Assembly: GCA_902625885.1 (NCBI GenBank)
Contig: CACODE010000013.1
Coordinates: 1-41,890, forward strand
DNA length: 41,890 nucleotides
Direction of reading: 5' to 3'
From: an uncultured Candidatus Poseidoniales archaeon
Lineage (GTDB): Archaea; Thermoplasmatota; Poseidoniia; Poseidoniales; Poseidoniaceae
In this document: positions 1 to 41,890 of the stretch, one piece after another
Layout: each line of letters opens with the position of its first letter
Position numbering within the stretch: the first letter of the stretch is position 1
Notes under the pieces: generated by a model
What the model was told of the DNA's origin: nothing
Seen by the model: only the letters and a program-made list of their open reading frames with translations
Database searches by the model: none
Program-made: the position numbers and the translations under genes

Positions 1-185
1 CCGCTGCTAAACCGAATCAGCATGGCTTTGGCCCTGCTTGTGACGCTCAGGACTTCATGACCGAGAATAAGATCGTTGGCTTGGTGCAGCGTTTGAAACG
101 GCCATTCACCGTCTTCGACGATTTTCCCGACCAGGGCTTTTCCGATACGGTCGGCGGCGCGACGTATCTCGGGGCCTTCCGGCAT
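1..185 (-). CDS. nei: Fpg/Nei-family DNA glycosylase (endonuclease VIII type), N-terminal fragment
   Basis: Only the first 61 codons lie in the window; the gene runs off the left edge. The ATG is at 185-183. The product opens MPEGPEIRRAADRIGKALVG, the hallmark start of the family: Pro2 (exposed after Met removal) is the Schiff-base nucleophile and Glu3 the catalytic acid. RRAAD resembles Nei (endonuclease VIII) more than Fpg. The enzyme would excise oxidised pyrimidines and cleave the abasic site. It begins 7 bp after the stop of the upstream small gene and is probably co-transcribed with it. The family is sure; Nei rather than Fpg rests on the N-terminus alone, because the C-terminal zinc finger is outside the window. 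Confidence 0.88.
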   Translation of the reverse strand, partial: MPEGPEIRRAADRIGKALVGKIVEDGEWPFQTLHQANDLILGHEVLSVTSRAKAMLIRFSS

Positions 186-192
186 GCTCTGT

Positions 193-537
193 TTAGTCGT
201 CAATTGTTTTTTGAAGGGGTGTTTGATGATTGCCAAGAATTTTCTCAATCGTAAAGGATTGACCTCGGTGGCCCCAATCCACTCGACCGGGCTCTTCAAT
301 TCGGAAGTACTTGGTTGAGAACGTTCGTCCAAGCTCTGGATGCTCCTCACTTAGCCAGACCTTGATCCGGGTGCTGTAGGTCCCGTGCGTTCCAATGGCG
401 GCAACGCCGCAAATGCCGTCGACAAGGACAGGGTGAGGAGGCGAGGGGGTGACGGCTTCAGCGTCAAAGGGATGAGCATCGGCTTCAAGGGCAAGGTTTT
501 GCTCGGTACCTGGTTCGGTGTTGATGTGGTTTTCCAT
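193..537 (-). CDS. Hypothetical protein, 114 aa
   Basis: I do not recognise a family. The first 35 residues are acidic and Pro-rich and look disordered. The rest looks folded, with a Gly-rich hydrophobic stretch (GICGVAAIGTHGTYSTRIKV) and a basic/aromatic C-terminal half (KYFRIEEPGRVDWGHRG). No signal peptide or membrane segment is visible. It lies between a zinc-ribbon protein and nei on the same strand, with only 7 bp to nei, so it is probably the middle gene of a short operon. That hints at, but does not show, a link to DNA repair. The ATG at 537 has no clear Shine-Dalgarno sequence, so the start is uncertain. Confidence 0.6.
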   Translation of the reverse strand: MENHINTEPGTEQNLALEADAHPFDAEAVTPSPPHPVLVDGICGVAAIGTHGTYSTRIKVWLSEEHPELGRTFSTKYFRIEEPGRVDWGHRGQSFTIEKILGNHQTPLQKTIDD

Positions 538-569
538 GGGGATTACAGCGGCCTACACCATATAAACGC

Positions 570-1055
570 TCAAATATCGCTGGTGGAAAAACGCTCGTCA
601 ATGGCGGAAAGGCCTGCAGCTTCCGCTCGCGCAGCGATCCTTCGCAGCGTCCGCATCGCTTCGTCAATGTCCTCCACCTGTTCTGCAAATCGGGTTGGCG
701 GCCACCCGCAATCTATGACGCCCGCCTCAACAGCGCTTTCCTCAATCCAAGCACCGCAGGCGCTTCCGTAGCATTTCGCTTTGAAGCGCTCGATGTCAAG
801 CCAGAACGTCGTTCGATGGCAAACGGGGCACGTACGGCACTCGTATTCCGAGAGCATGGTGATGGCATCGTCCCCGACAACATCCACCTCCCACGCCGCT
901 ATGCTGGCCCGTTTTAGCGGCACTTGGTGGGATTTTTTGAGGAACGCCCTGAGAACATTCAGGGCCGTTTCTTGAGTGCTAAAACACCCCATGCCAACCA
1001 CAGCACCGTTTTCTTCAACGGCGCTTGGCACGTAGACACGACCGGTGATAGCCAT
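570..1055 (-). CDS. Hypothetical protein with a central Cys-rich (zinc-ribbon-like) motif, 161 aa
   Basis: The centre of the protein (about residues 73-101) contains CRTCPVCHRT, and about 20 residues later CYGSACGAW. This gives a CxxCxxC plus CxxxxC arrangement that probably binds zinc. The N-terminal part (MAITGRVYVP, then ENGAVVGMGCFSTQETALN) looks like a small beta domain. The C-terminus is an Ala/Arg/Glu-rich helix. No transmembrane segment is seen. It starts 35 bp after the folB stop and precedes the 114-aa gene and nei on the same strand. The function is unknown; nucleic-acid or protein binding through the metal site is a guess. Confidence 0.65.
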   Translation of the reverse strand: MAITGRVYVPSAVEENGAVVGMGCFSTQETALNVLRAFLKKSHQVPLKRASIAAWEVDVVGDDAITMLSEYECRTCPVCHRTTFWLDIERFKAKCYGSACGAWIEESAVEAGVIDCGWPPTRFAEQVEDIDEAMRTLRRIAARAEAAGLSAIDERFSTSDI

Positions 1056-1090
1056 GAACTACCGTGCACGATTCGCCGTTTAAGCCCTGT

Positions 1091-1453
1091 TCAATCTCGG
1101 CTCCACAGAACCTCGATTACGGGCGAACCGCCTGGGTGAGGCAGCGGGGCCATCGGCTTCTCAATGCGCACGCTCAATGAGGCCACAGCGCCGTTTTGCG
1201 AAAGCCGTTTAATGATTTGCTGAGCCATGGTCTCCATCAACCGGATCGGTTCAGGTGCCTTGAGCACCACCTCGTCAATCGCGATTTGAATATCGGCATA
1301 GTTGAGGGTCTGGTCCAGCGAATCAACGCGCTCGATGCTGCCAAGCGTTGCCCAAACGGTGAACACAAACGGTTGTTCCTCCTCGTGCTCCTCATCATAG
1401 AAGCCATGAGCAGCATGGATTTCGTAATCCTCCAAACCGACGCTCCACTGCAT
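1091..1453 (-). CDS. folB: Dihydroneopterin aldolase
   Basis: FolB converts 7,8-dihydroneopterin to 6-hydroxymethyl-dihydropterin plus glycolaldehyde in folate/pterin synthesis. The 120-aa length is normal for the family. The N-terminus (VGLEDYEIHAAHGFYDEEHE) matches the FolB pattern of a short strand, a helix-starting H/YG, and acidic residues. LNYADIQIAIDEVV and LMETMAQQIIKRL are the matching central segments, and SVRIEKP the last strand with the catalytic-lysine region. A GGTGAG Shine-Dalgarno precedes the ATG and overlaps the stop of the upstream parvulin gene, so the two are probably translationally coupled. An SDR resembling pteridine reductases lies at 24.4 kb in the same window. Confidence 0.88.
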   Translation of the reverse strand: MQWSVGLEDYEIHAAHGFYDEEHEEEQPFVFTVWATLGSIERVDSLDQTLNYADIQIAIDEVVLKAPEPIRLMETMAQQIIKRLSQNGAVASLSVRIEKPMAPLPHPGGSPVIEVLWSRD

Positions 1454-1462
1454 GGCCTCAAC

Positions 1463-1756
1463 TCACCGCTCTTCATCGCGTTCATGAACCCAAATCAGGT
1501 GGTACCCAAATTGCGTCTTAACGGGCGGGGAAACAGTGGCTACGGGTGTTTCCCATACCGCATCTTCAAAGGCTTTGACCATCCGTCCTTTGCGAAACCA
1601 ACCCAAGTCTCCGCCCTTTTGGCTTGAGGGGCACGTGCTCTTTTTTCGGGCGAGTTTTTGAAAATCTTTCAATTTGGCCACCTTGTCTTTGATTTGCAAG
1701 GCTTCGCTCTTTGAGGCAACCAAAATGTGGGAGGCCCAAGCGCTTGGTGCGACCAT
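1463..1756 (-). CDS. Parvulin-type peptidyl-prolyl cis-trans isomerase
   Basis: A stand-alone parvulin domain of 97 aa that catalyses cis-trans isomerisation of peptidyl-prolyl bonds. Family signatures are visible in order: ASHILVAS near the N-terminus, GGDLGWF in the middle, FEDAVWETP, and FGYHLIWVHER at the C-terminus. There is no signal peptide, so it acts in the cytoplasm. The reading frame extends upstream to a TTG at 1771, but the ATG at 1756 gives the usual compact parvulin start (MVAPSAWASHILV) and is preferred. It lies between the M28 peptidase gene (37 bp upstream) and folB on the same strand. Confidence 0.85.
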   Translation of the reverse strand: MVAPSAWASHILVASKSEALQIKDKVAKLKDFQKLARKKSTCPSSQKGGDLGWFRKGRMVKAFEDAVWETPVATVSPPVKTQFGYHLIWVHERDEER

Positions 1757-1793
1757 GCACCGAGGACTCAATCCCGTGTTTTGAACCTCTCCC

Positions 1794-3539
1794 TCAGTCG
1801 TCAGCGTAGGCCAAGTAGCGCATGTAGGTGCCGTAGATCGTCACCGACACCTCAAGAGAATCCTCGTTGAAGCGTTCCATGGTGTCCGCATAGGTGTGGT
1901 ATTCCCAACTGCCGCTGCCATAACACACCACCGCTCGACCCCGCTTCCCCTCACCCAGTTCGTAGACAAAGGGTGCGTGGTCAGAATTGTACGGCATGCC
2001 GTCATCGTCGTCCCTGTCGCCCGGAAGGGTGCGCACCTGTATGTCGTAGAGGTCAGCCACGCTTGAGCGCTCGTTTTGGAAGAGTTCCGTGATTCTTGCG
2101 ATGTGGTCCATGTCGTCTTGATCGTTGCCGAAGAGGGTAACGGTGTTGCCGCGATTGGCCGTGTCGGCGTCGACATGGTTCATGTCGAGGTTGAGGTACA
2201 ACCGGAGATTGTTTCGAAGGCTGTTCTGGAAAGCTTCGACGTAGGCTCTGCTCCCGTAGAGCCCTTCTTCTTCGCCTCCCCAGGTGCAGAATCGCAGCGT
2301 TCGCTCGGGCGTGCCGGTGTTGTTGACCACCTCGCTCAACTGACGAGCGATCTCCATGACGCTGGCGGTCCCGGAGGTGTCGTCAACGGCGCCCTGTCCG
2401 TGGTAGACCGTGTCGTGGTGACCGCCAACGATGATGACCTCGGAAGATCTGCCCCGTATTTCTCCACAGGGCACGTAGATGGTCCGTTCCTCGTCGTTGG
2501 TGACGTCGATCAGCATTTCCAGAACACCCTGAGGCCCGGTGGCGTTGAAAATGGATTGTTCAAGGAGTTCCCCTGCGTCTTTTGACATGGCGATGAACGG
2601 CAACTCGGTGGGAATGGTGCCACCATTGGCTTCGGCGACTTCGTTAACCCTGCTTCCCTTGAAGATGGGCACGCAATCGTTGGCTTCGATTTGACCGCAG
2701 TTGGTGTCCTTGTTAACGAAAATGAGCCCGGCAAGGTTGTTTTCTGCGGCTTTTGAAAAGAGGCCCGTGTTGCCGCCAAGGCTGGCACCGCTTCGCACGT
2801 AGCCGATGGTGCCGGCAGCTGATGCCCACAAGGCATCGTCGGTGCCGTTTCCAAGGTCGGTCACCTGAACATCTTGGTCAAACGTGTAGGCTGACTGGCC
2901 AGAAAACCCTTGGATGACGTAATCGATGCGATGTTGAAATTGAATGATTTGGCTGCCTAGAGCACCAAACCCTTCGCAGGGGCTGTTACCTCCAAGCCCT
3001 TGAATGCAAATGCGCAAGCTCGGTTCAGCGTTCACATGATGCATGGGCACTTGGTAGGTGTGCTCGGTAACGGACAGGCCCATCGCTTCGAATTGGCTGG
3101 CGATGTAGGCTGACGTGTTTGCTTCTTCAACCGTTCCGCTCATTCGACCTTCCCATTCAGGATGGCCCAGAGCCACCAATTCCTCGGCAAACGTGCGGGT
3201 TTGGTCAGCATCAAAATCAATGAGTTCGTATTCGTAATTTGGCGTGAAACCCAACCACGTAGGACGGAACACAAAGACAGCCGTGATCATCAGCACCACC
3301 ACGCCAATAGCGGTCAACGCTTGCGGAGTAAGTACATTCGTACTTCGCCACCACGGCGCCTCATCGTCGTGGAGTACCGCATCTTCGACCTTGTCTTCGT
3401 CCTCAAGACTCAGCACGTGGACCTCCTCGGTTGAATCGGTGAGGCGTTTGACGAGTTGCGCTTTCGTCCCGCTGATGGGGAGGCCTTGGCTGCGAAGCAG
3501 GCCCTTGAGTTCTGCAACCGTTTTGTCGTTCAGGTCCAT
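1794..3539 (-). CDS. Membrane-anchored M28 zinc metallopeptidase with N-terminal SAP domain
   Basis: A 581-aa protein. Residues 1-36 form a SAP motif (LNDKTVAELKGLLRSQGLPI, then GTKAQLVKRL). An acidic linker follows, then a single membrane helix at about 70-92. The large C-terminal part holds a PA-like insert (about 190-340) and an M28 peptidase core. The expected zinc and catalytic residues are present: H374 and D376 in GGHHDTV, D386 in AVDDTSG, E423/E424 in WGGEEEG, D452 in NLDMN and H521 in SDHAPF. It is probably an aminopeptidase or carboxypeptidase acting outside the membrane, with the SAP domain inside. SAP is a DNA/RNA-binding motif in eukaryotes, so its pairing with a surface peptidase is odd. 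The ATG has an AGGTGA ribosome-binding site. The gene heads the run to nei. Confidence 0.9.
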   Translation of the reverse strand: MDLNDKTVAELKGLLRSQGLPISGTKAQLVKRLTDSTEEVHVLSLEDEDKVEDAVLHDDEAPWWRSTNVLTPQALTAIGVVVLMITAVFVFRPTWLGFTPNYEYELIDFDADQTRTFAEELVALGHPEWEGRMSGTVEEANTSAYIASQFEAMGLSVTEHTYQVPMHHVNAEPSLRICIQGLGGNSPCEGFGALGSQIIQFQHRIDYVIQGFSGQSAYTFDQDVQVTDLGNGTDDALWASAAGTIGYVRSGASLGGNTGLFSKAAENNLAGLIFVNKDTNCGQIEANDCVPIFKGSRVNEVAEANGGTIPTELPFIAMSKDAGELLEQSIFNATGPQGVLEMLIDVTNDEERTIYVPCGEIRGRSSEVIIVGGHHDTVYHGQGAVDDTSGTASVMEIARQLSEVVNNTGTPERTLRFCTWGGEEEGLYGSRAYVEAFQNSLRNNLRLYLNLDMNHVDADTANRGNTVTLFGNDQDDMDHIARITELFQNERSSVADLYDIQVRTLPGDRDDDDGMPYNSDHAPFVYELGEGKRGRAVVCYGSGSWEYHTYADTMERFNEDSLEVSVTIYGTYMRYLAYADD

Positions 3540-3599
3540 CGGCTCACCTGAACCTGCCTCGTCATCATCGTTGAAGAAGTCGGCGGTCAGGGATTAAAC

Positions 3600-4169
3600 C
3601 TAAATCTCATCTCCAGTCCATCGTTTTCCAATCGTGTGTTCGTAGCCGAGTTGGTCGAGCACACGGGCGAGGATGAAGTCAATGAGGTCGTCGATGCTGG
3701 TGGGGTGGTTGTAAAAACCGGGCGAAGCCGGGATGACGATGGTGCCCCAGTTGGAGAGTTTGGCCATGTTCTCAAGGTGAACGGTGGCGTAGGGGGCTTC
3801 TCGTGGCACGATGATGAGTTTACGTCGCTCCTTCATGGCGACGATGGCGGAGCGGGTCACGAGGTTGTCGGAAATGCCTGCTGCCAATTTGCCGATGGTA
3901 GTACCCGAACACGGGCAGATGACGACGGCGTCAATTTTGGCGGAACCTGAGGCTGATTTGGCGCCGACATTCTTGGCGTCTTCCAAGATCGCTCCGGTGG
4001 CTTCCGCCACGGCTTCAGGCGTCGTGTCGCATTCGTGCTTGAGCGTCAATCGGCCGGAGTCGGTGACGACGAGTCGGACGGTTTTCCCCATCTCGGTAAG
4101 TATCTCCGTGAGGCGTTTGCCGTAAACGGCTCCAGAAGCGCCCGAGATGCCCACGACCACCTCGCCCAT
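3600..4169 (-). CDS. ubiX: Flavin prenyltransferase UbiX
   Basis: UbiX joins dimethylallyl phosphate to FMN to make prenylated FMN, the cofactor of UbiD-type decarboxylases. The 189-aa length is typical. Diagnostic stretches are VVVGISGASGAVYGKRL at the N-terminus (FMN phosphate loop), VICPCSGTTIGKLAAGISDN in the middle, and RRKLIIVPREAPYATVHLENM followed by PASPGFYNHP near the C-terminus. It is cytoplasmic. It is followed 60 bp downstream by the M28 peptidase gene on the same strand. No ubiD is present in the window, so the client decarboxylase must be elsewhere. Confidence 0.95.
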   Translation of the reverse strand: MGEVVVGISGASGAVYGKRLTEILTEMGKTVRLVVTDSGRLTLKHECDTTPEAVAEATGAILEDAKNVGAKSASGSAKIDAVVICPCSGTTIGKLAAGISDNLVTRSAIVAMKERRKLIIVPREAPYATVHLENMAKLSNWGTIVIPASPGFYNHPTSIDDLIDFILARVLDQLGYEHTIGKRWTGDEI

Positions 4170-4291
4170 GTGAGGAAATCCATGGCTCTCCCATTTAGCC
4201 TCTTGTTCTTTCTCTCCACGAGTTTTTCACATCCTTCCGAGCGCTGTCCACGTGCGTTTTGAATTCGGAATGGGACCTTGCCGTTGGCCAA

Positions 4292-5824
4292 TTATCGCAA
4301 TTTTTGAAGGCTGAGTTTGAATGATTCTAGGTTTTTCTTCCGAGATTCTTTCCTGTCTATGATTGGATTTGGGTAATCTTTGCCGATCAGGCATCCTGCT
4401 GATTCTTGAATGTGCAGTGGCGCCAAATGAGGCTCAAAAATGTATTTTGAGGGGAATTCAGAAAGTTCGGGGACCCAGTGTCGAATAAATTCGGCATCCT
4501 TTGTTTCAACGTTCAAACTTGATTTCGCATCAGGGCAAGGGTTGTAGATTCTGTAATAGGGCATTGAGAAAGGAGCAACCCCTGCCAACCAAAGCCAATT
4601 TCCGTTGTTTAGCGCCCAATCACTGTCGATCAATTTACGCTCAAATATGTCCCTGCCATGCGTCCAATTTTGCCACAACTGACCACGGGTGAGAAAGCAC
4701 GAGACGGCGTGCCTCCCGAGGTGGTGCATCCAACCTGTGGTGTTCAATTGACGCATCATGGCGTCAATTAGGGGGAATCCAGTTTGGCCCGAATCCCACG
4801 AATCAAGCAGTCCATGGTCCAATTCTCCCCATTCAATTTCCTTGCATTGAGAATTGCCAAATTCCTGGTCCCAATTTTCGACAGATCTTGAGAGAAGATA
4901 GAACATTTCTCTGAACAAAATTTGCCCGTGAATGGACACCGGTGGGACCGTATGGTCGCTTGATTGTTGTATTTCTGAGCATGCATTCCACAACCGTCGT
5001 ATTGACAGGCAGCCGGTGCTGATGTAGGGCGATAATCCGGTGGTTGACGGTTCCATTGGATTGCCCTGAGTGTTTGTTGAAACCGACTTGGGCTTGCTAA
5101 AGCTACGGACATAATCACGCTGGGATATCACCTTCTTTTCCAATCTCGCAATCGCTTCGTTTTCCCCACCAGGAAAATAGCCAGGGGCACTGAGCATCGG
5201 CCGGATTTGATCGAGTGAGACCCGATGTTCTGAATTCACCAACAGATTCTGTTTGCGTCCCTTTGCTGATGGATTTGAGTCGTTTGTTTTGAACACAACG
5301 TGGTCAAAATCGCCGAATTCTTTGTTGAACAATCGGACCATGTCGTTCATCGATTTGGGTGGCCTGTATCCAGAGGCGTTAACGACGGCTTCAACATCGA
5401 GGATTGTTTGGCATGAGGCAAAGGATTTAGCGGACCAATTTTGGTTCGAATTGATGAGTTTTCTTTCAATCAATTCTGATTGCTTTCTGTCCTGCGGATT
5501 TGTGGAATATTCCTCCAGTAAGGTCACTTCAAACGGCTGCAGTTGTTCACTGATCGACTGGAAAACATCCAGGCAATCTCCGGAAAAAACATGAAGGTCA
5601 AGGTCGAGTTGGTTTTTCAAATTTCGATGCAGGTCCTCGACGCAGTCAAACCGGAATCGCAATCGGTGCTCCCCCATCGAAGCGGTGCTCCGCTCGTGAA
5701 TTTCTTCATCAAAAATGTACATCGGCAGGATGCCATCGATATCCTCAGATTCATAGGCCCAAGACAAGACTGGGTTGTCGTGGACACGCAATGAATGACG
5801 AAACCAGACAACAGCCACGTTCAT
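4292..5824 (-). CDS. Cryptochrome/photolyase family protein, (6-4) photolyase-like
   Basis: A 510-aa flavoprotein that should repair UV photoproducts using light. The N-terminal Rossmann domain (VVWFRHSLRVHDNPVL) is followed by the helical FAD domain at about 220-450. FAD-domain motifs include TGLSPYISTGCLS, FREMFYLL, GQTGFPLIDAMMRQL and DWALNNGNWLWLAG. The segment HHLGRH (367-372) carries the two histidines spaced as in (6-4) photolyases and animal-type cryptochromes; CPD photolyases have another sequence there. The C-terminal end (FPSKYIFEPHLAPLHIQE, then CLIGKDYPNPIID) also matches that clade. The gene is more AT-rich than its left neighbours and sits at the edge of an accessory stretch. 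A cryptochrome-like sensor role cannot be excluded. Confidence 0.88.
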   Translation of the reverse strand: MNVAVVWFRHSLRVHDNPVLSWAYESEDIDGILPMYIFDEEIHERSTASMGEHRLRFRFDCVEDLHRNLKNQLDLDLHVFSGDCLDVFQSISEQLQPFEVTLLEEYSTNPQDRKQSELIERKLINSNQNWSAKSFASCQTILDVEAVVNASGYRPPKSMNDMVRLFNKEFGDFDHVVFKTNDSNPSAKGRKQNLLVNSEHRVSLDQIRPMLSAPGYFPGGENEAIARLEKKVISQRDYVRSFSKPKSVSTNTQGNPMEPSTTGLSPYISTGCLSIRRLWNACSEIQQSSDHTVPPVSIHGQILFREMFYLLSRSVENWDQEFGNSQCKEIEWGELDHGLLDSWDSGQTGFPLIDAMMRQLNTTGWMHHLGRHAVSCFLTRGQLWQNWTHGRDIFERKLIDSDWALNNGNWLWLAGVAPFSMPYYRIYNPCPDAKSSLNVETKDAEFIRHWVPELSEFPSKYIFEPHLAPLHIQESAGCLIGKDYPNPIIDRKESRKKNLESFKLSLQKLR

Positions 5825-5871
5825 GCAGTCAAATCCGTGATGTGGGGCTTAAACATCTGTCTGTTTTCATG

Positions 5872-5906
5872 GGGGCCCCTTTGTGTCCCCTACGACCACA
5901 TCGGTA
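5872..5906 (+). repeat. Left imperfect inverted repeat bounding the GIY-YIG cassette
   Basis: A 35-bp segment beginning GGGGCCCC and ending ACATCGGTA. Its reverse complement occurs, with one gap and about 28 of 36 positions matching, at 6698-6733. The two copies face each other around the GIY-YIG-like gene like terminal inverted repeats. Just inside it, CAAGGG-GCT-CCCTTG at about 5930-5944 is a further perfect palindrome. The 5825-5996 gap between photolyase and GIY-YIG gene otherwise holds no gene that I can see. Confidence 0.6.
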
Positions 5907-5970
5907 CCCATGGACACGACGTCGTTTACAAGGGGCTCCCTTGTGTTTGGAAGAATTAACAGGAAATAAC

Positions 5971-5978
5971 AAATATTT
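5971..5978 (+). promoter_or_regulatory. Putative TATA box for the GIY-YIG-like gene
   Basis: AAATATTT lies about 20-26 bp upstream of the ATG at 5997, the spacing expected for an archaeal TATA box driving a leaderless transcript. No Shine-Dalgarno sequence precedes the ATG, which agrees with leaderless initiation. The call rests on position and composition only. Confidence 0.4.
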
Positions 5979-5996
5979 CAACTTCCTAGTATTCTT

Positions 5997-6620
5997 ATGG
6001 ATTTAGGTGAGAGGATTGGCAACAAAGATGACCAAGTCTTTAGATGGGCCGAACTAAAGTCTAAATTGTTCTCATCGATTGTCCAAGTAAGAGAATATAT
6101 TTTAACAAAAAAATTTGGAAAAGATAGAGACTACACAAAACTATCATTCGATGATTTGTATAGTGTTAATGATGAAATTGAAGTTCGGTTACAAAAGACA
6201 TCTAATTTGCCGGAAGAATGGTTTATTTTTACCAAAGTTTGGGAGTTTGTCTATCCATTTAGCGAACAGATACACAAGATTGACGAGCGGCGGGGCGCAA
6301 GAGTGTATGTCATTCAATTAAAAGACGGTTCAATATACGTAGGTGGATGTAGAAAAGCACTAGATTGGCGCTATGAACAACACGCTGCTGGAAAGGTAAA
6401 AGCGACAAGAAATAAACTCAAACACGATAACTCCGCATTAGGCCTTCGATGGGATTTGATGTATCCAATTTCTGATGATGAGGAAGAAATAGGTTTTCAT
6501 TGGCCACGAGAAGGCCAATTCTTGATCGAGCCTTGGTTGGGTCAAGAACTAGAGAAATGTGGGTACAGAATTACCGGTAATCCCGATGGATTAGACCCGT
6601 GGAGTAAGAAACAGGACTGA
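5997..6620 (+). CDS. GIY-YIG-nuclease-like protein in an AT-rich cassette
   Basis: A 207-aa protein whose C-terminal half resembles a GIY-YIG endonuclease. RVYVIQLKDGSIYVGGCRKA carries the paired tyrosine strands (YV...YVG), and DWRYEQHAAGKVKATRN the helix with the expected arginine. EGQFLIEPWLGQELEKCGYRI could supply the metal-binding Glu. The N-terminal 95 residues, charged and helical, match nothing I recognise. The gene is visibly AT-rich compared with the flanking chromosome and lies between inverted repeats at 5872-5906 and 6698-6733, so it is probably cargo or the enzyme of a small mobile cassette. Cleavage activity is inferred from the motif only, and the second tyrosine motif is YVG and not YIG. 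Confidence 0.65.
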   Translation: MDLGERIGNKDDQVFRWAELKSKLFSSIVQVREYILTKKFGKDRDYTKLSFDDLYSVNDEIEVRLQKTSNLPEEWFIFTKVWEFVYPFSEQIHKIDERRGARVYVIQLKDGSIYVGGCRKALDWRYEQHAAGKVKATRNKLKHDNSALGLRWDLMYPISDDEEEIGFHWPREGQFLIEPWLGQELEKCGYRITGNPDGLDPWSKKQD

Positions 6621-6697
6621 ATCAAAGGGATTGGGATAAACACCCCTGTGTTCAAAATTAGTATCTACAAGGGCTTTCAGTGGGCCATATTGAAGCC

Positions 6698-6733
6698 TAC
6701 CGATGTATGCGTATGTGAACACAAGGGGGTCCC
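6698..6733 (-). repeat. Right imperfect inverted repeat bounding the GIY-YIG cassette
   Basis: Inverted partner of 5872-5906. It starts TACCGATGT and ends GGGGGTCCC on the plus strand. An additional inverted pair lies around it: CACCCCTGTGTTC at about 6642-6654 against GAACACAAGGGGG at about 6717-6729, so the element could fold on itself. The left part of the element (6671-6710) is also a diverged direct copy of 8991-9030. Confidence 0.6.
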
Positions 6734-6743
6734 AACTTGAAGT

Positions 6744-7817
6744 TCAATCTTCAATATGCTTCAAACGGCTAATGGCCTTTTTCCGGTTTTCAGGAATTTT
6801 CGTATCCAATCTATCTTGGGATTGAATTGTCACAAGGCCATCTTCTTCGTCTAATTCAAGCATTGCTAGGAAATTTTCGTTCAATGCTTTCAATTGAGAT
6901 TCTCCGAAAACAACGTACACCTTATCGGCCTCTCCAAATACGTCTATGGACCATTCAAGTCCAAAGCAGGGAACTCCATTTCGAACTAAAATCAAACAAT
7001 CTCTCATCTCAATTTTATGTCGACTTCGAAGTTTTAAATTGTTGAAACTATTGTATTCAATGGTGTATGTTTTGGTTTTCTCTAAATCAGCATGCAACTG
7101 TATAAGTTTCTTTTTTGAGCCAGTCTCGTCTTCTTCTAAATTATATTCAGGCCAGTCAGGATGATTTACTCCAAATATCCGTGTAATCGTTAAACCTCGT
7201 TCAATGAGATCTAAATTGAAGTTAAAAAATTTCTGACCCGTTTGGGGGCGGAGCCACCAAAGTCGCGTATTTGTGAAAGCAGTTGCATAGATTTTGTCTC
7301 CAGGTTGGGCGAATTCCGTAATCAATTGGTAGGTATCCTTCGATTCATCGGAACCCTGTAATCCCGGAGTTCTAGAAATTAATTGAATCCTTCCAAAATC
7401 ACGGATATTGGCTTCCTGCTCATTAATAGTCCAATGAACAATTTGGTTTGCAACGATTTCGCTCTTTGCATCAATTTCACGTGCGGAAATTCCCTCGATC
7501 AGATTTCGAAGTGAATAAGCAATTTTAGCTCGAATAGGGCCAATTTCTGTTAATCTCGCTTTTGAATTAGGCCAATTCATCGAAAACGTACCGAAATTAT
7601 TCTCCTTCTCATTGAGATGTAACCTGTGGATAAAAAGTACGGCTGGTCCGATGATACTTGTTGTTACCGAAGTCAAAAGATACTGCGAGAGAACAACACT
7701 ATCCCAAACAAAAATTTCTTCACCGGAAGCAATCCTTGAAGATATTGCCAATACCAATCCAACAATCGCAGATACGACTGCTGCAATGATTATACTTGAT
7801 GATTTACTTTCATTCAT
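6744..7817 (-). CDS. Two-helix membrane protein with a large cytoplasmic, possibly degenerate PLD-like domain
   Basis: From the ATG at 7817 the protein has 357 aa. Two membrane helices lie near the N-terminus (IIIAAVVSAIVGLVLAI and a second around LTSVTTSIIGPAVLFI), followed by a soluble domain of about 280 residues. GDKIYATAFTNTRLWW and RHKIEMRDCLILVRNG resemble strands of phospholipase-D-like folds. The second has K-x4-D, but Arg stands where the HKD histidine would be, so classical PLD catalysis is unlikely. The frame also opens at 7856, but 7817 is favoured by a GGTGGAG ribosome-binding site and an 8-bp overlap with the DMT gene stop. The gene is AT-rich and translationally coupled to the transporter. 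The function is unknown; a membrane sensor or effector is a guess. Confidence 0.7.
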   Translation of the reverse strand: MNESKSSSIIIAAVVSAIVGLVLAISSRIASGEEIFVWDSVVLSQYLLTSVTTSIIGPAVLFIHRLHLNEKENNFGTFSMNWPNSKARLTEIGPIRAKIAYSLRNLIEGISAREIDAKSEIVANQIVHWTINEQEANIRDFGRIQLISRTPGLQGSDESKDTYQLITEFAQPGDKIYATAFTNTRLWWLRPQTGQKFFNFNLDLIERGLTITRIFGVNHPDWPEYNLEEDETGSKKKLIQLHADLEKTKTYTIEYNSFNNLKLRSRHKIEMRDCLILVRNGVPCFGLEWSIDVFGEADKVYVVFGESQLKALNENFLAMLELDEEDGLVTIQSQDRLDTKIPENRKKAISRLKHIED

Positions 7818-8769
7818 TTTCTCCACCTTCCAGAGTTTGATTTTTGTTTTGATCAAAAATAATCAATACCATGCCAGCAATCAGTACTGAGCCTCCAACC
7901 CATGTCCAAGGACCGGGGACTTCAGCAGTTCCTAACTGCCATCCAATCAGGGAACCTATCAACGGCTCGAAAAGGTATGCAACGCTAACAATGATTGGAG
8001 GAAACCACCTCAACACCATACTAATCCCAGCATGACCTACAATGCCAGGGAATACAGCCAGGTACAACACATAGGGTAACCAAGACAAAGCCATCCAACC
8101 TACTACTGAAATATCTGCATCAGACATTGAAAACGTTGAACCTTCTGAGATCAATGAAATGAGCGCTAATTGAATTGCAGCTATCATTGTAACCGGGAAA
8201 ATATAGACGAATAAGGGCATCCATTTCCTCAATTTACTACCTGCAATCAAGTATCCTAAAATCGCAACAGCGCCAAATATTGCTGCTATGTCACCGATCA
8301 AAGTAGCATCAACTTCAGATGAAATTCCTATCAGCGTGATGCTTGCACCAGTAAATCCAACAATCGCGCCCGCTATTTGTTTTCTAGGAACAAATCGTCT
8401 CAGTAGCAAAGCACCAGTAACTAAGAGGAGGGGATGAATCGTCACAAGAAGTAAACTATGAGACAATGATGTGTTGTCTAAGGACCACACCCATGCACCC
8501 ATGTGTAGCCCAAGACTTAATCCAGACCCTAAAATGATGAACATAGTTTCCTTATCCATTATTTTGGCCATAAGTTCGGGTTGCTTCCTGCATTGTCTGT
8601 ATTGAATAATGAACATCGGGAACATCAAAATTGCAGTAAGTTGAAACCTCCAAGAAGATCGGAGCATAGGTTCGACATCATCCATAAGTTGGAAAATAGC
8701 CCCTGCACTTGAAACAGAAACTATAGCGAAGAATAGAATAATCCATAAAATTATACTATTTTTCTGAAT
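7810..8769 (-). CDS. EamA/DMT-superfamily transporter, apparently with an ATT start
   Basis: A drug/metabolite-transporter permease of about 319 aa with ten predicted membrane helices in two EamA repeats. The first ATG (8685) would remove the first helix. Reading upstream in frame, codons for ILWIILFFAIVSVSSAGAIF precede that Met, exactly the first helix that EamA proteins have. An in-frame TAG lies further upstream, and no ATG, GTG or TTG lies between. The only plausible start is ATT at 8769-8767, about 5 nt after a strong GGGGTGGG ribosome-binding site (8773-8780). A one-base frameshift or sequencing error is the alternative. Typical substrates are amino acids or nucleobase-like metabolites; none can be named here. 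It is the first gene of the operon with the membrane protein at 6744-7817. Confidence 0.8.
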   Translation of the reverse strand: MQKNSIILWIILFFAIVSVSSAGAIFQLMDDVEPMLRSSWRFQLTAILMFPMFIIQYRQCRKQPELMAKIMDKETMFIILGSGLSLGLHMGAWVWSLDNTSLSHSLLLVTIHPLLLVTGALLLRRFVPRKQIAGAIVGFTGASITLIGISSEVDATLIGDIAAIFGAVAILGYLIAGSKLRKWMPLFVYIFPVTMIAAIQLALISLISEGSTFSMSDADISVVGWMALSWLPYVLYLAVFPGIVGHAGISMVLRWFPPIIVSVAYLFEPLIGSLIGWQLGTAEVPGPWTWVGGSVLIAGMVLIIFDQNKNQTLEGGENE

Positions 8770-8780
8770 ATTCCCACCCC

Positions 8781-8812
8781 TCTTAGCAATCTAAGCTCTT
8801 AGCAATCTAAGT
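8781..8812 (-). promoter_or_regulatory. Two tandem copies of a 14-bp palindrome upstream of the DMT operon (putative operator)
   Basis: The 16-bp unit TCTTAGCAATCTAAG(C/T) occurs twice head to tail. Each copy contains the inverted repeat CTTAG-CAAT-CTAAG. They sit directly upstream of the ribosome-binding site of the DMT gene, and a TATA-like CTATTATAG (minus strand, 8816-8824) lies just beyond. Transcription would therefore start within or beside the palindromes, a common position for archaeal repressor sites. The regulator is not identified. Confidence 0.5.
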
Positions 8813-9042
8813 CGGCTATAATAGTAAGGAAAATATCATACTTATTGAAATCATCACCAATTAGCCCAAGTTTTGAACAAGTACCACAGTACCGAATCCA
8901 ATTAACCAAATCTTGTAAATGAATAAGTAGTTTACTTATGTTCACGAGGAGTCTCGATAACACCCTCTCGCTCACAAATTCTGAATGCATGGGCTCGCAG
9001 TGGACCATATTCATGCGTACCGATGTGTTCATGGCGATTGGT
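8813..9042. other. AT-rich intergenic stretch with a diverged repeat copy at 8991-9030
   Basis: There is no convincing gene here. A 77-codon minus-strand frame (9032-8799) has no ribosome-binding site and ends inside the palindromes. Positions 8991-9030 match 6671-6710 at about 32 of 40 bases in direct orientation, including TACCGATGT. The core CATG-x-GTACCGATGTG is also found inverted at 5891-5912. This is the third member of the repeat family seen at the ends of the GIY-YIG cassette. Confidence 0.5.
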
Positions 9043-9690
9043 CTACTCTTGTTCTTTTGACCAGGACTTTCGCATTACAAGTCCCGCGGCTTCACCGGCG
9101 TCCATCGGATCGTAATCGTGCTCGAAAATGAAGTGCTTCACGAGGTTGTGCTGCGCCACGCTCTCGCCGCATACCGGGCAATCGTGTCGGTCGGGTTCCC
9201 TGAAGCCTTGGAAGGCCCTGCGCCCTTTCGGTGTCGCCAAACCGGACACCGTCCGAAGCAGTGTGGACATGAAGACCAAACCAAACAGCACCATGCAACA
9301 ACCGAGACCTCTGAAGAAGCCGGAACCGGTGTTGTCCTGCTCCAACTGGATGTTTTGCGTCATCCAGCCTTGGCTCGTGTTGCGAAAGGTCTCAAGGTCG
9401 ATGATATGAGAGAAGTTCTCGCCACGGAGCTGCAGGTAAATCTCCGTGCCGTCGTCGTCTTCGTCCACCTCTATGTTGACCAGGAACATCCCGTTGGCGT
9501 CGGTGATGGCTCTTTCACCGCGGAACTTGTAGCAGTCCACCTCGTTTGGTCTGCACTCCACGAAGATGTCTCTAAGCATCACCGGCGTGTTGTCGCTGTA
9601 GGTGGCCTGGCCGGAAATGCGGTACGTTTCGGCGCTTGCGAGCGGCAAGACCAGCACGGCCAGCAAAACGACCAGCCCGACCTTGCGCAT
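9043..9690 (-). CDS. Secretory-type membrane protein with beta domain and C-terminal C2H2-like zinc finger
   Basis: A 215-aa protein from the ATG at 9690, which has an AGGAA ribosome-binding site and begins a clear signal peptide (MRKVGLVVLLAVLVLPLASA). The frame runs on to 9975, but that part overlaps the divergent YjbQ gene and is rejected. After the signal comes a small beta-sandwich-like region (TYRISGQATYSDNTPVMLRD, then ITDANGMFLVNI) like carboxypeptidase-regulatory or CNA-B modules. A membrane helix follows (FFRGLGCCMVLFGLVFMSTL). The tail holds CPVCGESVAQHNLVKH followed by FIFEH, a C2H2-type zinc-binding pattern. The topology would put the beta domain outside and the finger inside. 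The role is unknown. Confidence 0.8.
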   Translation of the reverse strand: MRKVGLVVLLAVLVLPLASAETYRISGQATYSDNTPVMLRDIFVECRPNEVDCYKFRGERAITDANGMFLVNIEVDEDDDGTEIYLQLRGENFSHIIDLETFRNTSQGWMTQNIQLEQDNTGSGFFRGLGCCMVLFGLVFMSTLLRTVSGLATPKGRRAFQGFREPDRHDCPVCGESVAQHNLVKHFIFEHDYDPMDAGEAAGLVMRKSWSKEQE

Positions 9691-9768
9691 GTTTCCTGGT
9701 CGTTCCTCCGACTTATCAAATGTTGACTGCGCCCAATCGTTCTTTGACCGTGAAGAACACCGCACGCC

Positions 9769-10236
9769 ATGGGCACCCTTGTCACCGGAACCGCCGCCAC
9801 CTACGTGGAAGAATTGCACATCAACACCGAGAAACGCTACGAAATCGTCTGCATCACCCGAGACGTTGAGCGTGTTGTCGCCCAGAGCGGCATCGTTGAC
9901 GGTTTGGTGCTCGTCAACCCGATGCACATCACGGCCTCGTGTTATGTCAACGACCTCGAATACGGCCTCCATCACGACATCATGACGTGGCTGGAAAAAT
10001 TAGCGCCGTTCTACGGCAGCAGCGGAAGAGAAGGTGAGGAGTACCACCATCACCGCACGGGGGAAGACAACGGGGACGCGCATCTCAAGCGGCAGTTGTT
10101 GGGTCAGCAGGTCACCATGCCGGTGCGCAACGGACGCTTGCATCTTGGGACGTGGGAGCAAATCCATTACGCTGAATTTGACGGACAGCGTAACAAACGC
10201 ATCCTCGTCAAGGTGGTTGGGGTGATGGGCGAGTGA
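9769..10236 (+). CDS. yjbQ: YjbQ/UPF0047 family protein
   Basis: A 155-aa protein of the widespread UPF0047 (YjbQ) family. Signatures are VNPMHITASCYVNDLE in the first half, HLKRQLLGQQVTMPVRNG, and the closing LGTWEQIHYAEFDG. The family forms small trimers, and weak thiamin-phosphate-synthase activity has been reported for some members. The true role is unsettled. It is divergent from the zinc-finger membrane gene with 78 bp between the starts. Its stop overlaps the start of the following thioesterase, so the two are translationally coupled. Confidence 0.9.
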   Translation: MGTLVTGTAATYVEELHINTEKRYEIVCITRDVERVVAQSGIVDGLVLVNPMHITASCYVNDLEYGLHHDIMTWLEKLAPFYGSSGREGEEYHHHRTGEDNGDAHLKRQLLGQQVTMPVRNGRLHLGTWEQIHYAEFDGQRNKRILVKVVGVMGE

Positions 10237-10652
10237 CGCTTTCTTCCCCACCCGAGCCAATCGGCTACGTGGCTGAACTTGGCGTGGAGCGCACCCTGTG
10301 GACACCGGGGGCTTCTCGGTTGGAGCTTACCTTGACCGAGGATCATCTCAACAAGGGTGGTGCGGCCCACGGTGGGATTCACATGATTTTGCTCGATTCC
10401 GCCTTGGGCGGTGCGCTTGTGGCGTCGCTCAAGGTCGAGGAGTGGTGCGCGACCACCCAACTCTCCACGAGTTTCCTTGCCGCCGCCTATCCCGGAGAGC
10501 GGTTGGTGGCGGAAGGGCGCGTGGTTCGTCGCGGCAAGCACGTCGCCCACCTGGCGGGCGAGGTCAAGGTTGGCGAGCGACTCGTGGCGACCGCCACAGG
10601 GACCTGGGCGATTTGGTCGAGCCGTCCGCCTTCCTTGTCGAACGGCCATTGA
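10233..10652 (+). CDS. Hotdog-fold acyl-CoA thioesterase (PaaI type)
   Basis: A 139-aa single hotdog domain. The segment LNKGGAAHGGIHMILLDSALG contains the HGG motif and the Asp on the central helix typical of PaaI-like thioesterases. TTQLSTSFLAAAYPGERLVAEGRVVRRGKHVAHL is the usual strand pattern. The enzyme should hydrolyse an acyl- or aryl-CoA in the cytoplasm; the substrate cannot be told. Translation begins with GTG in a GTGA overlap with the YjbQ stop, so it is coupled to that gene. Confidence 0.85.
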   Translation: MTLSSPPEPIGYVAELGVERTLWTPGASRLELTLTEDHLNKGGAAHGGIHMILLDSALGGALVASLKVEEWCATTQLSTSFLAAAYPGERLVAEGRVVRRGKHVAHLAGEVKVGERLVATATGTWAIWSSRPPSLSNGH

Positions 10653-10714
10653 CGATTATCTGAATACAGTTCGTGCCAGAGCGCACCGCTAAACGGGACA
10701 AAACAGCAGCGTGT

Positions 10715-11683
10715 TTACCAGAATTTCTCTTCCTGCAGGTTCTCGTCTCCAACGGGCTCCGCATCATCTGTTGCGTCCTCCTCCTTTTGAGCAGAGTCCG
10801 TGTCTTGCGGGGCGTTGCGGAGGTCATCCTCTCCTTTGTCATCGCCGGTTTTGCTCTCGGTGCTCAATTCGTCGGTTTCTCGCTTGCTCTTCCTAGGGGC
10901 TTCGATGCCGTTGAGGCGCTGAATCTTGGCATACACGAACCATATCGGAACGCCCACGATCAGGTAGCCACCGAGGATGATTCCCGTGAAGAACACGAGG
11001 GTGAACGCCTCCTCAAGGACACCGTCCCAACCTTGGAGATGAACGGCCTGAGCGGGTTGGTCGGGATTGACATAAACCGTGACGGCATCGACCTCGTTCC
11101 AATATCGAGCATCGTTTAGCCAATCGTTGGATAACATGCTGTAATCTTCCGTCGTGTAATTCTGACCTTCGTAGGTGTAGGCCACCGTTACCGAAGTGTA
11201 ACTTGTGCAGGACGTGCCTCCCTCGCCATCCGATGAACAATCCTCTGCGTTGTAGGTGTCGACCACCCTTCCCTCCGTTTCAACCCAATCCCCTGAGTCA
11301 ATTTGGGTGAGGACAGCACCGAGCGAGATGACGGTGATCACAACTCCAATGACCAAAGCGACGCCGATGATACTCCCCGACGTTCTGAGGATGGCGCGAA
11401 GGCTTGGGTCTGCTACAGGTACCCAGTTCGATGTTCCTTTACCTTGCTTGGCACGAAACTTCCCGTTCCCGAGCGACTCATAGTCCGCTTGGAGTTCTCC
11501 CATGCGGTCATGGGGGTCCAAGAACACGGCTCCAAATGGACCGGTCATCTCCTGTCCATCTTCGGTGCGGACGGTGAACTGCTCTGCTTCATCGTCGATG
11601 GCGATGATGGTGGCGATGTACATGAACTCGTCAACTTGGAAACCAACAACCCTACCTATGTCACGGTCCACTTTCTCCTCCAT
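10715..11683 (-). CDS. DUF3592-type membrane protein with acidic tail
   Basis: A 322-aa protein from the ATG at 11683. The upstream TTG at 11734 is in frame but less likely. Residues 1-70 look like a small beta domain (GRVVGFQVDEFMYIATIIAI). Two membrane helices (GSIIGVALVIGVVITVISLG and LVFFTGIILGGYLIVGVPIW) flank an extracytoplasmic domain. That domain has the DUF3592 pattern: WVETEGRVVDT, VTVAYTYEGQNYTTE and DAVTVYVNPDQPAQAV. The last 65 residues are highly acidic and low-complexity. The function of the family is unknown. It follows lipB by 74 bp on the same strand. Confidence 0.8.
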   Translation of the reverse strand: MEEKVDRDIGRVVGFQVDEFMYIATIIAIDDEAEQFTVRTEDGQEMTGPFGAVFLDPHDRMGELQADYESLGNGKFRAKQGKGTSNWVPVADPSLRAILRTSGSIIGVALVIGVVITVISLGAVLTQIDSGDWVETEGRVVDTYNAEDCSSDGEGGTSCTSYTSVTVAYTYEGQNYTTEDYSMLSNDWLNDARYWNEVDAVTVYVNPDQPAQAVHLQGWDGVLEEAFTLVFFTGIILGGYLIVGVPIWFVYAKIQRLNGIEAPRKSKRETDELSTESKTGDDKGEDDLRNAPQDTDSAQKEEDATDDAEPVGDENLQEEKFW

Positions 11684-11757
11684 GCTCTCACAGCGTGCAG
11701 GCTTCCAAATAGCGGTTTCTCCGTCCCTCCTCAATCAACCACTTGTCTAAAATGCCG

Positions 11758-12372
11758 TCAGAAGCTCAATGTTTTCTCCACGATGGGAAGGAGCACCTTG
11801 ACAAATTCCTCGGGTGGGACGCGATAACCAAGGTGATTCAGGGAGGTCGTGATGTCGGCTCCGAGTCCACATCCAGCCACACCCTCCACCCGGCCTGCTG
11901 GTGTGTTGAGGTTGACGGAAAACCCATGACGGCTGACCCATCTCAGGAAGGAAAGGCCGATGCTGCACACCTTATGACCGTCCACCCAGACACCTTGCAT
12001 CCGGTCGTCTCGAACGCCTGCTACGCCAAACTCGGCGAGGGCATCGATGAGCCATCCCTCGATGATGTGAATGATGTCCGCAACCGAGGATTCGCCTTCG
12101 CGCTCACCCCACTTGAAAATCGGGTAGCCGACCACTTGGCCCGGGCCGTGCCACGTCAGGCCCCCGCCCCGGTCAACGTTGACCGTCCGGTAGTCAGCTG
12201 GAGGGCGAACACCGTCGTTGCGGGCGCGAGGACCGACGGTGACCACCTCTGGATGAGAGAGCAGCAACAGGGTGTCGGGAATGGTGCCTTCAAGGCGTTG
12301 AGTTTGGAGCGCCCTCATGAGCGATTGCGCCTCTTCGTAGGGCACGACGCCAAGGTTTCGGACATCCAACAT
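11758..12372 (-). CDS. lipB: Octanoyl-[acyl carrier/lipoyl domain] transferase LipB
   Basis: LipB transfers octanoyl groups from a carrier protein to the lipoyl-domain lysine, the first step of lipoate assembly before LipA. Motifs are VDRGGGLTWHGPGQVVGYPI, DGHKVCSIGLSF with the catalytic Lys, and GCGLGADITTS with the acyl-carrying Cys. The start is ATG 12372, preceded by a clear GAGGTGA ribosome-binding site. A longer frame to 12462 only re-reads the dUTPase 3' end. At 204 aa it is of usual length. It follows dUTPase closely on the same strand. Its partner lipA and the client 2-oxoacid dehydrogenase genes lie 6-12 kb away in this window. Confidence 0.92.
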   Translation of the reverse strand: MLDVRNLGVVPYEEAQSLMRALQTQRLEGTIPDTLLLLSHPEVVTVGPRARNDGVRPPADYRTVNVDRGGGLTWHGPGQVVGYPIFKWGEREGESSVADIIHIIEGWLIDALAEFGVAGVRDDRMQGVWVDGHKVCSIGLSFLRWVSRHGFSVNLNTPAGRVEGVAGCGLGADITTSLNHLGYRVPPEEFVKVLLPIVEKTLSF

Positions 12373-12385
12373 GTTCACCTCGCCT

Positions 12386-12838
12386 TCAAAATTGTCCAGA
12401 TGAGCCGAATCCACCCTCGCCACGCTCGGTTTTGTCCAATTCATCCATCGTGGTCTCCACAAGGGTGACGAGGGGCACAGGGGCGAACAACAACTGCGCG
12501 ATTCTCTCCCCGGCTTTCACCGTGAACGAATCGCCTTCGCCAATCCATGTCGCCAAGACCTTCAGTTCGCCTCGGTAGTCCGAATCGATGGTGCCAAGGC
12601 CGTTTGGCATGATCATGCCTTTTTTCCCGAGAGAGGAACGGCATCGGATTTGGCCTTCCCAGCCTTCGGGGATAGCGGCGGCCCAACCCGTCGAGATCAG
12701 GACCGTCGAGCCTTTTGGGACCATGGTTTCCTCAAGGGCATACAAATCCCAGCCCGCCGCTTGGGCCGAGCCTTGTGTCGGAAGAACGGCGCGGTCATCA
12801 AGTCTGGCGAGAGGAATTTCTAAAGAAATCCTGTCCAT
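12386..12838 (-). CDS. dut: Deoxyuridine triphosphate nucleotidohydrolase (dUTPase)
   Basis: A 150-aa trimeric-type dUTPase that hydrolyses dUTP to dUMP and pyrophosphate. All five family motifs are visible in order: AAGWDLYA, RSSLGKKGM, GTIDSDYRGELKV, AGERIAQLLF and the flexible C-terminal RGEGGFGSSGQF. The ATG at 12838 (MDRISLEIPLARLDD) is the family-like start. The open frame extending to 13114 lies in the promoter region shared with nrdB and is not used. It is divergent from nrdB, so uracil exclusion and dNTP synthesis are neighbours. lipB follows 13 bp after its stop. Confidence 0.93.
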   Translation of the reverse strand: MDRISLEIPLARLDDRAVLPTQGSAQAAGWDLYALEETMVPKGSTVLISTGWAAAIPEGWEGQIRCRSSLGKKGMIMPNGLGTIDSDYRGELKVLATWIGEGDSFTVKAGERIAQLLFAPVPLVTLVETTMDELDKTERGEGGFGSSGQF

Positions 12839-13128
12839 GTCCGGACTCACAAAACATTCCTTTTTGACTCTTGGGATAATGTAAGATTTCACCGACATTC
12901 GGTTCCAGTGGAAATTAAGGTGATTTTGGGCATAAATCGTGTGTTTTTTTTGCCAAAACAAACGACCCTTTCGTTGCGCTAGAACCGATGCACTGCGCCA
13001 AAGCCTCCATGCTACCAAACCCGTCAAGAAACCGTTCACTTTAATCACGCGGCGGGGGCATAGATTATAGGCGTCCGAGGTCGGCAGAAGAAACCCAGCA
13101 AGAAAGCAATCCACGGAGGGTAGAGAAT
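12839..13128. promoter_or_regulatory. Divergent dut / nrdB promoter region
   Basis: A 290-bp gap with no gene. For nrdB, TAGATTATAG at 13061-13070 is a candidate TATA element and GGAGGG about 6 bp before the ATG at 13129 is the ribosome-binding site. On the other strand, CTTACATTATCCC lies upstream of the dut ATG. A run of eight T at about 12943-12951 has no assigned role. I see no palindromic NrdR-like box. Confidence 0.45.
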
Positions 13129-14163
13129 ATGGTCATAGAACACAGCAAAGAAGACAGCAATGAAATCGACTTGTCAAAGGAGCACATAGAGCCTATGTTG
13201 CAGGAGAATCTAGATCGTTTCGTCCTTTTCCCGATTGAGCATGACGACATATGGACCTCCTACAAACAGGCCCAGGCTTCGTTCTGGACAGCCGAGGAAA
13301 TTGACCTCGCTCAGGACTTGAAGGACTGGAAGAACCTGAACAAAGACGAGCAGCATTTCGTCAAGCACATTCTGGCGTTCTTCGCCGCAAGCGACGGCAT
13401 CGTTAACGAGAACCTGGTTGAGAATTTTAACGCCGAAGTGTGTTGGCCAGAAGCCAGGTGTTTCTACGGTTTCCAAATCATGATGGAGAACATCCACGCC
13501 GAGACCTACTCCCTGCTCATTGACACCTACATCGATGACGAGCGAGAGAAGGATCACTTGTTCAAGGCGCTTGAAACGGTCCCGTCCGTCAAGAAGAAGG
13601 GCGACTGGGCCATGCGCTGGCTCTCAAGAAAGCGCGGCTCGTTCGCCGAGCGCCTCATCGCCTTTGCTGCGGTTGAAGGCATCTTCTTTTCCGGTTCGTT
13701 CTGCGCCATCTTCTGGCTAAAGAAGCGAGGTCTCATGCCAGGGCTCACCTTCTCCAACGAGTTGATTTCTCGAGACGAGGGTCTGCATTGCGACTTCGCT
13801 TGCTTGTTGCACAGCAAGTTGATTCGAGGCGCTGGCGAGAACGTCATTCGCCGCATCATCGCTGAAGCGGTGGACATCGAAATTGAATTCGTCACCAAGG
13901 CTTTGCCGGTAAACCTCATCGGGATGAACGCCAACCTGATGCAACAATACATTCAGTTCGTTGCTGACCGACTCCTTGTGCAGCTTGAATGCTCCAAGAT
14001 CTACAACGTCGCCAACCCGTTCCCGTGGATGGAGATGATCTCCATGCAGGGCAAAACCAACTTCTTCGAGAAGCGTGTGGCAGAGTATCAGAAAGCCGGT
14101 GTCATGGAGAGCGCCTCCCTTGGAAGCGTGCAACAGCGGTTCTCCATGGACGAAGACTTTTGA
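13129..14163 (+). CDS. nrdB: Class I ribonucleotide reductase, beta (radical) subunit
   Basis: A 344-aa R2 subunit resembling eukaryotic/class Ia proteins. It generates and holds the tyrosyl radical used by NrdA to reduce ribonucleotides. The sequence [10 protein letters not shown] contains the first metal ligand (D59). [11 protein letters not shown] and the helix [13 protein letters not shown] supply E120 and H123, with Tyr127 at the radical position (H-x3-Y). [15 protein letters not shown] carries the second ligand set. The C-terminus (SMDEDF) fits the acidic-aromatic tail that docks on NrdA. nrdA follows after 58 bp on the same strand. A GGAGGG site precedes the start. Confidence 0.95.
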
Positions 14164-14221
14164 ACCGTACGCGTTCATAGAAAGATATCACGCACTCAAA
14201 TGAACACGGGAGGACAAAAGT

Positions 14222-16615
14222 ATGGCTATGCAGGTTGTTAACAGGAAAGGCGAGCGAGAAGACGTGCGGTTTGACGCAATCCATGAGAAACTCCAGAAAT
14301 TGTCCCACGGTTTGGACGAGACTTGGGTTGACCCCGGCCACGTCACCAAACTGACCATTGAAGGCCTGTACGACGGCGTGACGACCCGTGAACTGGACCA
14401 GCTCGCCGCAGAGACATCGGCGTCGTTGGCTTCCCACCACCCCGACTACAGCCGCCTTGCTGCTCGTATCTGCGTTGACGACCTACACCGCTCGACAAAG
14501 GATGTGTTTACCGACGTTATCACCGATCTGCGGGAGTATATCGACCCTGAATCCAACAAACATGCCCCGCTCATCTCCGAGGAAGTTTACGAAATCATCA
14601 TGGCCAACGCTGACCGATTGAACAGCCACATCGACTACAGTCGCGACCACAACTACGACTACTTCGGCTTCAAGACCATCGAGCGTTCCTACTTGCTCAA
14701 GTTGGACGGGCAGGTCGTTGAACGCCCGCAACACATGCTCATGCGGGTCGCCGTGGGCATCCACTACGGCGATATTGACAAAGCGCTCCGAACCTACGAC
14801 CTCATGAGCCAAGGCTACTTCACGCACGCCACACCGACGCTGTTCAATTCAGGTACACCCATGCCGCAGATGTCGTCGTGTTTCCTGCTCACCATGCAGG
14901 ACGACTCTCTTGACGGGATTTACGACACGCTCAAGCAGTGCGCGCTCATCTCAAAATCTGCCGGCGGCATCGGTCTTTCCATTCACCATGTCCGCTCCAA
15001 GGGCTCCTACATCAAGGGCACCAACGGCACATCCAACGGTATCGTCCCCATGCTTCGCGTGTTCAACGACACGGCGCGCTACGTCGACCAAGGCGGTGGC
15101 AAGCGAAAGGGTTCCATCGCCATCTACCTCGAACCCTGGCACCCCGATGTTCTGCAGTTCTTGGACTTGAAGAAGAACCACGGGAAAGAAGAGATGCGAG
15201 CCCGAGACTTGTTCTACGCCATGTGGACGCCCGACCTGTTCATGCAGCGTGTGGAAGACAACGCCGACTGGTCCTTCTTCTGTCCGAACGAATGCCCCGG
15301 CCTCCAGGATGTTTATGGTGAGGAATTCAAAGCGATGTTCGAAGATTATGAACGCCGCGGCATGGCCCGGGAAACCCTTCCAGCACGGACGGTTTGGGAC
15401 AAGATTGTCGAAGCCCAAATTGAGACGGGTACGCCATACATGCTCTACAAGGATGCAGCCAACGAAAAGTCAAACCAAAAGAACCTCGGGACCATTCGGT
15501 CGTCCAACCTTTGCACGGAAATTATGGAATACACATCCAAGGACGAAATCGCCGTTTGCAACCTCGCCTCGATAGCGCTGCCGAAGTTTGTTGACGCCGA
15601 AACCGGAGCGTTTGACCACCAACTCCTCTACGACGTCACCTATCACGCCACGGGCAACCTTAACCGAGTCATTGACGTCAACTACTACCCGGTTGAAGAA
15701 GCTCGCAACTCAAACATGCGCCACCGCCCTATCGGCCTTGGTGTTCAGGGACTCGCCGACGTTTTCGCCATGATGAAGGTGCCGTTTGACAGCCCGTCAG
15801 CCAAGATGATCAACAAGGAAATCTTTGAGACGATTTACTTCGCTGCGTGCACCGCCTCGAAAGACCAAGCCGTTGAACACGGCCCATATTCCACCTTTGA
15901 AGGCTCTCCAGCCAGTCAGGGTTTGCTCCAATTTGACCTCTGGGGCATGAACGAGCACAGCGGTCGCTGGGACTGGGATTCGCTGAAGGCGGAAATCGTG
16001 CAGCACGGCATGCGCAACTCCCTCCTCGTCGCACCGATGCCAACCGCCTCAACCTCGCAGATTCTCGGCAACAACGAGTGCTTTGAAGCGTTCACATCAA
16101 ACCTCTACGTGCGCCGAACCCTCTCGGGTGAATTCGTGGTTCTCAACAAGCACCTTGTGAAGGACCTCATCGCTGAAGGGATGTGGAGTCTGGAAATGAA
16201 AGACGACATTCTGCGCCACAAGGGTTCCATTCAAGGCATCATGCGCATTCCTGAGCACATTCGGGACTTGTACAAAACCACGTGGGAAATCAAGCAACGG
16301 CACGTGCTGGACATGGCCGCTGACCGAGGGGCCTACATCGACCAGAGCCAATCGCTCAACATTCACATGGTTGACGCTAACCCCGCCAAAGTCAGTTCCA
16401 TGCACTTCTATGGCTGGCGCCAGGGCCTGAAGACGGGCATGTATTACCTTCGCACAAAGGCAGCGGCCGATGCCATCCAGTTCACGGTTGAAGCCTCCAC
16501 CAAAGAAGACCAAACCGTTGGTGGACTCGCTGAGCGTGCGGACGATGTTGAAGCACTGGACGCCGCCGCATGCAGCATCGAGAACGGCGACGACTGCTTG
16601 ATGTGCGGCAGTTGA
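14222..16615 (+). CDS. nrdA: Class I ribonucleotide reductase, alpha (catalytic) subunit
   Basis: A 797-aa R1 subunit reducing NDPs to dNDPs. Residues 1-95 form an ATP-cone ([20 protein letters not shown]), so dATP inhibition is expected. Catalytic features are [16 protein letters not shown] with the first redox Cys, [23 protein letters not shown] with thiyl-radical Cys431, and [13 protein letters not shown] with the second redox Cys. The radical-path tyrosines are in [10 protein letters not shown]. The C-terminal CLMCGS is the swinging dithiol re-reduced by thioredoxin or glutaredoxin. The sequence is eukaryote-like R1. A GGAGG site lies just before the ATG. It probably forms an operon with nrdB. 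Confidence 0.96.
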
Positions 16616-16715
16616 GCCAGTCTTTTCCCGCTCCGTGGCCATAACCACACGGTAGCGTTGTCAACTCGCAGTGCACGGAGCAAACCTTAGATGGAACACC
16701 GAGCCCGTTCACGTC

Positions 16716-17777
16716 ATGGACATGAGTTCCAAAGTCGGGATTGACTCAAAACGAACCACTGCCGCCAGCGTGGCCATCGTTGGCGTGGTCGTCTACCTCG
16801 CCCTGGTCTATCTGAAGCCGATTCTGATGCCGTTGGCGATCGCCGTGCTTCTCTTTTTCCTCATCAAGCCGCCTGAACAGTACATCTACGCCAAGGTAGG
16901 CCACCGTGGTGTCTCCTATGGAACCGTCATCCTCACGTTCATCGTGTCGATGTACGTCATCTCCATTTTTCTTTACGAGCAGTTGACCGCGTTCGTTGAT
17001 GAGGTCCCGACCATTACCGAGAAGCTCGAAGAGAAACGACAACATTACGCCTCGTCGGATTTTTACGGTCTGGAAGTGATTTTTTCCGACTCGAGCTGGA
17101 TCGAGGTGCTCGCCTCACCAAGCAACATCGAAACGTTTGTTTTGGCGATTTTGGGCTCCTTGGGGGCCTTTGTTGGCACCATGGTGACGGTCCTCATTTT
17201 CCTTCTGTTCATCGTCCTTGAGGAACACACCATCGCCAAGCGCTTCCGCCAAGCGTTCCCTCAATCCACCGGTCGGGCCAGAAGCATCGTGAAGGATTCA
17301 ACCGAATCCATCAGCGCTTACGTTGTTTCAAAAGTTACCTGCAGTGGCGGGCAAGCCATCGTGATGACGCTCATCATTTCCCCCGTTGGGTTTGACATAC
17401 CGGGGTGGTTTTTGTTTGGTGTCCTCTGCTTCTTACTTGATTTCATCCCTATACTGGGGGCTCTTTTTGCAACCATTCCACCCGTTTTAATCGGCTTCAT
17501 CATGCTTGACCCGCTCATGGCGTTGCTCATGCTCGCCCTGTTGATCGGCAATCAGCAGATGTTCGGTTCGCTGGTTGAGCCCAACCTTTCCGGGGCGAAA
17601 ATCGGCATCTCTCCACTCGTTCTGCTGCTCACCGTCATGTTGTTTTCTCAAGTGTGGGGCATCGCCGGAGCCATCATTGGAGCACCGATGATCATCATGA
17701 TTCGTTTAATTCTTGACGAAAACGAGCGAACCCGTCCGGTCGCCATCATGATGGCCAACGACGTAGAAGAGGAGTGA
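16716..17777 (+). CDS. AI-2E family transporter (PerM/YdiK-like permease)
   Basis: A 353-aa polytopic membrane protein of the AI-2E transporter family. Two N-terminal helices (AIVGVVVYLALVYLKPILMPLAIAVLLFFLIKP), a long soluble loop (about 95-135), and a C-terminal helix cluster fit the family. Within the cluster, FGVLCFLLDFIPILGALFATIPPVLIGF holds the characteristic DFIPxxG motif. Family members have been linked to autoinducer-2 export and to Na+/H+ antiport, so no substrate is assigned. It lies 100 bp after nrdA on the same strand. The frame opens at 16671, but the ATG at 16716 (or 16722) gives the more usual short N-terminus. Confidence 0.85.
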   Translation: MDMSSKVGIDSKRTTAASVAIVGVVVYLALVYLKPILMPLAIAVLLFFLIKPPEQYIYAKVGHRGVSYGTVILTFIVSMYVISIFLYEQLTAFVDEVPTITEKLEEKRQHYASSDFYGLEVIFSDSSWIEVLASPSNIETFVLAILGSLGAFVGTMVTVLIFLLFIVLEEHTIAKRFRQAFPQSTGRARSIVKDSTESISAYVVSKVTCSGGQAIVMTLIISPVGFDIPGWFLFGVLCFLLDFIPILGALFATIPPVLIGFIMLDPLMALLMLALLIGNQQMFGSLVEPNLSGAKIGISPLVLLLTVMLFSQVWGIAGAIIGAPMIIMIRLILDENERTRPVAIMMANDVEEE

Positions 17778-17837
17778 TTCGAATATTGCTGACCGTGCGG
17801 TCCTCATGAATGTGTTTTGATTGGAAAAATAAACAAA

Positions 17838-18236
17838 TCAAAAAGGGCTGAAAAGAATAAGCAAAAGAGTGAGGAACAAAACCGAGACAACAATCACGAG
17901 CCACGAAATGAATTGGGCAATCTTGGCCGTGGTGGCATCAGGGTGCCCCGGATAGTGGTCTGTTATTTTGCGGGCTGAGTTGGCCATAAGCAACGAAGGA
18001 ACGGCCAACAATATCCCACCAAAAACGAGACTAACGATGGCCAACACAAGCGAAAAGGTGGCGTTGGTGCTCGGCAGTGTGGTTACGGCCGGAAGGCTTG
18101 ATATCGGCGGATTGTACTGGTGATTGAAGGATTGAGGATTGTTCTGAGTTTGCAAATTTCCAATCAATATGGGTGCCGAAGGTGGCGAAGAATCGTCCTC
18201 TGTGCCCTTCAACGGGGAAGTCGCCTCGGAGTTCAT
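17838..18236 (-). CDS. Small two-helix membrane protein, CD225/dispanin-like
   Basis: A 132-aa protein with a Pro/Asn/Ser-rich N-terminal half. Two membrane helices (FSLVLAIVSLVFGGILLAV and FISWLVIVVSVLFLTLLLIL) are joined by a short polar loop (MANSARKITDHYPGHPDATTAKIAQ). This layout, with the small-residue first helix and a basic/Ala-rich loop, resembles the CD225 (dispanin) or DUF4190 families. The match is by pattern only. It lies 75 bp downstream of the E3 gene on the same strand and may be the last gene of that operon. It faces the AI-2E permease gene convergently. Confidence 0.65.
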   Translation of the reverse strand: MNSEATSPLKGTEDDSSPPSAPILIGNLQTQNNPQSFNHQYNPPISSLPAVTTLPSTNATFSLVLAIVSLVFGGILLAVPSLLMANSARKITDHYPGHPDATTAKIAQFISWLVIVVSVLFLTLLLILFSPF

Positions 18237-18311
18237 TGTTGGTTCTCAGGCTACCATCGTTCAAAGGATTTGGCCCGCTGCTCGATTTCCGGCACGGCTT
18301 CATTGCCCCCA

Positions 18312-19745
18312 TCACATCTTGTGGATGGCATGCCCCAGTGTGTCAAGCACGGCTTCGTGCGTCATCTCGGTCATGGTTGGGTGAGCGTGTATGGTGTGAG
18401 CGATGTCCTCCAAGACAGCGCCCATTTCGAGGGCCAAAGTCCACTCTCCAACCAGTTCGCTGATGTGGGTGCCGACGCCTTGTATACCGAGGATGCGGTG
18501 ATCGTCTTCCCGAGCAACCACACGGACGAAACCTCCGGTCTTTTCCGCCTCTTGGGTCAACGAGCGACCGTTGGCAGCAAGCGGGAATTTTCCGGTGATG
18601 ATGGGATGGCCGGCTTCTTTGGCCTGTTCGGGTGAAAGGCCTACCGAGACAATCTCCGGTTCGGTGAACACGATGGCCGGCACGCCCACGGGGTCGTAGG
18701 CACGCTTGTGCCCAGCGATGAGTTCTGCGACCATCTCTCCTTGGAAGGAAGCCGTGTGCGCCAGCATCTCGCCGAGGTCGCACAAATCGCCGATGGCGTA
18801 AACACCCTTCATGTTCGTCTCGCAGCGCTCGTTGACTTTGACATAGCCTCGCTCGTCAATGGCGACGCCTGTCGCCTCAAGTCCCGACGAGGCGGGCTTT
18901 CTGCCGACGGTGACAAGGACCTTGTCAGCCACAAGGTGTTGCATCTTCTTCTCGTCTTTTTCGTTTTTGTCGATAAAGTTGAGTTTCACTTTGCCACCTT
19001 TGGCCTTCTCAACACCTTTAGCAAACACACCGGTGTGCACCTTGACCTTGTTTTTCTTCAGGAACAACTCAAGCGGTCGCCTCAGTTCTTTGTCAAACAG
19101 GGGAAGCACCGAGTCCATCGCTTCAACGATGGTAACTTCAGACCCGAGCATACGGAACGTGATGCCAAGTTCAAGGCCGATGTAGCCTCCTCCAACGACA
19201 ACAACGTGTTCAGGTAGCGTCGTCAAGGACAGCGCTTCTCTGGAAGAGAGCACGTTGTCGCTAAACGGCATGAAGGGCAGTTCGATGGGCACGGAGCCTT
19301 GCGCCATGACCACGTGGTCTGCTTGGATGATGGTGGCGTCCTTACCTTCGCCCACCTTCACCGTCTTGGCGTCCTGGAAGACCGCCCAACCCGCAACGAG
19401 TTCCGCTCCGGCATTTTTCAGCAGCGCTTCAACGCCCTTGTTGAGGCGGTCAACGATGCCTTCCTTCCAGCCGACGAGGTTTTCCATGACCAGTTCAGCT
19501 GGTCCAGGTATTGAGATACCCATGTGGCCGTCTTTTTTGGCGTGTTTCTCGAGGTTGTGGAAAGTGTGAGCGGCATGAATCAGGGCTTTGCTGGGAATGC
19601 ATCCACGGATCAGGCAGGTGCCGCCAGCTCGTTCGCCTTCCACGATGATGGTGCTGAGGCCGAGTTGGGCCGAGCGAATCGCCGCAACGTAGCCTCCTGG
19701 TCCTGCGCCGACCACAAGAACTTGACATTTTTTGGTCTTCATCAT
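18312..19745 (-). CDS. lpdA: Dihydrolipoyl dehydrogenase (E3)
   Basis: E3 reoxidises the dihydrolipoyl arm of the 2-oxoacid dehydrogenase complex, passing electrons through FAD to NAD+. The 477-aa length is normal. The FAD-binding motif VVGAGPGGYVAAIRSAQLG is near the N-terminus. The redox disulfide is Cys44/Cys49 in GGTCLIRGCIPSKAL. VVVGGGYIGLELG binds NAD, GVYAIGDL is the second FAD motif, and HAHPTMTEMTHEA is the C-terminal His-x-x-x-x-Glu interface motif. A TGAGGG site precedes an ATG-ATG pair; either Met could start. It begins 6 bp after the E2 stop and belongs to the same operon. Confidence 0.96.
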   Translation of the reverse strand: MMKTKKCQVLVVGAGPGGYVAAIRSAQLGLSTIIVEGERAGGTCLIRGCIPSKALIHAAHTFHNLEKHAKKDGHMGISIPGPAELVMENLVGWKEGIVDRLNKGVEALLKNAGAELVAGWAVFQDAKTVKVGEGKDATIIQADHVVMAQGSVPIELPFMPFSDNVLSSREALSLTTLPEHVVVVGGGYIGLELGITFRMLGSEVTIVEAMDSVLPLFDKELRRPLELFLKKNKVKVHTGVFAKGVEKAKGGKVKLNFIDKNEKDEKKMQHLVADKVLVTVGRKPASSGLEATGVAIDERGYVKVNERCETNMKGVYAIGDLCDLGEMLAHTASFQGEMVAELIAGHKRAYDPVGVPAIVFTEPEIVSVGLSPEQAKEAGHPIITGKFPLAANGRSLTQEAEKTGGFVRVVAREDDHRILGIQGVGTHISELVGEWTLALEMGAVLEDIAHTIHAHPTMTEMTHEAVLDTLGHAIHKM

Positions 19746-19751
19746 TGACCC

Positions 19752-21032
19752 TCACATGAAAATGGTGGCTGGGTGCTCGAGATAGGATTTGATGAGTTGC
19801 ACCAAACTTGCACCGTCGTGCCCGTCGACCACTCGATGGTCCCATGAGGACGAGAGGTTCATGATTCGTCGTACGACGACTTGACCGTTTTTCACCACTG
19901 GTCGCTCTTTGGCGTTGTGAACGCCCAAGATTCCTACCTCGGGTTTGTTGATGATAGGTGTGGCCCCAAGTCCGCCAAGTCGACCAAGGCTGGTGATGGT
20001 GAACGTGGAACCGCTGAGGTCCTCAACACCCGCTTTGCCGTCCCTGGTCGCTTGCGTCACCCTTGTCATTTCTGCGGCAGACTGCCAAATGTCCATGGCC
20101 TCAACATGCTTGACGACGGGCACGTACAACCCTCGGTCGGTCTGCGTGGCGATGCCGAGATGGATGGCCTCGTGGCGGGTGACAACGCCGGCTTCGTCAT
20201 CGTAGAGGGCGTTGCATTCCGGGCGCTGAGCCAGCGCTTTGACGAGGGCTTGCATAATGAACGGCAAGTAGGTCAACTTCGGTGCGCCATCCGGTCGGGT
20301 GGCGTTGAGATGCTGGCGAAGGGATTCAAGTTCGGTGATGTCCACTTCTTCGAAGTAGGAAAAGTGCGGAATCGTGCTGTAGGACGCCATCATGCCGTCG
20401 GCAATCTTGCGTCTTAGGCCGATGACTTTGATGTCCTCCGTGCCCGTACGGGCCACTTTTGGAACGCCGCCAATCGGCATGCTCGCCGTGGCTCCTGTGG
20501 CACCACCGGCGATGTGACGGTCGAGGTCGGCATGGCTGATGCGGCCCGCTGGTCCTGAACCAGCGACCAGTTGGAGGTCGATGTTGGCCGCACGGGCTCG
20601 TTGCCGAACGGCTGGCGAGGCGAGCGCCTTCGTCCCTGCTGCGCGCTGGACGGGGGCGGTGGTTGCCGGCGCTGGTGCAGGAGGCGTTTTCACAGGTGCC
20701 GGTTTTTCTTCGACAACCGGTGCAGGAACTTCTTGAACGGGTTCGACCGTTTCCTCCTTTTCTTCCGTCTCTGCCGAGGCGTTTCCTTCGCCTTCAACAT
20801 CAAAGACGATGCAAACACCGCCAACAGGAATGATGTCGCCGGCATCACCGACCAAACTGGCGACGGTTCCGTCGCAAGGTGCGGGAATTTCCACGGTAGC
20901 TTTGTCGGTCATCACGGAAAGAATTGGATCGTCTTCCTTGACGGTGTCACCCACAGCCACCATCCATTCAACGATTTCACCTTCAACAACGCCTTCGCCG
21001 ATATCGGGCAGCTTAAATTCAAATTTTCCCAT
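19752..21032 (-). CDS. 2-oxoacid dehydrogenase complex, dihydrolipoyl acyltransferase (E2)
   Basis: A 426-aa E2 core protein. Residues 1-80 form one lipoyl domain, with the modified lysine K44 in SVMTDKATVEIPAP. A Pro/Ala/Glu-rich linker follows. A peripheral-subunit-binding domain lies at about 136-174 (ASPAVRQRARAANIDL, then GPAGRISHADL). The acyltransferase domain ends with SSSWDHRVVDGHDGA, where H399 and D403 are catalytic. Given the branched-chain-like E1 genes beside it, it probably carries branched acyl groups. It starts 2 bp after the E1beta stop with a GAGGAA ribosome-binding site, and E3 follows by 6 bp. Confidence 0.94.
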   Translation of the reverse strand: MGKFEFKLPDIGEGVVEGEIVEWMVAVGDTVKEDDPILSVMTDKATVEIPAPCDGTVASLVGDAGDIIPVGGVCIVFDVEGEGNASAETEEKEETVEPVQEVPAPVVEEKPAPVKTPPAPAPATTAPVQRAAGTKALASPAVRQRARAANIDLQLVAGSGPAGRISHADLDRHIAGGATGATASMPIGGVPKVARTGTEDIKVIGLRRKIADGMMASYSTIPHFSYFEEVDITELESLRQHLNATRPDGAPKLTYLPFIMQALVKALAQRPECNALYDDEAGVVTRHEAIHLGIATQTDRGLYVPVVKHVEAMDIWQSAAEMTRVTQATRDGKAGVEDLSGSTFTITSLGRLGGLGATPIINKPEVGILGVHNAKERPVVKNGQVVVRRIMNLSSSWDHRVVDGHDGASLVQLIKSYLEHPATIFM

Positions 21033-21034
21033 GT

Positions 21035-22045
21035 CTATTCCTCTTGTGTTCTTCGTATGGCTTCGGCAATCCTCTCAGGGCTGGGAAGGTAGTCCCATTC
21101 CGTCGTGTGAGGGAACGGCGTGTCCCACCCAGTAACCCGTTCAATGGGTGCTTCGAGATGATAGAAACATCGCTCTTGGATGGATGCGCTCATTTCGGCA
21201 CCGAAGCCGCTGGTTTTCGGCGCTTCATGGACGATGACGCACCGACCGGTCTTCTTGACCGAGTTGACCACAGCGTCCCTGTCCCACGGGACGAGTGTTT
21301 GCAAATCGATGAGTTCGCAGTCCACGCCGGAATCTTCGATGGCTTTCTGGCAAACATGCACCATGGCTCCCCAAGCGATCACGGTGCAGGCTTGACCTTC
21401 GATGACCACGTCCGCCTGTTCAAGCGGTATGCTGTAGTACTCCTCGGGGACCTCGCCGTCGGGATGGCTGTTCCAGGTCGGTACGTTGTGTGGGTCGCCG
21501 TAGAACGGTCCTCGATAGCAGCGTTTTGGTTCAAAGAAAATAACCGGGTCGTTGCATTCGATGGCGCTTGTGAGCAAGCCCTTGGCGTTTCTTGGGTTTG
21601 AGCAGTACACGACCTTCAGGCCGGGTGTGTGGGTGAATTGAGCTTCGGGGGATTGGGAATGGTGATGGCCGCCTTTGATACCGCCTCCTGCAGGCGTTCT
21701 GAAGGTGACGGGCGTCGAGAATTCTCCGCCAGAGCGGTGCCGCAGTTTGGCAATTTCGTTGACGATTTGGTCGTAAGCCGGGAAGATGTAATCCGCAAAT
21801 TGGATTTCAGCCACGGGTCGCAAACCGTTGATGCCCATGCCCATGGCGATGGCTGCGATGCCGCCTTCGGCCAGCGGTGAATCGAACACGCGGTGGGGTC
21901 CGTACTTTTCCTGAAGCCCTGCTGTCACACGGAACACGCCACCAAAGTAGCCAACGTCTTCTCCGAAAATAACGACGTTTGGGTCTCGCTCAAGTTGGTG
22001 CTCAAGAGCGGAATTCAGTGCGGCGATCATGTTCATTTTGGCCAT
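21035..22045 (-). CDS. 2-oxoacid dehydrogenase E1 component, beta subunit (branched-chain type)
   Basis: A 336-aa E1 beta subunit of a thiamine-diphosphate-dependent 2-oxoacid dehydrogenase. VIFGEDVGYFGGVFRVTAGL, SPLAEGGIAAIAMGMGINGL, EIQFADYIFPAYDQIVNE and SQSPEAQFTHTPGLKVV are the family stretches. The EIQFADYIFPA...DQIVNE form and FFEPKRCYRGPFY are closer to branched-chain 2-oxoacid dehydrogenases (BCKDH) than to pyruvate dehydrogenase. A perfect GAGGTGAT ribosome-binding site precedes the ATG, 9 bp after the alpha-subunit stop. Substrate assignment (branched-chain oxoacids rather than pyruvate) is inferred. Confidence 0.93.
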   Translation of the reverse strand: MAKMNMIAALNSALEHQLERDPNVVIFGEDVGYFGGVFRVTAGLQEKYGPHRVFDSPLAEGGIAAIAMGMGINGLRPVAEIQFADYIFPAYDQIVNEIAKLRHRSGGEFSTPVTFRTPAGGGIKGGHHHSQSPEAQFTHTPGLKVVYCSNPRNAKGLLTSAIECNDPVIFFEPKRCYRGPFYGDPHNVPTWNSHPDGEVPEEYYSIPLEQADVVIEGQACTVIAWGAMVHVCQKAIEDSGVDCELIDLQTLVPWDRDAVVNSVKKTGRCVIVHEAPKTSGFGAEMSASIQERCFYHLEAPIERVTGWDTPFPHTTEWDYLPSPERIAEAIRRTQEE

Positions 22046-22054
22046 GGTATCACC

Positions 22055-23296
22055 TCACTTTCCGAGTTCCTCTCTTTGTTCTTGAACATGCCAAGGTACC
22101 GTTTCGTAGACTTCTGTGAAGATGGTCGAGGCGGGTGGGTAGGGGCCCGAGGCGAGGTCGCCAAACTCGCAAGCAGCCTTGTAGGCTGACATGACTTCGG
22201 CGTCAATCTTCTCTGCAAGCGCCTTGTCTTTCTTTTCGTCCCAAACACCGATGTTCATGAGGTGGTCACGCAGTCGCTCAACAGGGTCGCCTCCAGGCCA
22301 GCATTCAAACTCGTTGCCGGGTCTGTAAGCGGATGGGTCGTCCGAGGAGGAGTGCGCACCCGCTCTGTAGGTGTAGACTTCGATGTGGGTTGGTCCAAGA
22401 CCGGCTGAAGCGCGTTCCCGGGCCCACTGTGTGACGCTGTAAAGTGCCAAGAAATCGTTGCCGTCAACCCGCAGCGAGGGAATGTCATAGGCCAATCCAC
22501 GCTCGGCGAAGGTTCGCCCGCCCGTGGCCAAGGAAACGTGGGTTGAGATCGCCCACTGGTTGTTGACGACGTTGAGGATCACTGGCGGCTTGAACGTCGA
22601 GGCGAAATTCAGGGCGTAGTGGTAATCGCCTTGCGCTGATGTACCGTCGCCAAGCCACGTTATGCACGCTTCGTCATCGCCTTTGTAGGCGCTGGCCATG
22701 GCCACACCAACCGCTTGCGAAAATTGCGTGCCAACCGGCGAGGAAATGGAAATGAAACGGCCTTCACGCCAGGTGTAGTGGACCGGCATTTGGCGCCCAC
22801 GCACGTTGTCTTCGGTGTTGCCGATGCAGTGGCAAATCATGCTGACCATGTCTCTTCCCCTGACGAATTGAGCTCCCGGTTGTCGATAAGACGGGAAGAG
22901 CCAATCCTGTTCTTTGAGCGCCATGGTCTGCGCAATAGCGATGGCCTCCTCGCCGTAGGATCGCATGTAGAAGGAGAGTTTGCCCGTTCGCTGCATCTTC
23001 ATCATTCGGTCGTCAAAAATGCGCAGGCGCATCATGTATTCGAGGCCCTGAATGAGGGTTTCCGCGTCGAGGTTTGGGTCCCACTCCCCTTTGGCTTCAC
23101 CATCATCGGTCAACACCCGAATGAGGCCTTTGGCGTGAGCCGCCGTGTCTTCGGTTGCGCAGGAAGCCGGGTCCGGTCGCCCAAGGTCCTCGGGCTGTTC
23201 TTTGAACGAACCCCCAAAACTCGGTTCGTCTCCCGGCCGGAACGGAGCGACACCAATCGTGTATGGTGTGGTGGTAACCGTGCTTCGTTCCGTCAT
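22055..23296 (-). CDS. 2-oxoacid dehydrogenase E1 component, alpha subunit (branched-chain type)
   Basis: A 413-aa E1 alpha subunit. The thiamine-diphosphate motif runs from GDGTSAQGDYHYALNF to NVVNNQWAIS. Other landmarks are MQRTGKLSFYMRSYGEEA, FPSYRQPGAQFVRG, GRQMPVHYTWREGRFISISS, and the phosphorylation-loop-like YRAGAHSSSDDPSAYR. HSSSDDPSAYR and GRQMPVHY are typical of branched-chain 2-oxoacid dehydrogenase alpha subunits. It starts 9 bp after lipA with GAGGTGA overlapping the end of that gene, so lipoate synthase and its client enzyme are translationally linked. The N-terminal 70 residues are an acidic, poorly conserved extension. Confidence 0.93.
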   Translation of the reverse strand: MTERSTVTTTPYTIGVAPFRPGDEPSFGGSFKEQPEDLGRPDPASCATEDTAAHAKGLIRVLTDDGEAKGEWDPNLDAETLIQGLEYMMRLRIFDDRMMKMQRTGKLSFYMRSYGEEAIAIAQTMALKEQDWLFPSYRQPGAQFVRGRDMVSMICHCIGNTEDNVRGRQMPVHYTWREGRFISISSPVGTQFSQAVGVAMASAYKGDDEACITWLGDGTSAQGDYHYALNFASTFKPPVILNVVNNQWAISTHVSLATGGRTFAERGLAYDIPSLRVDGNDFLALYSVTQWARERASAGLGPTHIEVYTYRAGAHSSSDDPSAYRPGNEFECWPGGDPVERLRDHLMNIGVWDEKKDKALAEKIDAEVMSAYKAACEFGDLASGPYPPASTIFTEVYETVPWHVQEQREELGK

Positions 23297-23305
23297 TGTT
23301 TCACC

Positions 23306-24322
23306 TCAGATGACTTCCGCCTTAAGGGGTGCCGGTGGAGGGATTTGGGTCCTCGCCACTCGCACAAAGGCACCGAGCATGGTTTCGGTGTTGTTTGGGT
23401 CTTGTGTTTTTCTGACCAACAGACCGGCTTTGTAGGACGAGCGCACCAACGGGCCGCTGGCGACACCTGAGAAGCCCAATCGGATGGCGGTCTCCGCCCA
23501 TTCGTCGTACATCTTGGGGTCGGGGAAGCGGTCGACGGGCAAGTGCTTGCTCGAAGGGGCGAGGTATTGCCCGATGGTGACCAAATCCACGCCTGCTTCT
23601 CGCAACAACACCAAGGCTTCGTCAATTTCTTCGTCCCGCTCGCCAACCCCAACCATCAACGACGATTTCGTGATGATGTCGGGTCGCAATCTCTTGGCTT
23701 CCCTCAGTATCGAGAGCGATTGCGTGAAGGAAGCCCTGACGTCGCGCACCGTTCGGTCGAGGCGCGGCACGCACTCCACGTTGTGGGCAAAGACCGACAA
23801 GGGGCTGTCTTCCAAGAGGTGGGCCAGCGCCTCGAGATCGCCTGCAAGGTCGGAGCAGAGGAGCTCCAAGGTCAGTTCCGGGCTGCGTTCAGCAACAGCG
23901 GCGATGCATTTCTTGTAATGGTCGGCTCCGCTGTCCAGAAGATCGTCCCTGTTGACAACGGTGATCACGGCGTGTCGAAGGTTCATTGAAGCCACGGCGT
24001 CAGCCAGATGCTGCGGCTCGTCGGCTTCGAGGGGTGGAGGGCGACTGACGGTCCCCACAGCGCAGAATTTGCACCCCCTGGTGCATTCTTGTCCGGCCAC
24101 CATGAAGGTGGCATCGCCGCTCGCCCAGCAATCGTGGATGTTGGGGCAGCGTGCCTCTTCGCAGACCGTGTGGAGTTTGTTGTCTTTCACAGCGGCTTTT
24201 GTTGTGTTGAAGACGGCCTGCTGCTCTCCATTTGGCAGCCTGGTTCGGAACCAATCCGGCAGGCGTTTCTTCGGCTTCACCTGCGGTGATGCCGTCGCCA
24301 TTGGGAGATGTTTTACCGGCAT
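23306..24322 (-). CDS. lipA: Lipoyl synthase
   Basis: A radical-SAM enzyme that inserts two sulfurs into the octanoyl chain on the lipoyl domain. The auxiliary cluster cysteines are in VCEEARCPNIHDCW (C54, C59, C65 counted from ATG 24322), and the SAM cluster CTRGCKFC is at C80, C84 and C87. The C-terminal GPLVRSSYKAG holds the conserved Ser that ligates the auxiliary cluster. The frame opens at 24409. I favour the ATG at 24322, which has AGAGG upstream, but 24358 and 24301 are possible. It is first in the operon lipA-E1alpha-E1beta-E2-E3 and divergent from the SDR gene. Bacterial-type LipA in an archaeon is notable. Confidence 0.94.
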   Translation of the reverse strand: MPVKHLPMATASPQVKPKKRLPDWFRTRLPNGEQQAVFNTTKAAVKDNKLHTVCEEARCPNIHDCWASGDATFMVAGQECTRGCKFCAVGTVSRPPPLEADEPQHLADAVASMNLRHAVITVVNRDDLLDSGADHYKKCIAAVAERSPELTLELLCSDLAGDLEALAHLLEDSPLSVFAHNVECVPRLDRTVRDVRASFTQSLSILREAKRLRPDIITKSSLMVGVGERDEEIDEALVLLREAGVDLVTIGQYLAPSSKHLPVDRFPDPKMYDEWAETAIRLGFSGVASGPLVRSSYKAGLLVRKTQDPNNTETMLGAFVRVARTQIPPPAPLKAEVI

Positions 24323-24446
24323 GAGGTGCGCCTCTATGTTGCCCCAGTTGTTGGACATCAAAAAGGTGTGTGGGTCGCTTGGCGCCTGCCATACGCTCTC
24401 CAACGCCAATACGAGCCTTCATGAATTGAATTGACCAGCGTGAACT

Positions 24447-25187
24447 GTGGAAGACAAGGTCGTTCTCATCACCGGTGCGGGACAGCGCTTGGGTGCGGCC
24501 GCTGCTGCCATGCTTATGGACGCTGGATGCCACGTTTTGATTCACGTGCGCTCTTCCGTGGCCGAAGCGAACGCCATTGTCGACGCAGCCACGGCTCGCA
24601 ACGGGTCCGTTTGTGGCACGGTGCTGACGGCCGACTTAACGAAAGACGACCAGGTTGACGCCTTGATTAGCGATGTCAAAAACCACCCGCTCGTGGAAGC
24701 CAACGGTCTCTTTGGACTTGTCCACAATGCCTCGTTCTATAGCCAAGGAGATTTTGAAACCATACCGCTGGAAACCTACCGTTCCCTCAACCGACTTCAC
24801 ATGGAGGCTCCCTATCACCTCACGCAGTCGCTCTTGCCCGAGATGGAACGAGCAGGCGGCTCGGTGGTCGCCATCGTGGACACGTCTTGGGGCCGTGCAT
24901 GGGAAGGTTTGGCGCACTACACGTCCAGCAAGGCCGGTTTGCGCCAATTGATGCTGAACCTCGCCGGAGAATTGAGCGGTCGCATCCGTGTCAATTGTCT
25001 GGCTCCCGGAGCCATCATGGCGGCGGATTGGGAGGCCGAACACTTTGCCCGCGTTTTGGAAAAGGTGCCGCTGGGTCGTTCAGGCGAGGCAAAAGACATC
25101 GCCAACGGCGTTCAGTTCCTTCTCACCCACGGGTCCATCACCGGTAATGTCCTTCACGTGGACGGTGGCTGGACGCTGAACGAATGA
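24447..25187 (+). CDS. Short-chain dehydrogenase/reductase, pteridine-reductase-like
   Basis: A 246-aa classical SDR starting with GTG. NAD(P) binding is by VVLITGAGQRLGAAAA. LFGLVHNASFYSQGDF replaces the common NNAG with HNAS, as in FolM/PTR1-type pteridine reductases. The catalytic region is IVDTSWGRAWEGLAHYTSSKAGLRQL (Tyr-x-x-x-Lys, with Asp/Thr near the usual Ser). LNLAGELSGRIRVNCLAPGAI and LHVDGGW complete the fold. It may reduce dihydromonapterin or dihydrobiopterin, which would fit folB at the other end of the window. Other SDR substrates remain possible. Confidence 0.8.
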   Translation: MEDKVVLITGAGQRLGAAAAAMLMDAGCHVLIHVRSSVAEANAIVDAATARNGSVCGTVLTADLTKDDQVDALISDVKNHPLVEANGLFGLVHNASFYSQGDFETIPLETYRSLNRLHMEAPYHLTQSLLPEMERAGGSVVAIVDTSWGRAWEGLAHYTSSKAGLRQLMLNLAGELSGRIRVNCLAPGAIMAADWEAEHFARVLEKVPLGRSGEAKDIANGVQFLLTHGSITGNVLHVDGGWTLNE

Positions 25188-25229
25188 GGAGGTTCCTTCA
25201 AGTGCCACATCCTAGCGTGTTCACTACAC

Positions 25230-25316
25230 GCAGGGGTGGCTGAGTTGGTCAAAGGCGCCGGGCTTAAGATCCGGTCTCGTATGAGTTCGTGGGTTCGGAT
25301 CCCACCCCCTGCACCA
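25230..25316 (+). tRNA. tRNA-Leu (anticodon UAA), CCA encoded
   Basis: Acceptor stem GCAGGGG (25230-25236) pairs with CCCCTGC (25306-25312), followed by discriminator A and a genomic CCA (25314-25316). The anticodon stem CCGGG/TCCGG encloses loop CTTAAGA, giving anticodon TAA, which reads UUA. A long variable arm (CTCG...) marks a class II tRNA as expected for Leu. The T arm is GTGGG-TTCGGAT-CCCAC. No intron is seen. Confidence 0.95.
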
Positions 25317-25350
25317 CAATCGGTCTGCTGATGGACGGTTGAGATGGTCC

Positions 25351-25356
25351 TTTTTT
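25351..25356 (+). terminator. T-rich terminator after tRNA-Leu
   Basis: A run of six T lies about 35 bp after the tRNA 3' end, preceded by GATGGTCC. Archaeal RNA polymerase stops at oligo-T without needing a hairpin, so this is a plausible stop for the tRNA transcript before the surface-protein gene begins at 25416. Confidence 0.4.
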
Positions 25357-25415
25357 CGCACAAACCATACAAAACCGTTTAACCCTCCCTTGACCACGGC
25401 GAATCGGTGGACTTG

Positions 25416-28373
25416 ATGCTTGTTGGCGAATCCGGAAACAGCCGCCGTTCTCTGGCCTTGGGCATGGTGGTTCTTTTCTTGTGTTCCCTGCTCGCCGTCA
25501 TGGCACCTGCTTCCCCTCTCAGTCAACCGATTTCCCAACTTGACGAATCACCGGTTGTCGCTTCCTCGTCCGTTCCCGAACAGACCTACGAACTCTACCT
25601 CGATGCGCCCACCTCAGAAACCGGTGGCCAGGGTTCCATCACCACCATTGAGCCCAACAGCGGGCAGGAAGAGGGCAGCGCCATCAGCGGTTTGGAATTC
25701 CGTAGCGCAGAAATGATCAGCGACCTGTACATCAACGGAAGCGGGGCCTCGAACACGGCCAGGCTTTCCGTGTACATCCAGTTCCGAGGTGCGGAGGGTT
25801 CAACGGCCGACGTGACCTTTTCGCTCAAATCAGGCGACACGCAGATTTCGTCGGAAAGTCGGCAGTTGGAGGACGCTTGCTCCCCCAATCCGTTCACCGG
25901 CGGCGGTTGTGATTGGACCATCATCGAGGTGGAATTCGATGCAGGAGCGAACGGTTTCATGGTCGCCAAGGGCAAGCAACTCAAAATCCGCATTGACGCA
26001 CAAGCGACCTGCGAGGGCAACACGGGCGGCATTGGTGGCGGTGATTGCGCCGTCGACATCGCCTTTGGAAAGATGGAAAGTTCGGGCGGTTATTCACGAC
26101 TTCAAATCATGACCAACGCCTTGTCGGGTTCAAGCGTGAGGGTTCACAGCTGCAACGAAGCGTACGGTTGCAACTGGAACGATGCCCAAAAATTCGAATG
26201 GTCGCCCAACCATCGTCCATCGTTCCGAGAAATGCAGTTTTCCGTCGAGGTCAGGGACGCCTTTGGCAGGGACGACATTGAGGAGGTCAACCTCATCATG
26301 GACACACCAAACGGTGCCAACGTTGTCTTTGAGAAGAACTTCGAAGACGATGACTTCAAACTCGACAACAACGGTCTTGTCGGCAATTTCACGTACACCT
26401 ACGAGAGCGGCATCGCTGCGGGCGATTACCCCATCCGACTGCTGGTTGAGGACGTGCAAGGCCACGCTGTCATTTTCGAGCACCCCGGCATCACCATGCT
26501 TGAGAACGACATTTACCTCACGCTCCCGTCAAACCAACCAGATGTTGTGTTGTTTGCTCCGGGTGCCGTGGTTCAGGTCGAAATCCTCGTTGAGCACACC
26601 GGCTCCTCATCAAGCAGCATCGACGTTGTGTTTGATTTGGAAACCAACCTCCCCTCGAGTTGGTCCGACCCGCAGTGGAGCGCACCAAGCAGCACCTACA
26701 CCCTCAACGGCGGGGGCTCTTCGGTCATCCCTGAACTGCAACTCGAAGTGCCCGAGGGCGACTTGGACAGCGCCCCCGATTCCTTGGACATTGAAGCTAG
26801 GGTCTACGCTCAGAACGAACTGGGTCAAACCGAAGAAGTCGCGATACGCACCGTCTCGCTTGATTTTGAGGAGGTGGACGTCTTCGCGCCGCCAAGAATT
26901 TTCGTTTACGAGGACGATGAGCATCAGAAACAAATCGCCGACTCCACACGCGAGGACGCCTACGACGAAACCTTGTCTCACTATGTTGATGCCAACGAAG
27001 TCGGCGATTTCTACATCGATGTTTTCAACACCGGCTTCCAAACAGACTCCTTCAAGATACGTATCCTTGAGCAACCAGAAGACTGGCAGTACCGATTTTA
27101 CGACAACGACACGGGCTTTGAACTCGTGGAGGAGGGGATTCATCACATCACCCCAGACATCGGCTCAACCCAGATCATCACCATTCGCATGGAAGTCTAC
27201 CCACCAGCGGACCGCGACGGCGTGGATATTGGTTTGTTTGAGTTGGCGGTGGCGAGCAAAGAAGATTCTGAACTGCGAACCGACGTGGCCTTCACCGTTC
27301 ACCGTACCTTTGGCATACTCGTTGAGGTAATCTCCGACAGCGACGGTACGGGTGAAAACAATCCACTGGGGCAGGTCGGGCCAATCTTGGGCAATCAGCC
27401 GGTGTTTTTCAACCTCAGAATAACCGATTCCAGTGAAGCGGGTTCGGGAACCACCACGTGGAAAATCGTTAATCCAAGGGATGTTGAACAGAACTCAGAA
27501 AACAACCCCAAATACACTTCTTGGGACTACACCATCACCGACGGCAACGACACGAACTTGGTGGCCGTAAACCTTGCACCGGATGAATATGTGGACGCAA
27601 AACTCGATATTGTTGTCAACGGCCAAATGGAAGCCGGAGAGCACACCGTTTACACCCGCATCATCGAAGAGGGTGTGGAAACCGAAGACGCCCGGTACTT
27701 CGACCTCCCGGTGAAGATTCTCATCAAAGAAGAGGTCATCGCTGGCAAGATTGAAATCACCGATAAAACGGAGAAATCACGATTCTCGCCCGGCGAACAA
27801 AAGAACCTCGAGTATCGCATCAGCAATCAGAACAACGTGGCCCTTGGCGTGGTCATTGTATTGGACCAACCGCAAGGTTGGGACGGCACCATTCGGACCA
27901 CATCCAACCAACTCGGCTCCAATTTCCTCATCATCACACTGCCCGCTTATTCCTCGAAGGATTTCAGCGTGACCATGCTCGCCCCGGGCGAACTCAAGGA
28001 CAGCGAAGAGGTTGCCTTTGGATTCGAAGTCACGCCGATGGACAACGAAACGCCGTACGGCAGCAGCTACATTCAGCAGTTTACGTTCTCTTACATGACG
28101 CAATGCACCGGCGTTGGCTGCTTGGTGCAAGAACTCGTGGACCCGGAACCGCAAACCATCGTGTTCTACGTGGTCATTCTTGCTATCGTGATTTATGCAA
28201 GGGGCCGTCGAGGTGGTCAGGAGGACGACCTGTACGATGATGAAGAGATGATGGGCGAAAAAGAAGCCCCTGATGTCTTTGCCGAAGGGGAAGAAACCGC
28301 ACCGGAAGAGGACGAGCCGCTTGAGGACGAAGACGACGATGTTGAGCTGATTGGCATGCTCGATGAGTTGTGA
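25416..28373 (+). CDS. Large secreted surface protein with C-terminal membrane anchor and acidic tail
   Basis: About 985 aa. The ATG at 25416 has GGTGG five bases upstream and is preferred to the GTG at 25407. A signal peptide (SLALGMVVLFLCSLLAVMAP) is followed by a beta-rich ectodomain. The first part has paired cysteines (DACSPNPFTGGGCDW, then CEGNTGGIGGGDC). Later come repeated CARDB/NEW3-like Ig modules, for example DFYIDVFNTGFQTDSFKI and YRISNQNNVALGVVIVLDQPQGW, as in archaeal COG1470-type surface proteins. A membrane helix (TIVFYVVILAIVIYA) precedes a short basic stop and a strongly acidic cytoplasmic tail of about 60 residues. It is probably an adhesin or cell-wall component. The next gene encodes an even larger surface protein. 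Confidence 0.8.
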   Translation: MLVGESGNSRRSLALGMVVLFLCSLLAVMAPASPLSQPISQLDESPVVASSSVPEQTYELYLDAPTSETGGQGSITTIEPNSGQEEGSAISGLEFRSAEMISDLYINGSGASNTARLSVYIQFRGAEGSTADVTFSLKSGDTQISSESRQLEDACSPNPFTGGGCDWTIIEVEFDAGANGFMVAKGKQLKIRIDAQATCEGNTGGIGGGDCAVDIAFGKMESSGGYSRLQIMTNALSGSSVRVHSCNEAYGCNWNDAQKFEWSPNHRPSFREMQFSVEVRDAFGRDDIEEVNLIMDTPNGANVVFEKNFEDDDFKLDNNGLVGNFTYTYESGIAAGDYPIRLLVEDVQGHAVIFEHPGITMLENDIYLTLPSNQPDVVLFAPGAVVQVEILVEHTGSSSSSIDVVFDLETNLPSSWSDPQWSAPSSTYTLNGGGSSVIPELQLEVPEGDLDSAPDSLDIEARVYAQNELGQTEEVAIRTVSLDFEEVDVFAPPRIFVYEDDEHQKQIADSTREDAYDETLSHYVDANEVGDFYIDVFNTGFQTDSFKIRILEQPEDWQYRFYDNDTGFELVEEGIHHITPDIGSTQIITIRMEVYPPADRDGVDIGLFELAVASKEDSELRTDVAFTVHRTFGILVEVISDSDGTGENNPLGQVGPILGNQPVFFNLRITDSSEAGSGTTTWKIVNPRDVEQNSENNPKYTSWDYTITDGNDTNLVAVNLAPDEYVDAKLDIVVNGQMEAGEHTVYTRIIEEGVETEDARYFDLPVKILIKEEVIAGKIEITDKTEKSRFSPGEQKNLEYRISNQNNVALGVVIVLDQPQGWDGTIRTTSNQLGSNFLIITLPAYSSKDFSVTMLAPGELKDSEEVAFGFEVTPMDNETPYGSSYIQQFTFSYMTQCTGVGCLVQELVDPEPQTIVFYVVILAIVIYARGRRGGQEDDLYDDEEMMGEKEAPDVFAEGEETAPEEDEPLEDEDDDVELIGMLDEL

Positions 28374-28459
28374 GCAATTCGGCTTTTGGAATGCCGGTTG
28401 TATGAACATCGTACCATTTCCCTTATGAGGCATCAGACGCACCCAAACGCGTGAGACCC

Positions 28460-31400
28460 ATGCGGAGAGGCTCAAAATCCAATGCGGCCGCGCTTCGTCC
28501 AGCCTTGGGCGGGCGCAAGAAAGCCCTCAAGTCTCTGCTGCTAACGGTGTTGATGCTGACGTCCACACTGGCCTCCATTCAGTACTCTGCCGTCAACGTT
28601 CAAGCCGCTTCGGACCAAGACGGCGACGGCCTCACTTACGGCCTGGAATACCTCATGAACACGCAGCCAAACGACCCGGACTCGGACAACGACGGTCTGC
28701 CTGATGGATGGGAGTGGAAGTACGGCCTTGACCCGCTTTCCTCAAACGGAGACGACGGCGCTGTCGCAGACCCTGATGGTGACGGCATGTCCAACCTGCA
28801 GGAATACCTCTACCTACAGCCCACGGGCTGGGACAACACCAACACCGCTTCGGTGTTGGACAACGGCGTTTGGTGGAACGGCACCATTCCCGTCAACGAT
28901 TGGAACGAAGAAGACGCGCTTCAATTCAACCAACCAGGATGCGGTGATTCTGGTGCTGACGGTACGGGGAACATCATCTTGTGCGACGAAGATCCTGTCG
29001 GCAACATTTGTACCAACGGTTTTGACGATGACAAGGACGGTTTCGTGGATTCGGCAGACCCCGACAACGACGGCGATGCAGACTGCCTCTCAGACGACGA
29101 CGATGGCGATGGTGTCGTCGACGAGGACCCTGCTGGTTGGGACACCGACGGCGACGGCATGAGCGACGGTTGGGAGGCCGCCAACGGCCTCAACGCTACA
29201 TCTCCCTCAAACGCCGATGGGCCCAACGGGGACCCCGACGGTGATGGCCTCAACAACCTCTTGGAATTCGTTAACCCGACATGGACCACCATGTGCGGCT
29301 CCTCACCGTGTTTCCGCAACGGGCCTGACGGCGCCGTGACGGAAACCACCTCCCCTTGCGACCCCGTTCAGGGCGTTGGTCCCGGAGGCTGCGCCACGTA
29401 CACGGCTGAAGTGGACGGCATCACATCAACCAACCCTCAGATCGCCGATACGGACGGTGATGGGCTGAACGATTCCTACGAAGCCCTTACCCTGCTTACC
29501 GACCCGACATCCTCCGATACTGACAACGATGGCATCAGCGACGGTGTCGAAGTCAACGGTGCCTACGGCAACCCTGCTCAGGCCAGCGACCCTCGAAACA
29601 ACAACACCGATGGCGATGCTTTTGATGACGGGGAAGAAGACACGAATTTCAACGGCGTGCTTGACCCCGGTGAAACCGACCCCACCCGAAGAGAAGATTC
29701 GGGCGATGCTGACGGGGACGGCATACAAAACTGGGAAGAAAACCTCACCTGCACCCTGTGGAACGTCGCCGACACGGACTTTGGCGGGATAGACGACGGT
29801 CAAGAACGCAACATCAGCCACGGCACCGACCCGTGCGATTCCTTGGTCAACTTCGAGACAACGTTCGTCCAATCGCTGAGCGGCAGCCGTCTTGAGGTCG
29901 GCAACGGCTCCGGATTCAACCCTGGTGGCGGCGTTGGATGGTACAATGTATCCGGCGTCTGGGAGTCTTTCGCCTACGCCACGGTCGTCAACAACATCCT
30001 GCAGGGCGTCTCGAACACCCCGTCCGGAACGGCGACCCAAGTGGCCAACAGAAACGGTTCCTTCTGCCACACCGACGCCGTCAACGCCGGGACCCTCGGT
30101 TCGACACAGCAGTATTGCGATGACGACTACGAAGACAGCGACGGGGATGGCTTGGCCGATTGGCAGGAACTTCTCGGTACCTTTGGTTGGTTCTCGAACC
30201 CGAGCATCGCCGACAGTGACGCTGACGGCGTGAACGATTTTGATGAGGTTCAGGACAACACCGACCCGAACCAACCCTGCACCAACCTCTTGGACGATGA
30301 CGGCGATGGCATCAACAACTACTTCGAAAACACCACGGGATGCGATCTCATTTATATTGGCATCACCAACGGATCCGTGGACGTTTGGGTGACGAGTTCA
30401 ACCGCATTTGACACGGATCAAGGTGGGGTTGACGACAGAAGCGAGTACTTTGACGGGACCAATCCGGAAAACGACCCCTCCGACGATATCCAGCCGGACG
30501 ATTTCGACGGCGACGGCATACCAGACGCTGTTGAAAATCAAACCGGGACGGATTGGACGAACCCGGACACCGACGGCGGCGGCATGCTTGACGGCGATGA
30601 ATGCCCCGATATTTTCTGGTTCCTCAACTGCGCTGGTGCACCGTTCGATCCGTTTGACCCAACCGACGACATCATGAACACTGGCATCGTGTTCTACGCC
30701 AACAACACCTCTGGCGTTGTTGACCTTAATCTCGAACACCGCTGGCGAACCATCACCAACGACTTCTACACCGGCACGAGCTACGCCCACCTCGAAAGCG
30801 TACACCCGTCCGAACCCTTGGCCGTCCCCGTGACCAACCTCACCCACCTTGCCCCCCTCTCTTTTTCGAACTCGACCGTTGAGTGGAACGTCCAGTACAC
30901 GCAACCGATCACTTCAGCCCAATTGCCCGCGCCGTCCTATTATTCCAACGTCTCGTTTTACTTCGAGCCCACGGCCAACATCTCGCGAACCAACGACACC
31001 CATATCCTCAATGTCGATGGCGGAGCGGTCAACCAAGTTGTTTACCAGCAACCCGAGTATTACTTTGACTGGTCCACCCTTGCGGCCACGACCGTTCCCG
31101 GTCAGGGCTATCCGTACGAACTGCTGTTGGATGAAGAATTCACGAACGCCTCATCGGAGTTGTCCTTGGTCAGAAACGTGACGTTCGGCGTCATTTCTGA
31201 CGCAGGCGCTACCGACGCTTACAGCACCGCCCTTGCCCTTGAAGATTTCATCACGAATGGCAACGCCTCGACCGAATTCAAGCGGAACTACAACGGCTCT
31301 GGCACCGTGAGTCCGGTTGATGTTTCGTTGAACATCCTCGAGGCCATAAAGGAAGGGTCTTGCAGAGAATTCAACACCCTCTTTGTGACAATGGCCCGTC

Positions 31401-34400
31401 TTGCAGGCTTGCCTGCGAGGCAGGTAACGGGGTACATCGGTGGCACATGGACCGGGGATGGCTATGCTGTTTACTCGTCCGACGTCGCCACGTGGTCTGA
31501 AGTTCGCCTTCAACAGAACAGCGCCAACGGAAACACGGACCTTGGTTGGATTGCGTTTGACCCTTGCCCTCCTCCAGAGGAAGTGGAAATCGTCAATCAA
31601 ACCATCTCCACCATGACGGTGGCTCGCGACGGAACGGACACCATCACCGTCACGGGGCAGCTCAGGTACGTGGCCAACGGCACACCGGTGCAAGACATAC
31701 GCGTCTTCTCCTACCTGACGCCAGTGGCCGATGCTGAACTCGTGCCTGGCCCAGGAGCTTCGCAAGAGCGACTGCTCGACGAGAACATTACCGATGCCAA
31801 CGGGACCTTCACCTTGAAAGGATTCCCCGGTGCGCCATCCGCTCCAGGCATGCACAACATCGTCGTCGAGCATCGGCAGTCAGGCTATGTCTCAACCGAC
31901 GGTGTGATTTACGACGGCTTTGTGAACCTCACGGAAAACGCAACCCTCAACCACACCGCTCCTCTTGCCATAAACGCCCCAATTGCCGGCGCAGGAGCGA
32001 CGACTGTTCTCGAGGGTCGCTTGGTTTTGGCGAACGAACCGATCGACGAAATCACCAACATGCCAAACCAAACCGTTTGGCTTTCTTACACCTCTTCGGT
32101 TGATGGAACTCAGAACCTTTCCACGCAGACGGACACCGCTGGTTCGTTCGCCTTCACGCTGAACCTCAGCGAATCCGAAACCCGAGGCAACCTCTCGGCG
32201 CTCTTGGGCTTCTCGGGTTGGCAAGACACCTCCGTGGCGGGGGCCACACCGGCAACGTTCCACCTCAACCCGACGACCACTTCCATCGTGCTGAACGTCA
32301 CCGACGCTCCAAACCTCACCGCCATAATAGAAGGGCCACTGGGCAACAACAGCCAACTGCTGCTCGGGAACGACATTTGGGTCAACGGTAGCGCCCTTTC
32401 CTTGGGCGCATCGCCCGTGGCCTTATCGGGCGATCTTCAGTTCTCTATTCGAGCCAACGATTCTGGTGATGAATGGTACGAAGTGTTCAACCTCAGCGTT
32501 ACCGGCACGTTTTCTGTTCAGTTCCTTCTTCCAACCAATGTCATGGTAGCGGCCGGAGAAATCGAGACACGGCTCAGGTTCTTCCCGTCCACGCTCCCGG
32601 CGACCGATGACGCCGATGTCTCCACCGGAGTGCCTTACTTCCTGCAGGGCTTGTTGACTTTCCAAGTCCAAGAATCGGCGCAGGTCCGGGGCCAGAACGC
32701 CCTCCTCTCGGTGCAGATCAACGATCATCGAGGCGTACCGGCCGGTGCCGAGATTCTGGGCAATTACGACTTCTCGTTCAACGGCACGTGGTTCAACACA
32801 ACCGTGGACCCAACCTTGGACCTGCTTGAGGTGACGCTTCCGCTCGACGCAAATTTGCGCTCCGGCGATTACCCCATCGACATCTCCTTCAACGGCTCAG
32901 ACTTCTACCAAGCCTCGGCGGGTAACGGCACGATTCGGGTCATGGCCGACATCGGATGGAACCTGTCCATCGGTCAAGATTGGACCTTCATGGGCAACTC
33001 AACGCGACTGTTCGGGGATGTTTATGACGCCGTCTACTTGACGCCCGTGGTCAACAACAGCACGCTCATCACCGTTTCCTTGTTTACAGAACAAGGCCCC
33101 ATTGATGTCGCCCAATCAAGGCTCAACAACAGCACCGGAGCGTTCGATATCCCCATTGCGATGCCGACAAACCTCCCTTCCGATGCCTACGAATTTGTCG
33201 TGGACTTTGACTTCCTGACGGAGGCACCCGTCGGTGGAGCCTACTACACCTACGTCGATCCTTCGGTCCCTCCTGCCCCACCAACCGCCATTTCCACCCT
33301 CGGTGGTATCATCACCGAGGTGGTGGTCGAAGCAGAACGCTCCGCTTACATCGTCGAGATGAACGACACCATCACCCTGACATCAAAAATCACCGATATT
33401 GCCGATGGTTCCAACATCACCGGTGCGAGCGTGGACTACATTTGGGACTTCGGCAACACCAACGTGAGCCTCGGCACCGCCACGACCAACAGCGAGGGCA
33501 ACGCCTCTCTGCCCTTCACGCCATCCGGTATTGCTCCGGGATACTACGATGTCGGCATCGTGGTTCAGGACGACCTCACCGCTGCTCTTGCCGCTGGCAA
33601 CGCTCGCCGATTCGGCAACCTCACCGTGGTCAACGTCACCGTGCAAGTGACCAGCGACATCACCCTGACCGCCGTGCCAAGCACCGTCACGGCCGGCGTG
33701 CCGTTCCGAGTGGTGGGGCAGGTTGACGACGGCGAAAATGCAAGTCGTGGCCTCATTTCTGCCGTAAGACTCAACGTGTTTTGGTTGGAAAATCCAGATG
33801 AACTGCTGCTGAGCAACTTCGCCACCCAAAACAACGGCAGTTTCAACATGACCGTGCCTACCGATACCGCTGGAAACGGGACAACTCGGGGCCCTCACAC
33901 ACTGGTCATCAGTGTCGTGAACGATTCTTCGCCGTTCTACCTGACGGCTACCGCACAATCGCCGGTTCAAGTCATGGGCGTCTCTCGGCTGGAAAACCTT
34001 CAGCCGCTCAACGCCATCGTCATCAACCGTGGAAACACCGTCAACATGTCCGCCAAACTGGTTGAGGCATCCGACATGTTCGCACCGCTCTCGAATTACG
34101 AAGTCGGTCTTCGGTTCCACGAGACCTGGTTGTCTCCACAGAACAGCGATGGGGAAGGGTTTGCCAACTTCTCCTACAGCGTCCCCTACGATCATCCCCT
34201 CGGCCTCATCGTGGTCCAAATGGTGTTCAACGGTTCGACCGATCTATTGGCCACGAGCGCGAACCTCACCAGCATAACCGTACGCTCACTGAGCGTTCTT
34301 GTCATGGACAGCATCACGGCCAATCCAGTTGCGGGAACGGAGTTCAACATCAGCGGACAAATCGTTTCCGACAACGGCTCTGGACTGGTGCAACGGGACG

Positions 34401-37384
34401 GTAGCGTGCTACCCAACGCCAACATCCTCTTTTCCATCAACGGCCAACCTACCGGGTTTACAGCAACGGGCGGTGCCGTCGGCGTCAATGGCTTCTGGAA
34501 CGCCACGGTTCGACTCGGTGAATCCTTCGCAGCCGGTACGCATCTCATGGAGGCGACCTACATCCCCAACGTCAACTACTACGTTGGGTCAGAGGCCAAC
34601 GCCAGTTTCGACTCGCGCGGATTCTCGACGATGAACTTCGTTGTTCCTACCCTCGACGGCATCGGTCAACCGTCATTGAACGACCGGACGGAGCGAGGCA
34701 CGCCGGTGGAATTCTCCGTGCTGTTGCGTGACAACCAAGGCCTGCCGATGGCCAACCAGAGCGTCACCGTTTCCCTACCGGCCACGCTTTCAGGAAGCAC
34801 GCCGATACAAACAACGGTTCTCACCGCTTCCAACGGCTCGGCTTGGGGCAGCCTCACCGTTCCAAGCAACATGAGCGTCGGCCCAACCGACATCCACGCA
34901 GCCTACGCCGGTATTCCTGGAACAACGGGCATTGTTGGAACAAACACGAGCTCTCAATTCGTTGTCCTCGGCCAAACAGAGGTCGTCATCCAGCAAGCCC
35001 CAAGCGTGCTCGTCGCCGGTGATACCATGCTGGTGAACGGCACTTTGCTCGATGACCTTGGGCTTGTCCTCCAACGAGGCGACACACCTTCAACAGCCGT
35101 TGTTTACTTGCTGATCGATGGCGTTCCCGTAGCCAGCGTTGAAACAAGCAACGTGTCCGGAGCGTTCGCATTTGCTTACACATTGCCGGAAAATACCGCA
35201 GCAGGTCCTCATCAACTGTCCGTTGAATTCCGTGGCGGCCGCGAGTGGGTGGACCCCGTTGGTTCAGGTGATCTCAACAACCCCGAGTATTACATGCCAA
35301 GCTCCGCCACGGTCGAATTCAACGTTAGCGTCCCAACCAAGATTCTGCTCTTGACCGCTACCGGTGACGCCGACCGGGAAACCACCATGACCATCCAAGG
35401 CCGGTTGCTCGATGTCGTTGATAACCCACTCTCAGGTTTGACGGTTGAGATTTGGCTCGGAGGCCAATGGCTCACCAACACGACCACTGACGAGCTTGGA
35501 GAATTTTCTGCCGTTCACCCCGTACCTGCCGACGCACCGTTGGGTCCTGTGGTGCTCGAAACCAGGTTCACCGGTACCGTCGCTTACCTACCGAGCAACG
35601 CTTCTGGTACTTGGCAAATATACAGCCAAATCCTTGTCACGGTCGACGTCGAGTCTCCCTTAGCCGTTAACCAAACCGTCACCATCACAGGTGCCGTTCT
35701 GGACAACCAACTCAACGGGATACCAAACCACCAAGTTCAACTCGTGGTGGAAGGCATTGTCATTGCGACCTTGGACACGGATCAAAACGGCGATTACACC
35801 TACGACTGGGTCGTTCCTGACATCTTCGACTTCGGTACCCGTACGCTGGTCGCAGAGGTTGCGCCGCAAGGCTTCTACCGCAGCGGTGAAGGCAACACGA
35901 CGTTCTTCTTGTCCCACCGCTCGTGGGTCACCCTCCAGTTTGAGGATGGGACCGACGCAACCCGTGGCGATGTCTGGGCCATCAACGGCAGGCTTTACGA
36001 CTTTGACACCGTTGACCGGGACGGTTTGGTTGGTTTCGAACTCTCGATCAAGTTGGACGGGAACACGCTGTCCACCGTGACCACCGGCGTTGATGGTGCT
36101 TGGAACGCTGTGGTGCCGGCAACGTCGGACCTTGCTCGTGGTGAGCACACCATCACGGTTGAGTTTGCTGGAACGCAAGCGCACCTTCCAGCCGACGCCG
36201 AGAGTCGCGTGCATGTTTGGGCGAATCTATTGATTCAAATCGATGAGGTAGCGCAACCCAACTTTGTCACTCGCAACGACGGTTCGGTCAACACGATTTC
36301 GTTCACGGGTTCCGTCCGAGAGATCGGCGGGACAGGCGAGGTGTTCGAAAACCTCGTGATGTACATCGGGAACGGCTCCGACTGTCAGGGCGGGCGAGAA
36401 GGGGCGTTTTGTTTCGATTTGAACGGCCTCTCGTGGACCAACGGAAACTTCTCCCTGGACGCCACGGCTCCAAAAGAGTTGAGCGTAGGGGCACAAAGCG
36501 TCTTTATTGACATCGCCAGAAATGACACGCTCTACCTCAATGCTGCCAGCGTAAGTCAAAACATCTTTTTGCAGGTTGACGCCACCATTGACGTTGACAT
36601 CACACCCATTGTCGAAGACGAACAAGAAGATGTTATTGTGTCCTTAACCATTGAGGCTACAGACACCAAAGAGGGTGTCGAGAAGGTTCAGGTTTCGGTC
36701 TACATCTACAACGCCACAGGAGCCCAGATTCGGTCCCTCAGCAAAGAAACAACCGAAGACGGGACCGTCCGCTTTGAATTCAACAGCACGGATTCTTACG
36801 GTGATACGGACGCTCAGGGTGGACAAGTGACGCTCAAGATCACCATCGATGACCTCAAGCTTTCTCAACGAACACGGGACGACTTCAAAGCCCGAGACGA
36901 CGCTGGATTTGCGCCGGACTACATCTATGCCGAAGACCAAGCCGCTACACCATGGTGGTCTTACGGCATCGTTCTCTTGCTTGCGTCGATTGCCGTTGCC
37001 GGGGCTGTCTTGTATCGACGACGAAAACAGGCCGACGACTTGCTCAAAGATGCGGCTGAAGTCTTTGCTTACACGGCCGAGTTGCTGGCGGCAGGCGACG
37101 CCATTCGAGAAGCCATCTTTACCTGCTACCAAGACCTCTGCGGATTGCTCCAACAGCGTGGTTTCCTGCGACGGGACTTTGAGACGGTCCGTGAGTTCGA
37201 GTTCGCCATACGTCAAGCCATGCAGGGTGTTTCAGAGGATGCGCTGACGGCCCTTGACAACACGTTTGAAATGGCTCGCTACAGCCGAGAAGAAATGGGT
37301 CCGCAGCATCAGGATGTTGCGGTTCAGGCGTTGAACCGCATGAGCAGTGAAATCGCCCAGATGCAGTCCGTTCCGCAGCGCTAA
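28460..37384 (+). CDS. Giant surface protein: TSP3-type Ca-binding repeats, transglutaminase-like domain, Ig-like repeats, DUF4129-like cytoplasmic tail
   Basis: About 2,974 aa from ATG 28460 (GTG 28451 is also in frame). The order is as follows. A signal segment (LLLTVLMLTSTLASIQYSAV) comes first. Thrombospondin-type-3-like Asp-rich repeats (DxDxDG) cover about residues 48-730. A transglutaminase-like domain follows at about 900-1040, with Cys968 in GSCREFNTL and Asp1034 in IAFDPC. The HAW-type His is replaced, the site reading SSDVATWSEV with Ala1010. About 1,750 residues of Ig/carboxypeptidase-regulatory-like modules follow, then one membrane helix (YGIVLLLASIAVAGAVLY, about 2,836-2,855). 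A cytoplasmic DUF4129-like domain ends it (IREAIFTCYQDLCGLLQQRG, then FETVREFEFAI). It is probably a Ca-stabilised adhesin. It ends 3 bp from the stop of the convergent next gene. Confidence 0.88.
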   Translation: MRRGSKSNAAALRPALGGRKKALKSLLLTVLMLTSTLASIQYSAVNVQAASDQDGDGLTYGLEYLMNTQPNDPDSDNDGLPDGWEWKYGLDPLSSNGDDGAVADPDGDGMSNLQEYLYLQPTGWDNTNTASVLDNGVWWNGTIPVNDWNEEDALQFNQPGCGDSGADGTGNIILCDEDPVGNICTNGFDDDKDGFVDSADPDNDGDADCLSDDDDGDGVVDEDPAGWDTDGDGMSDGWEAANGLNATSPSNADGPNGDPDGDGLNNLLEFVNPTWTTMCGSSPCFRNGPDGAVTETTSPCDPVQGVGPGGCATYTAEVDGITSTNPQIADTDGDGLNDSYEALTLLTDPTSSDTDNDGISDGVEVNGAYGNPAQASDPRNNNTDGDAFDDGEEDTNFNGVLDPGETDPTRREDSGDADGDGIQNWEENLTCTLWNVADTDFGGIDDGQERNISHGTDPCDSLVNFETTFVQSLSGSRLEVGNGSGFNPGGGVGWYNVSGVWESFAYATVVNNILQGVSNTPSGTATQVANRNGSFCHTDAVNAGTLGSTQQYCDDDYEDSDGDGLADWQELLGTFGWFSNPSIADSDADGVNDFDEVQDNTDPNQPCTNLLDDDGDGINNYFENTTGCDLIYIGITNGSVDVWVTSSTAFDTDQGGVDDRSEYFDGTNPENDPSDDIQPDDFDGDGIPDAVENQTGTDWTNPDTDGGGMLDGDECPDIFWFLNCAGAPFDPFDPTDDIMNTGIVFYANNTSGVVDLNLEHRWRTITNDFYTGTSYAHLESVHPSEPLAVPVTNLTHLAPLSFSNSTVEWNVQYTQPITSAQLPAPSYYSNVSFYFEPTANISRTNDTHILNVDGGAVNQVVYQQPEYYFDWSTLAATTVPGQGYPYELLLDEEFTNASSELSLVRNVTFGVISDAGATDAYSTALALEDFITNGNASTEFKRNYNGSGTVSPVDVSLNILEAIKEGSCREFNTLFVTMARLAGLPARQVTGYIGGTWTGDGYAVYSSDVATWSEVRLQQNSANGNTDLGWIAFDPCPPPEEVEIVNQTISTMTVARDGTDTITVTGQLRYVANGTPVQDIRVFSYLTPVADAELVPGPGASQERLLDENITDANGTFTLKGFPGAPSAPGMHNIVVEHRQSGYVSTDGVIYDGFVNLTENATLNHTAPLAINAPIAGAGATTVLEGRLVLANEPIDEITNMPNQTVWLSYTSSVDGTQNLSTQTDTAGSFAFTLNLSESETRGNLSALLGFSGWQDTSVAGATPATFHLNPTTTSIVLNVTDAPNLTAIIEGPLGNNSQLLLGNDIWVNGSALSLGASPVALSGDLQFSIRANDSGDEWYEVFNLSVTGTFSVQFLLPTNVMVAAGEIETRLRFFPSTLPATDDADVSTGVPYFLQGLLTFQVQESAQVRGQNALLSVQINDHRGVPAGAEILGNYDFSFNGTWFNTTVDPTLDLLEVTLPLDANLRSGDYPIDISFNGSDFYQASAGNGTIRVMADIGWNLSIGQDWTFMGNSTRLFGDVYDAVYLTPVVNNSTLITVSLFTEQGPIDVAQSRLNNSTGAFDIPIAMPTNLPSDAYEFVVDFDFLTEAPVGGAYYTYVDPSVPPAPPTAISTLGGIITEVVVEAERSAYIVEMNDTITLTSKITDIADGSNITGASVDYIWDFGNTNVSLGTATTNSEGNASLPFTPSGIAPGYYDVGIVVQDDLTAALAAGNARRFGNLTVVNVTVQVTSDITLTAVPSTVTAGVPFRVVGQVDDGENASRGLISAVRLNVFWLENPDELLLSNFATQNNGSFNMTVPTDTAGNGTTRGPHTLVISVVNDSSPFYLTATAQSPVQVMGVSRLENLQPLNAIVINRGNTVNMSAKLVEASDMFAPLSNYEVGLRFHETWLSPQNSDGEGFANFSYSVPYDHPLGLIVVQMVFNGSTDLLATSANLTSITVRSLSVLVMDSITANPVAGTEFNISGQIVSDNGSGLVQRDGSVLPNANILFSINGQPTGFTATGGAVGVNGFWNATVRLGESFAAGTHLMEATYIPNVNYYVGSEANASFDSRGFSTMNFVVPTLDGIGQPSLNDRTERGTPVEFSVLLRDNQGLPMANQSVTVSLPATLSGSTPIQTTVLTASNGSAWGSLTVPSNMSVGPTDIHAAYAGIPGTTGIVGTNTSSQFVVLGQTEVVIQQAPSVLVAGDTMLVNGTLLDDLGLVLQRGDTPSTAVVYLLIDGVPVASVETSNVSGAFAFAYTLPENTAAGPHQLSVEFRGGREWVDPVGSGDLNNPEYYMPSSATVEFNVSVPTKILLLTATGDADRETTMTIQGRLLDVVDNPLSGLTVEIWLGGQWLTNTTTDELGEFSAVHPVPADAPLGPVVLETRFTGTVAYLPSNASGTWQIYSQILVTVDVESPLAVNQTVTITGAVLDNQLNGIPNHQVQLVVEGIVIATLDTDQNGDYTYDWVVPDIFDFGTRTLVAEVAPQGFYRSGEGNTTFFLSHRSWVTLQFEDGTDATRGDVWAINGRLYDFDTVDRDGLVGFELSIKLDGNTLSTVTTGVDGAWNAVVPATSDLARGEHTITVEFAGTQAHLPADAESRVHVWANLLIQIDEVAQPNFVTRNDGSVNTISFTGSVREIGGTGEVFENLVMYIGNGSDCQGGREGAFCFDLNGLSWTNGNFSLDATAPKELSVGAQSVFIDIARNDTLYLNAASVSQNIFLQVDATIDVDITPIVEDEQEDVIVSLTIEATDTKEGVEKVQVSVYIYNATGAQIRSLSKETTEDGTVRFEFNSTDSYGDTDAQGGQVTLKITIDDLKLSQRTRDDFKARDDAGFAPDYIYAEDQAATPWWSYGIVLLLASIAVAGAVLYRRRKQADDLLKDAAEVFAYTAELLAAGDAIREAIFTCYQDLCGLLQQRGFLRRDFETVREFEFAIRQAMQGVSEDALTALDNTFEMARYSREEMGPQHQDVAVQALNRMSSEIAQMQSVPQR

Positions 37385-37387
37385 GGC

Positions 37388-37858
37388 TCACCATCTCAGG
37401 ACGAGGTGCCCTTCTGTGAAAGTTGCCGTAAGGGAAGCTGAGGCATCGTTTGGTAGCGGCAATTCTCGGACCAGATTCGGACCTTCAGGATCTTCGACAT
37501 CGAGTTTGACCAGTGTGGCGTCTTGGGTTTGTTTGACGTGCAACTGAACCGCTTTTTCATCCGTGCCGAGCAGCGGAATACTGAGGCCATCGGGGTTCAA
37601 TCGCCCGTTGATGCCCTCAACAACCCATGCAAGGGCGCGTTCGGGATGGTGTTCTGCCAACCCGGTCTCAGGAAGCATGCCCGCTGTGATGAGAACTTCG
37701 GTGTGGCGCTGACGAACCTCCTCAAGGTGGTCAACATGGGTGTCAAAATGCGCTTGTAGGGTGGCTGCATCCGCCCTCAACCCGTCAATTGAGGGCGTTT
37801 TTGTTCCTGATGAAGCGCCTTCTTTTACTTCAATGTCTAGGGCAACCCAATCATCCAT
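37388..37858 (-). CDS. Hypothetical protein, 156 aa
   Basis: I do not recognise a family. The ATG at 37858 (MDDWVALDIEVKEG) is favoured over the TTG at 37933, which would overlap the end of the helicase gene. The middle holds a charged helix (AATLQAHFDTHVDHLEEVRQ), then EHHPERALAWVVEGINGRLN. The C-terminal half is beta-rich (KAVQLHVKQTQDATLVKLDV and LTATFTEGHLVLRW). No signal or membrane segment is seen. It follows the XPD-like helicase on the same strand and may be co-transcribed with it. Its stop lies 3 bp from that of the convergent giant surface-protein gene. Confidence 0.65.
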   Translation of the reverse strand: MDDWVALDIEVKEGASSGTKTPSIDGLRADAATLQAHFDTHVDHLEEVRQRHTEVLITAGMLPETGLAEHHPERALAWVVEGINGRLNPDGLSIPLLGTDEKAVQLHVKQTQDATLVKLDVEDPEGPNLVRELPLPNDASASLTATFTEGHLVLRW

Positions 37859-37901
37859 GCGCCATGGAACTGGTGAGCCCAAATGAACCTTCGGACGTCT
37901 C

Positions 37902-39974
37902 TCATTCGTGCTCAAGTGTTTCGTCGCGCTCAACCTTTGCGAAAAAACGGCGAGCGAACCGGTGGGTGGCCTCGCTATTTTCTGCTTCGTACATTCGCAA
38001 ATCTGCAGGGAAACATTTCGTGTAGGTTCTGTCCGTCACCCGCCGGTCAAGCAACAGGACAAGCGCCCTGTCTGCAACGGACCGTATCGGTCGACCCATG
38101 GCCTGCAATATCGAGTTGATCGCCGGTTGCGATACCGTGTACCGCCAAGCCAAATTTCGGCCAAAGCGCTCCTCAGCATAAGATTTCAACGCTTTTGAGA
38201 GGACAGACGGTGGTGAGTTGGGTATGCCGATGCACACCACGGCGTCCAGAGCGCCGCTGTGATAGTCCACGCCCTCGGATAGCCGGGCGCCAAACACGCC
38301 GGCGAGTAACACTTTGCCACCCGCCGCTTTCTGTTCCAACAACCGGTCCACGATTTTATCAAGATCGTTTTTGGTCCAATCGCGGTCCTCTTTCATCACC
38401 TGCCGAACACCTTTGAAATTGGCATCGAGGACGATTTCGTTGAGCATGGCGTACGATGGGGCGAAAATAGCAACGTTGCCCGGCGATGCATCGATGAGGC
38501 CCTGAATGTGGTTGCGAATGTGCTGCGTGTTGCTCGCCCCGCGCTCCGTGTATTTCGTCGTCACGTTGCTTCCTACGACAACAGGACGGCGTTTTGCGGC
38601 AAAGGGTGAGGGATAGGCTTTGGTTGTCGTGTTGTTTGCAGGCAAGGCGAGCAGATGGGCGTACATTTCGGGTGGGTAAAGGGTGCCCGACATCAGCAGC
38701 GAGCCGCCCGACTGTTCAAACACGGGCTTTGAAACCAGCCCCGGATCAAGCAGGTGCATGGTCAGTTTTCCTTCGCGACCTTTGGGTGAAAAGACGATGC
38801 ATAGGGCGGTGGTTTGGCCAAAGCGATGAACCGATTGCAGAATGTGGCCCACCCTGTGGGCATCCGGTTCGGACGTCTCTTCATCGCTTTCTGCTTCGAC
38901 CTGAACGGTGAACAGCGTGCTGGCCAATTGAGCAAGCCGATCCTCTTTGGCAGGGTGTTGGGTTGTTTCGCCGGTCGTGCTGATGCGCATCTGGCCTGTC
39001 AACCCTTCAACCTCATCGCAGGCCGTGTGCAACAGACCGGTAAAATCGTCGATTTCAACCCGGAGTTCCTCTTCCTCGGGTGTCGTTTCGTGATAAGTTG
39101 AGAAGCGAGCGGTAAGTTTCGCTCTGTAGGCCTTGATGACTTCAAAACTCCAACGCACGGCCTCAAGCAGTTGAGTCGTTGACGGGGAAGGGTCTCGCTT
39201 CACGGCGTTCTCAAGGTTGCCCATGTGCTCTTCAAGCTCCATTGCTGCGTTTCGCACGATGGTCGGCGTGATGACGCGTTCCATGGTCATACGAATGCGG
39301 TCGGGGAGGTTGTGCGCCTCGTCGATGATGATGAGGCTGTTTTGGAGCGTGACACCCATCGCTGGCAAGGAACTTTCCCGAACCTGTTCGGCGAACACGT
39401 GGTTGTAATCGCACACCAGAATATCGGCTTCTTTTACCGTTGAGCGGCAGGTCTGCCAAGCACAAACGCCGACGGACTTGGCCCGGACAAGGGTCTCTTC
39501 AACGTGACGTGGCTGGTGGAGAATAAACGACTTCAACGACTCTTTACGCTCAAATTTTGTCGCCTCTTCGCTCCCTGTTTCGCACATGCAACGGCCCGTG
39601 AACGGGTCCAACACTTCGCACATGGATTCCCGTCCGATAACGTCAACCACCCGAAGCGGGTAATCTTCGCCAGGAAGGTTTGCGTTTATTTTTCTCACCG
39701 TGTCAACCACAATTTTGTGTTGGGACTGGCGTCCGGTCAGAAAGAGCACGTGGGTTCTCACGGAACGTTGGCGCGCAACTTCAACGGCAGCAGCCAGCGC
39801 CGCTGCGGTCTTTCCAATACCGGTTGGTGCCGCAGCGACATGAAACCCACGTTCGGAAAGCGCCAGCGTGGCGTCGGCGATCATCTCTGATTGTCCGGGG
39901 CGAGGTTGCGGGTGAGCAAGAAACGGTGTCTTGCTGGAACGAGCACCGTTCAACGCTTCGTTCATAGGAGGCAT
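37902..39974 (-). CDS. XPD/Rad3-DinG family iron-sulfur DNA helicase
   Basis: A 690-aa superfamily-2 5'-3' helicase. Walker A is AAPTGIGKTAAAL (from residue 48). The iron-sulfur insert supplies cysteines at C119 (SMCEVLD), C129/C131 (GRCMCE), C171 and C176 (GVCAWQTC). The DEAH box is LIIIDEAHNLPD. Later motifs include GGSLLMSGTLYPPEMY, GARLSEGVDY (motif V) and AMGRPIRSVADRALVLLLDRR (motif VI). The domain order and iron-sulfur cluster match archaeal XPD; DinG is the bacterial counterpart. It should unwind damaged or branched DNA in repair. The ATG at 39974 follows an AGGAGGG site by about 10 bases and sits in a GGCATGCC palindrome. The unknown 156-aa gene follows on the same strand. Confidence 0.9.
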   Translation of the reverse strand: MPPMNEALNGARSSKTPFLAHPQPRPGQSEMIADATLALSERGFHVAAAPTGIGKTAAALAAAVEVARQRSVRTHVLFLTGRQSQHKIVVDTVRKINANLPGEDYPLRVVDVIGRESMCEVLDPFTGRCMCETGSEEATKFERKESLKSFILHQPRHVEETLVRAKSVGVCAWQTCRSTVKEADILVCDYNHVFAEQVRESSLPAMGVTLQNSLIIIDEAHNLPDRIRMTMERVITPTIVRNAAMELEEHMGNLENAVKRDPSPSTTQLLEAVRWSFEVIKAYRAKLTARFSTYHETTPEEEELRVEIDDFTGLLHTACDEVEGLTGQMRISTTGETTQHPAKEDRLAQLASTLFTVQVEAESDEETSEPDAHRVGHILQSVHRFGQTTALCIVFSPKGREGKLTMHLLDPGLVSKPVFEQSGGSLLMSGTLYPPEMYAHLLALPANNTTTKAYPSPFAAKRRPVVVGSNVTTKYTERGASNTQHIRNHIQGLIDASPGNVAIFAPSYAMLNEIVLDANFKGVRQVMKEDRDWTKNDLDKIVDRLLEQKAAGGKVLLAGVFGARLSEGVDYHSGALDAVVCIGIPNSPPSVLSKALKSYAEERFGRNLAWRYTVSQPAINSILQAMGRPIRSVADRALVLLLDRRVTDRTYTKCFPADLRMYEAENSEATHRFARRFFAKVERDETLEHE

Positions 39975-40007
39975 GCCACGGCGACCCTCCTAAAGGATTG
40001 GCATGAA

Positions 40008-40249
40008 GGTCACAGGTTTGACCGCTTGAACTCGGTGTGCCCAGAAATGTGGGGGCTGGGCACGGTGGAACCACCACATCAACTGATGGGAGTGGAATCT
40101 GGGCCTCCCTGGCCGTCGTCCAGGGAAGCGTGTGGGGGTGTTTGGTTTTGGGAACCAAGGCCAAGGCGTGCACGACGGGCACGCTCACACAGCGAGACAA
40201 AGCTTCGCAAAACAGGCCGGGCCTGCGAAGCCTCAAGGGTGGCATCACC
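40008..40249 (+). ncRNA. Candidate structured non-coding RNA with kissing loops and a pseudoknot
   Basis: The gene-free gap 39975-40303 contains a chain of perfect hairpins. They are: 40008-40012/40019-40023 (5 bp); 40037-40044/40056-40063 (8 bp); 40106-40112/40120-40126 (7 bp); 40142-40147/40153-40158 (6 bp); 40166-40171/40179-40184 (6 bp); 40202-40209/40224-40231 (8 bp); and GGTG-GCAT-CACC at 40238-40249. Helix 40130-40134/40186-40190 encloses two of them. Loop CCGTCGT (40113-40119) is the exact complement of loop ACGACGG (40172-40178), a 7-bp kissing interaction. Loop bases ATGTGG (40047-40052) can pair with CCACAT (40074-40079), making a pseudoknot. Three stems extend by a T-G pair only when read as plus strand (40036/40064, 40141/40159, 40165/40185), which favours that strand. 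RNase P and SRP signature sequences are not seen. No clear promoter; family unknown. Confidence 0.6.
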
Positions 40250-40303
40250 AAGGTTGTATCCTGAGTTTTGCCAATTCATCCCATCCCCTCCAGTCTCTCA
40301 CCA

Positions 40304-40678
40304 TCATTCTTGGTATTCGCTGCGTCGTATCGTTGAAGCCCTGGACGCCTCCACGGCTTCTTCGAGTGTGTTATCGATCGGTGCCATTTCAGCAACGGCT
40401 CGCTTGATGTAGAGTTTGAGCCCCTCTTGGGCTGCGTGCTCCGGGGTTATGCCCCCGAGTTCATACAGCTGACCCAGACGTTGCTGATCAGCTCTGCCGA
40501 GCGGTATTCGAATGGACCTCATGTCCGCCAACTTTGGTTGGTTGTGAAGGAACTCCTGAATGGCCAGTCGTACGACATCGGAGCGATTTCGGGCCCCGTC
40601 AATGCCTATTCGGGCATCCAACAGGGCGAGATCCTCCTCAGTAATTCTGAGCGAGACGGCGCTGGTTGGCTGGTTCAT
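40304..40678 (-). CDS. Ribbon-helix-helix (CopG-like) DNA-binding regulator
   Basis: A 124-aa protein starting at ATG 40678 after a GAGGAAGTGG ribosome-binding site. Residues 6-45 fit a ribbon-helix-helix domain: a strand (AVSLRITEEDLALLDARIG), then a helix with RSDVVRLAIQEFL. The C-terminal part (MRSIRIPLGRADQQRLGQLY, then GGITPEHAAQEGLKLYIKRA) looks like a second, similar strand-helix-helix unit, so the protein may be a tandem RHH. It is probably a transcription regulator. The longer frame to 40816 covers the promoter and is rejected. The likely structured RNA and the helicase gene lie downstream on the same side. Confidence 0.85.
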   Translation of the reverse strand: MNQPTSAVSLRITEEDLALLDARIGIDGARNRSDVVRLAIQEFLHNQPKLADMRSIRIPLGRADQQRLGQLYELGGITPEHAAQEGLKLYIKRAVAEMAPIDNTLEEAVEASRASTIRRSEYQE

Positions 40679-40714
40679 TCCACTTCCTCGTAAACCTAGA
40701 CAAGAACGGTCGGG

Positions 40715-40721
40715 ATATAAA
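40715..40721 (-). promoter_or_regulatory. TATA box of the RHH regulator gene
   Basis: Read on the minus strand this is TTTATAT in the context ACGTTTATATCCC, about 37-43 bp upstream of the ATG at 40678. Transcription would start about 25 bp downstream, leaving a short leader that carries the GAGGAAGTGG ribosome-binding site. It is one of the clearest TATA boxes in the window. Confidence 0.55.
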
Positions 40722-40824
40722 CGTATTGCATATGATGACAAATTGTAATTTTCTGTAATACAACCGTGTGTGAGTCGCTCATGGGCCCCGAAGTTTGAAA
40801 GACAAGTCGCCAGCAACCACCACC

Positions 40825-41268
40825 ATGACCCTCACCCCAAGCCGTGGCCTCTACCTCTACCTCGAAACGATGCGAATCGCTTTTGATGACGCCATCGTTA
40901 CCGACGATGAGGCCCAAATTCTACGCATTCTTGCTCAAGCGCTTGGTGTTGCGCCCTCGGACACGGCCGAATGCCGAGCGGTTGTTGCGGGTGAGGTGGC
41001 CTCGCCTTTTGACGACGGTTCAGAGTTTGGCGGTCACCAAGTCGGTGATGCGACCACCTACCAATCAGCTCTCATAGCAGCCCTAGATGACGATATCATC
41101 AGCGAGGACGAGTGGGCCATGCTGGATCATCTTCGCCACATCATCGGTTTGCAAGCCGACGAGCACGCCCTCATCGAGGAATCCATTCGGGCCATGAGCG
41201 AAGTTGATGAGCTCGGCCAACGCCGTGTGGAGCGACTCGAAAGGTACCTCACCGTGTGCACGTTTTGA
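40825..41268 (+). CDS. Small acidic protein with two TerB-like helical repeats
   Basis: A 147-aa protein from ATG 40825; the frame also opens at a TTG at 40795. Two similar segments are visible: AFDDAIVTDDEAQILRILAQ near residue 18 and ALDDDIISEDEWAMLDHLRH near residue 88. Each has an acidic turn (D-D-x-I-x-x-D/E-D-E) followed by an amphipathic helix. This recalls TerB-like or EF-hand-like domains. No membrane segment is seen. It is divergent from the RHH regulator and precedes gdhA by about 107 bp on the same strand. The function is unknown. Confidence 0.65.
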   Translation: MTLTPSRGLYLYLETMRIAFDDAIVTDDEAQILRILAQALGVAPSDTAECRAVVAGEVASPFDDGSEFGGHQVGDATTYQSALIAALDDDIISEDEWAMLDHLRHIIGLQADEHALIEESIRAMSEVDELGQRRVERLERYLTVCTF

Positions 41269-41352
41269 CCGCCAATTAAACCGCCCAAACCGGTTGACTG
41301 GGAGGGGGTAATAGGGCAACCATTAGAAAGGGTACGCGTGAGGACTGGACAA

Positions 41353-41368
41353 TACACCGAGCGGTGTA
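41353..41368 (+). promoter_or_regulatory. Palindrome upstream of gdhA (putative operator)
   Basis: TACACCG-AG-CGGTGTA is a perfect inverted repeat with 7-bp arms, ending 7 bp before the first gdhA ATG. The position between promoter and ribosome-binding site suits a repressor site or a short mRNA hairpin. It does not match the GGAA-N6-TTCC site known for NrpR. Confidence 0.45.
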
Positions 41369-41369
41369 A

Positions 41370-41890
<521 letters not shown>

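Follow-up and report, generated by a model that had tools for sequence, protein, structure and literature searches.

Background

In the dual-function RNAs SgrS/SgrT and RNAIII/delta-haemolysin, the open reading frame (ORF) and the RNA parts of the transcript are largely separate. The repY-repZ system of plasmid ColIb-P9 is a leader-ORF/pseudoknot switch, in which a small upstream ORF and long-range loop pairing control a downstream gene and the ORF is a leader lying beside the pairing partners. To our knowledge, few cellular genomes have a whole small-protein gene that overlaps a conserved, pseudoknotted RNA domain. PMC10724649 lists titles by Asano and Mizobuchi (1998) on repY-repZ among its references. 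Within Marine Group II, PMC5069720 describes Thalassoarchaea ncRNA 1 (Tan1), which is abundant in Candidatus Thalassoarchaea, is 229 nt long and has a conserved, complex secondary structure. In the literature searched there was no report of the element described below.

The locus and its neighbouring genes

The window, meaning the whole stretch of 41,890 nucleotides that was analysed, is contig C13 of genome G000, a 70% complete genome of a Marine Group II archaeon. Below, f1 is the window's family within the order and f2 the other family, g-numbers denote genera and L-numbers denote copies of the locus. We take f2 to be Thalassarchaeaceae, and Candidatus Thalassoarchaea to be this sister lineage.

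An initial annotation of the window had described a dense hairpin array between a ribbon-helix-helix (RHH) gene and an XPD-like helicase gene. This position was correct, as the array occupies the 329-nt gap (39975-40303) separating the two genes. The minus strand encodes both neighbours as well as an ORF (40079-40279) that contains most of the array and that the initial annotation had missed. The locus contains the following features.

37902..39974, minus: XPD/Rad3/DinG-like superfamily 2 helicase gene, lying downstream in the apparent operon
39982..40001, minus: conserved element CCAAUCCUUUAGGAGGGUCG in the ribosome-binding region ahead of the helicase start, from alignments and direct reading
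40079..40279, minus: small ORF of 66 codons and a stop, MNWQNSGYNLGDATLEASQARPVLRSFVSLCERARRARLGLGSQNQTPPHASLDDGQGGPDSTPIS, on comparative evidence
40280..40303, minus: leader GGUGAGAG...GGAGGGGAUGGG with the Shine-Dalgarno-like GGAGGGG, candidate 5' strand of helix P1, from alignments and direct reading
40304..40678, minus: RHH (CopG-like) regulator gene, lying upstream in the apparent operon

The RHH gene product matched Pfam RHH_1 (E 8e-4, score slightly below the gathering cut-off), and the helicase product matched Helicase_C_2, DEAD_2 and HBB as well as TIGR00604 rad3, the last under its cut-off. The helicase was present in 19 of 19 genomes searched, as a single match in sixteen, in two pieces in G059 and G062 and over two contigs in G037. 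Across the 135 f1 copies of the small ORF that were fetched, an RHH match was on the strand of the ORF in 129, undetected in six and never on the opposite strand. Both neighbours were matched in 125 of the 135 copies, always on the small-ORF strand, and a script placed them on the expected sides in 122 of those 125; L108, L109 and L113 failed its side rule because the open frame extends back into the RHH gene. One neighbour was undetected in ten of the 135 copies, in some owing to the end of the stretch or contig.

The small ORF is preceded by GGAGGGGAUGGG. The sequence GGUGAGAG (window 40295-40302), immediately past the RHH stop codon, was mostly conserved in both families with the exceptions of L198, L263 and L275, and is too far upstream to be a usual Shine-Dalgarno sequence of the small ORF. 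Two features were noted by eye ahead of the RHH gene, a TATA-like TTTATAT (minus, 40721-40715) roughly 37 nt from its start codon and an inverted repeat, TTGTA-N11-TACAA, at 40743-40763; they may be a promoter and a self-binding operator for the operon. No promoter was apparent by inspection between the RHH stop codon and the small ORF. Elsewhere in the window, a plus-strand ORF of 2977 aa (28451-37384), in which numerous Asp-rich repeats of a calcium-binding-like type and, close to the C-terminus, a membrane segment were seen by eye, probably encodes a very large surface protein, and a divergently transcribed 157-aa protein (40795-41268) had a weak TerB-like match (E 0.0024, below the cut-off).

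The hairpin array

The region 39975-40303 was scanned for perfect stems (6 bp or longer, loop size 3-15 nt), and 2000 dinucleotide shuffles served as the control. Five perfect stems of 6-8 bp were found where the initial annotation had placed them:

40037-40063: stem 1, 8 bp
40106-40126: stem 2, 7 bp, loop CCGTCGT
40142-40158: stem 3, 6 bp
40166-40184: stem 4, 6 bp, loop ACGACGG
40202-40231: stem 5, 8 bp

Shuffled sequences had a mean of 1.23 stems, and at least five stems occurred in 16 of the 2000. The exact 7-nt complementarity of two hairpin loops, also pointed out in the initial annotation, was confirmed and had a counterpart in three of the 2000 shuffles. Chance hairpins were ruled out by these two counts. 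Four of the five stems lie within the small ORF, and only the 8-bp stem at 40037-40063 is past its stop codon.

A search of the window with Rfam 15 gave no match in the array; its one match, to IRE at 39924-39948, was sub-threshold and fell outside the array, and the same search of twelve relatives gave none at E up to 1. No riboswitch family was thus matched, and the view that the array is neither RNase P nor SRP RNA holds. The models for these two RNAs (RF00373 and RF01857) had no match at the locus and found the genome's own copies elsewhere, at G000:C15 (226 bits) and G000:C1 (128 bits), respectively.

A conserved small ORF

Of 170 genomes of the family, 93 had the small-ORF product in a single-sequence search at E <=0.01, and of 318 genomes of the order, 135 had it with a 14-row profile at E <=0.001, all of them f1 among the matches listed. 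The close relatives that the small protein found in public records bear the names Poseidonia, Candidatus Poseidoniaceae or Euryarchaeota archaeon, which places the window in Marine Group II. In an unbiased set of 28 genomes of the genus, found by DNA similarity alone and including the window's own genome, the ORF was full-length in every case except L022, which is cut by a contig end. Fifteen f1 genomes with no small-ORF match were examined. The helicase was not found in nine, and in the remaining six the contig ends inside the helicase gene or shortly before it (G080 and G081 were judged from match positions), so that no intact locus lacking the ORF was seen among the fifteen.

The 79 distinct coding sequences had 61-67 codons. 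Forty-three non-redundant copies were uninterrupted through the aligned codons, while shuffling letters within columns put 0.50 stops in each. Pairwise gaps between similar copies were only 3, 12 and 15 nt inside the ORF and mostly 1-2 nt in the region after the stop codon; as copies were cut from the start codon to the first in-frame stop, their total lengths are multiples of three by construction, and so is part of this pattern. Over twenty copies the small-ORF frame had a pN/pS of 0.58 and the two remaining forward frames 0.91 and 0.96; a frame on the reverse strand likewise gave 0.58, yet with 34 stops in the twenty copies. By genus within f1 the ratio was 0.47-0.70, which is only moderately low. 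The start codon was conserved although its distance from the Shine-Dalgarno sequence varied by 0-3 nt, and two copies, L227 (g16) and L116 (g18), were frameshifted. Taken together, comparison among the relatives shows the small ORF to be a translated small-protein gene and provides the conserved, translated ORF expected of a dual-function RNA.

The protein features a conserved arginine-rich segment, ALRxRARxA. No Pfam family was matched up to E 1 by the window protein, a relative, another f1 protein or two f2 proteins, nor did the window protein match any NCBIfam family at that level. A search of 50,697 phage records for a phage source of the small protein gave no match at E up to 0.1. The AlphaFold model was a single helix (residues 10-41) of low confidence, with a mean pLDDT of 59.

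Synonymous constraint was assessed in 27 genomes, namely G032 and 26 from the genus. Mean pS was 0.63 for the RHH gene, 0.30 for the small ORF and 0.75 for the helicase gene, and the respective mean pN values were 0.18, 0.18 and 0.20. Around alignment codons 40-50 of the small ORF, pS (0.135) was lower than pN (0.181). Something besides the protein therefore holds the synonymous sites of the small ORF.

A conserved fold on the small-ORF mRNA

A consensus fold was derived from 97 copies that were codon-aligned in the ORF using no structural information, and yielded helices P2, P3, P4, P6, P8 and P7. Covariation was compared with 800 null alignments evolved on the tree, each column keeping its own number of changes; the helix-level test was confined to proposed helices and is more sensitive than an all-column scan. 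Hairpin P5 came from the stem scan and the alignment.

40240..40273, minus: P2, hairpin just past the start codon; covariation z 6.7 (P2a) and 3.5 (P2b)
40202..40231, minus: P3, 10-bp hairpin; covariation z 19.0
40165..40185, minus: P4, hairpin with a near-invariant stem; covariation z 2.1, p 0.03
40142..40158, minus: P5, variable hairpin, missing in several relatives
40104..40128, minus: P6, hairpin; covariation z 9.1
40071..40095, minus: P8, hairpin over the stop codon; covariation z 3.2; mutually exclusive with P1
40037..40063, minus: P7, post-stop hairpin whose loop, CCCCCAC, is C-rich; 96.6% paired, covariation z 19.4

None of the 800 null alignments reached the observed covariation for P3, P6, P7 or the loop-loop helix described below; these four covary. 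In P3 all ten pairs had changes on both sides (51 copies). Two pairs farther downstream, termed P9, had a covariation z of 3.2. An all-against-all scan of 326 columns with 100 nulls returned three pairs at E <0.05, all in P3 or P7. In an un-guided alignment of the P3-P6 core, built from 51 non-redundant copies of the kissing genera only, 91.0% of cells were paired, compared with 38.9-50.4% when partners were slid by 1-3 columns, and none of 500 shuffles was as high on any measure.

Helix P1, which would join the Shine-Dalgarno region to the last codons, was predicted in the consensus of 43 copies and absent from that of 97. It had no covariation support and its strands were invariant. A closing helix between the Shine-Dalgarno region and the element before the helicase start was also considered and gave no signal, because its two strands hardly vary.

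Comparison thus shows a conserved fold carried on the same mRNA as the small ORF (P2, P3, P4 and P6, then P7 after the stop codon), an RNA structure that is not explained by coding. The proposal of a new structured RNA is therefore supported as to a conserved fold and its covarying loop-loop pairing, but not as to a non-coding RNA that stands free in a gap without genes. Clear conservation of a protein at the codon level, which the initial annotation had regarded as fatal to its proposal, was found here, and the RNA structure survives it since both layers are under selection.

Kissing loops

The two complementary loops fall on codons of the small protein:

40172-40178, minus: kissing loop 1, CCGUCGU, in P4, on the codons of RARRA
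40113-40119, minus: kissing loop 2, ACGACGG, in P6, on the codons of DDG

The loop-loop helix covaried with a z of 4.8 over 97 copies, and 98.0% of its cells were paired in the 51 copies of the genera having it. All seven pairs were formed in 19 of 20 copies of g1, five of eight of g4, 37 of 41 of g18 and four of four of g3. These four genera together had 65 of 73 copies fully paired, as against 1.42 expected when synonymous codons were randomised with the codon usage of the helicase genes. Among non-redundant copies 44 of 51 were fully paired, by thirteen loop-pair combinations that included CCGUCGU/ACGACGG, CCGUCUU/AAGACGG, CCGUCAU/AUGACGG, CCGCCUC/GAGGCGG and CCGUCGC/GCGACGG and, in close relatives, CCGUUUU/AAGACGG and CCGCUUU/AAAGUGG. 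The variable residue of RARxAR was R, L, H or F and changed along with the partner codon, which indicates that the pairing is kept and not the residue.

Full pairing was found in none of 24 copies outside the four genera (g16, 0 of 19; g17, g2 and g6, 0 of 5). In g16 (L187-L206, L125) the loops are non-complementary and the stems stay, as does the ORF except in the frameshifted L227; P8 looks like a perfect hairpin over the stop codon in several g16 copies. Since kissing is missing in g16, g17, g2 and g6 while the ORF stays, the loop-loop interaction is not essential everywhere. Two loops with compensated complementarity are thus a property of g1, g3, g4 and g18, in which the comparison shows a loop-loop lock, and not of g16, g17, g2 and g6.

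The sister family

An RHH match was present just upstream in 12 of 14 f2/g5 loci having the helicase start, with a small ORF readable between the two. These small ORFs were named by position and by eye because the f1 profile recognises them weakly (E 1e-5 to 0.8). A profile from four f2/g5 small ORFs matched 86 of the 318 genomes of the order at E <=0.01 (83 f2 and three weak f1 matches), and over 339 genomes of the class, those of the order among them, there were 81 matches at E <=0.001, all in f2.

The segment GLRxRAxLSNAxGY (alignment codons 30-50) of nineteen f2 copies had a pN/pS of 0.31 with pS of 0.74-0.89, while the first twenty codons of these copies had pS of 0.26-0.35 and, on reading, hold a G+C-rich inverted repeat. 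The small protein is thus real and older than family f1, and the RNA layer differs in extent between the families. A post-stop hairpin of 8-10 bp was present in 18 of 20 f2 copies, and the span from the start codon to the end of this hairpin was 215-274 nt in those eighteen.

Operon gene order varies among genomes. In G039 and G044 (L258 and L259; genus g11 of f2) the RHH gene and small ORF are followed by a gene of about 980 codons (SRFERLTPFRVRDVLLVASHFDHYLLEESGYL...) and not by the helicase, which is about 3 kb farther on. Given the different downstream gene in these two f2 genomes that were checked, helicase control is not constant.

Interpretation

The reading that we prefer, though we put its chance of being right at about even, is a dual-layer gene within a minus-strand RHH–small protein–helicase operon whose mRNA fold acts in cis. 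The fold would act on its own mRNA and probably controls the translation or stability of its operon, making it a candidate switch that regulates a helicase operon of marine archaea. The kissing interaction would compact the coding region and may help the last codons (DSTP, 40082-40098) to pair with the start codon and ribosome-binding site of the small ORF, forming P1. In that state P1 would hold back the small ORF's translation and, through coupling, that of the next gene, and the ribosome, or the arginine-rich peptide itself, could open or hold the fold and so bring about release. Given the arginine-rich helix of the low-confidence AlphaFold model, it is an attractive idea that the peptide may bind its own RNA. 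Counting against such a switch are P1, for which covariation gave no support, and P8, which competes with it. A more far-reaching form is only tentatively put forward: the whole coding sequence would be one cis-acting RNA domain closed by the loop-loop lock, pairing would set the residues (R/L/H/F in RARxAR and D/E/K/G/S in the acidic tail), and the ribosome or a peptide binding its own mRNA would be the ligand switching the operon.

A somewhat unlikely alternative to cis action is a dual-function transcript, that is, a stable and abundant trans-acting RNA, processed or separately transcribed, whose ORF is also translated, and which could be Tan1 or its Poseidoniaceae counterpart. The compact fold followed by the strong hairpin P7 is consistent with this, and the small ORF and post-stop hairpin are kept where the downstream gene differs (L258 and L259). 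The 229 nt given for Tan1 in PMC5069720 fall within the 215-274 nt span of the eighteen f2 copies, but similar length is weak evidence. The absence of an apparent promoter of its own between the RHH stop codon and the ORF argues against this alternative, and the ORF is hard to explain for a purely trans-acting RNA.

It is less probable, and on the whole unlikely, that the structure serves the small ORF only, by slowing or pausing the ribosome or by protecting the mRNA from nucleases with no switching involved. Hairpins do fill the coding region and stand past the stop codon as this would predict, but neither stability nor speed needs an exact 7-bp loop match maintained through thirteen fully paired combinations.

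The free-standing non-coding RNA on the plus strand that was initially proposed is very improbable. Its stems and loops are self-complementary on either strand, and the RNAalifold energies of the two strands are close (-120.8 minus, -112.4 plus). The initial annotation had cited wobble pairs favouring the plus strand, which does not hold for the core in 51 relatives: P3, P4, P6 and the loop-loop helix had 105 G-U cells in the minus sense against 36 A-C cells, which would be G-U on the plus strand. Over 97 copies the G-U:A-C ratio was biased to the minus strand in P3 (86:25), P6 (47:23) and P7 (33:9). No clear minus bias was seen in P4 (42:43), P2 (30:38) or P8 (28:40), which is a point in favour of the plus strand, and the loop-loop helix had 32:31 with the non-kissing genera included. 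Folding z scores against 100 shuffles were -3.58 for the minus and -1.49 for the plus strand, and the ORF and both neighbours are on the minus strand. A plus-strand RNA was ruled out as the main reading by the wobble counts, the folding z scores and this gene arrangement, and the minus strand gives the best reading of the conserved RNA, as part of the RHH–helicase mRNA.

A structured non-coding RNA in which the ORF is a by-product of composition is barely tenable. The moderately low pN/pS of the f1 genera and the two frameshifted copies (L116 and L227) would fit it, but the uninterrupted frame, the gaps in multiples of three, the start codon kept despite the variable Shine-Dalgarno distance and the strong protein-level constraint on the f2 protein at the same place speak against it. 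The weakest alternative, a protein gene alone whose hairpins are a consequence of arginine and aspartate codons, agrees with a real ORF and with kissing loops that fall on RAR and DDG codons, but has next to no chance given helices that covary, a pS far under that of the neighbouring genes and full kissing at more than the level left by synonymous randomisation.

Comparison with known systems

The overlap can be traced over a family of uncultured ocean archaea, including a genus lacking the loop-loop pairing (g16), and the sister family retains the protein with freezing confined to the first codons. The locus is a natural experiment on the trade-off of RNA pairing against protein sequence, and it warns that an 'intergenic' region rich in hairpins can be translated.

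Archaeal RNase P RNA (RF00373) and SRP RNA (RF01857) are like the element in size range and in having a G+C-rich multi-helix fold. Tan1 resembles it in its Marine Group II origin, its 229 nt and its complex fold, but may be unrelated; it is presented as non-coding, with no mention of an ORF or kissing loop in the passages of PMC5069720 that were compared. If Tan1 were the element in the sister family, the RNA would already be known as a transcript, with its ORF and kissing loops unmentioned in that text.

As in SgrS/SgrT and RNAIII/delta-haemolysin, one transcript would combine an RNA function with a small protein. Unlike in those systems, the archaeal ORF and RNA parts coincide. The element shares with repY-repZ the translation of a small ORF, a loop-based long-range pairing and a downstream gene on one mRNA, whereas it differs in that the archaeal ORF spans the fold, its peptide is conserved and the locus is chromosomal.
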